From Setaria digitata (taxonomy: Eukaryota > Nematoda > Chromadorea > Rhabditida > Setariidae), in contig RCAB01000071.1 of the NCBI GenBank assembly GCA_003640385.1, positions 124,001-188,000 on the forward strand: a DNA stretch of 64,000 nt, given 5' to 3'. Positions 1-64,000 of this stretch are shown one piece after another. The notes under the pieces are model-generated. The model saw only the letters and a program-made list of their open reading frames with translations. It was not told where the DNA came from and did no database searches. Made by a program: the position numbers and the translations under genes. The number at the start of each line of letters is the position of its first letter. Within the stretch, counting starts at the first letter, position 1.

Positions 1-156
1 GAAAATTCAATCATTCGTAGGGGCGGTAGCAGAAGGACTAATTTGTTAACAGACAGTGCACAAGTTATTGTTGCTGCTCATTTAAATGTAACCAACCTGG
101 TTATCCCTTTTTCTAAGTTTAAATATTTGAGTTTGCTTTTTGCGCTTTGTTTTTAG

Positions 157-1941
157 AGAAAATATGGAAGGTGAATATTCTGGACTTGAGCATGAAGCTA
201 AAAAAGGAGTCGTTGAAAGTTTAAAGGTTATTATTTCTTTGTTAACTTGTTTGCAAGTTGCTGTAAGTAATTTTCATTTTATGTAGGAATTGTTTAAAAT
301 TATGTTGTTTGAAACCTTCGCTAGAAAACTGCTGCTAGATTCAGCAGTCCTTTGAAACAAAGGAAATTTTCTTTCATCTCTCTTACGGTTTATTATTATT
401 GTTTATTTCTCTGTTAGGATTTATAGATTGTCACACGTAAAAATATTGAACGTATTGCCCGTTTCGCATTCGAATATGCTGTATCACATAAGAGGAAGAA
501 AGTAACAGCAGTTCACAAGGCTAATATACAAAAACTCGCAGATGGCTTGTTTCTTAGAGTGGGCCTTAACATTTCCTTTGTGTTTTAAGTTATGTAATAT
601 GTATTTGTCTTTGCACTATTTCTATTCTTTAGGATGGATCATATGCATAAATATAGTAGATTCACACAATTGAGAGTTTGAAGCTTTCTAGTCTTCTAAT
701 TATTCAATTCAGTTGACAAAAATAGGTTCTTTTTGTGCTGAGTTAACTCCCTATTGTGAATTTAACCAAAATTGTTATTTTTACTTTTATTTTATTTTAT
801 TTTTTATTTTAGCTGTGATTTTCCAGGTATGTAAAGAAATAGCAAAGAGTGAATATCCACAGCTCCAGTTTGAGTCAATGATTGTAGATAATGCGTCAAT
901 GCAGCTCGTTTCTTGTCCGCAACAGTTTGACATTATACTTTTGCCTAATCTTTACGGCAACATAATTTCAAACATAGCTTGTGGTCTCATTGGTGGAGCT
1001 GGATTAGTGTCAGGTGTGAACATTGGTTCCGAATATGCTGTTTTTGAGACGGTTTGTATTTTAGCAGTCGAAAATTTCTGTTATTCTAATTTAATTCTGT
1101 AAATGGAATCATAAAAATAAGAATAATTTTGACTGTATTATTTGAAATAATGCTTCATAGTGTTCATCCTAGTTTGTTTTTCAATTTGAGGGAACAAGAG
1201 GCAGAGGCACTGAAATAGCTGGCAAAAATATTGCGAATCCAACTTCCTTCATTCGAGCTAGCGTAGATATGCTGAAATATTTGGGATTGGACAGTTATGC
1301 AAATCTGATCAGTGATTCCCTGTTTCTTGCACTTACAGAGCGACATATACATACTGTTGATATTGGAGGTAGGTATACCACTCCAATTTGTGATTCTAAC
1401 TGATTGATTAGATAATAAATTTATAACATTGTATTTCTTTGCGGTCTTCACTTTCCGATTTATGCGGAAATTTCTATCCAAAATTCAGTCCTTAGGCCAG
1501 TACTATCATCTATTATCCAGTAGATATCATTGGACGGGGAATTTTTTCCCATCTATTGTCTGTTACAGTTGGATTTTTGTAATCCAAGCATTTTTAACTG
1601 TTATTACCTGAAAATTTATATAGTGAGAGATTTCAAAATTTATATTTGTAAAGATGGTTTATCAGCAAGAAAAACTGGGTTATCTACTAACAAGAATCGT
1701 CATCACAACCTTGTTTCTCATATCTTGTAATTCGTTTTTTTTTGTTCATTTAGTTTTTGTTGGTTTTTGATTTCTTGAGATATCAGATGTTCTGGTACTT
1801 ATGAAAAATAAATTTTGTGAAGTTAGTGGTTTTACTTTGCCATTTTAAACTTGCTGTTTCATAGGTACGGCTAAGACGAGTGAAGTTGTGGACGTAACTT
1901 TGGAAATAATGAATCAGCTAAGGGATACCTACATTCAATGA
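157..1941 (+). CDS. NAD-dependent isocitrate dehydrogenase, gamma-like subunit (5' partial)
   Basis: Mitochondrial TCA-cycle enzyme that oxidatively decarboxylates isocitrate to 2-oxoglutarate; the gamma subunit is regulatory in the heterooligomer. Exons read 157-226, 427-558, 827-1051, 1191-1368 and 1865-1941, all joining in phase with GT/AG ends. Visible family motifs are [55 protein letters not shown] and [10 protein letters not shown]. The wording YAVFET followed by [18 protein letters not shown] and HTVDIGG fits IDH3G better than IDH3B or IDH3A, as far as I can judge from memory of the family. The stop is TGA at 1939-1941. The reading enters 157 with one base completing an arginine codon, so upstream exons carrying the mitochondrial presequence and N-terminal half are outside the window. 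The first 156 bases hold no recognisable IDH coding and look like intron. Confidence 0.9.
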
Positions 1942-4517
1942 ACATTATTTGAAGAAGGTGGCCGTGATCATTTTATTAGTGAGAATATTCATTAAATTTG
2001 TTGATGAGTTCAGTGTAGAATTTTCGCCTTAATTTGATTCTTGAATGCTTTTTTTTGTAACCGTTTTTTTTAGTTGAGCCATGAACAATGCGTATGATAA
2101 ATGGATTTTTTCTTGAATTGAGTTCTGGATTTTCCTTATCCGGTGAATTTAATGGCTTCTAGTTAACATTTTTGTTTACCTGTAGTAGAACTTTTAGTTA
2201 TTTATATAGTCTAATTTTTGCAGACTTACTGAAATGCTCTTTGAAATCTTGAATGATTTAACTTATCCTACTAAAATTTAAGGGACTCTTTTTTTACTCA
2301 CTTTTATCTTTAAATTTAACCTCATGATTTTAAAAGATCTCTTCAGAATTATTGTGTGCAGTTTTGACGCTTACTTTAGTCAATAGCTACTGTTGGCGAG
2401 CCTCATTTTGTTGCGTAACTGGTATTGCTGCTGCTCATCATTTATTAGCAGTTGTCACCTCGAATATTCGTGCAAGCACATACCTTTCCAAGTAATTACT
2501 TTACACCAGAATTGTTGGTCCTGTGCGGCGGAGAACTTGCTTTCAATATTCAGTTTTTTGAGCCCGCATTAAATAAAAAAATGTTATCTAATTCTCTAAA
2601 TCGAAAATTTTTGCTCGTATATAAATAGCTTTAGCTTCACCAGTGATGACAAATCCTCCTCGTTTTTCGGCCACTTATTCTGAGTTCAGCTAAATGCTTT
2701 GCGGTCAAGCTTTTTCCATCTTTATCACTCTTTCTGCAGTACTTTTCAGGTAAGCTGTACTTGCGATGCTTCCGAAAACCTCTTATGTTTGCTTAACAGG
2801 GTTTTGCTGGTCAATTTGGATTGAACAGTTTTGTTGCTATGTTTTGTTATTAAAAAAAATTGCTTCACATCTTTATTTTAAGAAGAAGACAAAGATCCAT
2901 GGTATTTTCTCAGGGATTTAGCTCATAACTTATCTGCTCAAAAGATTTTGATGACATTGTAGTTTAACTGGGAAACAAAAGTTCGTAATTTCGCAATACA
3001 TTTTGAATGTTTTGACGACTCTTATGTTTGAGAACGTGTGAGATTTCTTTTCATACATGCCATTAATAGTTTTTTATTTTATTCTATAATTTTTCTCTGA
3101 ATTCTCCCGAGTAATGTAGCTTGTATACATGCAGTATAGCTGAAGATGCTCTAAATTTGATTTATTTAACGCGTGCTTTTGTCTGCTTGGAAGAATGATA
3201 GTATCTGTCTGTGCTTCTACTTCATGCTTACTATTTAGTGGGCATGTTTTCACGCCTTTGTATATGTTATTATTTATTTCTAGTATTTTTGCAAATTATT
3301 CATTTTCCTTTCCATCAAATTCAGTTTGTTTTTTAGTTCCTTAAAATTCTACATAGCCGTACAACTTTTAATAATATAATTATTATAACTCGAGACTAGA
3401 AATTTTAATGAAGTTTTTTGGGATTGGTTGGCAGACCTAAATCTCTTTTCAGTGTTTGTTTTGTGTTTATAAAATTATTCTTCTGCAACATCTTTTTCCA
3501 GTGCAGTTTCATTGTTTAAATGTATGATGCATAAATTGGTTCTCCAACTGATCCACTTCACTCGAATTTGTTGGAATTAAAGCTCTTTTTGTTTCGGAAC
3601 ACTATGTCTTAATTATTTCAAAATTTTGGGAACCTGAAAAAATTGGTGGAGATTGGTGAGAATCGAGATTCCGAAGTATCAATAGGCAACGAGATGTTTC
3701 TGGTTACTGAAGTTTTAGGCTGTTAAAAGGTGGGTAGTACATGAGGGTTGCTTTATGCAAAGTGGTTTTAAAAGATACTTCATTTGTGTCTTCGATACAA
3801 ATTGTAGGGGATTGGTTTAATTTTATTTATTTCTTTCTTCCACAGAAGCTTTTGTTGATGTTTGGTAAGTCCTTTTCCACGCTTTATCATCCTATCAGTG
3901 AATGAAATCGGTATTTCCTTTGATTAATTTACAGCGAGATTTTATATCCAGTGAGCTTTAGTTCAGATATTTTAAGTTATGAAGAACTGGAACTGTAGAT
4001 ATTTACATGTACGGAACTGAATGAAGATGTAATTTGCCTGAAATGCTCAAAGAGCTTCTCTGTATAATATAATGTTATGTTTCTCGAATATTTTGGCCAA
4101 GTCTTTAATATGTTAAGCTACAGTTTCTAATGAATCCAGGTCCAGTGACATTTTCAATCTTAGCCTCAAATTCATTGCTGAGTCAGTACTTTAAATCGGA
4201 ATTAAGTAGTTGGTCTAATCTTTAAAAAGAAGTTACCTACTGCTTTAAGGCATACCCTTGACGGAGACCTCTAATGTATGTATGTTTACTTCCACTTCAG
4301 CAAATCACAATAATGCCTCAAAGGAATTTGGATGTGATTACGATAAAAAAAGAACTTTGTGCTGAAGTTTGTTACAATCTGTCAAGCAAGGGAAAGAGTG
4401 TTTGCAAACAAATGTTCTTCTCCTCACCAAATAACTTTTAAAACTTTTGTCTTTCGCTTATCAGCAGTATCAACGTTATTTCCTCTTCTGCTTTTAATTC
4501 AATTATACTGTGTTATT
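1942..4517. other. Intergenic stretch after IDH, possible orphan signal-peptide exon
   Basis: Mostly stop-rich AT DNA. One item stands out: an ATG at 2694 opens a hydrophobic stretch (MLCGQAFSIFITLSAVLF) that runs to a good donor (CAG|gtaagc at 2750) in phase 2. That phase would also splice in frame to the exon at 4762. A 19-nt segment at 3847-3865 is also bracketed by good splice sites (ttccacag and gtaagtc). Neither can be assigned with confidence. Confidence 0.3.
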
Positions 4518-5131
4518 ATGCTAACCAGAATTATTTTAGTAGCTCTTTTGTGTCTTTTGAAATCTCAAAATGAAAGGGAAATTCATTATTGTAGGGATTT
4601 ATTATTATGTATATTACATAGAATAGCCAGAGGATATATTCCAGCAGATGTGCCTTTTTTGTATTACTATTATTGTAAATTTGGGATATTTTTTTTTTTT
4701 TTTTTTTTATGTATGGCTTAATAGAATGCTTAATAGAATATAGAAAAAAATGACTTTGCAGGGCAGGCTCTGCCAAAATATTACAGTGGGACGAAGAATT
4801 ACGAAACAATGCATGGTAATTTTATTTCGAGCATGTTACGTTTCTTATATACCTTCCAGGATTTTTCGTAGTGCGAGATTTTCCTCTATAAAGTATTCGG
4901 AAAGTCAAAACTTCTTTTGGAAATAGAAAGACGCTTTACTTCATCCAAAAAAAAAAAAAAATTTGCAGGACAAATTTGCCATTAACTCAATTATTTCCGT
5001 GGCATCCTACATCACATAAGGAAACTCGTCATTTTGAACAACCGAAGCATCACGTAGTGCTACGTTCCGCAAACCATTTCAAGAACTGCTATTTCTCACC
5101 AATACAATGTGTACTTGTTGAAGAACAATAA
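4518..5131 (+). CDS. Putative allatostatin C-like neuropeptide precursor
   Basis: Three phase-consistent exons, 4518-4660, 4762-4815 and 4969-5131 (TAA), give about 119 residues. The N terminus (MLTRIILVALLCLL) looks like a signal peptide. The C-terminal end carries HFKNCYFSPIQCVLVEEQ. The CYFSPIQC core has the same length, cysteine spacing and most residues of arthropod AstC (CYFNPISC), whose two cysteines form a disulfide ring. AstC is a secreted inhibitory peptide acting on somatostatin/AstC-type GPCRs. Introns of 101 and 153 bp have clean GT/AG ends. There is no Gly-basic amidation site after the ring, and a clear dibasic site is not visible just before it; LRSANHF could be cut at the single Arg. 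The first exon is uncertain: an alternative signal-like exon at 2694-2749 has the same exit phase. No gene symbol is assigned; function is inferred from the motif only. Confidence 0.6.
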
Positions 5132-5375
5132 TAATTCAAATAATTAGTCACTTGAAGAATTCATTAAGCAAATCGGTCAATTTCTCAAACATAAGCTTAA
5201 CTGCTTCCAAAAAAAATTTTTTTCTGGTTGGCTTATATTCTTTCTTATATCTTAACGGAAAAATTAAGCTCTTCAGCCTTATTTCTAAATAATGCTGCAA
5301 ACAATGTCTGACAAATGAGTAAAAATTTTAAATAATTAGCTGGTTCTACAAAGAGTTATATCGATCAAATAACTT

Positions 5376-5381
5376 AATAAA
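5376..5381 (+). terminator. Candidate polyadenylation signal AATAAA
   Basis: Canonical hexamer about 245 bases after the stop of the AstC-like gene; position fits a 3' end but AATAAA is common by chance in DNA this AT-rich. Confidence 0.3.
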
Positions 5382-8091
5382 CAAGTACAGAAGGTCAAAT
5401 TTTTCTAAAGCCAATTTCACAAGATTTACTTGTTTTATAAAATCATTAAAGCACACTTGCTTTTATGCTAAGTTTGATTTGCTAGTAATTTAACAGGTAT
5501 GGATCAAATCTCGATTTTATGTTAATTTCCACATCAGAAGTTGTACTCCAGTCAATTTTTACTGGTCCTTGATAAAATATTTATTGCTGAAATAGTTCTG
5601 CCCTTGTCAATACTTTTTGGATATAGCTTTTTGACAATCTAGTCTTATTTGAAGATAGTAATACTAGGCAAGTAGTTCCATTATTTGTGTTACATGCTTC
5701 ACTGTGATAAAGTTTAAAGGATTTTCAAAAATTTCTAGATTTTTAATTCAAAGGCAATAAGGAAGGTTAGGAGCATGGTTTTTATCAGCTAATCAATGTA
5801 GGATACATGTGTAGACCAGCTGCTGCCAATAGTATTGTTTGTGTTTTTAGTTTAATAAACCACAGTGAGGAACAAAATTATTGACAGTTGATCAATTTGG
5901 AGGAAAATTGGTCAAAACTTCTATTAAAGTTATTGTAGGATTATTAAATTTCAGCTACTTTTCATTTCAGTCCTTCAGGATGGATAAATTAATAGACTAA
6001 CCATGTCGTTTAATTCTGAAAGAATCCAGAATGGATTTATATCATTTAAGTAAAAGATCTGGTTAGGTATGAAATTAAGTTTCTTTTTTATTTGGTCAAT
6101 ATTCAATTTCAAGTTGAGTATAGCCTGCAAAAATAATCCAAGATCTGTTAAAAAAGTAGCGAAGATATCATAGTTTCAATAAATCGTCGGTTAGATGAAT
6201 AAAAATTTGATGCGAACACAAGCTAGTGTTTTGAGTTCGTTTTATCTTTTATTTTCAGCTTAAAAAAAAAGTTTTATTTTATATTTTCAATGCTTTTGTG
6301 GTTTTCAAAAACTAGCAGTAATGAACAGATCTTTCACGGTAAGGGCAAAAATTACGCAGACTTTTTGTATCATGCAACTGTTCAAAAAGGTCAAACAATT
6401 TTGCTCTTCAAGGATGCTTTTTTTTTTTTGATCGGCTAATCGAACAAATTTTAATGATGATATTATAAACAACAAGCCTATCATTTTGCTACAGCCAATC
6501 GCTACTAATCCTTTTAATAAAATTCGAAACAAAACTTAAACAAAAAGGAATATGGCTTTGAAAAAATTTACATGTCATATCAAATGGTGAGAATGATGTC
6601 TCAAATTGTATAATCAGAAAAATTGTAAATTTATTTATTTAAAATATTACTTTTCCAAATTTCCCTATTTAAGGTCGTCTTGCTGAACACTTACTACCAA
6701 AGCAGTATTTCCTAAATTATTTTATTCGACAAAACCGATTAAAATAAGAGTGCATACCACTTTATTGCATTTTTAGTTAATCACTATATGACATGATGAA
6801 TTGCCCAAATAACCTTCAAAGATTCTGCTTACAAAAGAAATAAATAAAATAAAAAAACAAAAGGAAAAAAACTTATGCATAAAGCTTTAATAGAAATACT
6901 TTCTAAACTTTAAGCCACTTGCGGCAGGTCTTCTAAGAAACTAATGTCTTAATCTTAGATAAATGTTGAAGTTGGTCCTCGTTGCGTTTACTGAGAATTA
7001 TTATTTTTTTTTTCTTTATTACTTTTTGTTATCTACATATAATGTGATAAAGCTATCTCTCATACTGAAATGAAGTTCTCGAGCCGCTGATGAACAAAAT
7101 ATTTCCTAAAGCGATTCAAAATGGAGCCTTGTAAAATTGCTCCTGTTTACACTGTGAACAGAACTTTAATGTTTTATAAACTGAAACGTGAAAACCAATG
7201 ATACCGAGACGAAAGATGTGCTTCAAGAACTGCTCAAAGAAAAATTTCAATATTTGCGCAAGAACACACTGCTGATGATTACAAATTTTTGTTATAGTAA
7301 TTTGGAATCGGCAAATGTAACTGTTAAGATAATTAGTGCATATTCAAATAATTATTATCTCTTCAGCAGGGATAATAGTTTCATGCAAGTTGAAAGATTT
7401 TCGCAACAAGATGTCATTAAAATTTTCGACTACCATTAAAAATTTAGAATTAATAAGGTTAGTCAATGTTTTGATTACTGTTTTCTTCATCGATGCTTGT
7501 GTATTTAATTGGAGAACAATAGAAGAATTGTGGGAAACTTTCTTTCCTATCTCCCAAAGCATAAATAATTTGCTTCAAAGAAAAATTATTTTCTTTGAAC
7601 TGGTTCTTAAAAAAGAATTGCACTTCGCGCTTAAATTCTTTTTGTGATTGAAAATTTTAGAAGCTTCGATTTTAAGCAGTTGAAGTACTTAGCTAATTCC
7701 GATACTAATTAAAATACTCAAGAAACCCATTTTCTTTCTGTGTGCTTTTTTTCCACTTTTAATAGCTGTTGTTAATAACATCATTGAGCTGGCCAAAATT
7801 AGCTTCTCGATCCACTACGCTATTTCTAAATGAATTAAATCAGTTGTAAGTAGTTAGAATTTTACTAATAATACACGAAAGACCTGAATTCTCAATTCTG
7901 ACATTAATGAATACACTGCAGAGCTGAATCCTCACCCTGTTTGAGGAGAATTCTAATTAGTGAAAGTCGGCTTAGTTCACTTGAGATATAACACAGTTTT
8001 TTGATTTAAGCAACAAAAGCCTTGTAAATATGTGGATTATCCCAGCAACTGTTTTATGACATTTTCTTCATTCTTAAGCTAGAACTAAAAA

Positions 8092-8127
8092 TTTGAAATT
8101 AATTAGAAGCTTTTGATTAATTTCAAA
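8092..8127. repeat. Near-perfect 36-bp palindrome
   Basis: The two 18-base halves, TTTGAAATTAATTAGAAG and CTTTTGATTAATTTCAAA, are reverse complements except at two positions, with no loop. Confidence 0.8.
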
Positions 8128-8221
8128 TTTTTTGAAGAAAATTATAAAGTTGGGTTTAATATTATCTGAAAATATGGAAAATACCAGTTATAAATATTTC
8201 TGACGAACACATAGGTCGGAT

Positions 8222-8260
8222 GGGATTTGATTGCTTATCACTGATAAGAAACCAAATCCC
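8222..8260. repeat. Short-loop inverted repeat, 18-bp arms
   Basis: GGGATTTGATTGCTTATC is followed after a 3-base loop (ACT) by its reverse complement with two mismatches. It lies about 100 bp from the palindrome at 8092-8127. Confidence 0.8.
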
Positions 8261-8859
8261 TTCTTTGTTTGATAAACTTTTTGCAAATTAATGAATCCTG
8301 CGAAGTATTAAACTTAACTTCTGCAAAGTTAATGTTTTGCGGAATTTTGAAAGTCGCTTAAGGTTGTATTACATTACTTTGACAAAAACAATCTTATTGC
8401 CATGAAATTTGCTGCTAAACGACTTTGATAAAAGCAATGTAGTGAAACTTTCTAATAATGACACATATAATTAATAGATACCCGATCGAATAATATCTTA
8501 CTGATCGCATATGCTGCTGCTACTGATTCGATAGCATTTCAAATACAGAAATATGTGAACTTGTGCTATTCATGGGTAAGATAGCAATTTTTTCCTTTCT
8601 TCATGTAATAACTAGGCAGTTTTATTTTGGGCAGAAACTGACGGTTGGTATCACAATAAGTTGGATCTTTTGAAATAAAATTTGCTTAGAAATTATTCTG
8701 CGTATACATTGTCCAGCGAATTTAAGGTATGCATGATTTGGTAGAGCAATTACGGTTGAAGAATTGAAAAGGCAATTATAACAAGTCAAATAAAGAACTA
8801 ATTTTTGAAGTCATTTCTGAATTGAACAGTCGTATTGTCATGAAATCTGCTACTGAACG

Positions 8860-8860
<1 letters not shown>

Positions 8861-8910
<50 letters not shown>
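8861..8910. repeat. (ATT)n microsatellite
   Basis: Uninterrupted TTA/ATT repeat of about 50 bases in the gene-poor region. Confidence 0.97.
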
Positions 8911-11900
8911 TTTGACTGTATTGTTCAACTAATTTCCACAAGAACACCTTCATCATATAGAAGTTTTGTTGCTGCCTTCTGTTATCCTTCAATTTATTAT
9001 TTTGTGCTATAAATGTAATGAATTGAGGTAATAAAAAATTTATGAGGATCATATTTGAAAAAAAAGAAATCATATAGTTAAAAATAAGTCTTTTCGAAGG
9101 TCTAGAAATTTCAGAAAAAAAAAAAATTTTCGGTTCTGAACTGTTTTATTATGACCGGGAGAGACTGTATTGAAGTACAGATGAAATACGACTTTTAAGA
9201 TGATCAGAACTAGAAGCATTATCGCTATAAAATCTTCTAGTTTATCATCAAATTTTAAAATTTTTGAGTAAAATTGATCTTTCTCCTAGATTCACATGTT
9301 GTTGTCTTCATTTTTTACATCAGTTTTTCGTTTGCCAACTTGTAGTTTGCTTGACTTCGTGAGAAACGAACTGCAGTCTGACTTTGATAAATAGCACCAT
9401 CAGTTTGCTCTTAATCAGTTTTTAAACAAAAAAAAAAAAAAGTTAAATGAGATTTGTGTACTTCCAAGCTCATACGTCGTGTTACGGATTAAAAAATATC
9501 TCTGAAACTGTTTCGATCCATTTTTTTAAAATTTATTTTCATTTTGTCGTTTTATAGTCAATTGTGATGACGAAGGTGCTAATTGTGCAAATGAAACACA
9601 GATAGAACATCGTTTAATAACTTAGCAACAGTTCTGTGTTTTTCAAAGGCAGAAAAGACAGAAAAGAAAAAAAGACCGATTGAATTGATATGAACAATTA
9701 ATTCCCTATTATTTATCATCCTAGATTAATAATCGCTTAGTGTATATATCATTAATATTTCATTATGAAACTTAATTTCAAACGATACATACCCGGAATT
9801 TGAAACTCTCGGGAGCTATAGGATCTCTTAATCTTTGTCTGTAATTCGAGCATTCTTTTAGTTTTTGAAATTAATATGAGGAAAAAAAATACATAAGTTT
9901 ATTTTAATGCAATGAACGAAACATTCTTGTAACAGAATACAAAGCAAGAGTGTGTCGGGTTAACGCTAAATTTGGCAATAAAGTTGGGATTTGACTTTGA
10001 CAAAAAAAGTAACAAGGAGAATGGTTTGTGTTTTTTCACAAATTCGTGATGAAAGCAAAATTTCCCTCGCGCTTTGATCTAGAAATACTTTCATAGAAAT
10101 TAATATATAATTAAATATAGGATGAAAATGGAAAATAAAATCTCTTTTTCTTCCCCTAATGGCCCTTATATTCAAATTCTGATTTGTCTGATACATTAGT
10201 TCATGAAATGTGGAAATGCATAGCAAACTTTCAAATGCTCAAATACTTATGAACCATTTGTCATTATATGAAAATCCAAGAATCCAGGCCTAACAGAACT
10301 CATACTGAATCTATATCTTGACTTATAGATCTTAGATTAACTCAGGCAAAATTCGATGGAAATTTGGTGGAGAAAAAAAATTAATTGATGTTTAAGGAAA
10401 AATATTCTGAATACGATTTCAATTCCGATTTCCTGCAAATAATTGAAGATTAGGTAACCAGATTTTAAATGAGGCAGTATTTCGAATGATACAGTACTTT
10501 TAATTAAAACTTTGTTAAAAGAGGCGCACGCTTTTAGTGTTAGATGGATACACAGGAAATCAGAATTGAGAGAAAAACAATATTTTAAGAGAGGAGGAAG
10601 ATTTTACAAAAATTAGTTTTTGATTGTTTGTATGTATTTTTTAAAAGCTTAGCTTTTAATTGAATACATAAAATTTGAATGTCACATTCCTAATGTGAGC
10701 GGAAAATGGAATAATTTCGAGTATTCGTAAACTCTTCCTTATCCAAATAAAAAAATGTCATCCATTTTGCAGTGTCATTTGACAAGAGGTGATTATTTCT
10801 CTCACTGCTTCAGCGTTTATCTAGAAGACTCGTTCCTCTCAGATATTCAGTGTTTCGAATGACAAATTACTGAGGAAAGATTAGGTGACTGACTGGAAAT
10901 GCCGTTAATTCTCATCAGTTGAACAGATTGTGGAAAATTAGACTCTGCTCTGTTGTGTTCAAAATCTTCAGATAACAATGAAAGCTGACTTGGGACTGGA
11001 AAGTGTGTCTAAGTGATCAAGCTACTGCTCATGTTGAACTGAAAAGATGGATGGCCATGATGACAGGCTTGATTATTTCGAAAAATTCACTGACTAGCGC
11101 TTACAAAGTGCATTTACTGATTTCGAGTTTTCTTTCAAGTGTTATGCCTCTTACCAAGCAAAAAAATTTCTCGAAACATGCTTGAATATCCGTCAGAGGG
11201 GGGTCACAAAGAAGTAACTTTGGGTTTTTCCTAACTCTGAGATATCTCTGCGCTTAATGATATTTTCAAATTTTCAGCTTAATCAAAACTCCGCAATGCT
11301 TATTAGCTAATCCAAATTTCTAAACTGAACTAAATACTGAACCTTGGGCAAAGAGTTATCCCATGGTTACTTCTCTTCTTTCTAATCTATTCACTAATTC
11401 TAACGGGTTATTTCATCCAGTTCATTAAATTTCGGCTATATTGTAAGATCGCTTGTCATTTTTATTTTGTTCCCTGTAACAGCTATAAGTTTAATTACCT
11501 GGCTAATCATATTTTGCTGACTTATTCTTCTATTTTAGATGTGATAGTACGGGGAGTGATTTAAATCACTTGTTAGCTCCAGTCTGAAATACTTACCAAG
11601 AGCTATGGCATGCAAGTGATTTTAGCTGAGATTGACAGATGTATGTGAAGCTTATGAAAAAAGTTGTGGTCATTCCTTAGGGAGACAGATTCAATCTAAT
11701 CAAGGTTTCTTCCACATTTATTCATTTTGCTCATGAATGACTGTTACGTTATTTACAAGTCTTGTTCAGTAGTGAACTGGTAAATACAACAATGAACAAC
11801 AGGTTTATTCAACTGCCATTTACCTCGTAGTAGAATCAGTTTAGAACATAATTATTTTGAATATAATCTGATTTCTCTCTTATGAACTCCACTGTTTTTA

Positions 11901-14900
11901 AGTTGTGACACACGGGAGTTGAGGAAGCCCGCTCCATACTATCCTCACCAAAAAAAGTTCACAAAATAAAAACTCACTCTTAAAAATCAGCCTTATCAAA
12001 CTCTTCTTTTCAAAGGGCATTAAGAACAGTGAAAAATGAACTCACATCAGCTCACTTTCCTATCTCTTCACTTTCCACTTCTTATAGTATTGAAGCATTA
12101 ATGATAAAAAACTTCCCGCAAATGAAAGAGTGATTTTTGTACATGAAACGAATATTGCTGGACAAAATAATTCTGGACAACTATAATTTGTTAGTTTCAA
12201 TTAAGATAAGGAAAAGATAAAGATTTTGTCCACATTTTCGAGTTTAACACTTTTGGATGTTAAAACAAAATGGAAAAAATTGAAAAATCTATTCAGCCAA
12301 CAAGGAGGAAAAAAGAGCAGTTAAGAAAGCTGTTGAGTAAGGTGGGTCTACTCTCTTCTACACTTTGAATTCCCCGTCAACGGACTGAAATAGAGTGAAA
12401 ATGCATGAGCTCGTAATGAATTTAATATTCACTCAGCCAGAATTCCTTTTTTGTTTAATCAAATTTGCGAGAAACGAAATGAGGCGATTGTTCAACTTAC
12501 AGAACTTGAGTAGAACTGCAAAAAAAGGACCGAGAAACACAACTACTGCATTAGAAATAAACTTGTCTCAAATATTTGAATTAAAAAACTTAACGATGTC
12601 TTTTCAGGATGAGCAATAATCATCTCATCAGATTCCTTTAATTCATTCATTCTCATATTCAAGTGCTCCTTTATGTCGTATATTTGTAAAAGGGTACGTT
12701 GAGTTTGGATGAAAAAAGAGTGATATCATCAAGTAGAAGCAATTCCATATTTCTCTATCTATAGTTAATTTAATCATGTCAAAGTACTGCACATGTACTA
12801 CTGCATGAGTAGGAGTCTCTTCAAAATGTGAGAAACGTTGTAAATCAGTTCTTGAGCAGATTTCCTGATGTACTCTTCTTTTTTGCCCTTCCACTCCTAT
12901 ATGTCTATGATGTAGCATGAGACTGCAACTAATCTTAATATTGTCTTTTCTTTATCCTAACCAATTTACTCACTTTTTAAAATGCCTGCGATAATGTACA
13001 GTTATTTTCCGTTCACATACAGAAACCTAATCTTCATCTCACAACCGCTTTTCGAAACATTTTATATGTACAATTATTGGTACGGTAAATTCACGGATCT
13101 ACTTTTATTTGAAAGTTAGGCCTGAAAAAAGCAAGAAGCGAGGAAAAGAGCAAAAATGATTCGTGACAACGGTGTTCTAGCAGTGCTTTCAGAATTCTAT
13201 TTTGTATTTCTGAACCTCCATTCTTTTTCTTGATATTTAAAAATACACTTCTTTTTTTCCTTTTCCTGAACTATGAACTAATCCGTCAATTTATATATTT
13301 TATACTTAGCTTTTTATCTTTGTACTCAAACACAAAATTCAGGGAAACTAGTGCACAATTTATATCGCTGCGCGCAATTAGCGTGATTTATATTTCAAAC
13401 CAATCAATGTTATTGTATTATGCTGTTCACGTTAAAATCTCTTTCCACACTCATTCTGTTCAGGTGAAATTATCATCTCGCGAGAGTTTCTACTAAGAAC
13501 TGCTCAAATTTCGTAAATTTTGCCCTCTGATTACGTTCAAGTTCCCCGATTTGAAAAATAATCGTATGAGAAGTTATTAACATCTGCTAAAACTATAAAA
13601 ATTTTTCATCCTATTAGAATATTTCCTCCGAAAGAGCAACAAAAACACTTTCTCACTTTTGCTCTATTTTTATTTTAAAAAACTGAATTTGACAAAATAA
13701 AGAATTAAGTTTTAGGAGAAAAGGGTTGCAAATCAGTAGTATAAAATTGTGAAAACTGCTACGAAGTGTGTACATAAATTTTCAGTCTTAACGTACGTCT
13801 ATTAAATTATGCATATTATCGCCAAAACCGCGTTTAAATGAACTGTTTCATTCCTCTTTTGATAATCAATTGTGCAAACAGCTACCGATTTTTGTTTTTC
13901 AACCTTTCTGTATTTTGTATAAAAGTACTGAAGCACTCTAAAAATAGATATTTAATTTTCTGTTTGATAACTTGCTTTTTGTATAATTGATAACAGCGAG
14001 AAGAAATTTCAAGACTACCTACGATTGAATATTTCATCTCTAGAAAACTGTTTGACCAGACAGCTTTAATTCTAAGGATCCTTTGATAATGCTAGAATAT
14101 TAAATATCACATAAAACAATTATTCAATTATTCTATGAGTTTCCAATTTATATTATTTGTGTCAACAACTATTAACAGGAAATATAACCCTGATAACTTT
14201 CTCATTGCATTCCATGCTTAAGAGCAACAAAGAATTTAATATGCGCTTCTTCTTAGATGAATTACAAATATAATGCTTTTAGAAACTTTTTTATTATCGA
14301 ACTTTGTACTAGTTAGTAGAATAGCAATTATGCCGTAGAACATGTTAAGTTTAGGAAAGTTTAAAAATTAAGGCGATTCAGTTAGAAATGTCGACAAATT
14401 GAATGTCCTTTTTCTCAGTTTATTTCCACAAGTTCAAACTTTAGCAAGTTTGTGGAAAACAGCAACTATATTATATAATAATTGAAGTAGTTTTAGTTTT
14501 TTTTTTTCTTTAAACATTTTTGTTCACATACAAAATCATTCTAAAGTTGTTCAATATATTAGGGAATCTGTTAGCTCATACAGAATTTTCTAGTACTTTT
14601 GGTGGAATATATTTCGAAATGCTGTTTCTTTCTCTTCCCTATCGATAAAAGAAGATTGGTATCTTAAAAAAAAATTGCTGATAGTTTCCAATCTCTTCAA
14701 AAGATTAGGCTGGTGTGAGGAGAAATTTTTCGCACTACTTGCAATAGTAACAAGATTTCATGTATTATTTTTGAGAGATCGATTAATCTTTTATAGCAAG
14801 CTACTTCGAAAAAGTTCATTTTTTATTGAATTCACGTAATTTGCTATTTCAGTTAAATTTTATCCGGAAGCATTTTTCTCTTATCTGATTTTTTGGTCTG

Positions 14901-15926
14901 CTTGTTTAAGTTTTTTTTTCACAGAGTGCTGGATGATAAATATTACTTGTGTTTAAAAAAAATATACATGATTTTTCACTTTTTGCGGTACTTTCCGAAA
15001 CTCATTAGCACTTCAGCGAACTAATATAACAAAACCTTTAAATAACTAATATGCAACGTGAAATTTTGGTATTTGATTGGAGTTTTTTTAACAAGATTTT
15101 TTTTGCTTACTAATTATGTAATTGCATAAGACAGTTAGAAATAGATTCTTGCATAATAATTTTTATGACAGAAGCGAATTTTTTTATTAGTTTACTCCCT
15201 AACATGAAATGGAAGATATAAGTTTGAGGTCGATACCGGATAATAAACTGCTTCAAAATCAGAACTCATTAGAGAAAGTGCTTTATTTACGTACATTCCT
15301 ATTGGTTTTTAAGAACTTACAATGAGAATTTCTAAAATTGATGAAGGAGGAATTAACATGCTATGAAAACGCTAAAAAAGGATGGCAATAGAAAAATAGT
15401 AAAGCAAATCTATCTGGAAAAAAATTTTGAATAATAACTAATTTACGAAAAATCGCTAAAATTTCTCTAACTCCACGACAGATTGGCTGGGACAATAAAT
15501 GTTCGCTATTATTCGACCAAAGTTGGATGATGAGTGACATTTTTTTCTTTTTGTCTTCATTTCCCCAATTTTTCCAAGGACAAATCCTATATATATTCTC
15601 TTAAAATTTGTCTATTTATTCATCCTCAGCATATAGCAAACACGTGATTTAAAAAGATAAAGAAACTTTAGCTAAGCTCTGTTCTAAATGATAGCTCCAA
15701 TTTTTTCTAGAAAAAATCAAAAATTTCACCAGTATATGAGTTTAAACCTGAAATTTACTTCATCAGTTTTCAAAAAATTTTTTCTTGTTTGCGAGTGTTT
15801 ACAGTTTTTCTGTTCTTCTTCATTAATATCTGTGCTAATTTTTTCTTTTTAAATAGAACTGTAATTCGGCTTAAATGTGTCATCCTTCTTATATCTCTTT
15901 GATCTTACTAATGTGTTTATTTTCAG

Positions 15927-18900
15927 ATGATAGCTGATGATGATCAACCACCAGAACCAATTGTAAGCGATTACGTTGAATTAGGAACATTACTTATTTT
16001 GTTCATTATTGGTGGGCCATTAAATCTTGCAGCGTACACTCAGGTAAATCATTATGATTTGGCAGGGTTTTTGCTTTTAGTAAGAATCGTTCATATTATG
16101 ATCCGTTCAATTTATTTACATGTTCTTCTTTCAAAACCGAATAAACTTTGTTGATAATAAAATTACATATAAATATATGATTAAAAAGTTACTTAAACGG
16201 AAGAATAAATAATAAATTGAGAAAATTGTAATATGCATCACTTATTTCAAAACTTCAGTTTTTCATTCTCGAGTTTTGGAGTGAACGATTTCATTCACTT
16301 TTGCATTTATCGAATAATTTGATTTTTTAACTCCCATAACAGAAGCTGTTCTGAAGTCAGGAATGAGAGAATTCTGGATGAGAAGCATTTTTTATGTACT
16401 TCAAGCAAACATTTTCGGCTGCCGTAAAATTTTCAAATTTTTAACAAATTTGTTGTCTGAAGAAGGATTGCCAAAGAATGGACAGCCCCTTTATTCAACC
16501 TGGTGGATTATTTTCTTATTCTTCCTTGAATTCCGAGTTTTTTTTCCTTTCTAATGGTTTATTTCCATTTACTTACACGAAATTACTCATTGGGAGGAGA
16601 AAAAAAAAACTATCGGAGAAGCAGAACCAATCAAGAGAAAGTACTACAAAACGGTATTAGTTTTCACCCAAATTGTTGCCATGGACTTAGAAAAGAGAGG
16701 CAGTAAGTATATTTGCCAGTAAACTTCGTCTGAATTTAAGCTCAAAAGGATCGATATTCAAATGAAAAAAAAAAAAAAAAAAAGAAGAATACTACCAAGG
16801 CCTGATAGGACAAATCAGTAATCCAGTAATTATACACTCTTGAACATATCAGGTAATTTCTTTATGAATGTTCTCAACATCCTCCGCATGAATCGATCAT
16901 TCAATATCAGAAAACTAACTGAATTTCAGATCGCTGAGCGCCCATCTGCAACGCGTCTTGATATCCTAAAAAGACATTTGAATTATTCTGATTTACTTGT
17001 GCTATTCATTTACGTACCATCACGAGTATGCTGGTTGCTTACGTATGACTGGCGAGGCGGGAATTCCTTATGCAAAATTATCAAGTTTCTTCATACATTT
17101 TCTTTTCAGGTAAAAGTTTCGGATCAAATCTTTATTTACTCCTGAAATTCTTTGGTGAAAGTTTTCGTGTACTTCTGAAAATCTACTTATTTTGTGCAAT
17201 CAGATTACAAATAAGGCATACTATTTTGTTTAATTCATAAATAATAATTATGTTAGGCATAAAAAATAATCAAAAAAATACTCTTCTAAAATCTCTGTCC
17301 GAGAACTTGTTTTATAATCTACGTTGATGGCATCAACAAAATACACTAGAAGAATCATGACAGTCCTTCTTCAAATATAAAAGTAATTAATTACCACTGG
17401 TCACTATTGCGAATTATTTGCTTCAATTTGTTTTTTGCAGCAGATGCCGTCTAGAATTTGAAGATTGGTTACTGGTATTTCGTAACCTTTTATTCTGACA
17501 ACGTGAAAAGCGACCGATAAAAAAAAACATGATTTTGGCTGTTTACTAAGAATTTAAGTTTCGGGAAGTAGGACTTTCACTAAGTAGAAATCTATTTTTT
17601 AAAGTTTATAGCTAGGATTTCGCTATCCAAATTGTGAATAATTTTAATAAATCATATTTAAAGTAGAGTGTGAAGCGAATGTCGCACTAGTGGATGTTAA
17701 AACCATAGCAAAGTGGTCAAAAATTTTAATTTTATTACAGGTATCATCGAACGTAATTGTTTGTATAGCAATTGATCGCTTATTATCAGTAGTGTCATCA
17801 AAGCACCATTCACCAGAAAAAGCTCAACGAAGAACTCGAGCAATGCTGTTAATAGCATGGATTGCTGCTGCTCTTATTAGCACACCACAGTTCATTGTAT
17901 GGAAAACATTTCTTGCATTTGAAGAACTTAACTGGAGTCAGTGTATGCAGGTACTGTATAAATGTGAGGCTTGAAGTCTTTAAAATCCGTGATTCTATTC
18001 TCTTGCTTAAACGTGTCTCTGTTTCTACTTTAGTTTAATTCCCATGATTTTATTTAAAATTGCAAATGAATTTAAATAGATTTGGGAAATAATTCGAGTC
18101 GAGCAAGCCATGCAGAACAGTACTATTGGGATTTCACGTCAGCTGATGGAACAAGAAAATATTTACGTCGTTGTTCACATGATGTTGATTTTTTGGTTTC
18201 CAGCAACTATTGTTCTGGTTCAGTTCTTTCGCTTTTTCCCTCTATCAAATCCTTTGCATAAAAAGATGCTGAAAATCACTAAAAATTTTAGTAAGTGAAG
18301 GCAAAAAATTTTGCAGCGTAAAATGAATTACAGTTGTGCTATCTAATTGTATCCTGTTGGGTTTACCTGAATTCACGACCCGTAACAAATACAGGAATGC
18401 AGTTGCGTAATTCTACCAGGCCAGCTATCTCTGGTAACGAAAGTAGTAGGCAATGGATAAAAAGCAAACATTTTAATGGTATGTGAAAGTTTTACCCTAA
18501 ATTTCCGATCGTTTTAAGAGTACACAAATGAAACTAAAATGCTAACATAAAAAATGCTTTAAAAACAGTGAAAGACTTCCAAATTTGCAGTATGAGGAGC
18601 TGACATATAATATTGAGCTTTATAAATCACAAATTCATTTATACAGCTTTGTTCAATACTTCAAATATCCAGAAATGCAAATATAAATTTGCATTAAAAT
18701 ATCAAAATTTATAAGAAATAAAAAAACAAATGCTTGGTGTGGTGAAAGAAGGTGCTTCCTTCACCACTTGGGTAAATAATTTATACACGCTTTCTATTAT
18801 TCATGGTTTATATCAAGGAGTAAAGTATATTTAGAAAAGTGTCTTTCTCCGTATGATAGAAAAGTGAAGAATCAAGGGACTTGAATCACTGCCGAAATGA

Positions 18901-20034
18901 GACAGGAACTGAGCTACTGCTTTCTAAGAATTGTATAAAGTTGAAGTATATCTCTGATTCTATTTTCCATATTCTGGAAGCCAACTTCTTGGTAGAACTA
19001 AAATGTATAGCAATATTTACTCATTAATTTCTGATCAACTCTGGTTCATAAAATAATTTCTTAGAAAGAAATAAGCAAAATTATAAAATTTGTTGCGATC
19101 AAATTTTGGGCTCAATTTTGGTATACAGATTGAATTTGATAGAGTAGTAAAATAACGGTAAAATATAGAAAAACTTGAGACCCAGACTGGAAATCCATTA
19201 AACTGGCAGTGAACAAAGGAAAGTATAGAAATGCACAGTCTTGTTAATGCATACGTTTTTCTCAACCACTGTTTTATCATTTCCGAAGCATTAAAGTTGT
19301 TTCCTGAAATTGAAAGTTTCAAATTAAAAAGTTTCTTATGAAAGGATATTTGAAATGAGTTTCATCCTCTCATTAATGAATCCGATCTTCCTATCATTTT
19401 TAGTTGCGTTTATCAGTCGAGTTGAACAGAGCTGTGTTAATGATGCTGCTTAATCCATTCTTGTGTGATTTTAGTGAATCCATGTATTATTATTAGTGAA
19501 GATGATCAGGCAACCAGCAGTCGTTCATTAACGAAACAAAGTAGCACTGTTGCACTAGATTATAGTTCCACCTGTTGTGTCGTCAGCTATCAATCATGCA
19601 ACAGTAAAATTATTCGGTAGGTTCACCGCTAGAAGTATATTATTATCCAATTCGTGACTTCTGCACTATAACTGTTACTTTTTCATCTCTTAGTCTATTA
19701 CTGGATGAAAATTTCAGGAGTCGAGCGATTCGAGTGAGTTTCCAACTTGTAGCTGCTTATATCATATGTTGGTTGCCATACAATGGGCTTAGCTTGTATC
19801 ATTTTATTGACCCTCAAGGATTCTTCGAGGCACATGCTAACAAAGTGTGTCGTGATTCTGGAAAACCTGAAATGAGAATGATCAAACAGATATGAAATAC
19901 ATGTGAAATAAAAATCAAATGAAAATATATTTCAGGTCTATTGCTTGCACAGCATTATGGTTTTCAATTCAGTGATCAATCCCTATCTTTATGGGTTATT
20001 TGGAAATCTCTTATCGCACAGGCGGAGTGATTGA
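15927..20034 (+). CDS. GnRH-receptor-related (gnrr-type) rhodopsin-family GPCR
   Basis: Seven-transmembrane peptide receptor. Exons: 15927-16043, 16930-17109, 17741-17950, 18080-18290, 18395-18478, 19475-19616, 19694-19844, 19936-20034; the sum is 1194 nt, giving 397 residues, and all phases agree. TM1 is near 17-39, TM2 56-79, TM3 88-113, TM4 131-150, TM5 204-226, TM6 322-345, TM7 366-388. Cysteines at 87 and 167 fit the conserved extracellular disulfide. The TM3 end reads IAIDRLLSV, so DRY is DRL. TM6 has the FxxCWLPY-like ICWLPYNG; TM7 ends NPYLYGLFG, as in nematode GnRH-receptor-like proteins. The third intracellular loop is long (about 95 residues) and Ser-rich, while the C-terminal tail after TM7 is very short, as in mammalian GnRH receptors. 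The ATG directly abuts a splice acceptor (tttattttcag), suggesting spliced-leader addition or an unseen 5' exon. Ligand unknown; assignment to a specific gnrr paralogue is not possible here. Confidence 0.85.
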
Positions 20035-20260
20035 TATACGGTGATGCACTGTATTCGTTTATGAATTCTTGTCTTCTGCTGTAGTTGCATTCCACTATGA
20101 CTTCTTTTGATTTATAACAGAGTTTTCCATGAAATACTATTCAATCCCTATGATTTTCTGAAAAAAAAAAAAAAAAAAAAATGCAGCAACGGTTTCATTT
20201 CATTTCCAAAACTCTTTAACACTTGTCTTTTCGATCTGGTGACAAAGCTATTATTAGAAC

Positions 20261-20266
20261 AATAAA
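20261..20266 (+). terminator. Candidate polyadenylation signal AATAAA
   Basis: Hexamer 227 bases after the GPCR stop; consistent with a 3' UTR end but not proof. Confidence 0.35.
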
Positions 20267-23200
20267 AGTAATTTTCATTCTGTGCTTGTTTTAAGTGCTT
20301 TTGACTTTGTTCCAGTCTCTTCAAAAATTAAATTTACCTTTTATTTTGAATGTTTGACCTGCAAGTTTTATACTGCCATGTTGTGCACAATCTTCGATTT
20401 GAATTAATCTCAAAATGTCCTGAAGTTGTATTATAGTCCACACTTAAAATTTAAATGCATATTTCTAGTATAAGACTGAATTAAATCAGAATTTTTTGAT
20501 TAGTTTGTTTATGTAAGTTTGCATCTAACAATTGACTGCCACGAAAAGCAGAGTGGAACAAGAGAAGAGGGATTTGAGGCTTTGTTTCACTTTAAAATTT
20601 TTTGATTTGAATTAGTAAATTCTAGTTCCAGATTCCAGCATGCTTGATCAAGTAAACACAAAGAAGTGTTTGTAGCTTGTAAAAAAATAAAATAATTAAT
20701 ATTTAGTGGACTGGAGTATCTTTTTAAGACATGCAATTCATTACACTGAATACTCCTCCTGAAGTATCTAAGGTATCTTCAAGTCAAAATGAGACTTAGG
20801 AAACTTTTTTCTTCTTTTTCCGATGTTTTTAAGTCCTTAATTAATGATTTTTCCTGCTTCTGCCGTCAACTTCAGTTTTACAGCATCAAATGGTTAGATT
20901 CTCTTACCCGTAGCTGTATGGAGTGCGATAAGTCTATTTCTGATATATAATCACAAGAAAGATTGTAAGTTTTAATTTATAAAAAATTCTACTGCTATTC
21001 AACATGTAAAATTGGACGTGCGGAAATTGAAACGAACTGCACCAGCGACATTTGTCTCCTAGCAATAGTTGAGAAAGGCCTGGATGCAAAGAATTGATAG
21101 TACAACGGATAGACCTTCCATCTTTTGTAATGACATTCCAAATTTCTACTCTTGATTATTTATGAGTAAGATCTGATTAAATTCCATGTTCAATCACATT
21201 TTTAATGCTTAAGATCAACCATTTTTTAGGGAGTCTAAGTCTGAAATCAGTTTAACAAATACCGTTTGAGTTGCAGGCACGTTCATAATGTATTCTGTTG
21301 TTTTAAATACAGTGGAATCGGTTTTGTAATTAAAATGACTCATTCTCTTGCCGTATCTACTTTAAGATTTAATTATATTGAAATGGGTTAAAACGAAGAT
21401 GACAGTCATGATGACTGATAATCATATGTAAATTCCATTTGAAGCTAAAATGCGTTCCTTGCAATCGCATCAATTTGAATTACAAATATGCCTGATATTC
21501 TCTCTTCTGTCTCTCTTCTGTTATTTAATTTGACTGAAGAAGAATTTATAATTAAAAAATGACAACGATGAATCTGCAAGCTCTTGTAGTAATCTCCCAT
21601 CTTTATCTTCAGACGCAAAATTTACTCTAAACTGACTAAAACAGTGTTTCGTTTTTTGTTTTTCTTCTTTGCTTGTTCCAGCTTCAAATAGAAGAATTTT
21701 CATATTTCTAAGTTATTGATCCAATTTGAAGTTTACTTCACCTTGACGTTAGATGAACTTTTATTTATCCTAAACGGAAATGGTTAATTTTAAAAAAGGA
21801 GTTAATTAGGGGGCACATTTAATTTTTCGTGCAATCCTGAGTTTTAATTTCTGTGCTTCTCTAAAAGTTGGATTAACCACCGAAGATTGATTAGGTCTAA
21901 GTGTTGCGCTATCTTAGATTCCAAAATTTTCCAATTCAATTCCTGGAGCAGCGACGGATCCCTTCAATTTTATAAAGTAAATCAATCTTCAGCGAATTTC
22001 TGCAGTAAAGAATAAAACTTTTTCAGCAGGAAGTGATTTAATAATTCTTATTTGAAAAACGCGATGATGATACGATTAATATTCAAGGTAAAGGAGAACT
22101 AAGCTTGTGTGGTGTTTTTTTTTTCTTTTTTTTTTTTTGTAACTTGCAATGTTAAGAAGTGAGCTTTTGTTGTTTAAATGAAATGCTATGAATATGTACT
22201 TTAAAATTTTATTAGTACCTGTAAAAATATTCGAATAAATTTGTATTTGAAAAGAAAGCTTACAAATACTCATTACTCCGATTAATCAATTTCTTCTAAC
22301 AATTATTATTCACATTATTTAAAATTCAAACTGATTCTTTGCAGAGATCTTAGAACCGATCACCAGATCAGTTTTTTATGATATTAACCTCGAAGAACTT
22401 TTAAATATCAGATTACGGCTGTTGGGAAGCTTTCTGTTATTTTAACTTTACATCGGTAATCTTCGCCTCTTCTACTACAAAACTGATTGGTGGGACGATC
22501 AATTGAACAAAAACCCCTCGTCAGTTAGCACAAAAAATACCGGAATCCTCACCTGACGTTTCTTATTTTCAAGTGCATAGTGTTTTCGAGATTGGTAGAA
22601 CCAAAGAAGTTCAGAGGGAGAAGGAAGGAAAAATAATGGAATGCACCGAAATTATTAATGTGATCATATCCTTTTGTGATATGAGATTCCGTCCCAGTTT
22701 TTATATGGTTGGTTCTAATTAATTAGTTGTTAACATGTTTATTTCATGATTATTTTCTGAAAGCAGTAAAATAATATGAGATAAATCTACCTACATAATC
22801 TACAGTTAATAATGAACAGATGAGACTCAATCTATCACCCACTCTGTAAAGATCGACAATGATCAGTGCCGCACGGTTGCTAACCCTTTCCTGGAAAAGC
22901 TACCAGACAATGAGTTCGATCCACTTCTTTCAGTTTTTTGTTTAACAACAAATTAAAGACACTTCATTTCCAGAATTTTTTGTTACATTTCGTTCGTATA
23001 ATTATTCATCTACTAATTTATTATTTATATAATTGACGAATTTCCTATTCATTTATTCATGTTCATGAAATGAAGCTAAAATCGAGAATAAAATAGGTCC
23101 GACATTTCCAGCTTGCTAAAATAATGTAACGTATAATAGCTAGAGGTTTCGATACATTGCAATGATTAATTATATGTCCCTCTATCTGTGGCTGAAAACT

Positions 23201-24179
23201 GGTCACATGCAAGCGCCCATTTTAAAATTCATTACCAGCTAAAATTTCTGAATTTGACGAGAAACAGCTGATTTTTTGTGCGCAGTAAAGTTTCGAATTA
23301 CTTTCTAGACTTTTTTTGTTTTTTACTTTAATGGATTATGTTGCAATCTTTAGTTGCTTTTGAAAACTATGAAATAATAATGAATGTCATTCTTACTTTT
23401 CAAAACATAAAGAAAAATAAAAGCAGATGGACCTTGCTGATAGTTGTTCTGACAGAAGATTAGTCTTAGTGTGATAATTATTGTGCAAAGGTTCTAAAGA
23501 TTATCTTCTCAATAATCTAAGCATTTTTATTACCTCTAGTTTCGTGAGCCTCTGGTAAGGGAATAGATTGAAATCTATTTTCTTGATTTTCGAGAAAATT
23601 CCTTCCAGATCATTGTAAACTGCTGATTCTTACAAAAGGGATTTAGCATTTTTGAAATTCCTCTCAATTTAATTGTCGATTAATTAGTATTCCCCATGAA
23701 TAGACGAATAAAAGATCGAGTTATTGGAGCACATAGATTTGTAGGGGATAATGCAGTTTGTATTTGCCTTATGGCTTTTTTTGTTTCAGTCATCAAGAGT
23801 GCATTAAGACATTGGTAAAGCAGCACTGGCTGGAATATTATTTTAATCGAGTCTGTAATCCTGAAATGCTTTTAAACTGAAAATAATTTTTGGTAGTGGA
23901 GCCTTCATGATGAATCTATTCAGCTATTTCTTTTTTAATCATATGGTATTGATAAAAACTTCTTAAGGTGTCTGTACATTTTCAAAATTTCATGAATAAA
24001 AAGTCTGGAAACGTCTCTGTATTCGGTGTTTGCTGTTGAAATTAGATCTTAATTAAAAAAAAAATGCAACCAAACATAAAATTAGCGTTTATCAATTAAA
24101 TCGAATGTGAATCAAAAAAACTGAAGCAAAGTTGCATCGTATCCGCTTGATTTGCGGTTCTTCGCTGGAACAAGTCGAG

Positions 24180-24235
24180 TGGAATCCTTTTATTGTAGTT
24201 ACATTAATGGAATCCTTTTATTGTAGTTACATTAA
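24180..24235. repeat. Perfect 28-bp tandem duplication
   Basis: The 28-base unit beginning TGGAATCCTTTTATTG occurs twice head to tail with no mismatch. Confidence 0.95.
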
Positions 24236-27200
24236 TAGTAATTAGTGCTATGTAAAATATTCGTAATAATAACATTTTTTGTTTGTTAGTTGAAGAGAAA
24301 CTAATTGTGCCTGAGATGAGGAACACTGCAATTTAGTAATTTTTGAACCTCGTTATTTTCTTTGCTTAACAGTTTCTTATTGCTGAGTATTTTAAAACTG
24401 GGATTAGTCGTTACGTGAAATTAGTGCAAGTTCTAGAAGTGGAAAATTTATTCACCTTCTGATCACTACGTAGAGTGCTAGTAATCTATATATTCAAGAT
24501 CAGAAATTTTAGCTCAAGAGGAGAAAAATTTTTAGATGGTTCATTCAAGATCATCACTCTCAACTATTTCCTTTGTAATTCTTAAACCTGCATGTATGCA
24601 GAGGTATCTAATCTGGATGTTTGTTCCCACTCTCATCTTGTAAATAATCACAGTTTAGTTTCTTCTAGGACCTTTCTCTCCGAGCCGGCAGTTGTCATAT
24701 TGGAAGCTTCTATTCAGTACTGGATTTCTATCAACTCCTGTAACACAAAAGAAATCATAATGACGTCAAAAATATGCAAAACATACGGATAGGAGTGTTG
24801 CCCACATTTCCTCTATGCTTTTTACTAGCTTTCCAAATTGTTCATTGATGCAATCCTTTTCTACCTATACAGATTAATGATAGCTGTGTTAAAGCAACTG
24901 AAAGGAAACTGCTTTCTTAAAACCTTAACTTCCTTGAGCATGAAATCAAATGAAGACTATGGTATAAAAGATACACCTCTCTGTACAGATAAAGGTTTTC
25001 GTTCAGACCACAACCTCCTTTAGCCTGTAAAAATACATTTGGAGCAAAAGTGATTTCACATCTAGTGTAATGAGTTTAAAAAGTATTGGGAATTTGGATA
25101 TTGTTAGACCTGGAAGAAAAAGAACTGCCCGGAGATATTTTCAACAAGTGTAATATTTCGAAACTATTCCTACTCTCCTCTTTCTCACCTTTTCTACTTC
25201 ATGATTATGATTGCTTTATGCTTGTGTATGAGGGACGTTAATCTCTCCTTGAAACAGGAAACAGCTGCATGATGATTTTCCTTTTGTTCACTTTTCCTCT
25301 AAAAACTCAGACTGATGCATCTTAAAACTATATTATTTACATGAGGTGGACAAGAAGTGATGAAATGCTAAATTATCATTATTCAAGCTAGAATTTGAAA
25401 AAGTTCCTAGAAAAATCTTCTATGCGGTGAATCAAGTTTTGTGGAAAAAAAAAAATAAATTTATATTCGAACTTCTGAAAAACAAATATGTTTCGAGTTC
25501 TAAATAATACTAAAAAGCGTCCTAAAGCTTCATGCCTAGCAGAATGACTAAATTTTGTAAGCATAAAGTAAGATAACTAAAACAATTAAAAACTTTTTTT
25601 CAGAAGATGAACATTTCTGAGGCCAGAAACGTAGAAATAACACAGTGTTTTGATATTAACTAATAGTAATATAAATGAAAATTTTATTTTTCTCAGTTTA
25701 TGTCGAATTGCTGCGACTTGCTGTATACTGTTGTTTTAAAAAAAATACTCACCGTAAAGAAATTTGTATTGTTATAGTGATGTATGGTTGATTAGAACAA
25801 ATGAATAATAATAAACCCTAACGATTCTTGTGATCTTTACCATTATTACCACTTATTATTAATAATGATTACGATAACGAGGTGATGGAATGTTCATCAA
25901 AGGAATGGCACAAAATTCTTTGCATTCACTTCTTGTTAAAGAGCAACATTTATAGAATTTTATAAACGATACTTTTTCAGTAGTTACTAGTGGCTTTCTA
26001 AACATTGATGAATTACTGCACATTATTAATTTGTCTTAGAATTTTCCAACATGTTAGAGTAATTTAGTTTACATTACATTGTTGCCTTGAACTGTAAATG
26101 ATATCCGCTTCTTATTGATTCAGTTCATCTTAGAACGATTCTTTTTTTAAATTCCCAGAGAATTATAGAAAACAATATTACTTAAATTTTGATCCTGATC
26201 AGTCCAACAGAAATTGAATCTCCAGACTGCGCTATTTGTGTAGAAAAACTCTTTTTTAAACCCATTTTCTTGACCTGAACATAAAAAATATTGAACAATA
26301 ACTAACTTTCCCAGCTACTGTTTGGAATTACTATTGTTCAAAATACCGTAAAAATCAAATTTACGCTTACGACTCGTTCTTTTGAAAAGGCCTGTGAGAA
26401 TAACCAAATTAATGCAGTTATCGTAATCAGCCTGACTTTTCGCGGTTATATGCTATTTTCCAGCTCTGCAAAGTTCCTGTAAAGAATATTTTCAAATACT
26501 TTTGTCTTATATGTATGTTGAATACAGGCTTACTTCCTAGTCGACACCACCTAGTACATATAAAGGAAAAAAAGCATTTTTAAGGAATAGGGACCTGGGA
26601 AGATGCTGTACGGATCAAATCCATCGCATTAGTATGAGAAAACGGTGCAAATTTGCTTCTCAATTAATCCAAAACTTTCATTTTCAAGACATTTCAGTTG
26701 AGCAGGTACAATTAAGACACTGTGAGTGTAAAATTCGAAATTTCAATAATGAGACTCTTAGTTCCAAAGTTAGAAGTCATAACTATATATAGAATGATAA
26801 GTATCTAGATCGCTCCAGGGGTCCTAAAAAAAAAAAAAAAAAACATAAGAGAGTCGTATGCCTATAAAAGTTTGGCCGGACAGACACTCGGACTATTCAG
26901 CTGATGTTTAATTAAACAAGGAAGGCTTGATCCATGGCAGAAATTTATGAAATTTGGAATAAATTTGAGTAGTTTAATTATAGAAATTGCAGAATTCCCA
27001 AACAAGTGAACTGATATAAATAAGAGGCTTATTAGTGTTGGCATGCTCAAAAGCAAATTTTCCAGTGTCGTCGTCTTTTCATTACCATGTTATTAACGCA
27101 ATCACCGTTTAACATAAGCAAAGAAGCATCGAGTAAATGAGTGAAGAAGGCACCTATTACTCGTTAACTGGGTCCAGGACCGTCAGGTAATTGCCACATT

Positions 27201-27374
27201 CAAGCATGTGCCTTGTTATTCAGTGGAACTTTTTTGGCCTCGATGTGGCACTTCTATGTAGCAAGTGTTTAACAAATATTTGCATTGTTATATTTCTGTT
27301 GTCAGAGATTATTAAGGTCATTGCTCGCAAAACCACAGAAAAATTCAGCTACCAAGTTTGAATATTTTTTTAGC

Positions 27375-27511
27375 AAACGTATTCATATCGCTTTTAATTT
27401 CGATAAGTGATTCGATTGGGAGTGCAGCACAGTATTTGGGAAGATTTTATTGCTTTGTGAATGAGAAAAGGTTACACCAAGTTCCATCGAAAAAACCACT
27501 CAAATCCTGCA
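27375..27511 (+). other. Probable flp-11 5' leader following a splice acceptor
   Basis: The sequence gaatattttttag ends at 27374 and no upstream exon is apparent, so this could be a spliced-leader acceptor. The leader holds an in-frame ATG at 27461 that extends the precursor N-terminally. Confidence 0.4.
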
Positions 27512-28816
27512 ATGAGTTCAATCCACACATATTTCCTGCTCTTTTACTGCTTTATTATACAGTTTGTTACAATAACAATTGCTCAGGATGACGAAATATT
27601 GTATGCAATTTTCCATTTCTTAAATCATGACATGTGCTTCAATATATGAATTAAATCTGTTCTAGGCTTCTTGAAATTCAGCTGTAATAACTAAAAAGGA
27701 ACATCAAATTGGGTTACAAAAACACCTCTTTGCAAAAACTTCAGGAGCAAAAAATTGTTCTTCTTTAGGACAACATCAAGAGTCTTAACTGTGATCCTTT
27801 TATGGATATTCACATCACAGTTCTAAATTTTTTGAGAATAAATGAAGGGTAGAACGATAAATTCTAATAAAAAGTGGCCGAGATTATAATTTTGGGATTA
27901 GTAAAATATATTCCAGAGGAAGGACATTAAGGACGTAGATGTTATCATTCATAAGCTAATTTGTAAATTAATGGTAATTATTCCATAACTTTAGCTAATA
28001 ATTAATTTTCATCAATGAAAAAACAATTTCAGAGCAGGAAAACGTGCAATGCGTAATGCATTGGTTCGATTCGGTCGATCACGTATGAGAAACGCTCTTG
28101 TCAGGTTGGTTTCGAATAAAAAATAAACTGCAGCTGATTGACGAAAGCTGTACTGAAAGATTTAATTATGAAATTGTAGTTTTAAGAGGTAAAGGTGATA
28201 CTATTGGCTGCAGACGTAGTTTGTGAAATTGAAAATTACTCAGTTAATTTTTTTTTTTTTGAAAAGGAGATCTTCGCTTTATCAAAAATACAAGCATTTA
28301 TCGAAGGATATGAAGGTCATAAGATATGAAACGTGGAGGTGCAAATATACGTAAAGGCTAGATTCGATACATAATCCTACTGGTAGTAGAAATTACCTAC
28401 AAGAATTCGAAACCATATGTCTCAACCTTTTCATGCTCATTACCCTTGAATTTTCCATATAAGTTTCGGATAACGAGGTTATTACACTTAGTAAGAATAA
28501 CACATCAATTCAGGAGATAATTTGATATACATGTACAGTACACTTGTCTGGCTTCTTTCATTATCTGATTCGTTATTCTAGGTTCGGAAAGCGATTATCT
28601 GGTATGGGTTTTTTGGAGGATGAAAATAAACGAGACACTGCTTTGCATTCGCCCTGTAAACCTTTTTTTTTTTTTTTTTTTTTAAGAAAATGACTAAGTT
28701 CTTCAGTATGTTGTGATGTTGATAACTGAATATGAATTAATCATACTAAATTTTCAGTTCAGCCTGGTCATTTTGAGAATTCGAATGAAATCAAAGATAT
28801 TTTTCCAAAAATTTGA
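27512..28816 (+). CDS. flp-11: FLP-11 FMRFamide-like neuropeptide precursor
   Basis: Secreted neuropeptide precursor. Exons 27512-27600, 28033-28104, 28582-28655 and 28758-28816 join in phase to 97 residues. A signal peptide (MSSIHTYFLLFYCFIIQF..., cut near TIA-Q) is followed by LAGKR, then AMRNALVRFG, R, SRMRNALVRFG and KR. AMRNALVRFamide is the hallmark peptide of nematode flp-11; the Gly before each basic site supplies the amide. The rest (LSGMGFLEDENKR, then an acidic tail to TGA) contains no third RFamide, whereas C. elegans flp-11 also encodes NGAPQPFVRFamide. The second peptide has SR in place of the C. elegans ASGG extension. An in-frame upstream ATG at 27461 would add 17 residues; the later ATG gives the better signal peptide. 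The third intron contains a 21-T tract. In C. elegans flp-11 is sleep-promoting in RIS; conservation of that role is inference. Confidence 0.92.
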
Positions 28817-31127
28817 CGACTACAGTGCAATATTTGTGTTAGATTGAAATAGTAACTTCGAATCTGTACTGGATTTGTAATCTGACGAAGTCGAGCTATG
28901 ATCATTCAACTGGAAGAATGTTTCGGTGCTGTACTTTATTGAAAATTTATGTAAAGTTCTGCTGATTGCACTGTTGATCCATTACATGCCCACAAAAACA
29001 TTAGAACAAATTCAATTTACCGAAGCAGACATTAAAATGAGAAATCCTTGAACAAAGCATGCTTCAAAATCCTTTGATCATAATGTTTTGAACAATATTT
29101 TCCATGCTTCTTGACCGGCATCAAAATCCAAAAGTGGCTAAAATATTTACATATTTAGCAATTCCTGACAAAAAAAGGAGAATTTTTCATGAATATTTCA
29201 TAAAAGGATCCAGCCGTACAAACGCTTTTCTTCCTCAATAAACTTTTTGAGCGATTGTTAAAACTTTTAAGCCAGTTCACTATGTCATTTAGTCATAATT
29301 GCTACAGGTTCATCGAAATTAATTTTACAGCTTTTCAACATACTATTTTAGCTCTAAAGTCTAACCTAAAAAATGCTGATCCGACAACAATCCTTTATAT
29401 CCGTTTGTTTGCGCCTTATTTCTCTCGTGATAATACATAATGATAGATCTTACCGCTAGAAATGATAGGACATAAGAATAAGGACAAGGTAAATTAAATG
29501 GGCAGCAATGTATTAATGGTTGACATCAAGAAAAACCACGCAATAATTACAGTACTTAGGAAGTAGCGAGAGATATCAGTGATTTATTATCCAGAAAGAA
29601 ACCACTTATTTTTATAAAAAAAAAGTGCTGTTTCAGGATACTCGATACATTTACTAATTTTAAAAAGTAGCGTCTTCGTTCACTTAATCTTAATAATATT
29701 AATTAGTAATTGGCAGCCACCCTTCTGTCCTGCAATTTGGGAAAGACAAAGTGTCGTAACACAAAATGACCCAATCTCAAAATGTTCATCCGTGAATACT
29801 GTTATAGGTTTGAAAATGCATTCACGAAGTTGCCAAATAATGCCGGAGTTATTCATCTTACAGATATCCTACATGCTTAACTAAAGAAGATAAAAAAATA
29901 GGAATATAAAATTCATGAAGGAACCATTTTTAGAACCATGATTATTCTAAAATGGAACAGAATAGCATTACACAACTTCGTATGAGTGAAGAAACCCATC
30001 TGTTAACAAAAATAAAGTGTAAGGAAGAACAAATCTATCGACAAGAGAGGGTAATTTAATTAATTGCCGCGAACCGCTTAATACTGCAGTTTTTTCGACA
30101 TATTCATGCATCTTGATTCATTCTGCTGCTTTTTAAAATCAAGGCTGGAAATAACCTTTGCTAAAAAAGAGATTGTAGACTAAGAGTAGCCACGGAAATG
30201 AAAAAACCTGAGTAAACCTAGCTATAAAATCGCTAATATTACTTTTGGTACTGCACTTCCTTTCTAGTTTTTTACAACGTTCATTCTTTTTTTAAAAAAT
30301 GTGTGAAAAGGATAGAGTTAACTCATATCTATTTTTTCAAAACTCCTAAAATTTCTTCAGTGTTATGTTCAATTTTCTAGTACTTCTACAACAGAAGATA
30401 TCTTTTGCTTCTTTCCTGGGACTTCCGAGGGATAAAGCTTGGAAATTTCTCACCATCTGAGAAAACATCCACATTGGTGAATTAAGTTTGTTGGGAAGCA
30501 CACATTTTTCTTTCAATAAGGAGTAGGTTACGATACTGATAGTGCAGAGGGGTTAATAAGAAAATTTGGACTAGATGAAAGTTAATAGCTATGCTTCGCC
30601 GCTTTGAAATTCAATTACTTCTCTGATATTTCTTGATTTGTAAAGAACAAGAAAATCTGAACTCCGTTTATCTTTCTGTTTTTGTTGAGCGAATGAAGTT
30701 ACAAGTCGGGAGACGGTGATAAATATTTTTCCAGAACTTTAATCCATCCAAGGAACAAGTTTGAACCAAGATGAACAATTAGAAAGAAGATATATTCTAC
30801 GAGTTTCTACTTAAGCAGTCACCATGGTTTAGTTATCACAAATTTTACAGATTTTCAACGGATTATGTATACTTGAAACACTTTGTCAAGAAGCCATATT
30901 CTATTATTGCGTAACAGTTTCCTGCTCTCGTCGCGGTTGCTAAGGTCAGATCCTACTAGCTAGATTTTCTACCGAAGTCAATCACCACTGAAATGTCCAA
31001 CTGAGCAATGAATCCTATCAGTGTCAACTTCAGGGTCATCAGACACATCCATTCACGTAATATAATTGTGACAGACTTTCCCCAGCTCGTATTTTTTCTA
31101 GCACTTACACTTAAGATAAATTCTCTC

Positions 31128-31172
<45 letters not shown>

Positions 31173-31362
31173 NNCTGTTAGTGTAAGTGTAGGACGGTAC
31201 GTGAGCCGTGTAGTAGCGTTTGCTCGGTAGGAAGTTTTCCTTTTCTACGGTGCTATAGTTTCATTTTTTTTATTACTCTCGTCGACTTAAGGACAGAACG
31301 GTACTTTGCTAAGTGTACCATAAATGAGGAATAACAGTAGTTGAAAACGTACCGGAACGAGT
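28817..31362. other. Intergenic, flp-11 to ORP gene
   Basis: No coding signal recognised. An AATAAA at 29237-29242 could end the flp-11 transcript. The ORP-proximal part carries the TG repeat and two undetermined bases at 31173-31174. Confidence 0.5.
31130..31174. repeat. (TG)n microsatellite ending in two unknown bases
   Basis: Dinucleotide repeat broken by NN at 31173-31174, so its true length is unresolved. It sits about 190 bp upstream of the ORP start codon. Confidence 0.95.
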
Positions 31363-34300
31363 ATGGTGATGACGAATTTGAACTCGATCGAACTACCCTT
31401 ACATCTGGATCAGAGATCTTGCCACGCAACTAATGACAACGAGAATGCCGAGGATCGGAAAACGAACTTGAAGGTTTCATTTTCTGAACTTCAAAACTTA
31501 AAAGCCTGGCCTACAACTTTTCCTGTGTTTTTACACACCACTGTTCTTTTAATGGTTTAGATTATCAGAATCGATGTTACCCATTTCGTTGTATTTCTAC
31601 GTATAAGTAATTTCTGTGCTTTTTTTTCACTTTTTCGAAACATTTACAAGCAACAAAAATGTGCGGTTGTCTTAAATTTTTGCTTTCATCATTTTCTCGT
31701 AGATGGTGACAGTTGACCTGAAATTCGTTTTCATGTTGTAAGCTGCTGTCATGGTTTTAACAGGATGTCAGTGAATGCTGTATGGATTAGGCAGTTCTGA
31801 AAAGTAGTGTAGAATTGCACAGAATTACTTAATTTTTGAAAGATAAAGATTCCATCATATTTTTTGTGAATTTTTCACAATGGAAGAAATTTCAGCTTTA
31901 AATATGTTATAGAAAATTGGTGATGTATGAATTTTTTAGAGGCAAAAACGAGAATACCGTGATGAAAAAAAGCGGGTTACACGGGAACTTCTTACAGCTT
32001 TGCATGATCCGACAATTGTTGTTATGGCGGACTGGCTAAAAGTTCGTGGAACTCTAAGGAAATGGAATCGATATTTTTGCATACTGAAACCGGGTTTGCT
32101 GCTTGTTTATAAAAGCAACAAAGTGAAAAAGGTGTCTTGTTTGTGATTCAATTGTTTTGCTGATTAGTACCACTAACTGTAACTTTTATGACAAGTCAGT
32201 TTTGTACTGCTGTCTTAAAATGGAAAATATTTGAAGGACATAGAGTTTTATCCTAATCTCCAAAACACTTCTGTCATAGTTGCAAGGTAGATTAAGTACA
32301 TCGTTAGGATAAAGTTCCTTCTAATTTTTTGTTCACCTTCTATTTCAAATTTTTATCGTCTCTAATTTTTTAGCCAGGTTACTGGATTGGTACAGTGCTG
32401 TTGAATAACTGTGAGCTAATAGAAAGACCGTCGAAAAAGGACGGATTTTGTTTTAAACTGTTTCATCCAATGGATCAGAGTATATGGGCAACACGTGGGC
32501 CGTTAGGAGAAAGTCATGGTATCGTTACAATCCAGCCTTTACCAACCACTTATTTGATTTGTCGAGCACCATCTGAACAGGTATTAAATCATTTTGCATT
32601 CATTTATCTTTTATTTCATGAATCTATTGCAGAAATTGTCTCTGCTTCAAGAACATATTTTTTTTCTTGATCAAAATTTCGTAAATTAGCCCTAACACCG
32701 ATTGATGTGGTTTTAAATTGTGGAAGAATGTCAGTCATAGATTTTAGTAACGTTTACATTTCTGTTGAAGGCGGGAGGCTGCTGGATGGATGCTTTGTAT
32801 TTAACTCTTCGTTGCAGTGGTCTTTTGATGAGGACCATGTGTAAAGTAAGGCTTTAATTGTGAAAAATTTCATATTGGCATAAAAAAAATATTGGAATTT
32901 ACTGCATATTCGATAACTTAACTATTCAGTATACAAATTTCAAGAATATGCTTGCCGACATTTCTTCAAAATTTAGCTTTCTGATTCTAATCAGAAAGAA
33001 GAAACAATCACGGATGAACAGAATGCATTTGGCAATGTCTCCTGCTGTGATACCGTCGAGAGTCCTAGAGAGTTGAGCGAGGTCGAAGCGGAGAAGCATT
33101 TTGACGGTGAAAAGTTTCTTTAGCCCTAATATTAGCTTTTGTTTTAATGAGCAGATCTCGTCGCACATATTATTTCGATTTAATGATAGCGAGCTTTACC
33201 GAACACCAATATGGTATCCTGCTGATCATTTAATGCTTGTGAATTTTCATTTTTTTTCTCGAATTTTTATATTTTCTACGGTTTACTGAAGCTTTTTTGT
33301 GTGGAGGTTTAAATGATGAAAATGATCGGGCTGGATCAGACAGTGACTCTGAAACCAATGATTATGGAGAAGAAAGTACATACATTGAATCAGAACCAGA
33401 ACAGGTTTGGTTTTCTAGTGCTTCCTTCCAATATATTTATTTTTTCATAAAGGGTTAACTGATTGTCGAATGTTTCTACGAAAGGCAGTAAATGAGAAGT
33501 TTTGGAGGAAGGATTCTGCAGCTTAGTGGTATTCAACTGCTAAAATGTATTTAGTTTGGTCCGACAGTACAAACAGAAGATCTCGCCGAAGAAAACAAGA
33601 GTCTTGTATGGAGTTTACTGAAGCAAATACGACCTGGAATGGATCTTTCAAAAGTTACTCTGCCCACATTTATTTTGGAACCGCGTTCGTTCCTCGAAAA
33701 ACTCGCTGATTTCTATTACCACTCATACATTATTACCGAGCAAGTTTTTTAAGATTTTTTTCATAGGGAATAGCAAGAAGTGATATTTAATTCATTAAAA
33801 GCGAAATAAGGTGGTCAGTAGTTCTTTATTTCGCCCTTTTAAATTTCTGTAAAAAATTTGAAATGCTGAAGTATTTATCTTTTTTTTTTTTTTTTTTTTA
33901 TTGCAAATATCGTTCTAGAGCTGCTGCTGAGGATGATCCCTTACAGAGAATGAAGACGATTGTAAAATTTTATTTAAGTGGATTTTACAAGAAACCGAAA
34001 GGTTTGAAGAAGCCGTATAACCCAATATTAGGGGAAACATTTCGGTGTAAATGGGAGCATCCTGATAATTCAACATCATATTATATTGCTGAGCAGGTCG
34101 TTTTTTTTTTCTCTTTTCTAGGATTGTGGAGTTTCTTTCTTACAAGGTGTAATCATAATTGTTCATTTTAATCTCGTTTTGTCATTTTATTTCGCAAACT
34201 TACGAATTTGAGATTTCTAGATTTGCAGGTTTTTGTATTAAGCTTATGCCCTGTATCGATTTATTGTTGATTTCTTTAGAATTAAATTCAAAATAAATGT

Positions 34301-36791
34301 CAATTTAATTAAAGCGAAGTTACATTATTAAAGAAAATCGATTTTCGACTGAAATGTTTTTCTCCGGTTTAGGTTTCCCATCATCCACCAGTTTCGGCTC
34401 TTTTCCTAACAAATCGGAAAGCAGGCTTCAATATAGCGGGTACAATATTGGCAAAAAGTAAATATTATGGAAACAGTTTATCGGCCATGATGATCGGTGA
34501 TGTGCGAATAACACTCTTGCAGCGAGGTGAAACATATATTGCTACCTTACCTTACGCTAATTGTAAAGGTATCATGATTGGGACACTTTCAATGGAATAC
34601 GGCGGCCAGGTGAATTTCGTCACTTTTTTAATGCATCATTTTGATGTATTAATTTGGCTCCAGAATAAAAATGGCGTTGCCGTATTTTGTGTATTATATG
34701 CTCTTGAAGTGTTATAAGTTGAGATTTTGGAGCGAAATCTTTTCATGGTAGGATTAAAAAATTATTTAAAAAAAAATTGACATTTCTAGATTGCAGGTAT
34801 TTGTATTAAGCTTATGCAGGGAAATGACCCAATTAAGCGAGAACTCTTTTTAGGTAAGAATAGAATGTAATCGTACGGATTATGTGTGCGAGCTTAACTT
34901 CAAATTAAAACCATTTATTGGAGGAACAGTGAATCTCATTACTGGAGATATCAAATGTAAAAAAGAATCAGTGGCGCATATTGAAGGTGCTTGGGATGGC
35001 GAAATTTATATAACTGAGAAGGTAATCATTGTCTTGCGAAGCATTTTCACTAGTTAATAAGTTAGTGTGTTATTTCCAGTTATCCCGGATCTCGTATGTA
35101 TTTGCATAAAAATGTGTTTTTCAGTTTAGTGCAAATGATTACCGATACAGATATTCTGTATCGGTAATCATTTGCACTAAACTGAAATATTTACAGATAT
35201 TCTGCCTTAATATACCACTTTCAGGAACATTTAAGATTGATTGAATGAGCTACTAACATAATATTTTGAAATATTTCTGTGAAGACCGTGATTTTTAGTA
35301 CTTTTTCTTGCAGGATATAAGGACACTTTTATGGTCACCGACACCAGATGTAATTGCTAAACGACTTAAGCGTTACGAAATTTTATTGGAAGAGCAGGGT
35401 GAATGGGAATCAAAAAAGTATTTATTTTTTTAGTTTTTAACTGGTAACTGGTGAGACTGATGAGGGTGAAATTGCAAGTTCCCAATTAAGGTTGTGGTTG
35501 AAAGTAAGTGAAGCGATAGTTAAAGATAATCAGAAAGCTGCAACGGAGGAAAAAAGTAAACTAGAAGATGAACAACGCAGTCGGGCTAAATCTGGAGTTC
35601 ACCACAAGCCTAAATGGTTCAAGCAAGACCTGCTGTCGAAAAGTTATGAATATATACATGCCGAGTTAGTAATTTTCTTATTTTATTTTTTTTTTTTTGA
35701 GTTTTTTATACATATTAAGATTGTTTTTCTCTTTTACAATACTATCTTGCTACACTCTTTTGATAATCTTTAAAGACGCTTTCAACGTCAGCCCGATTTT
35801 CTTTTTTTTTTTTTCATCTGCCAACTGAATGTTTCTTTTTTTATTGATGTTGAAGTGTTCTACAGTCGATGAATTTATCCATCGAGAGACAGTAATCATA
35901 GTTGATACGTTTGACAACCATACCATTATAGTTACCAAGCATGGGATGAAAGCGATGATATTCGGCAAATTGAATATGATTATGTAATACGAACAAAGAC
36001 TAAACATGGAACCAAAGAGGGATCTGCTTCACTGCCGAGCTCAGCTTCAGTGCAGCAAGAGCAATCTGATGATTCCGACTCACATGCAAGTATGTTGTTT
36101 TTCTAGGCGTAGGTGGGTTCTTAATCTTTGGAAACATTTCTCTTTAATAAAGGTTTTGTTCTGAAATTGAAAGATTAAATTTAGCAGCAAATTTGATCGG
36201 CGATACTTTTTCATACTTGCATTTCCTTTCTTTTTTTTTTTTTTTTTTTTTTTTTTAATGAAAACTCATTTTGGATTTCTCTAGTCAGCCTCATCCTATT
36301 CTCTTTTCTATTTATTTGTTATTTTTACTACAGAATGGTTTCGATATCTAAAATTTAAGATAAGCGATATCGTCAGAAAGGGCATTTTAATTCACGAGAT
36401 TCAGATCGCTTACAGCAAATGCAGGTTAAGTTCTTTCCTTATATCTGAATGTTATGTTCTCTTGGTTGTGTCTTTATTTGTTCGCTTTTAATATTTCCAA
36501 AGGTTTGAATTCATATTTATGATTCAAACTCTTTCGAATGGGAGGGGGGGGAACTTCTTATTTACACACCAATTAGGTGTCTTTTTTTTTCAAAAAAAAG
36601 ACTTTCATGTATATCTTTTAAAGGACACCTTGGATCGTACTCTACAATTTCTTCAGCGTTGGGAAGCGAGAAATGAGAATAGAACCGGTTTAGCCATAAC
36701 ACAACAACAGCTAATTGTAATTATGGCCTTCTTCACATTTCTTCATACCATCATCTTGCCTTTTCTCATCGAGTTACTACGTAAGCTATAA
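31363..36791 (+). CDS. Oxysterol-binding-protein-related protein, ORP5/ORP8 type
   Basis: Lipid exchanger of ER-plasma membrane contacts (family role: PS/PI4P counter-transport). Exons: 31363-31473, 31940-32131, 32374-32580, 32771-32845, 32995-33106, 33292-33404, 33555-33739, 33919-34096, 34373-34609, 34854-35021, 35314-35417, 35491-35664, 35932-36089, 36360-36424, 36624-36791; 2247 nt, 748 residues, all phases closing. PH domain about 60-205 ([18 protein letters not shown]). ORD about 290-640 with [11 protein letters not shown] and the signature [11 protein letters not shown] at about 390-400. A coiled-coil-like [20 protein letters not shown] precedes a C-terminal TM anchor ([19 protein letters not shown]) and RKL. 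In-frame TGA upstream of the ATG at 31363 fixes the start. The intron 33740-33918 fits only with a GC donor (GA|GCAAGT). Intron 10 contains a perfect hairpin. The 36360 acceptor was chosen over 36334 because only it keeps the downstream frame. Confidence 0.9.
35119..35187. repeat. Perfect hairpin, 33-bp arms, 3-base loop, in ORP intron 10
   Basis: The left arm 35119-35151 starts TTTCAGTTTAGTGCAAATG; the right arm 35155-35187 is its exact reverse complement; the loop is TAT. It lies in the intron between exons 34854-35021 and 35314-35417. Confidence 0.95.
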
Positions 36792-38502
36792 CTTCTTAGA
36801 ACTTCTGCCTTTTGATCTCCCGTTCAATATATTCCACGTTTTTTCTTATCTTTTGTTCCTTAATTAACTGTTCTTAAAGCAGCAAACTTAATCTTCAAGT
36901 CACATTCTAATATTTTTCCCTGAAAATTTTAGAAAGATTCCCGAGATTTCTACTGTAGTACCGTCATTAATGTTCATTCTATTTTAAAAATTCGTTCTGA
37001 AAAATGACTTAACAACCGTCAACATATTCCTGAGAGATAAGTCATTCACACTTGAGTATTCTAGTTAGCTTGCTTTCATTCGTATTCATAACTGAGTTAT
37101 TCAAAGAATCGCATAATTTGTGAACTTTGTAAATTTGCTGATAACTTTAAATTTAAACCCTTTAATGTTCAAACCAGGTTAGCTACTACTTCGCTAATCA
37201 TGTGTCAATTTATGGATCGATGCAACTGTTGGAGTTGCATCATCTTGTACGCAAGATGTCTTTGTCGAATGTTCAAATCACGTGTCTTTTTTTATTGTCT
37301 TAATATGGGTCGCAGTACTTTCTTGTTATGAAATTTTCCGTTATTCTGCTTTCATAGAATACTGGTGTTGGAAAAAGTAATCCCTTTTTTGCTACCTAAT
37401 TGAAAAATAATGTTAGTCAGTTGCGGTCGAAATATTTTGTCAGAATGAATATGAATATTCCCGTAAGTTTGCGCGATCCCGAAATATGTTGTAATAATCC
37501 AAATTTCATTCTAAATATTTATGTGTTGATAGAGCCAGTGAAGCCTGAGATTATTTTTTCGTATCATCTTTTCATTTTCTGCTTAACCTACACCATGAAT
37601 TGAGTTTAAATTAAAAGGAAATTGCTAAATGTGGTATTCCCAGAAATTACCACACAGTTTTCATTCCTTGCACAGTAACTATATGTACGTGAAAGTTTCA
37701 TTTCCGAAATTGATTCAATAGTATATTTAAGACAATATATTTATTTACTAGTTGCTATGCATTCTTCCCCACGACAGGATATTTTTCGAAATTCCAATTT
37801 CTTATGTCGGTTTCCCGCTCTTCCTCTGAATTCCTTAATTTTATACCACATTAAAACTGCGAAAAAATGTGAATAAGTAGAAGTAGTATGAGTGACCAAT
37901 GAAAATTAAATGGATTGTGGAACTGACAACCTATCAGATTCGCACTGAGTACCTAACAAAATCTCACGGTTGTGAGAATTGTTGGTTTATCAAAGTGAAG
38001 TTTATGATTGAACATTTTGCTATCTTACTAGAAGTATGATTTTTCTGACACCAGAGAAATTCCTTAACAGTATTAGCTTAAGCTGTTTCCGTATAGTATT
38101 ATCTCTCACCTATAACCTAGAAATCTGATGTTGAAAATTTCTCCCACAAATTTCATTCAACGGCCTTTCCAAATCTGATCTTATGATATTGCGTCTTACA
38201 AAGTTGTTCTGGTAGTTTTATTTCTCACAATTTAATCTGGTGACTTCGATATTTGGAAAATATCGCTGAGCAACAGAAACAAATACTCAGGTAGTTTAAT
38301 GTAGAAGCCAACTTTTGAAAGCCACATTTTATAGTGAAGATATCAATTCCCGATGTCACAGTACATACAACATATTCAGGACCGTTATTTATAGCATCCC
38401 TTCAGCTTGACTCTACCAGCTCAACTGCTATTAATTTTCATTTCATATAATTAATTAGTTGAAGAAACTAATGTCAGTGGACTAGCTCCAGACCACTGTT
38501 AT
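36792..38502. other. Convergent intergenic region between ORP and the phosphatase
   Basis: 3' ends of two convergent genes face each other over about 1.7 kb. No coding signal recognised; short ORFs (for example near 37400) have no family resemblance. Confidence 0.5.
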
Positions 38503-41500
38503 CTACAGATCTCTCGCTGACGCTAAAGCATACTTCAGTGGAATAATGAAAATAGTAATATCATCGGTGGAAGCGCAACTTCCATTAGACATTTGCCATC
38601 GATATGGTTCCACTGGATTACCTCGTGCTGCGATAGCTAGTTTCTGTGCTACCATTGTGTATCTGAATGAATTTTCTTCTTGACATCGGCAAATCTTAAT
38701 GAATACTGAAATTTGTGAGGCTATTATTATTAGACCACAGTAGTTATTGGCTTTTACCTATTTCTTCGTAATTGGGAAAGATATTACATTATATTGCTTA
38801 CAAAATTTGCTTCTTGTGATCTGAGCGATTAAGCTTTTTGTTAATATTTGCTACATATGTTATTTAAAAGGCTACTCTATCACGACATGTATGATAAGGT
38901 AGCTTGGGGAAAAAGGTGCTGATTCTAAGAACTCGCTGGGATGAATTACTGCTTGCTGATGCTGATTTCCTTACGGATTTACTAGGTCATCTCAAGCTAA
39001 TTATAATACTAGATCTGCTGAAGTTTACTGTACATCATACTGGCTCTTGATTGATTTTCACGACAGAAGTTTGAATATGACAGCAGAAACTGGTAATTTA
39101 TTCTTTTGTTAAGTACACTTCTAAGGGGATTCATTCTAAGGGCTACTGTTTTACAGTAAACTAGAAATTACGTAAATACCTTGAATCACATCGCAAGACT
39201 GAAACATTTGACACACTATTTGCACTGTTATGGAGGATTCTTGTTTCTTTCCATGATTAACGTAAGCATACTCCAAAACTGTTACCTAATTCTGACATGC
39301 TCTAAAGCTATAGCTATCCCTCAATAGAATAAGCTTAGAGACAGAAGCGATTCCTTACTGCTTCACTCTTCCGGGAAGTTCGCTTTCCTTTATTTCTGGA
39401 AGGATGTAGATGTATTTTCATATTTAAAAAAAATTTGAACAGTGAATCAATTTAAATCTATCAGAGAAATAAAACTTCAAATAATCGGCTGAATCGGAGT
39501 TACTAAGTGCTGTTTTTACAATCACTGCGACATCATCGTTATTTAAAGCGTCCCAGAGACCGTCCGATGCTAACACAAGAAGGTCCTTATCGTATAGTGA
39601 ATGAAGCTTATGAAGGTCGAGAACCTTTACCTGCAATTTATTCTACTAAATACTACCGAAGAACAAATAATACGATGTGCATTTAAGCTGAAAATAATTT
39701 AAAATGTTTCTCAAGATATATTTAAAAAAAAAAAAAAAAAAAATGAATAGCACTATTGTTATTAGGCACTGAATTTGAACTTCACTTCTAAGCATAAGGT
39801 TTTGGAATGGATTGAGTGAAATACTGTAATTTAGGAAGTTCACGAACTTCTTTGTGTTTCACGAACTGGTTAGTCTTGGTCTAATTTAAATTTAAAGATC
39901 AGAGGAACCTTTGGTACAGGTGACAGGAAAGGTTTAACTGGAATTTTATTGTCGGCTGTGAACAAGTGATAGTCGCCAAAACCACGGCTAACACCAACTG
40001 TATTCAGCAAACGTAGCTGAAGGAAAAAGAAATATATCTGTAGCACTGTAAATTTGGTTTAACGACGCTTTCTGTGCCATTTCAGACGGTGTTCTTAGAA
40101 AACCTTACTTAACTTGATTAGCAAGCACACAAAAGATTCGATTTCAACTTGTACTTTGTAGCTTTTCCTTTAAATCAACAATGCTGTCTACCAATTTACA
40201 ATTTCAAACTGATAATAGTGAAAAATTCATTAATTGCCAGATTGGAAAGTCACCTAATGACTGGACGAAGTTTCATTATTCTTCATCTTATATTTTTCTC
40301 AGCAATATAGGAAATCTAAATAACAAAATTTAGAGTGTAAAGATTAACTGGCCTTTTCACCATGTTCATTGGACAAGGGCATTTTCAAATCCGATTCCCG
40401 AACGGTTTTTGCAGCCCTATAAGAAAATAGTCAACATGGTATCTACAAAGCTAGAATCTGGAACTGAAACTGGACTGATCGACTTTCGGATCCAATCGGG
40501 CAAAACTGATTCGAATTTTCAGTGAGTCAAGTTAACAAAAGCTTGAAAAAACAAACCACTCATCCATGAACCAGTCGCGATAAAACACTTTTCTTCTTAA
40601 ATCGTGTCGTGTTAGAAAACGACTGTATTCATAACGAGTGAAACTATTTGATATTAAATCAGGGTTTTTGTAAGCCTGCAAATATGGATTAAATATATTT
40701 CTTCTCTTCTTGTTCATTTCGTCCAGCTAAAGTTATTAGTAGGAGATCGTGACGTGTATTCAATCTACTACACACGATCTGCAAATAGTAGTCTCAACAT
40801 CCCTCCATAACATTTTTATTGTTTTATTTGTCACGAGTTATCTTGTAGGCTTCGAAAAGAGCAATGTAGAAATTAAAGAACACAAGATAATGTAAATGTA
40901 AAGAGCTGCAGTTAAGTGAGAGAAAAAGTGAAGTGTAAAGGTTCAAAATATGAACGAAGTGAACTCTCGAGAGTCATAAATAGGTTTAGTTCTTTTGGAG
41001 TCATGCATAAATTTGTGAGTATCTGCCCTACCATAATTGTTTGCTAGATGCGATAATAAAATTTTACGTGGAAACTGTAGATTTCATTTGGCAGTTACAA
41101 AATCTGCGTCAACAAAAACTTACTAGGAACTGTAATCGTTTACGCTCTGTTTCAGGATTGAATTGAGTCAACTTCTGAGTCTCGCTTGATGTCACCAGTA
41201 ACGCTCGACAGTCACCTGCATTTGCGACACATACTTTGCCAAGAAAAAAGAGTGCTGCGATATGTGCAGCCACCGCGTATCCTCCACAGCTGTTTTTCTT
41301 CTGCTATTTGATCATCCTGTAAAAACAGGAAGTATATTTTGAATAAATGTCTAGCAAGTCTTGGGCGAAAAAAAAAAAAAAAAAAAGAACAGAAACTGAA
41401 GTGTTTGTTATGAATATTAAACGACTAATTTCAAGTAAAAACGTTTCCAATCAATTCCAAATTCATGCACCATATATTGACGAATGCAGTTTCGATGGCA

Positions 41501-43612
41501 CCAACAATGAGGCTATCAGATGTGGTTTTACAATCTGGGTAGAGAGCGTTCTGTGCATTGTGAGAGAATGATGGCTGAACTGCACATCCAAAAAATGTTT
41601 CCTTCTTGTTCAAATAGACTACTGTTTCTAGGATCTAGCATAGTCGATCCTGCAAAAGGATGACTGTTGGAAATTGGAAAGTGATCGTTACAACGAGCAA
41701 AGCAAAATTACCCTAGTGACGAAGCATGGGAAAGAAGAATTATTGAGGTATTAAAGTGACAAACGTGGAGGCAATTTGCAGCCATGACTGCAGCACCGCT
41801 TCCTGCATGTCCATCAAATATGGCAGAGAGAGTTGCCTCGGCACGGTCCATTACCGAACGGTCTACGTCCTAAAAGGATTTCTCTCCACTTTACTCGGAA
41901 AATAAGAAAGGAGCTTTAGAAGTAATATGAAATTTCAATTGAATAACGTCTGAATCTGCATGTATTGCGGTATGAATCCTAATTTGTTTTGCTCAAGAAT
42001 ATCAATAGTCTCATTTCAGCATAGTGTGGTAGCCTAAAGCCCTGGTGTGTTAATTTCCAGTACATTATATTTACCAGCTGTAGTCTATAAAAATACAAGG
42101 TGTGAAGGGGAAAAGAAGGGTATTAAATATTAGGGAAAGTATCACAAATGTAGTAAGTATTGGCTATCAAACCTATATAAGAAAAGCGTTTTTCGAGACG
42201 TGTTATCAGATTTTCAGTCGACTGTAGCTTTGTCCCTCCAATATTCCTTATTGGTCTTTCTGGACATTTCCTTTGATGCTTTTGGTGATTTTTCATTTTC
42301 TAGCTGCTGCTAAAAACTGTGCTTAGGAAAACTTTTATTTGATAAGCGTAATTCGAAGTAACTTTTTGCAGCTATTCAAATAGAGTTTGAAAACTCAGTG
42401 AAAAATGACACTTTTTATGGAAGTTCCGAATTTGAAATGCATTTCTAGACCTTCCAACCGCTATCATATATGTAGGAGGAAATTTCTTCTTTATTCATCA
42501 CCGTGAAAGCAGTCTGTCAATTTCAACAACAGTGCATTCATATGGAATTTCTGACGTATAACATGTCTTTTCCGTCCACTCAGTGGACAATTTTCCTGCA
42601 GAAATCTCCATTTCTAATCCAGATTTCGTTTTTGGATCCCAGGAGAAACCGAAAATGTGGATCCTTTCATTTTCCATCAGTATAGAATGTTTCTTTCTTC
42701 ATTGCCTTTGTATGTGATTATTTTCCTTCTAGGACATAACTTCATCCTGTTGAGGTGCTTCAAATATTTTAAGAAAACATAAAATTTCGAAACGCAGTCT
42801 TGAAAAGGATGGTAACCTATATGGAAACTTCAAGAATAAACTTTTTCTTCTTTACTATTGAAGGTTCAGTAGAATATTATATATTAAATAATATCATACG
42901 GCTTCTCAATCCATTTTTTAATAATAGATTATTTTAGAAGATTCTAAATGTAGAAGATGAACTATAAAAATATCTTACTCTGTGGTTTGCCAAATCGTAA
43001 GCTTCTTCAGCGTCATATCCTCGTTGCTTTAAACTCAACAGTTTAGCTGATGCTTGATCTTCATTCTGTACTGTTTTACCTAACCAGGATTAATCAATTA
43101 ATACTCTGAATTTTCAGTGAAGCTTCATCTAATTCACTGATTCACTTCACAGCATTTAAAATTAAAAAGAAAAAGAAAAAACTAAAAGCAAACTAACTGA
43201 CACTGAAGATCTCTGCTCACCAGCATTGATGACTTTAGCATAACCAGCGTACAACAGCATTTTAGACGGATCCTTCGGACAAAGTACTGGACGAGTTGAC
43301 TGATCTGCCGATAAGCTAATTTCTTCGTTCGAAAAATATAAAAACTTGGGTCGAGTGTATGGATAGCGCAATTTTTGTGAATTAACCACAGCTAAAAATT
43401 ATTAGTATGTCTAATTTCTAGAAACAAAATATTTATTAGCAATACTTAGCATTCAGTTCTAGATAAAAAAAAATATTTATATTCGAGTATCACTACTATT
43501 TTATAAGAAAAAGAAATTGAACAATTAACTTCTTACCAGGCAATAAGTTACTAATAAAGTCGCTTTCCGTGATATACGAGACCAACTTGGGCATCATTTC
43601 CTGAACTCTCAT
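38503..43612 (-). CDS. PP2C-family Ser/Thr phosphatase, PPM1H/J/M type (frame-disrupted as assembled)
   Basis: Metal-dependent protein phosphatase; human PPM1H dephosphorylates phospho-Rabs. Minus-strand exons: 43612-43537, 43391-43221, 43079-42979, 41869-41765, 41634-41471, 41316-41124, 40675-40557, 40416-40353, 40016-39909, 39630-39476, 38662-38503. Family landmarks in order: LRYPYTRPKFL, SADQSTRPVL, GYAKVINAG, NEDQASAKLL, FDGHAGSGAAVMA, GAIETAF, VCVANAGDCRALL, FNPETERKRLQFL, KVFYRDWFMDEW, TVGVSRGFGDY, PFLSPVPKV, LVLASDGLWDAL and STDDITIFIIPL. Metal-binding aspartates of FDGH, SDGLWD and TDDI are present. Length about 471 codons fits the family. Two oddities: intron 40352-40017 works only with a GC donor (AAG|GCCAGT), and exon 41316-41124 changes frame near 41255-41266. 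The start at 43612 matches the family N terminus in spacing, but an upstream exon is possible because 43645 follows an acceptor. Confidence 0.82.
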
Positions 43613-44187
43613 GTTTGTTGCTGTCCATTGTAAGACGAAACCCAACTGCAGAACGTATTTTTGCTAGCATTTGCTTAAAGTGAAAATTCAAGAACATCCT
43701 TCACACCTGTGTTTCTTTCATATGTAATATTCAGTAGTTTTGCAAATTATAAATATATTGCTTGTTTCTCGAAATACTTAGAATTTCCAGAAAGTTTTGG
43801 ACTATCAGGAAAGAAAAAAACTCCTTCAAGTAATAAAAGTTCAGTGCCACTAATGGACATGTTTATGTACGTTTCACATTAAAGTGATGGACGAACAGCT
43901 TCAAAACGTTATCAGTCTATTTCAGTTGACAATCAGAGTTCATAATAACAAATTCAAAGAAAAAAAAGGAAAGAAAAAAAAAAAAAAAAACAAGCGAAGA
44001 AGGGCAAGTTAAATTAGACCAAGAAAGAATTAATATAATGATGAAGGAAATGTTGTAGTCGTTTTGCTGTAAAAATTTTAACTGTTTTGAACACATAAAT
44101 TCTCGGAGGATATTGCTTCTGGATAAATATAGGATGTAGGAGAATGTGAGGGAAGGAACCTAATAAAGTAAAATATTAACATTGCAG

Positions 44188-44366
44188 CAAGGTCAAACAG
44201 ATAGGAATCTGTGACATGTGCTGCTTGGAAACAAGAATTCTTGTTCAATCCGGTATCTCTGATGGAACTAATGAAGCATCAGAAGCAGGGAAAAGCGAGG
44301 AGAGAAGTATGGATTGTATGAAAAAGAACGGCATTGCAAGCCTGAAAATGTTGGCAAGGAAACATT
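44188..44366 (+). CDS. Coding-like open stretch, unrecognised
   Basis: After a good acceptor (attaacattgcag) one frame stays open for about 59 codons to TAA at 44364-44366. It includes ICDMCCLETRILVQSG, then an acidic/basic polar run and MKKNGIASLKML. ATG at 44216 would give 49 residues. Open length is unusual for this AT-rich area, but I found no joining exon and recognise no family. It may be a real short exon or chance. Confidence 0.22.
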
Positions 44367-45543
44367 AAAATCAATATCACGCCTTGAAGATGAAAGCCAT
44401 TTCATAAAATTGGGATTAAATCAGGCTAATAAAGTAGGTTAGGAAGCCACTTGACAAGCATCTTTTTTGGAAACATAGTTTACTCGAATTAAATGGGTAA
44501 TCTGAAGTTATTCACTTTAGCTTGGAACAATATGAGTACATTGATCTAGGATCTCAAAATTTCTTGAATCAAGAAACTTCAGTTTAGTTTGGTTAACATT
44601 CAAAAATAGGTAATAAAACGAAAATGCTTGAACATCATTATTTGGATTATAAAGGGTAAAATATGATTGCCAGAATTTTCAGCTTTATATATTCTCAAGA
44701 CAATCGTTTTGTAGAATAATGTTGCTCTCTCATCAGCAGTTCTAGGTTTCAGTATCTTATAGCTTAAACACATGTTAAATTCTTTAATTCTAGTTTTAAG
44801 TAATATTTTTTGAAATAGGAATCAGTTCCTACTCCCTCATACTACACAGATACAATACATTCATTGTTTATTCGTGTTTTGTACTGGAAGTGGAGATCAC
44901 GGAGAAATTTCTTCCGATGGCAAATTGAGAAATTTACTGAGAGGGTTATGCTTGAAGAAATTCCACTTACATGAACCATTCTGAAAAGAGTATTCATAAA
45001 AGACCTCAATGAAGCAAACGCAGTTTAATTGTAACTACTTTTTGATGAGATACAACTAGAAGTTATTATGTTTTCAAGACGAATTAACCAAAAATTAATT
45101 GAATTCTGCGACGATATGAGATAAACTTTTGAAGTAAATCTAATTGTATTAGCAGTATTTAACTTAAGGTTACTTAAAGTCCAAAATTTTGCTTATTGGT
45201 TCAAAAGCGGTGAAATGGAATTATGACAAAGGTTATGATAAAGCGTAGCGACAAGTTAGAAAAGCTTGATAACCATCAGAGAAATGAAATTGAATCCGGT
45301 TCATAATGATCAAAAGTGCAATAAAAGTTATAAATATCTTCTTTTGTAGATAGATACTACTCAGTCATTGATTCGACAGATTACTTACTACAAGTGACTA
45401 ACGCATTTTGGGTATTTTTTATATCACCTATTACGACTTGTAAGAGCATTCCGGAATCTTTTGATATCTGGGTTTTTGGTTGAGACGTGGCTCAAATGGA
45501 ATATCTGCTACCGGCTAATTACTATTTGTGTCTTCTGCCCGCC

Positions 45544-45576
45544 ATCACTACTGGTAACGGTGTTACCAGTAGTGAT
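45544..45576. repeat. Perfect short-loop hairpin, 15-bp arms
   Basis: ATCACTACTGGTAAC, loop GGT, then the exact reverse complement. It lies about 80 bp upstream of the GC-rich island. Confidence 0.95.
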
Positions 45577-45652
45577 AAAAATTCCTGGCATTCCAAGTAC
45601 AGCTTGCATTAGCTTTTGTTAGCACTGTATCTAGGAGTGCTTCGGATCCCAA

Positions 45653-48600
45653 ATGCCATGTATCGACCGGTGTCAAATGTGTTGTGGCAACGATGACGAG
45701 CTGCTGCCACTACTGCCAGAGTGCCGCTACTACTGCTATTGCTGCTGCAAGTTCATTGGTTCGTTTGGTTTTGCTCGCAGTTGCCCATAACATTGGGAAT
45801 CGGACGGATCGGGCACATACACATACATATTCATACTTACGCACATACCCATCCATCCAGCCGTATACGTCGTGTCCTGTTGTATCGTGTCGTATCGTGT
45901 CGTGTGGTGTCGTGTGTGTTTCCCGATACTTCGGAGGACGACGGAGTGGCAGCAACTTCCTTGCTTGCCACTATTAGCCTTGTTAGCTAGTATCCATCAC
46001 TTCTCATCACGCCCTTTATTTTCTTTTTCGCTACTCTAATACAACCTTTTCTTTCTGAATTTTTCTGTAGTCATTCCAAGATCCTTAAGCAACTCTTATT
46101 TCACCTCTCCTCACCGTTTCAGGATACCTGGACAGAACAGTTGATGGACTGAGCCAGCCGAGTCTCACACTATGCAAAACATCTCATCCACTTGGAAGTC
46201 CTTTGAAACGATCACAACACTCTAAGACAGAAATTTGTATTAAGATTTCATTTCGTACGATTTTCAGATTGATTGATTGATCAAGCTTCTAACCTTCTCT
46301 AACTCAAGAAAAGTCACCTTTTTCACCAACTTTGAATCATCTTCTCCTGGTTGCTGAACAAAAAATGAACAAACTTTCATGTTTATTTGTATTTGGAAGT
46401 GACTGAACACATATTAATTTAGGAACTGAAATTTAGTATAATTTATAAATATATGTATTCGACCTCGCTAAAAGCGAACAACGATCCTCACAGACTTTGA
46501 AAATGATAATTAATAATTTATTCGTTGAAATTCTGTAATTATTAACTAGGATGTTTAACGCATTTGAAAAATCACTTAAAGCAGTGAAATTTCCAATGTT
46601 AATTGTTGAAACTTTCAAGGCTTATCTTTACGACTTATGCATGTGGTTACAGCTATACAGTCTTTCAGAAAAATTCATTACTTGAAAAAATATAAAGGAT
46701 TAAGAACGGGATGGAATATTTCTTCTCATTTGTGAAAACTCTCTTGTGTCATTTTCCTCATAATTTTAGAAATGCAATTTGTCGCTTTTTTTTTAGCTTT
46801 GCTAATTAGACCTCAACTATGCTGAAGCATTACCAAATTGATCATTTAAAAAAATCACCGAAAGATATCTATTTTCCTGTGTATGCTTTTAGTTCATTTC
46901 ACATTTTCCTTTAAGTGGTACTGAGAAATCTAACATGGAAACATATTTACTGTCAGACGAGTTTGTGACATAGCTTATTAGCCATTTACGAAAGGTTGTC
47001 ACAGGATCAATTCCACGATAATTTATTTCGGCGACATTATAACTGCGATTGATTGTTGTAGAATGAAAAGGATTCGCATTATTTTTATACAGTTCTAGGA
47101 AATGGATTTAGAACAAGGTTAAAATACTGAAAACAGTAAGGTAACACATCATGTTTGTTAGTCTTTGAGTGTTTCTATCTCTTCCTTTGTTCTTAACGGT
47201 AAAAATATATGTTGGTGAGAAAGAACATCGGAATACAGACAGGGATCTGTGTAATCGAACTCCAGTAAATTATTGATATTACCGATGCGATAGTTTGTGA
47301 CGATGTGTGATGCTGGTGATTGCGATTGTAATGGCATTCTGTGTTCAGGCTCTGCAGCAGTAGCATCATCATCAACGCATAACTGCGAACATCGATAATT
47401 AACAGTGCTAGATTAAAGCTTGTGAGTTTCTCAAGCACTTTGCTCCCACCTCAGTATTCTCATTACTACTCTTTACTACCATTACAAACTGTACTTCTTA
47501 CCATATCCGCAGTAGCTGATTGTTTGTGAGCAGCCCCTTAATTTCACTGGTTTTCATAAAGAACTTCAGAATCAGTTTTGGTAAATTCCACCTTCGGGCT
47601 CATATCCTAAAGTAGTTTGATCTGGTCGACCTGGTAATATCTGCAAACAAATTTCGACCCGCTAATATTGCTAACTGCTTTCATTGCTGTCGCTCTCGTC
47701 AACATTTAAAAGTGAAAGTGTCACCTTCTCACAACACACACTTAACATCCATGCACACAGACACAAACTTTTAAGCTTTGATCGTTTGCTCCACATGTGA
47801 CGTTTCAATTGGCCACGTATCACCTCTATTTATACAGTGGATAAAAGCACCATACCCTTCACTGAGCTTTGGTTTAAGTTTAGTTTGTTCAATTTACGCA
47901 TTATCTTAACAGTTATCAGTTGTGCATCTTGATCTGCAGAATATGGAGAGATTATTTTCAAAGTCGCATCAAACTTTGATGAGATGATTAGTAGTTGCGT
48001 AGGGTAGCATTCAGATCATTCAAAGCACTTCTGAATATGGGATAAGTGAGATGGGATAAGCCTGTAAATGCTGAATTCTTATAAACTCTATCACCACTAC
48101 AACTAGAATAATGGGCTGTGCAGCTCTTCACACTTAGGTTGCTTTGTCGCCATGAATCACAAGATTAAGTGCTGGTTTTCCATGACTAACAAATTCAAGA
48201 ATTATGCAATGCGAAATAAAAATTTGAATTACCTGTTGTAAATTGGTGTGCTTTTGCTTCCTCATCCTTTTTTTTTTTTTGGAATTGCGTATATGAATGC
48301 ACTTTCAGAATTACAAGCAAGCTGAAATTGTTATTTCTGTACTTGAGGCAAATCATTTCCTTTTTTTATCTGTCAAACTTTAGAAAAAAAAAAAAGAAAT
48401 TGTTCGAAAGTATCAACTGTATCGTGCCTTTTGGTATAGGTTCTATATTTTTCCATCTCATACATTATTTTTATTACTGCTTAGCAAGTTGTACACTTTT
48501 TATTGAATATATTTACCTCTATTGGTACCTTATAAACAGCTATTTTTGCAACATTCGCTTTCCTTTGACTTTTATCATAATTTTTTTCTTTTTTTTACTT

Positions 48601-48994
48601 TCTAAAACTTGGCACTATTTCATTTGTGGTGGGTGAAGATTTATATTTTCGTTCAGTTTTTTTCACTTTGTTCTTCCCCTTCATCTTAATTAATGGTCTC
48701 AATATTTTTTTTTAATCGTCATGGAATAAGCATGAACTGGCTAAATTCTTCATTTGTTTCCTACTCATCCCATCTTTGCTGTATTTGGAAGCTTTTACGG
48801 TATGTTTCAGGATACAAAAAATTTGCATCCTGATTTTATCGATCCTGCTTCCTCTCTCCCAACAGTCTGCTCCAGCTGTCTCACACATTTCTGCAATTAC
48901 TTATGCAGATTTCAGTGTTTTTTCTTTTGTATTTTCAGCTGGATATGTAGCTGATACAGTAGATGAAGCGTTAGTGGAATCAGGACTGCAGTAG
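45653..48994 (+). CDS. Tentative Cys-rich small protein gene
   Basis: Three pieces can be joined in phase: 45653-45758 (MPCIDRCQMCCGNDDELL... with a YYCYCCC cluster), 46123-46236 after a strong acceptor (caccgtttcag; LDRTVDGLSQPSLTL), and 48939-48994 (GYVADTVDEALVESGLQ, TAG), for 91 residues. The N-terminal cysteine cluster would suit palmitoylation. Against it: the first piece lies in low-complexity GC-rich DNA that is open in several frames on both strands, the second intron is 2.7 kb and would enclose the minus-strand gene at 47158-47748, and no family is recognised. Treat as a hypothesis; the last piece may also belong to a larger open stretch starting near 48872. Confidence 0.22.
45660..45975. 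repeat. GC-rich low-complexity island with CGTGT minisatellite
   Basis: A clear compositional break from the AT-rich surroundings: CTG/CTA-type triplets at 45690-45750, CACATA-like runs at 45805-45850 and imperfect CGTGT repeats at 45869-45920. All frames are poorly supplied with stops here, so ORFs are weak evidence of coding. It could be a promoter-associated island. Confidence 0.7.
47032..47037 (-). terminator. Candidate polyadenylation signal AATAAA
   Basis: Minus-strand hexamer 121 bases after the stop at 47158. Confidence 0.3.
47158..47748 (-). CDS. Small unrecognised four-exon gene
   Basis: Minus-strand exons 47748-47725, 47640-47592, 47536-47502 and 47382-47158 (TAA) close in phase to give 110 residues. 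The N terminus is MLSVCCEK; the middle carries PGRPDQTTLGYEPEG; the last exon, open for 74 codons in AT-rich DNA, includes CVDDDATAAEPEH, NYRIGNINNLLEFDYTD and LPLRTKEEIETLKD. Donors are gtgaca, gtggaa and gtaaga; acceptors tttgcag, aattaag and ttcgcag. A TATAAATA lies about 80 bases upstream of the ATG and an AATAAA (47037-47032) about 120 after the stop. An out-of-frame ATG overlaps just upstream of the chosen start, so the first exon is the least certain. The twin cysteines near the N terminus could be lipidated; no family is recognised and no function is claimed. Confidence 0.5.
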
Positions 48995-49374
48995 GAACTT
49001 GTCTGCAGTTACTTCAAGGTTTGAAAGATTTTACGACAAACCCACATCAATTAGGGATCTATCCAGTAATTTGCAAAGTCTCGTGCAACTGATTGATTTC
49101 CGGCTAATTTAACAGGCCCTTTATAAAGTTCCGGCTCATTCCACATTGACTTAATTTCAGCAGCGTCAGTCAGGAACGTGATGCTTAACCTATAAAGTCT
49201 GGGTGTGATCTTTGTTTTCAAGGTTTTTTAAACCTTCTATTCCCTACGAACTAGAAAATCGATTTCTTGAATGAGAACAGCAACTCTCGTGTAAATGTTT
49301 GCATCAGACGAACGATTATTGTTCCGGTTTATTTTAAAGATTTGCAATGTTTGATTAAATTTTCTAAATTTCAG
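47749..49374. other. Upstream region of the small minus gene and of the multi-HTH gene
   Basis: Holds the TATA box and, near 48872-48994, an open stretch ending GYVADTVDEALVESGLQ. The rest is AT-rich with homopolymers. The region ends in a strong acceptor (ctaaatttcag at 49374) that may receive a spliced leader for the multi-HTH gene. Confidence 0.4.
47827..47834 (-). promoter_or_regulatory. TATA box (TATAAATA)
   Basis: On the minus strand TATAAATA stands about 80 bases before the first ATG of the small gene ending at 47158, a spacing that would give a leader of about 50 bases. Confidence 0.4.
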
Positions 49375-49413
49375 CTCGGCTGTTTTTTTTTACGATATTC
49401 GACTGCAAATTCA

Positions 49414-52400
49414 ATGAAATCCATGTTTTCAAGGAGGTACTAATTGTGATATTTTGTAATCCTTAAACAACTATTAATTCAAAAAACATTTTTAAATCTT
49501 TTTTAAGCCTCCATCTAAAGTGAAGATAGAACTGAATCTATTTCTGTTTGTTTCTGATTTCTATTTGTTTTCACCAGCTTCTGAAGTTTTGAGAAAGTAA
49601 AGCACAGAAAATGAAAATGTAAAATGTGTTCTAAACTTCAAGCCAGTCAGTTCAGGTTTTGTTTAACTTCCCTTAACTTTTCCTCATTATATTTGGAATA
49701 TCGGTCGCAGAACACGTTATACCCATTCGGTATTTAGGGGTACAAAGCGATTAAACGGAGAGCAAGAAGTTGGAGAAGTTTCAAAAAGACGTCGTAAAAC
49801 TCCAGGTTTTACACCCTTTAAACAAGTTGAAATCCCAGCAAGCTGGAAAATGGAATCACGAAGTTAGTTTTTGTACAGTCCCAGCAATTCACTGATAATC
49901 ATTTTCAAATCTCTTAGTCGAAATTTGTTTTGGAAATCAAAGCGGAATATCTACGTAGTACTTGCTTTTCCCCTCTGCCATCTCTAATCCTCCCTCTTCT
50001 TCCTTCCCTAGCTTCTCCTTCCACCATCGCTTCCCATAATGTCTTTTCACTCTGGTTGTTGATAAGTGAGAAATTATTGTAAGAATTACGAGAAGCAGTA
50101 CGCATCTCAGTTGCACATTGCCATTATGATGATCCATCTAAACGTGAAAGACTCGGAAATGCTGTTTTCGAAGCGCTTAGTGGACAGAAAACGATGAAGG
50201 CAGCCGCAACTTTGCATGAGGTTAATTATTTATGTTATTTAACTGCGAATAAAAATTTGAAACTGTGAAACTCGGTTTCTCTACGGGAAATTGAATTAAA
50301 ATAAGTATTGACTTTGGCGTTGCACAATAGGTTGTTTCGTATGATGGGAAAATTTCGTCATTTTCACTAATGACAAGTAAAATCGGTGATGTTTTGAACA
50401 ACGTCATTGGTTTAAGCATATCAAAAAGACTGAAAGTAGAATAAAATAAAAATTCTAACAAAGAATTGTCTTATTTGTTAAGTTCTTTTTTGCGACATAA
50501 ATTTTCCAGTTGCCTATTTATATTTTAGACTAGTGATGTTCAAGATACATTAGTAATAAGGGATCTATTTCACTTTTTTTTCTGTACAGATTTCCATAAT
50601 TTTGTTCAAAAAATTAAGCTATTTAGTGATATATAATCTGTAAGTACAGTTGGTCTTATTTTGACTTCTGAACATTATGTTGCGGAAGACAGAAACTTTT
50701 TCCTAAATTTATGAATTTTGCAGGTACCATTCACAACTTTGCAGACCTATTTTCATCGTTCACGGGCGCGAATGGCAAAAATAATGAGTGATAGTGACAA
50801 TGCATTACCAGAACAAATTCAGATTCCAGTCTCTGTAGGTTTTGGATTTGTGAAAGTAAACAGAAATTCGTTTTTTCTTAATTCAGATCTCAAATCCACC
50901 AAATTTAGTTTTGGTTTACCGCTGTTGAGAATTTGAGTAAATATGTAACTGATGTCATCACCCTTTTCCTAGCTTTTTCATAATGGAAGTTTGAAAGAAA
51001 TAAATGCCTTTTAATCAAATTTCAGCTTACCCTATCTACACTCAATATGGGTGACGCACTTGCGAAGGAAAAAATGTCTTTAGCTAAGTCAAAAAAGTCA
51101 AGACGATTGGATTCACTGTTAAATGTTCTTATGGGTAAAGTAGTAGAAAGCGGTGCGTGGATTAACGGTAATTCAAACTTGCTGAATCTTTATAACATGA
51201 AAAATTATAGAATATAAGATACGAAATTGAAGTACAGCTGGTGTGTCGGTGCAAGCTAGCTATTGAAACTGCCTTTAACCTGTCCATTGATCTCAGTTAA
51301 CAGAACTTTGTTTAATTAAAATATGTAACAGTAACTGTTCCATTGTCTATCTCATGGCATATTATTTTAAATATAAAGTCACACTGGAGCTATAAATCTT
51401 TAGGAACTCCCTCATCCTCAGATTTTGCGCCTCAGAAACTGGGTTCCAGTAAGAGAAAACCAAAGAAAGTCCATCGCATTACACCAGTATCAGCAGTGAC
51501 AACGGCAAATGAAAGTCTAGAAGGTGATCGTGAGTTATCAGGCTGGTGCACTAATCAATCACAAGTATTTTTTCAAAGCCTTCCGGCATTTCTGTTTAGT
51601 TAATGTTAACATTATTGACGTTTCCAAAAATTCAGCGGTAAATAGCATTAAGAATTTCAAATTCCAAAAACGGTTAGGAAGAAATGAAACTTAAGAGCTC
51701 TGGGAAGGAAGTTTGGCGTACTTGTCTTTTATTTTTTCTCCTGTTCTCATTATTTTAATAGTTATGTTTCACGTGATGTAGAATCCTGTCAAAGACATTA
51801 CTGCCAAATCAAATGAAGTGACGTCGAAGTATAGCAAAGAAGAAGTGTTGGCAATAATCAAATCTGTTATATCGGATTCTTCTCTAGATGAGAATACCAA
51901 AAACTTGGTGAAAAGAATCTTGGACGGAATACTTGATAAATCGCTTAGTGCTGATGTAAGTTACAGTCTCATTCTTTTGGGTGGTTTCTTTTTTTCTGAA
52001 AAAAAAAATTGGTGTCTCCTAGTGAATACTTTAGCATAGATCACTTCTTTGACTATACCTATTTGCAGGATATGTGCACTTTTTTAAGATTAGAACCTTC
52101 TTTGATGGGGTCTAATATTTATCGAGTTGAGCAGGTTATGAAGTTTCCATATATATCGCTTAATAAGGGTGCGTTTTTCAGCCAATTTTTCAGTTCATTG
52201 ATTTTTCACCATTAGTGATGTTGTCTTCTATTTTTATTGAATACAATCCGCTTAGTGCTGGATATTTGTCAGCCAGTGGTTAAGTTAATTAAAAAAAGTA
52301 GTCTTGGATTACCCTTCATTTAGTATAACATTTATATGTATATTTATATGTGTATGCAGTCTAGTGGTCTTTTCGTAATTAATCTTAAGCAGTTCCAGAT

Positions 52401-55400
52401 GAAACTGATTTCCAAAAATCCGTCGAAAACAAAAGTCAGATGTTATATTTGTCGCCTGAATCGCAAGATTGTGAATGTTTAGATGAGATTGAAAAATGTG
52501 TAAATGACGTTTGTCGCTTTTCACATTATCCAGCTTTACAAAAGGAAGCCCTGCGAAAAGCTGTTTCAATGTCAGTTTTTTTTTTTTTTTTTTCCTTTTT
52601 TTTTTTTACTAGTGGTAAGAAAATAGCCTTTGGAAACACATTCAGCAAATTTCACATTGGAATTAAATTTTCCATTAAATTTTTTTTTTTGTTTATGAAA
52701 AAGGGGAATTGGTAATTTGCACGAAATAAATTTAGGGTAATTCGTGGCGAATATAGTGTTAGTGGAGCAGCCAGTATTATGAATTTGCCTACTTCAACCG
52801 TACATCCTTATGTGCATCGAGCCCGAACTGTATTAGAAACTTTTTTACCGCAGCAACCCAGTTAGTTTAATGCTTAACATAATTTATAATTTATTGAAAC
52901 TGAGATAGATTTTTATTTGTAGTGTGTCATATTCATAGTTTGTGTAATAAATCGAAAATGATTGTAAAGTTCTCTCGATCGTAATTACTGATGGACTTCT
53001 TTTTGAAAGGTTGAATCCCACTTCCATTTTACGAAATTTTCTTTAAGAAACAGTAGGAATACTTGTGAGCTCTGATGAAAGATACCACAATTTTGGATTG
53101 AAGTCTGCTAATATTTCAATTCGAGGAAAGTTCCAATTATTTTAATTGTTGAGACAGGCTGATTTTATTGGTTAGGGTTAGTTGTAGTTTTGTAATCACT
53201 TTTCAAAATCATTCCATTATATAACTGTAAATGTTTTTTCACTTTATATTTAGAAACAAATAGAGAAACAGCAGCCGATGAATACGGCCTATACAATACT
53301 TCTGTTTCGAGAGACGTTAAAATAGTGATCTCTTATCTTATGAAAATTTCACCATACGATCTAGTTGGACAACAGAAGTTGCACGACGCACTTTCCGAAG
53401 TTTGATTTTGGTTTTTTTTTTACCAAGTACCATACATATTAAGATAAGGTTGCGAAATATATGATTAGTTGAACTCCTTGCGTTTGGAAGGAAACAAGGC
53501 ACTTAATTAGTTGCTTGTTACCTGTCTACCATTAGTAATTATCCTTCTTTAACATTTTCTCTAACAGGGTATTTGTATAACCTCAAAATGTTTGTAAAGT
53601 CTTAGCATTGTGATAATTGTTTTCGAGGAATTTGAATTCGTAAGTATTTAGGACCAGTCAGGTTCCTTCAGTAGTTTTGGTGCACTGATTTGTTTGATTT
53701 TTTTAATGCAATTAGATTTTTAGAACTTTTCTTAAGAGAAACACTATCCACCTCCTTTTAAAGGTTTTGATGAAAGATGTCCCAGTCGCCGAAGTTTGCA
53801 GTAAATATGGGATTGCGGTTGATGCATTTCAATCATATATTACAAAAGCTCGCATGCTGCTTGGACAATCACCTTATCCAACATCATCCAATACATCAAA
53901 TAACAGGGTTGCTTTACTCGTGAAATATCTATTTTTTTCATAAACGTATTAATAAAGAAAGAAAGTTAATTTGTGAAATCTGGGCCATACTATAGCTAAT
54001 GGTAGTTTTCAAGATTTCTTAATCCCTTGCTGCTCGTATATGCTTGAAATTTAGCTGAATTAAGATTTATTTGAGGAAGCAGTGGAACTGGGCGTCAATT
54101 TGTCAGATCATGCTGAGGAACATGCAGGTGATGATGATTACAATAAAATATTTGGAGATACTGGACCTTTACTACGCAACATTTCTGCTCGTGATGCGGT
54201 CGTTTCAGGTGACCTCCAAATACCCAAAAGTTTCCAAAAAAAAAAAAAACAAATATTTTGGAAGTTTTTAATAGTCGAAATTACAAGAAAAAAGTCAAAT
54301 CTATTACAAAATTTATAAAAACTGTATTACGTAAACTTAGTTTAAACATGCTGTTAAAATAACGTTACAGTGTTGTGTAATTAGTGTTTATTGGTTGTCA
54401 GGAATATTTATGTCCATTCAAAAAAAAAAAATATACATTGTTTATAAGCACTGTCCGTTGATTTTAGCAGCTGTCGCTGTCTATCCAAACGTTGTGAAAA
54501 GTCTTTTTAATTATGAAAAGCAGTGTGATGATAGAAACCTGTCAGTGGAAACAGGTAAGAAGATGGAGTCGATCACAGATAAATCTCCTACTGAAGATTT
54601 GCTGAGTCCTGCACTTGGAGTCCTTATCAACAGTGACGAATTTGATTATGGTAGCGTTTTTTTTTTTTGTCCTTTACTTGGCACTATTATTGGGTATATA
54701 ATTTATGTAAAAGTTTTAAAGGAATAGTGGTTAAATTTAAGTCAAGAGAAATATTTTCTCATGTGTAGTGCTACTGTTGCTTCAGTGTTGTAAGGATTCA
54801 AAGTGTCTTCCAGACAAACATAACAAGCCGAACATAGCTAAAATTCGACCTAGTCAAGGAAGACGAATTGAAAATGTAAATGCTACAAGCCATGAAGGAG
54901 AATCACCAACAAAGAATATTACTGTTTCGTGTGGTGAAAGTGGAAGTGATGATGGTGATAACGAATTTGATGGCTGTTAGTTTTTACAGTGTTTAGCCCA
55001 ATTTTAATTTTTGTCCAAATTCAGGTTTATACCGTGTTACTTTTGTTTCAAATTCATATTATCCATATTTTGTGGTGAATTTCGTTACTATTGCTGTGGT
55101 TTTTTTTTTTTTTTTTGGAAGCATTTCCAGTGCCACGTTCGATCCGAGGTGTAGCGAAACTTCTTTCTGATACAAAATTGGATAAACTTAGTACGAAGGA
55201 TTATACTGGAACGCCGGAAAATTTAGCTCTTAAAATAGACAAAGTAATCTTTATTTCCTTAGCTTAAAAATTTGGAAGTTCTTGTTAAGATGACATCTTA
55301 TGAATTTACAAACTCAACCCTGAACTTGAAGTTGAAAAGTTCTCTTAGGTTTTACGTCAGTATCGTTTTCGTGGTGACCGCCAAAAAATGCGTGATGGAA

Positions 55401-58400
55401 TTCTCGAAGTGCTCTATAAATCGAAAACTCTTAGTGAAGCTTGTAAAGGGAATAGTTTGGCTCCAACAACATTGAGCACATATGTTCGTCTGGTAAAAGT
55501 ACTCATTAATACAGAGAAGACGGTGAATTTTCTGTTTTTTTTTTTAGAATTTTTTGAAGATATTAATAGAAGGTGTTTTCCAAATATTTTTGGAGACTTT
55601 TTAAAATCTGGAATACTTTCTAGTTTGAATGTGGGTATGAATTATCGTAATTGTATTTTTATACTATATTTCTCCTGGATCAATTTTTTTTCAAAAATTT
55701 ATTTTTCTTTTTCTGAAATATTTTTTGCTCACGAATTTTATGCTTTTGCAATGACGCTTCACTTGATTAAAGGATTGTAAAGCTTTTTTTTTTTTTTTAT
55801 TTTTTTTTTTTTTTTTTGATAACAACAAAAAGAGGCTGGCAAATTAGAGAGGCGCAAAAATAACCCTCGTTTTATTTTTTTTTTTTTTAGGGTACAAAAG
55901 GATTAGTTCGCGATTTGTCACTACCAAATCCTATAAAACTGATCAAAAATGAAAGTGACCGCAGTAGTAATTTGGCTTTAAAAAATGAGTTGGTGAATAG
56001 CGAGTTCTCAATGGCATCAGCTGAGAAGGTATATCATTTGCACATTGAAATTTCGTTAATGCTATTTTAATTTTTTTGTGGTCTTGACTGATATTAAACA
56101 CCTGTACACAGAAGTTTCGTCATTATCGATTTCTCAGGAGCCTGCAGAAATTTTTTATAGATGTTAACATGTATGATTTTGTAGACATGAAAAAATGGAC
56201 TTTTTAAAGTATATTTGTGTTCCTTTCTATATTCATGCATTAATTTCTCAATTGTTTAAAGGATGCGGAGCGAGGAGTAGTCACAACTGTATCAACTTCA
56301 AGTAAAGTTACACTTGTCGACGCTGAAAATGGCGTAGATTGTGCCATTTTATCAAATAATTTATCAGATAATACATGTTTCGAACAAATGACGAAAAAAG
56401 TAAACTTAAGTGTTAAATTTTTATGTCGCCTACAATTATTCTGTTCCAAGTATTTTGTAAATTTCGAAATTCTGTAGAAGTGCATCAGTATTAGGATGCC
56501 ATTATGTTAAATCCTGTCATTATTTATATTTGATTTTTCTCAAATAGAATTAGCGTTATGATGAAAATATAGTCGTCCTTCATATGTTTATAATATGGAG
56601 TGCAAAAGCTGGATGCTTGCTGCTGTTCAAAAAACATTTTTATATTATTTGAGCCATAATATGATCTCTCTTGGAGTCAAAATGGTTCGTCGAAAAATGT
56701 AATTTTATGGGTTATATGCACTGTGAAAATTACGAGGATCGTTTAAGATCACAAAAGAAAATCTATCAGTTCAGGCGTCTGGAAAAGCCAGCAGCCATCG
56801 TATAATCTCAGTAACATAACAGTGGAATGTGCGAATGTGAAATAAATTTTTGCTTAATTTTCCCAGAATATAGAAATTAAGATAACTGAGTCTCAAGAAG
56901 CACGTTTTTGTAAATAAAAAATTGTGGCTTTTTTTTTAGCAAAACCTTCCAGCGGTGTCAAGCAGTTCGGCAGAAGAAGATACGAAGATTGGTACTAACC
57001 TGCTTATTCAAAATGTTGATGTTATGATGTTGCATACGAAATCGATTATGAGTAATTTGGAAAGCTTTTATAAGGTGCTAATTGCTTACCTTATCGAACA
57101 ACAGTATCGACGCTCTGAAGAAGCGCAAGAGGTACGATGTCTTATTTCCCAACTTGCTTCATTTTAGTTCCTATTTGATAAGCTTACACTTGAATCGCGC
57201 ATGTTATTTCTTCTTGTTCCTCGTCTTATTTATGTGTTCGCAAGCTTTATTCACGGAACATTTCCACATATTTGAATTGCTTTTTACTTTTACAATTCCG
57301 GATATATAAAATTAATCATTTTAGAAGATGCGTGCTAGTTTGGAGTACGTGCTACTCGACGGCTTATCAGTCACTGAAGCATTGAAGATCCATAATGGTC
57401 CAACGGAACATGTTTTGCAAGTAATTGTTCTATAAGTTTGACTGAGAATCATCAATAATGGCCCTTCGATTTCTGGTTGGTGTGAATGAAATTTAATATA
57501 CGTAAAATAGTAATACGTTGAATAATACCTTACTGACCGACAAATATTTTCAACCTTATTCAGAGAGTTAGAGATTGAGAATTTTGAATCTAAAGTATTC
57601 TGAATTTTTTCCAAGTAGTGAACTCATGATTTCAGGGCACTTAAATTTGTTTCTCATTTTTCTGGTCTCAGTTTAATTCTATGTACAACTGTTCAATCTG
57701 GCTATCTTGTCGAACTTGAATGAGTTATTGAAATTATTTGAACTTTTGTCCTGTTAATAAAAAAATCTCCAGCTTTAGTCGGGAAACTTGGGAATGTAAC
57801 ACATGTAACATAGTAGTTTAGATTCTGGAGAAATTCAGAAACTATTGCGGGTTTTTTTTTTCTACAAAAATGGCAAACATACATTTTCCTATAACTATAC
57901 CCCCATTACCTTGAGTATGTATCTGAACTTTCTGCACTGTCCTTAATTTATGACTCACGATAATTTAGCCAAATGAATGAATGATTACGTGCTCTTCGGA
58001 AAAGTTTTGCTATCTCTTTCTGTATTTCTTTCATTTATTGAGTATATAATAGTTAATTACTCCGTCACTTGGGTATCTTGAAATTCGTTGCGATAGACTT
58101 ACCAGATATGGTAGGTAAGATTTTTAAGCTAGTGAGATATTGCCAGACTTGCCAGACCGTCTTCTTCAACTCCTAAAACTGTTTACTAACAATTAAATTG
58201 AAAGCAATAGAATGTTTCTTTTTTTTTTTTTTTTTTTTTTAACAGATAATTTGGTGAAATAGAAAATTTGTTAACAATTTTTTATGGTTGGTTCCTTACA
58301 GGTTTATTTGAGTCGATGTCGTAAAGCTAATAGATGCATAAAGACAGAATTTTCAAATTTTAAATCGAGTGTCGCGCGAGCATTGAACAAAAACTGCATG

Positions 58401-59587
58401 GAAAACAAACAAAGTGTTGAAGGTTTGTTTTTTTTTTTGCTAACCTTTCTTTACATTATACTTTTAAATTTTCATTCAGTTTAGCATCCCTCCGTTTGCT
58501 TCTACCGTTTCATTCTTACTCGAAATCCAATACTGACCCAAGCTCTGAACGGTTTCTGCTCAGTAGCTGGCAGTTTTTTTTTTTTTTTTTTTTCAGAAAT
58601 GTCCAGAGTTTTATGATTTGTACAGATTCTCTCAGACTAAAACTGATATGCTCATGTTCGTTGAAATATTTCACTTTTCAGAAGCTGGTTCAACAGTTCA
58701 AATAAACAGTAACACAGCGGCTGTTACAAAAAACTACACCGTAAAGCGTTCCAGCAAACGACTTCAGGTTTTTGTTTGTTAGAGGTTTATAGTTTTCCAC
58801 AGAGTTCAAATAAAGTTTTATATTTTAACTTATTTTCCGGAAGCAAGTTAAATACACTTTATTTAAGTTTTTGTTGTGCTTAACTCCCTACTCCTACGTG
58901 TTTCACCGTGATGTGTCACTATTCATATGCCACATCAAATGTAGTTACGAAATCTTTGCAGAAGAGGGAAGATGACGAATCAACTGTTGGTACGGTACCG
59001 ACTGTGGGGACTTTGAAACACCTCGACTTGATTTTTTCTGAAGACTTTCGCAAGCCATTATATGATTATTTAAAGTAAGTAACACACAAATAATGATGAC
59101 TTGTTCATGGTCATTCACGTTCAGGTTATAATAACTCGGTACAGAGAGCTACCAGCATGTTTTGTTTTCTCAAATTAATTTTTATGAACTTTAAAAGTCG
59201 AGTAATTATTCCACAGACAGGACTTGGGCATTTAGCGTTGAGTTTATGTGTTTCTGAATTTAAATCGCTCATTTCGATTGTTTATATTTTAAAAGCTTTC
59301 AAAGTTTATACTTGACACAACTTTTAAAAAAAAGTGGTGCATTGGATTTAGCCGGAGTTCCCAAAGTTTCCATTGCTTCATCAGTTCCTTCTTTTTTTTT
59401 TTTTTTTTTTTTTTTTTTCAGAAAACTCAGTCGTGTGAATTTTCCTATTGAAGATACCCTCATTGTTGGTTTAGCCAAAATGATTATTGATGAATTTCCA
59501 GTAAACCAGAAAATCTTTTTTGCTGATGCAGTTTGGGAGCAGTGGTTGGCAGGTTACCGTAAGGAACATCCAGAATTCGAAGAATAG
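49414..59587 (+). CDS. Nuclear protein with about six pipsqueak-like HTH repeats
   Basis: 25 exons (49414-49436, 49711-49862, 50093-50220, 50724-50834, 51026-51167, 51404-51564, 51782-51955, 52069-52168, 52393-52570, 52736-52860, 53254-53399, 53764-53907, 54076-54208, 54468-54650, 54769-54975, 55122-55243, 55349-55522, 55891-56028, 56262-56399, 56940-57131, 57325-57420, 58302-58422, 58682-58767, 58962-59074, 59422-59587) sum to 3453 nt, 1150 residues. A basic KRRRK (NLS-like) precedes HTH-like units near 72-118 (KAAATLHEVPFTTLQTYFHR), 275-325 (weak), 376-426 (SGAASIMNLPTSTVHPYVHR), 469-514, 744-800 (SLAPTTLSTYVR) and 950-1003 (VTEALKIHNGPTEHVLQVYL). Linkers are acidic or Ser-rich. The last 70 residues form a separate charged, probably helical domain ending HPEFEE. 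DNA binding is inferred from the psq-like repeats. The first exon is the least certain; it lies 39 bases after a possible trans-splice acceptor. No named family member recognised. Confidence 0.8.
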
Positions 59588-62500
59588 AGAATAGTTGGCC
59601 ATAGCCACTTTTATTGTACTGAACTAAAAGTACATTTGCTTATTCAGAATTGGATTCAAAAGTTCTAATTTAATTACCTCATTATAAATAAATCTCCCAA
59701 CTTTTATTAGTGCTCGATACTAAAATTCGTGTTTAAATAATTAGAAATTCCAGGAAGTTTTAATTCAGGTTTTCGTGTGCATTCAACAATTACTGATCAA
59801 TTCCTTAACCGGAAATCAAAATCTTCGATGCATTTAGATTGATTCTCCATGTCTTTCAAAAGTTCAGAATTTTCACCACTCGTCAAAATGCTATTAATCA
59901 TTTGAAATTCGATATGTCTGTTTTCTAAGGACTATCTGAACTCATTGAAGTGGATTCCAATTGCATTCGAAGTCGTCATAATGACATCTATAGTTGCGAG
60001 TAAGCTGCCACTTATTTCATTTTGTTTGAAATGAAAAATCCAGAATTTTAATACATCTGCCCTACACTGTTGTAGAGTAGCAAAGAAAAAATTCGTAGTG
60101 GCTCACTCGTTCTTCGAATTACCTCAGTGCTAAATTTTGGTAAACTTTGGGTTAGCAGTGTTGTTTATGGTGCCCAGAGCGTGGTTCTTTTTAATAGTTG
60201 AATGCTCTTTAAAGAAAAATCATTTGCGTCACAGTGCATTTAAGTTAGGCAATGCTTTGCTATCATAACAAACCTTCGCTATCCACTGCTCATCCAGTTA
60301 TCAGGTTTTGGAGTATGATTCCATTTACAATATTATGAAGAATTTGGTGGAGCTTTTAGCAAGATTTATTTTGATCAGTTCGATGCAAATGCTTTTTACC
60401 ATTTTCTTTGTTTTCTTTATGCTTCTAAAGTTTCGAAGTGGCATCACTTCGTAGTACACTACAAGGTTCTTCGGATTTATTGATATCGATTTGCTCACTG
60501 ATCTCGTTTTAAGATTTGTCTTACGCTCTAATGTTTTTGTATTTGTTTTTCTCATGAAACTGTTGATCCTTCATATTTCCCAGTCTTTCCGCAATCGAAA
60601 GTAAGATACAAATTAGTTGTCGGCTTTAACACTCTCCTTTTATATGGTTTCCTTTACTTTTTTTTTGTGACTTTTCTTAATAATCAATCCAAATCTGATT
60701 AACCAGTTACATATACTCCAGTTTATTGTTTTGTTGTTCGGTTTAAATTATGTTAGCTTAATTTGACTAGAATAATAAGTAATTAACCAGGGTTCTCAAC
60801 GAATGATGGAGAAACTATTTATCATGCATCTTTGGGAAGTTGCACTGTACACTTAACAACCCATCTGCGGTGCTTTTGCAGTAAGAACTTAACGGTCTTC
60901 GATGTACCACGTCAGCTACAGTTTGGTGATTTTAAAATCATACTACCGTTGTTGTGAGGAGCTGTAAATTAAGCATCGTGGAGAATTTGGATGAAGTAAC
61001 TTGACCGCTAGTCAAACCATAGTAGGGCAATGTAAACCCTTTCTACAACTGAAGTGTTACTGAATAATTTGGCTACTCTAATACTTTTTACAATTTAAGC
61101 TTTTCACATAGCAGAACTGAGTTGGGTGGTACAACCGACAACACATCACTTGTCCTCAAGGGAGCAAGTATAAATGATTGGTTCAGTTATTTAAATTTGC
61201 CGGTGGTCAGCAATAGTTGGAAACTGAAAAATTTTAGCTATCAGAAATATTCGAAAGCAAAACTGCGATTTAGCCAGGATGTTTAGAAAGATGATCATTA
61301 TTATTATTATTACTATTTTCATAGTGTGATCTATTCCAAGCACAAGTTAAGTGCGGAAGGAAATTTCCAATCGAGTCTCTGAAATTTAGTTTGTACATTC
61401 TGTTTAACTGGAATAAACCAGATATATCAAGTGAGTTGAATATTAAGTATTCGAAGATTCAGTTACTGGAATTTTCATAAGTATAAATTAACATATCACA
61501 CTCAATTATTTCGGGAACTGAAGGAAATACGTTCCTTAGATATTTTGTTTAAAAATTCCACTAGAATTCTTATATCGCTATCGTCTCCAAGCAACAGGGT
61601 AACGAAAAGTATCAACTTCAAGCAAAGTTCTGCCAAATTAACACGCTTTGATCTGATTTTGATTTTTTAATTTTCCAAATCAAATGTGATCTTTCACCTA
61701 CATTACTCGGTCACGAATGAATTGTGTTCCTCACTGCTAAAATATTCAAGCTTGGCTTACACAATATCCATTGCGGTTAAAGTTAACAGCGGAAATGAAT
61801 CGGAAATCCGTCAATCAGTTCAAGCTAAAACGCTTAAAAACAAAATTCAAATCAAGGAACAAAAACATTACTGGAAATTCTTTTTGTTCGTTAAGATATA
61901 CATCATTTTATAATTATTTAACTACCCTTTTTTAGCGCTAATTCATCGTTCTGTACAATTATAACAGTCATATTAACAAGAACGACATTTGTCAGAATAG
62001 AACCGGACAGCGCTATGGAAAATCATTTAAAAAAAAAAGTACAATCATTCATGTTATGTCGAATAAGTGAATCCAAGAAAAGAAATTTCTGTTTTTCTGC
62101 ATATTTAGAAGAATTTTAACACGATTAGATGGAAATGAACGAATATTAATTATAAAAGTAACAAAAGGAAAAATATGCCCTAAACAGAGCAGTTTGCTGA
62201 TATGTGATATGATATGTAAAAATACTGAAACACAGTTAATAATCACATTTTATTTAACAATAAAAAGCCATTCAATTCAAAACAGCCATACTGTTATGAT
62301 TGCGGACATTTTTATTGTAGCTATAACAAAGATGTGAAGGAACAAAAAGTTTTACTTCTTTATTCAACAAGCTGAAGCTAACCGACTGAGTAAGAAAAGC
62401 GATATAATAACAAAGAATTAAGCTAGGTAGAAAGTTAATCTATAATAAATAGCCTCATAAACTTATGATAAATAAGACTGGCATAAAAATGCCTGTGCAA

Positions 62501-62828
62501 AAAAAAAAACATTTTTATTGCCAATTTCAATAAAATTTGAACTTTTTTCTCTTCACATAAGAAAAAAACTTAGATTCAGCTATATCTGAAACGGTTTTAC
62601 GAAGAAGACTTTTTTGAGTTGAGTCCGTTGACCAACAGGGTTAATCCTTCCAGTGGCGATATTCGGCACGATTCCCAACAAATGGAATGACACGTATGTG
62701 AGTTAACAAACATATCCGCACTAACTGGCACTTGCACCAAACCTACTTTATAAATTTTTACGTTATCCTAAACATTAGTCTCTAAACGAGTTTTATTTCA
62801 AACAAATTAACTTTAATTAATGCGAAAC
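59588..62828. other. Intergenic, with one multi-frame open patch
   Basis: No gene I can defend. The patch 62579-62770 is open in several frames: on plus, after an acceptor (aaaacttag), 38 codons beginning IQLYLKRFYEEDFFELSPL to TGA; on minus, two overlapping frames ending RAEYRHWKD and VNGLNSKKSSS. At most one can be coding. Confidence 0.35.
59687..59692 (+). terminator. Candidate polyadenylation signal AATAAA
   Basis: Hexamer 100 bases after the stop of the multi-HTH gene, a typical spacing. Confidence 0.5.
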
Positions 62829-62956
62829 CTAAAACTGTAATTCCAACGTCAGAGATGAAAAACCAGTTCTATCGAATAATTCCTGTGACTGCTTTTCAAT
62901 TTCCCCCTTTAAGTCGATTTCTGTATTATACCCCTTCTTCGCGTCTATAATTTGCC
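62829..62956 (-). CDS. Probable 3'-terminal exon of an unrecognised gene
   Basis: On the minus strand one frame stays open for 42 codons to TAG at 62831-62829, reading QIIDAKKGYNTEIDLKGEI and then EKQSQELFDRTGFSSLTLEL. The composition (balanced charges, helical) looks like real protein. The acceptor at 62957-62958 (gttgag) is weak; an internal one (aaattatag, exon from about 62945) is equally possible. A possible preceding exon near 63140-63045 ends in a good donor (AAG|gtagcg) but its frame does not clearly join. The rest of the gene would extend toward or past the window end. Confidence 0.33.
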
Positions 62957-64000
62957 CTCAACACTAGCAAAAATAGTATTTGAGGATAATAAGAATATTG
63001 GGAAACACATATCATGCTAGTATACAGAATCGCTACCTTAATATTCAAAATTTTTATGCGATTTTGGATTTGTTTTGACAATAGCTTCTTGTTTGAAGAT
63101 TTCATCCAGTAGAATCTTTGTTTTTGGTTACCTCCTTTTTCCGTTCAAAATCTTTTTAGATCGGTTATATTATTAGAAAGAAATTCGACAGCAAAATAGT
63201 GCATGACCACACATACAAACTTTGAGATTACTCAAGCAGTCATGTACAACAATATCATGCAGGTGAAATCATTTACTAATCTAAAGCACTAATGACAAGA
63301 AGCAATCTTATTCCTTTCTTATCCACCTCATCAACCATCTTTCATGCACAATTTGAATCGTTTCACACATAACATGGATTGTTATCATACACAGCCGTAT
63401 CGTCATTTCATCTGTCATCAATTCAGTTAGCTATAACTGTTTTTGAGAAATCTAAGGTAAAACAGTAGCAAATGATCATCAATTTTTCATTTATAATTCA
63501 GTCGATAATCTTATTCTTCAGTACGCGATAAAAGCAATACAAATTTGTGGAAATACTATGTTAATTTGCGACTTAGTCCAACTGTTATTTCTATTAATTA
63601 ATATATTTTAAGCTACTCTACCGATAGCCTCTCATAAAAAAATCATTCGTTTCATCGCATGGATTTTTTTTTAAGTTCGAAAATTAAGCCACCTATCCTT
63701 TCAGAAAAATTTGTGCTTCAAAATCCATTACTAAAAATCTATATTTACACAAATCGATCCGACAAGCTAAACATTTTTTCTCCCTTCAAAGCGAACATAA
63801 TAAAGTTAGTGTGACTACGTGTAGACTCATGAACAGTCTAATCTATAAGTACGCAAACATAAATCAATCCAAGATGTTTTTTCGAGAGAGAAAAAAAAAG
63901 TGGAGAATAGCAAAATTAAGGATTCTGCAAATTGACCAAATAGGAGGTAAAGAATAGGATTAAAGTGGAAATTTTTATAAGGTCTACATGAGAAAATTAT
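62957..64000. other. Window end, unresolved
   Basis: May contain upstream exons or introns of the minus-strand gene ending at 62829. The segment 63140-63045 (minus) is open and protein-like (KTKILLDEIFKQEAIVK) but unplaced. Nothing else recognised. Confidence 0.3.

What the first reader, a model, noticed from the sequence alone, without database searches (positions are those of the whole stretch)
4518..5131. Allatostatin C-like peptide gene hidden in three short exons
The C-terminal exon encodes HFKNCYFSPIQCVL; its ring CYFSPIQC matches the arthropod AstC core CYFNPISC in length, cysteine spacing and six of eight residues. Two upstream exons with clean splice sites join in phase and give a signal peptide. 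I know of no well-characterised nematode AstC-like ligand of this form, so it could be an overlooked one.
Basis: partly seen in the sequence, partly recalled or inferred. Interest (0 to 1): 0.78.

Follow-up and report, generated by a model that had tools for sequence, protein, structure and literature searches.

The report
Roundworm allatostatin-C-like peptide hormone gene
The sequence holds a real, intact gene for a small ring-shaped peptide hormone that roundworms share with C. elegans; the kind is already known, but its first exon lies elsewhere than first thought and the filarial version has lost the usual cutting sites around the peptide.

Summary
The peptide is real. Exons 2 (4762-4815) and 3 (4969-5131) encode a precursor end nearly identical in six named filarial species, one unnamed record and Thelazia; the FKNCYFSPIQCV core recurs across nematodes, including a C. 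elegans protein that UniRef names Neuropeptide-Like Protein. A profile of 38 sequences from outside the spirurid lineage finds exon 3 at 7e-16; the next of 2,156 window ORFs has E 0.26. The precursor has 90 residues. Nematode AstC-like ligands are not overlooked: PMC8764417 lists 16 genes, and NLP-99/NPR-16 is characterised in C. elegans (PMC13082328). This gene is not nlp-99, whose orthologue lies elsewhere in the genome; nlp-71 is most likely (inferred). One fresh point: 0 of 9 sequences (window, filarial, unnamed, Thelazia) have a dibasic site within 12 residues after the ring, against 43 of 48 others, so the filarial peptide probably ends at the stop codon. Receptor, expression and processing are untested.

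The parts
2694..2749 (+). True exon 1: start codon and signal peptide MLCGQAFSIFITLSAVLF plus first two bases of an Arg codon
   Evidence: ungapped BLOSUM62 72 against O. volvulus P0001, next best 24; donor AG|GTAAGC, phase 2; in-frame TAA just before the ATG, and TTCAG (possible trans-splice acceptor) 4 bases upstream
2750..4761 (+).
   Evidence: GTAAGC...TTTGCAG borders; homologues cover about exons 2-3 only
4762..4815 (+). Exon 2: propeptide AGSAKILQWDEELRNNAW (last codon split)
   Evidence: Matches NSARISLWDEE(S/L)RN(G/N)AW in the O. volvulus and Loa loa models; donor GTAATT
4816..4968 (+). Intron 2 (153 bp)
   Evidence: GTAATT...TTTGCAG borders
4969..5131 (+). Exon 3: rest of propeptide, mature peptide, stop codon
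   Evidence: Four homologues; 38-sequence profile hit 7e-16
5066..5128 (+). Predicted mature peptide SANHFKNCYFSPIQCVLVEEQ, residues 70-90 of the precursor, after the conserved single Arg 69
   Evidence: Table; Arg-Ser at this place in 9 of 9 (window, P0001-P0008); cleavage itself is inferred
5087..5110 (+). Ring CYFSPIQC, presumed disulfide between the two Cys
   Evidence: Pattern match C679:129084-129110 (N plus ring); disulfide inferred from the synthetic NLP-99 peptide
5376..5381 (+). AATAAA, possible poly(A) signal 245 bp after the stop
   Evidence: consensus only

Best explanation
A filarial-type nematode orthologue of the widely conserved nematode AstC-like neuropeptide gene that includes the C. 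elegans protein P0016 (probably nlp-71, inferred, about 60%). Shown by sequence: three exons (2694-2749, 4762-4815, 4969-5131) encode a 90-residue precursor with a hydrophobic start, a short propeptide and a conserved C-terminal ring peptide. Inferred: the signal peptide is removed, a convertase cuts after the single Arg 69, the two Cys form a disulfide, and the 21-residue peptide is released from neurons to act on a somatostatin/AstC-type G-protein-coupled receptor, as NLP-99 does on NPR-16 in C. elegans. In the filarial and Thelazia sequences seen, the dibasic site after the peptide is gone and the one before it is mostly gone, so the C-terminus (VEEQ) is probably set by the stop codon and not by cleavage and trimming. 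The confidence given is for the gene's identity as an AstC-like neuropeptide orthologue.
For: Filarial homologues with near-identical tails. Homologues across nematodes with the ring CYFSP[IV]QC in 56 of 56 returned proteins, though the search favours shared words and lists up to E 10. Profile built without the spirurid rows and without NLP-99: 54.8 bits, 7e-16, next window ORF 0.26. Exon 1 with matching signal peptide and consensus donor. One genomic match to the exon 3 protein. Separate nlp-99 and nlp-88-like exons in the same genome, so the worm appears to have at least three AstC-type ligands. Dibasic counts: within 12 residues after the ring 0 of 9 against 43 of 48; within 25 before it 2 of 9 against 47 of 48.
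Against: No transcript, peptide or receptor data for this worm. Exon 1 rests on one homologue (P0001); the other filarial and Thelazia database models (P0002-P0008) start differently or are truncated. No Pfam family matches the precursor at E up to 1. A human SSTR2 query gave weak, generic-looking GPCR matches in this genome (best 7.4e-6, an exon that looks amine-receptor-like to me), so the receptor is not identified. No source read gives the NLP number together with this peptide sequence.
Confidence: 0.9

Rival explanations
1. One reading: exon 1 at 4518-4660 gives the signal peptide, possibly as an alternative first exon.
For: ORF open with a hydrophobic start and a phase-2 GT.
Against: Homologues cover about exons 2-3 only; weak donor GTATTA; a better exon with a homologous signal peptide lies at 2694-2749.
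Confidence: 0.04
2. It is the orthologue of nlp-99, the ligand of NPR-16.
For: Both have an 8-residue C..FSP..C ring near the C-terminus, ring identity 5 of 8; NLP-99 sequence.
Against: An nlp-99-like exon with the exact ring CEFSPLSC and a C-terminal RR is at C181:52622 in the same genome; the NLP-99 peptide scores 10.8 bits against the core profile that gives the window 54.8.
Confidence: 0.03
3. The conserved end is not released as a hormone but is the C-terminus of a small secreted protein, since the dibasic sites are gone in filaria.
For: 0 of 9 sequences (window, P0001-P0008) have a dibasic within 12 residues after the ring; the protein ends at VEEQ/VEDQ in 8 of 9, the Thelazia model runs on.
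Against: Arg-Ser before the peptide is kept in 9 of 9; the peptide region is far more conserved than the propeptide; 43 of 48 other sequences have a dibasic after the ring.
Confidence: 0.15

Closest known systems
C. elegans Neuropeptide-Like Protein P0016 and its orthologues (an H. contortus record is named 'Protein Y73B6BL.35'); probably nlp-71
   Same: FKNCYFSPIQCV core, H-x-I/V-x-x-R-[SA] just before it, C-terminal place of the peptide
   Different: Window peptide ends VLVEEQ-stop, P0016 ends VLMERRRK; no KR before the peptide; propeptide differs
C. elegans NLP-99 / NPR-16 (PMC13082328)
   Same: 8-residue Cys ring with FSP, C-terminal place, AstC/somatostatin type
   Different: Ring CEFSPLSC; a separate gene, with an orthologous exon elsewhere in this genome (C181)
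nlp-88 AstC-like gene (PMC8764417)
   Same: Ring of the same length with NC.FSP.QC
   Different: RNCFF(S/T)P(V/A)QC motif; an nlp-88-like exon is elsewhere in this genome (C225:8572)
Arthropod allatostatin C (CYFNPISC core, as given in the finding, not fetched)
   Same: 6 of 8 ring residues and spacing
   Different: Window extends VLVEEQ beyond the ring; orthology to arthropod AstC not tested

Membership tests
Nematode FKNCYFSPIQC AstC-like gene (C. elegans P0016; probably nlp-71) | Core [FY]KNCYFSP[IV]QC near the C-terminus | tested here: met
   profile 7e-16
Nematode FKNCYFSPIQC AstC-like gene (C. elegans P0016; probably nlp-71) | Single Arg 8 residues before the ring, followed by A/S/G | tested here: met
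   R-S in 9 of 9 (window, P0001-P0008); R-[ASG] in 37 of 48 others
Nematode FKNCYFSPIQC AstC-like gene (C. elegans P0016; probably nlp-71) | Dibasic cluster after the ring (common, not universal: 43 of 48 others) | tested here: not met
   0 of 9; also absent in the Dracunculus, Gnathostoma and Plectus rows, so taken as a lineage loss and not as defining
Nematode FKNCYFSPIQC AstC-like gene (C. elegans P0016; probably nlp-71) | Identity with a numbered nlp gene | tested here: inconclusive
   P0016 lies on a 17,493,829-bp contig, recalled as C. elegans chromosome IV; of the seven earlier AstC-like genes only nlp-71 and nlp-79 are listed on IV; nlp-88 to -91 have another motif; nlp-71 is reported as unannotated in B. 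malayi
Allatostatin C / somatostatin type peptide | Signal peptide on a short precursor | tested here: inconclusive
   Hydrophobic start homologous to O. volvulus P0001, named 'Secreted protein'; no signal-peptide predictor was available
Allatostatin C / somatostatin type peptide | One Cys ring with six residues between Cys, aromatic-F-x-P | tested here: met
   Sequence
Allatostatin C / somatostatin type peptide | Match to a Pfam family of the precursor | tested here: not met
   no family at E up to 1; not taken as defining, since a short ring peptide gives a profile little to match
Allatostatin C / somatostatin type peptide | Acts on an SST/AstC-type receptor | not testable with these tools
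   Receptor search by human SSTR2 inconclusive
nlp-99 | Ring CEFSPLSC followed by LL | tested here: not met
   Window CYFSPIQC-VL; the nlp-99-like exon is at C181
nlp-88 | RNCFF(S/T)P(V/A)QC motif (PMC8764417) | tested here: not met
   Window KNCYFSPIQC; the motif is met at C225:8572 instead

The most novel reading that the evidence does not exclude
In the lineage leading to filarial worms and Thelazia this AstC-like hormone moved from convertase-defined ends to an end set by the stop codon: the flanking dibasic sites were lost (after the ring in all, before it in most of the sequences seen), a new acidic tail VE(E/D)Q was fixed, and only a single-Arg site remains, giving a longer peptide that may be matured by a different enzyme or read by a changed receptor.
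Probability: 0.5. Interest if true: 0.45.

Novelty: new member of a known kind. Interest (0 to 1): 0.3.

Why it matters
It gives a corrected gene model for a conserved neuropeptide that most of the filarial database entries seen here truncate or misread, and indicates that this worm carries at least three AstC-type ligands. Neuropeptide receptors of parasitic nematodes are pursued as drug targets (abstracts of PMC8515059 and PMC8764417), so correct ligand sequences matter for finding their receptors. The loss of processing sites in filaria is a small, testable evolutionary question.

Tried and rejected
Rejected: exon 1 at 4518-4660 (no homology support, weak donor); identity with nlp-99 or nlp-88 (both found elsewhere in the genome); chance occurrence of the ring. 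A looser ring pattern (C-[YF]-F-x-P-x-x-C) gave 46 genome places against 24 for the reversed control, so it is uninformative. I read 6 of the 46 places in frame (L016, L022, L024, L028, L032, L035); only the nlp-88-like one (L016) had clear precursor features. L028 (CYFNPFNC) is open but without evident processing sites and was not followed.

Receptor search with human SSTR2: 19 places at E up to 10. I saw translations or local alignments for 16 of the 19, not for C463, C575 and C50; none looked clearly of somatostatin type. It was left open; neither absence nor presence is claimed. Literature seen in passages only: npr-16 and npr-32 are conserved in 8 of 10 parasites (PMC8515059); a table row in PMC3524798 appears to list a B. 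malayi npr-24 homologue (column order inferred).

Literature limits: peptide-string searches (CYFSPIQC; CYFSP, FKNCYF, NCFFSPVQC or Y73B6BL) and the gene name Y73B6BL.35 gave 0, 22 and 0 papers. The 22 were seen as a listing only: 19 hold Y73B6BL (not opened), 3 hold CYFSP and by title are unrelated, none holds the other two strings. Passages of PMC7615469, PMC12803089 and the nlp-number look-up in PMC9881375 gave nothing on this gene. Supplementary tables were not available, so I cannot say whether this gene is in the tables of PMC8764417. Three look-ups found no held paper, covering two reference papers.

Full report
What is there. The window lies in a 75.6-Mb assembly (G000, contig C679). 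The closest homologues of this gene are filarial nematode proteins; the species was not identified. Exon 3 ends in SANHFKNCYFSPIQCVLVEEQ and a stop codon.

Homology. Their last 21 residues are nearly identical to the window's. A second search, with a six-row alignment that included the C. elegans NLP-99 peptide, returned 56 proteins at E up to 10 among 1,886 candidates, 35 of them at E 1e-3 or better. They include Wuchereria, Elaeophora, an unnamed record (P0006), Thelazia, Toxocara, Dracunculus, Gnathostoma, Steinernema, Strongyloides, Haemonchus, Caenorhabditis and, more weakly, Plectus (E 0.2). All 56 carry CYFSP[IV]QC, which the word-based search favours. To avoid circularity I built a profile from 38 of the 56, dropping 12 rows (filarial, Thelazia, Toxocara, Dracunculus, Gnathostoma, Syphacia) and 6 divergent ones (five unnamed, one Auanema paralogue), without NLP-99. 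It finds the window's exon 3 at 54.8 bits, E 7e-16; the next of 2,156 window ORFs of 20 residues or more has E 0.26.

The first exon. Of the eight filarial/Thelazia models only the O. volvulus one, P0001, has a plausible signal peptide at its start. Scanning the plus strand of 10 kb upstream and the first 5.2 kb of the window, the best ungapped match is at 2694 (MLCGQAFSIFITLSAVLFR, score 72 against 24 for the next), ending in AG|GTAAGC in the phase exon 2 needs. A stop codon in frame sits just before its ATG. The precursor is MLCGQAFSIFITLSAVLFRAGSAKILQWDEELRNNAWTNLPLTQLFPWHPTSHKETRHFEQPKHHVVLRSANHFKNCYFSPIQCVLVEEQ, 90 residues. The other seven filarial/Thelazia entries start differently, seem to read into introns or are truncated.

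Paralogues in the same genome. The pattern N-C-[YF]-F-x-P-x-Q-C (x after F limited to Ser/Thr-like codons) matches twice in the genome and never in the reversed control: here and at C225:8572, where KKRRSNNLRNCFFSPVQCLL fits the published nlp-88 motif (PMC8764417). A pattern for the NLP-99 ring gives one place, C181:52622, reading GYHWEECEFSPLSCLLRR-stop, against C. elegans GDGYGWNDCEFSPLSCLL (PMC13082328). The window gene is therefore neither nlp-99 nor nlp-88. The C. elegans member P0016 is on a contig of 17,493,829 bases, which I recall as chromosome IV. Of the seven earlier AstC-like genes, only nlp-71 and nlp-79 are listed on IV (PMC10077061, passages); nlp-88 to -91 have the RNCFF motif; nlp-71 is one of two genes reported as unannotated in B. 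malayi (PMC8764417 appendix). I infer nlp-71, with perhaps 60% confidence.

Processing. Outside filaria the peptide is usually flanked by basic clusters (for example KR-AHNIDTR-ALNQFKNCYFSPIQCVLME-RRRK in C. elegans P0016). Counting all 57 sequences (56 plus the window), with P0006 counted among the filarial by its sequence alone: a dibasic within 12 residues after the ring is present in 0 of 9 (window, P0001-P0008) and 43 of 48 others; within 25 residues before the ring in 2 of 9 and 47 of 48. The single Arg followed by Ser is kept in 9 of 9. The Dracunculus, Gnathostoma and Plectus rows also lack the C-terminal dibasic, so the loss may be older or repeated. The simplest reading is that the filarial peptide is cut after Arg 69 and ends at the stop codon. 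This is inference; no peptide data exist here.

What is known. PMC8764417 (results section and appendix read, other passages; table contents not held) describes 16 nematode AstC-like genes, with parasitic members. PMC13082328 (abstract, one methods section and passages) shows NLP-99 acting on the Gi/o-coupled receptor NPR-16 to control sleep, metabolism and memory in C. elegans. PMC9881375 (passages) names nlp-99 from Steinernema mass spectrometry. So a nematode AstC-like ligand is not new; this gene is a further member with a corrected structure.

What could not be settled. Receptor: human SSTR2 gave only weak matches, best 7.4e-6, 16 of 19 places looked at. Expression, disulfide formation and cleavage: no data. 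No signal-peptide predictor was run, and no Pfam model matches the precursor at E up to 1.

Noticed in passing
692-1102 (+), with a likely further exon near 1269-1372: Exon of an isocitrate/isopropylmalate dehydrogenase family gene (Pfam PF00180, 6.5e-21) upstream of the peptide gene on the same strand; the further exon is judged by eye.
   Followed up: partly
17651-17974 and 19608-19895 (+): Exons of a rhodopsin-type GPCR (PF00001, 9.9e-9 for the first, 0.00092 and below cut-off for the second); PDB matches of the first are weak, to GPR101 and the GnRH receptor.
   Followed up: partly
34373-34717 (+): Oxysterol-binding protein exon (PF01237, 6e-17).
   Followed up: no
L038 / L045 (G000 C181:52622-52645, minus strand): Exon of an nlp-99 orthologue with the exact C. 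elegans ring CEFSPLSC and C-terminal RR.
   Followed up: partly
L016 / L046 (G000 C225:8572-8598, plus strand): nlp-88-like AstC exon, KKRRSNNLRNCFFSPVQCLL.
   Followed up: partly
P0002-P0010 (database proteins): Most database models of this gene in filaria and Thelazia are truncated or misread, and several UniRef names (PAZ domain, ovule protein, Peptidase_M13, FBA_1) look unrelated to the sequence.
   Followed up: partly
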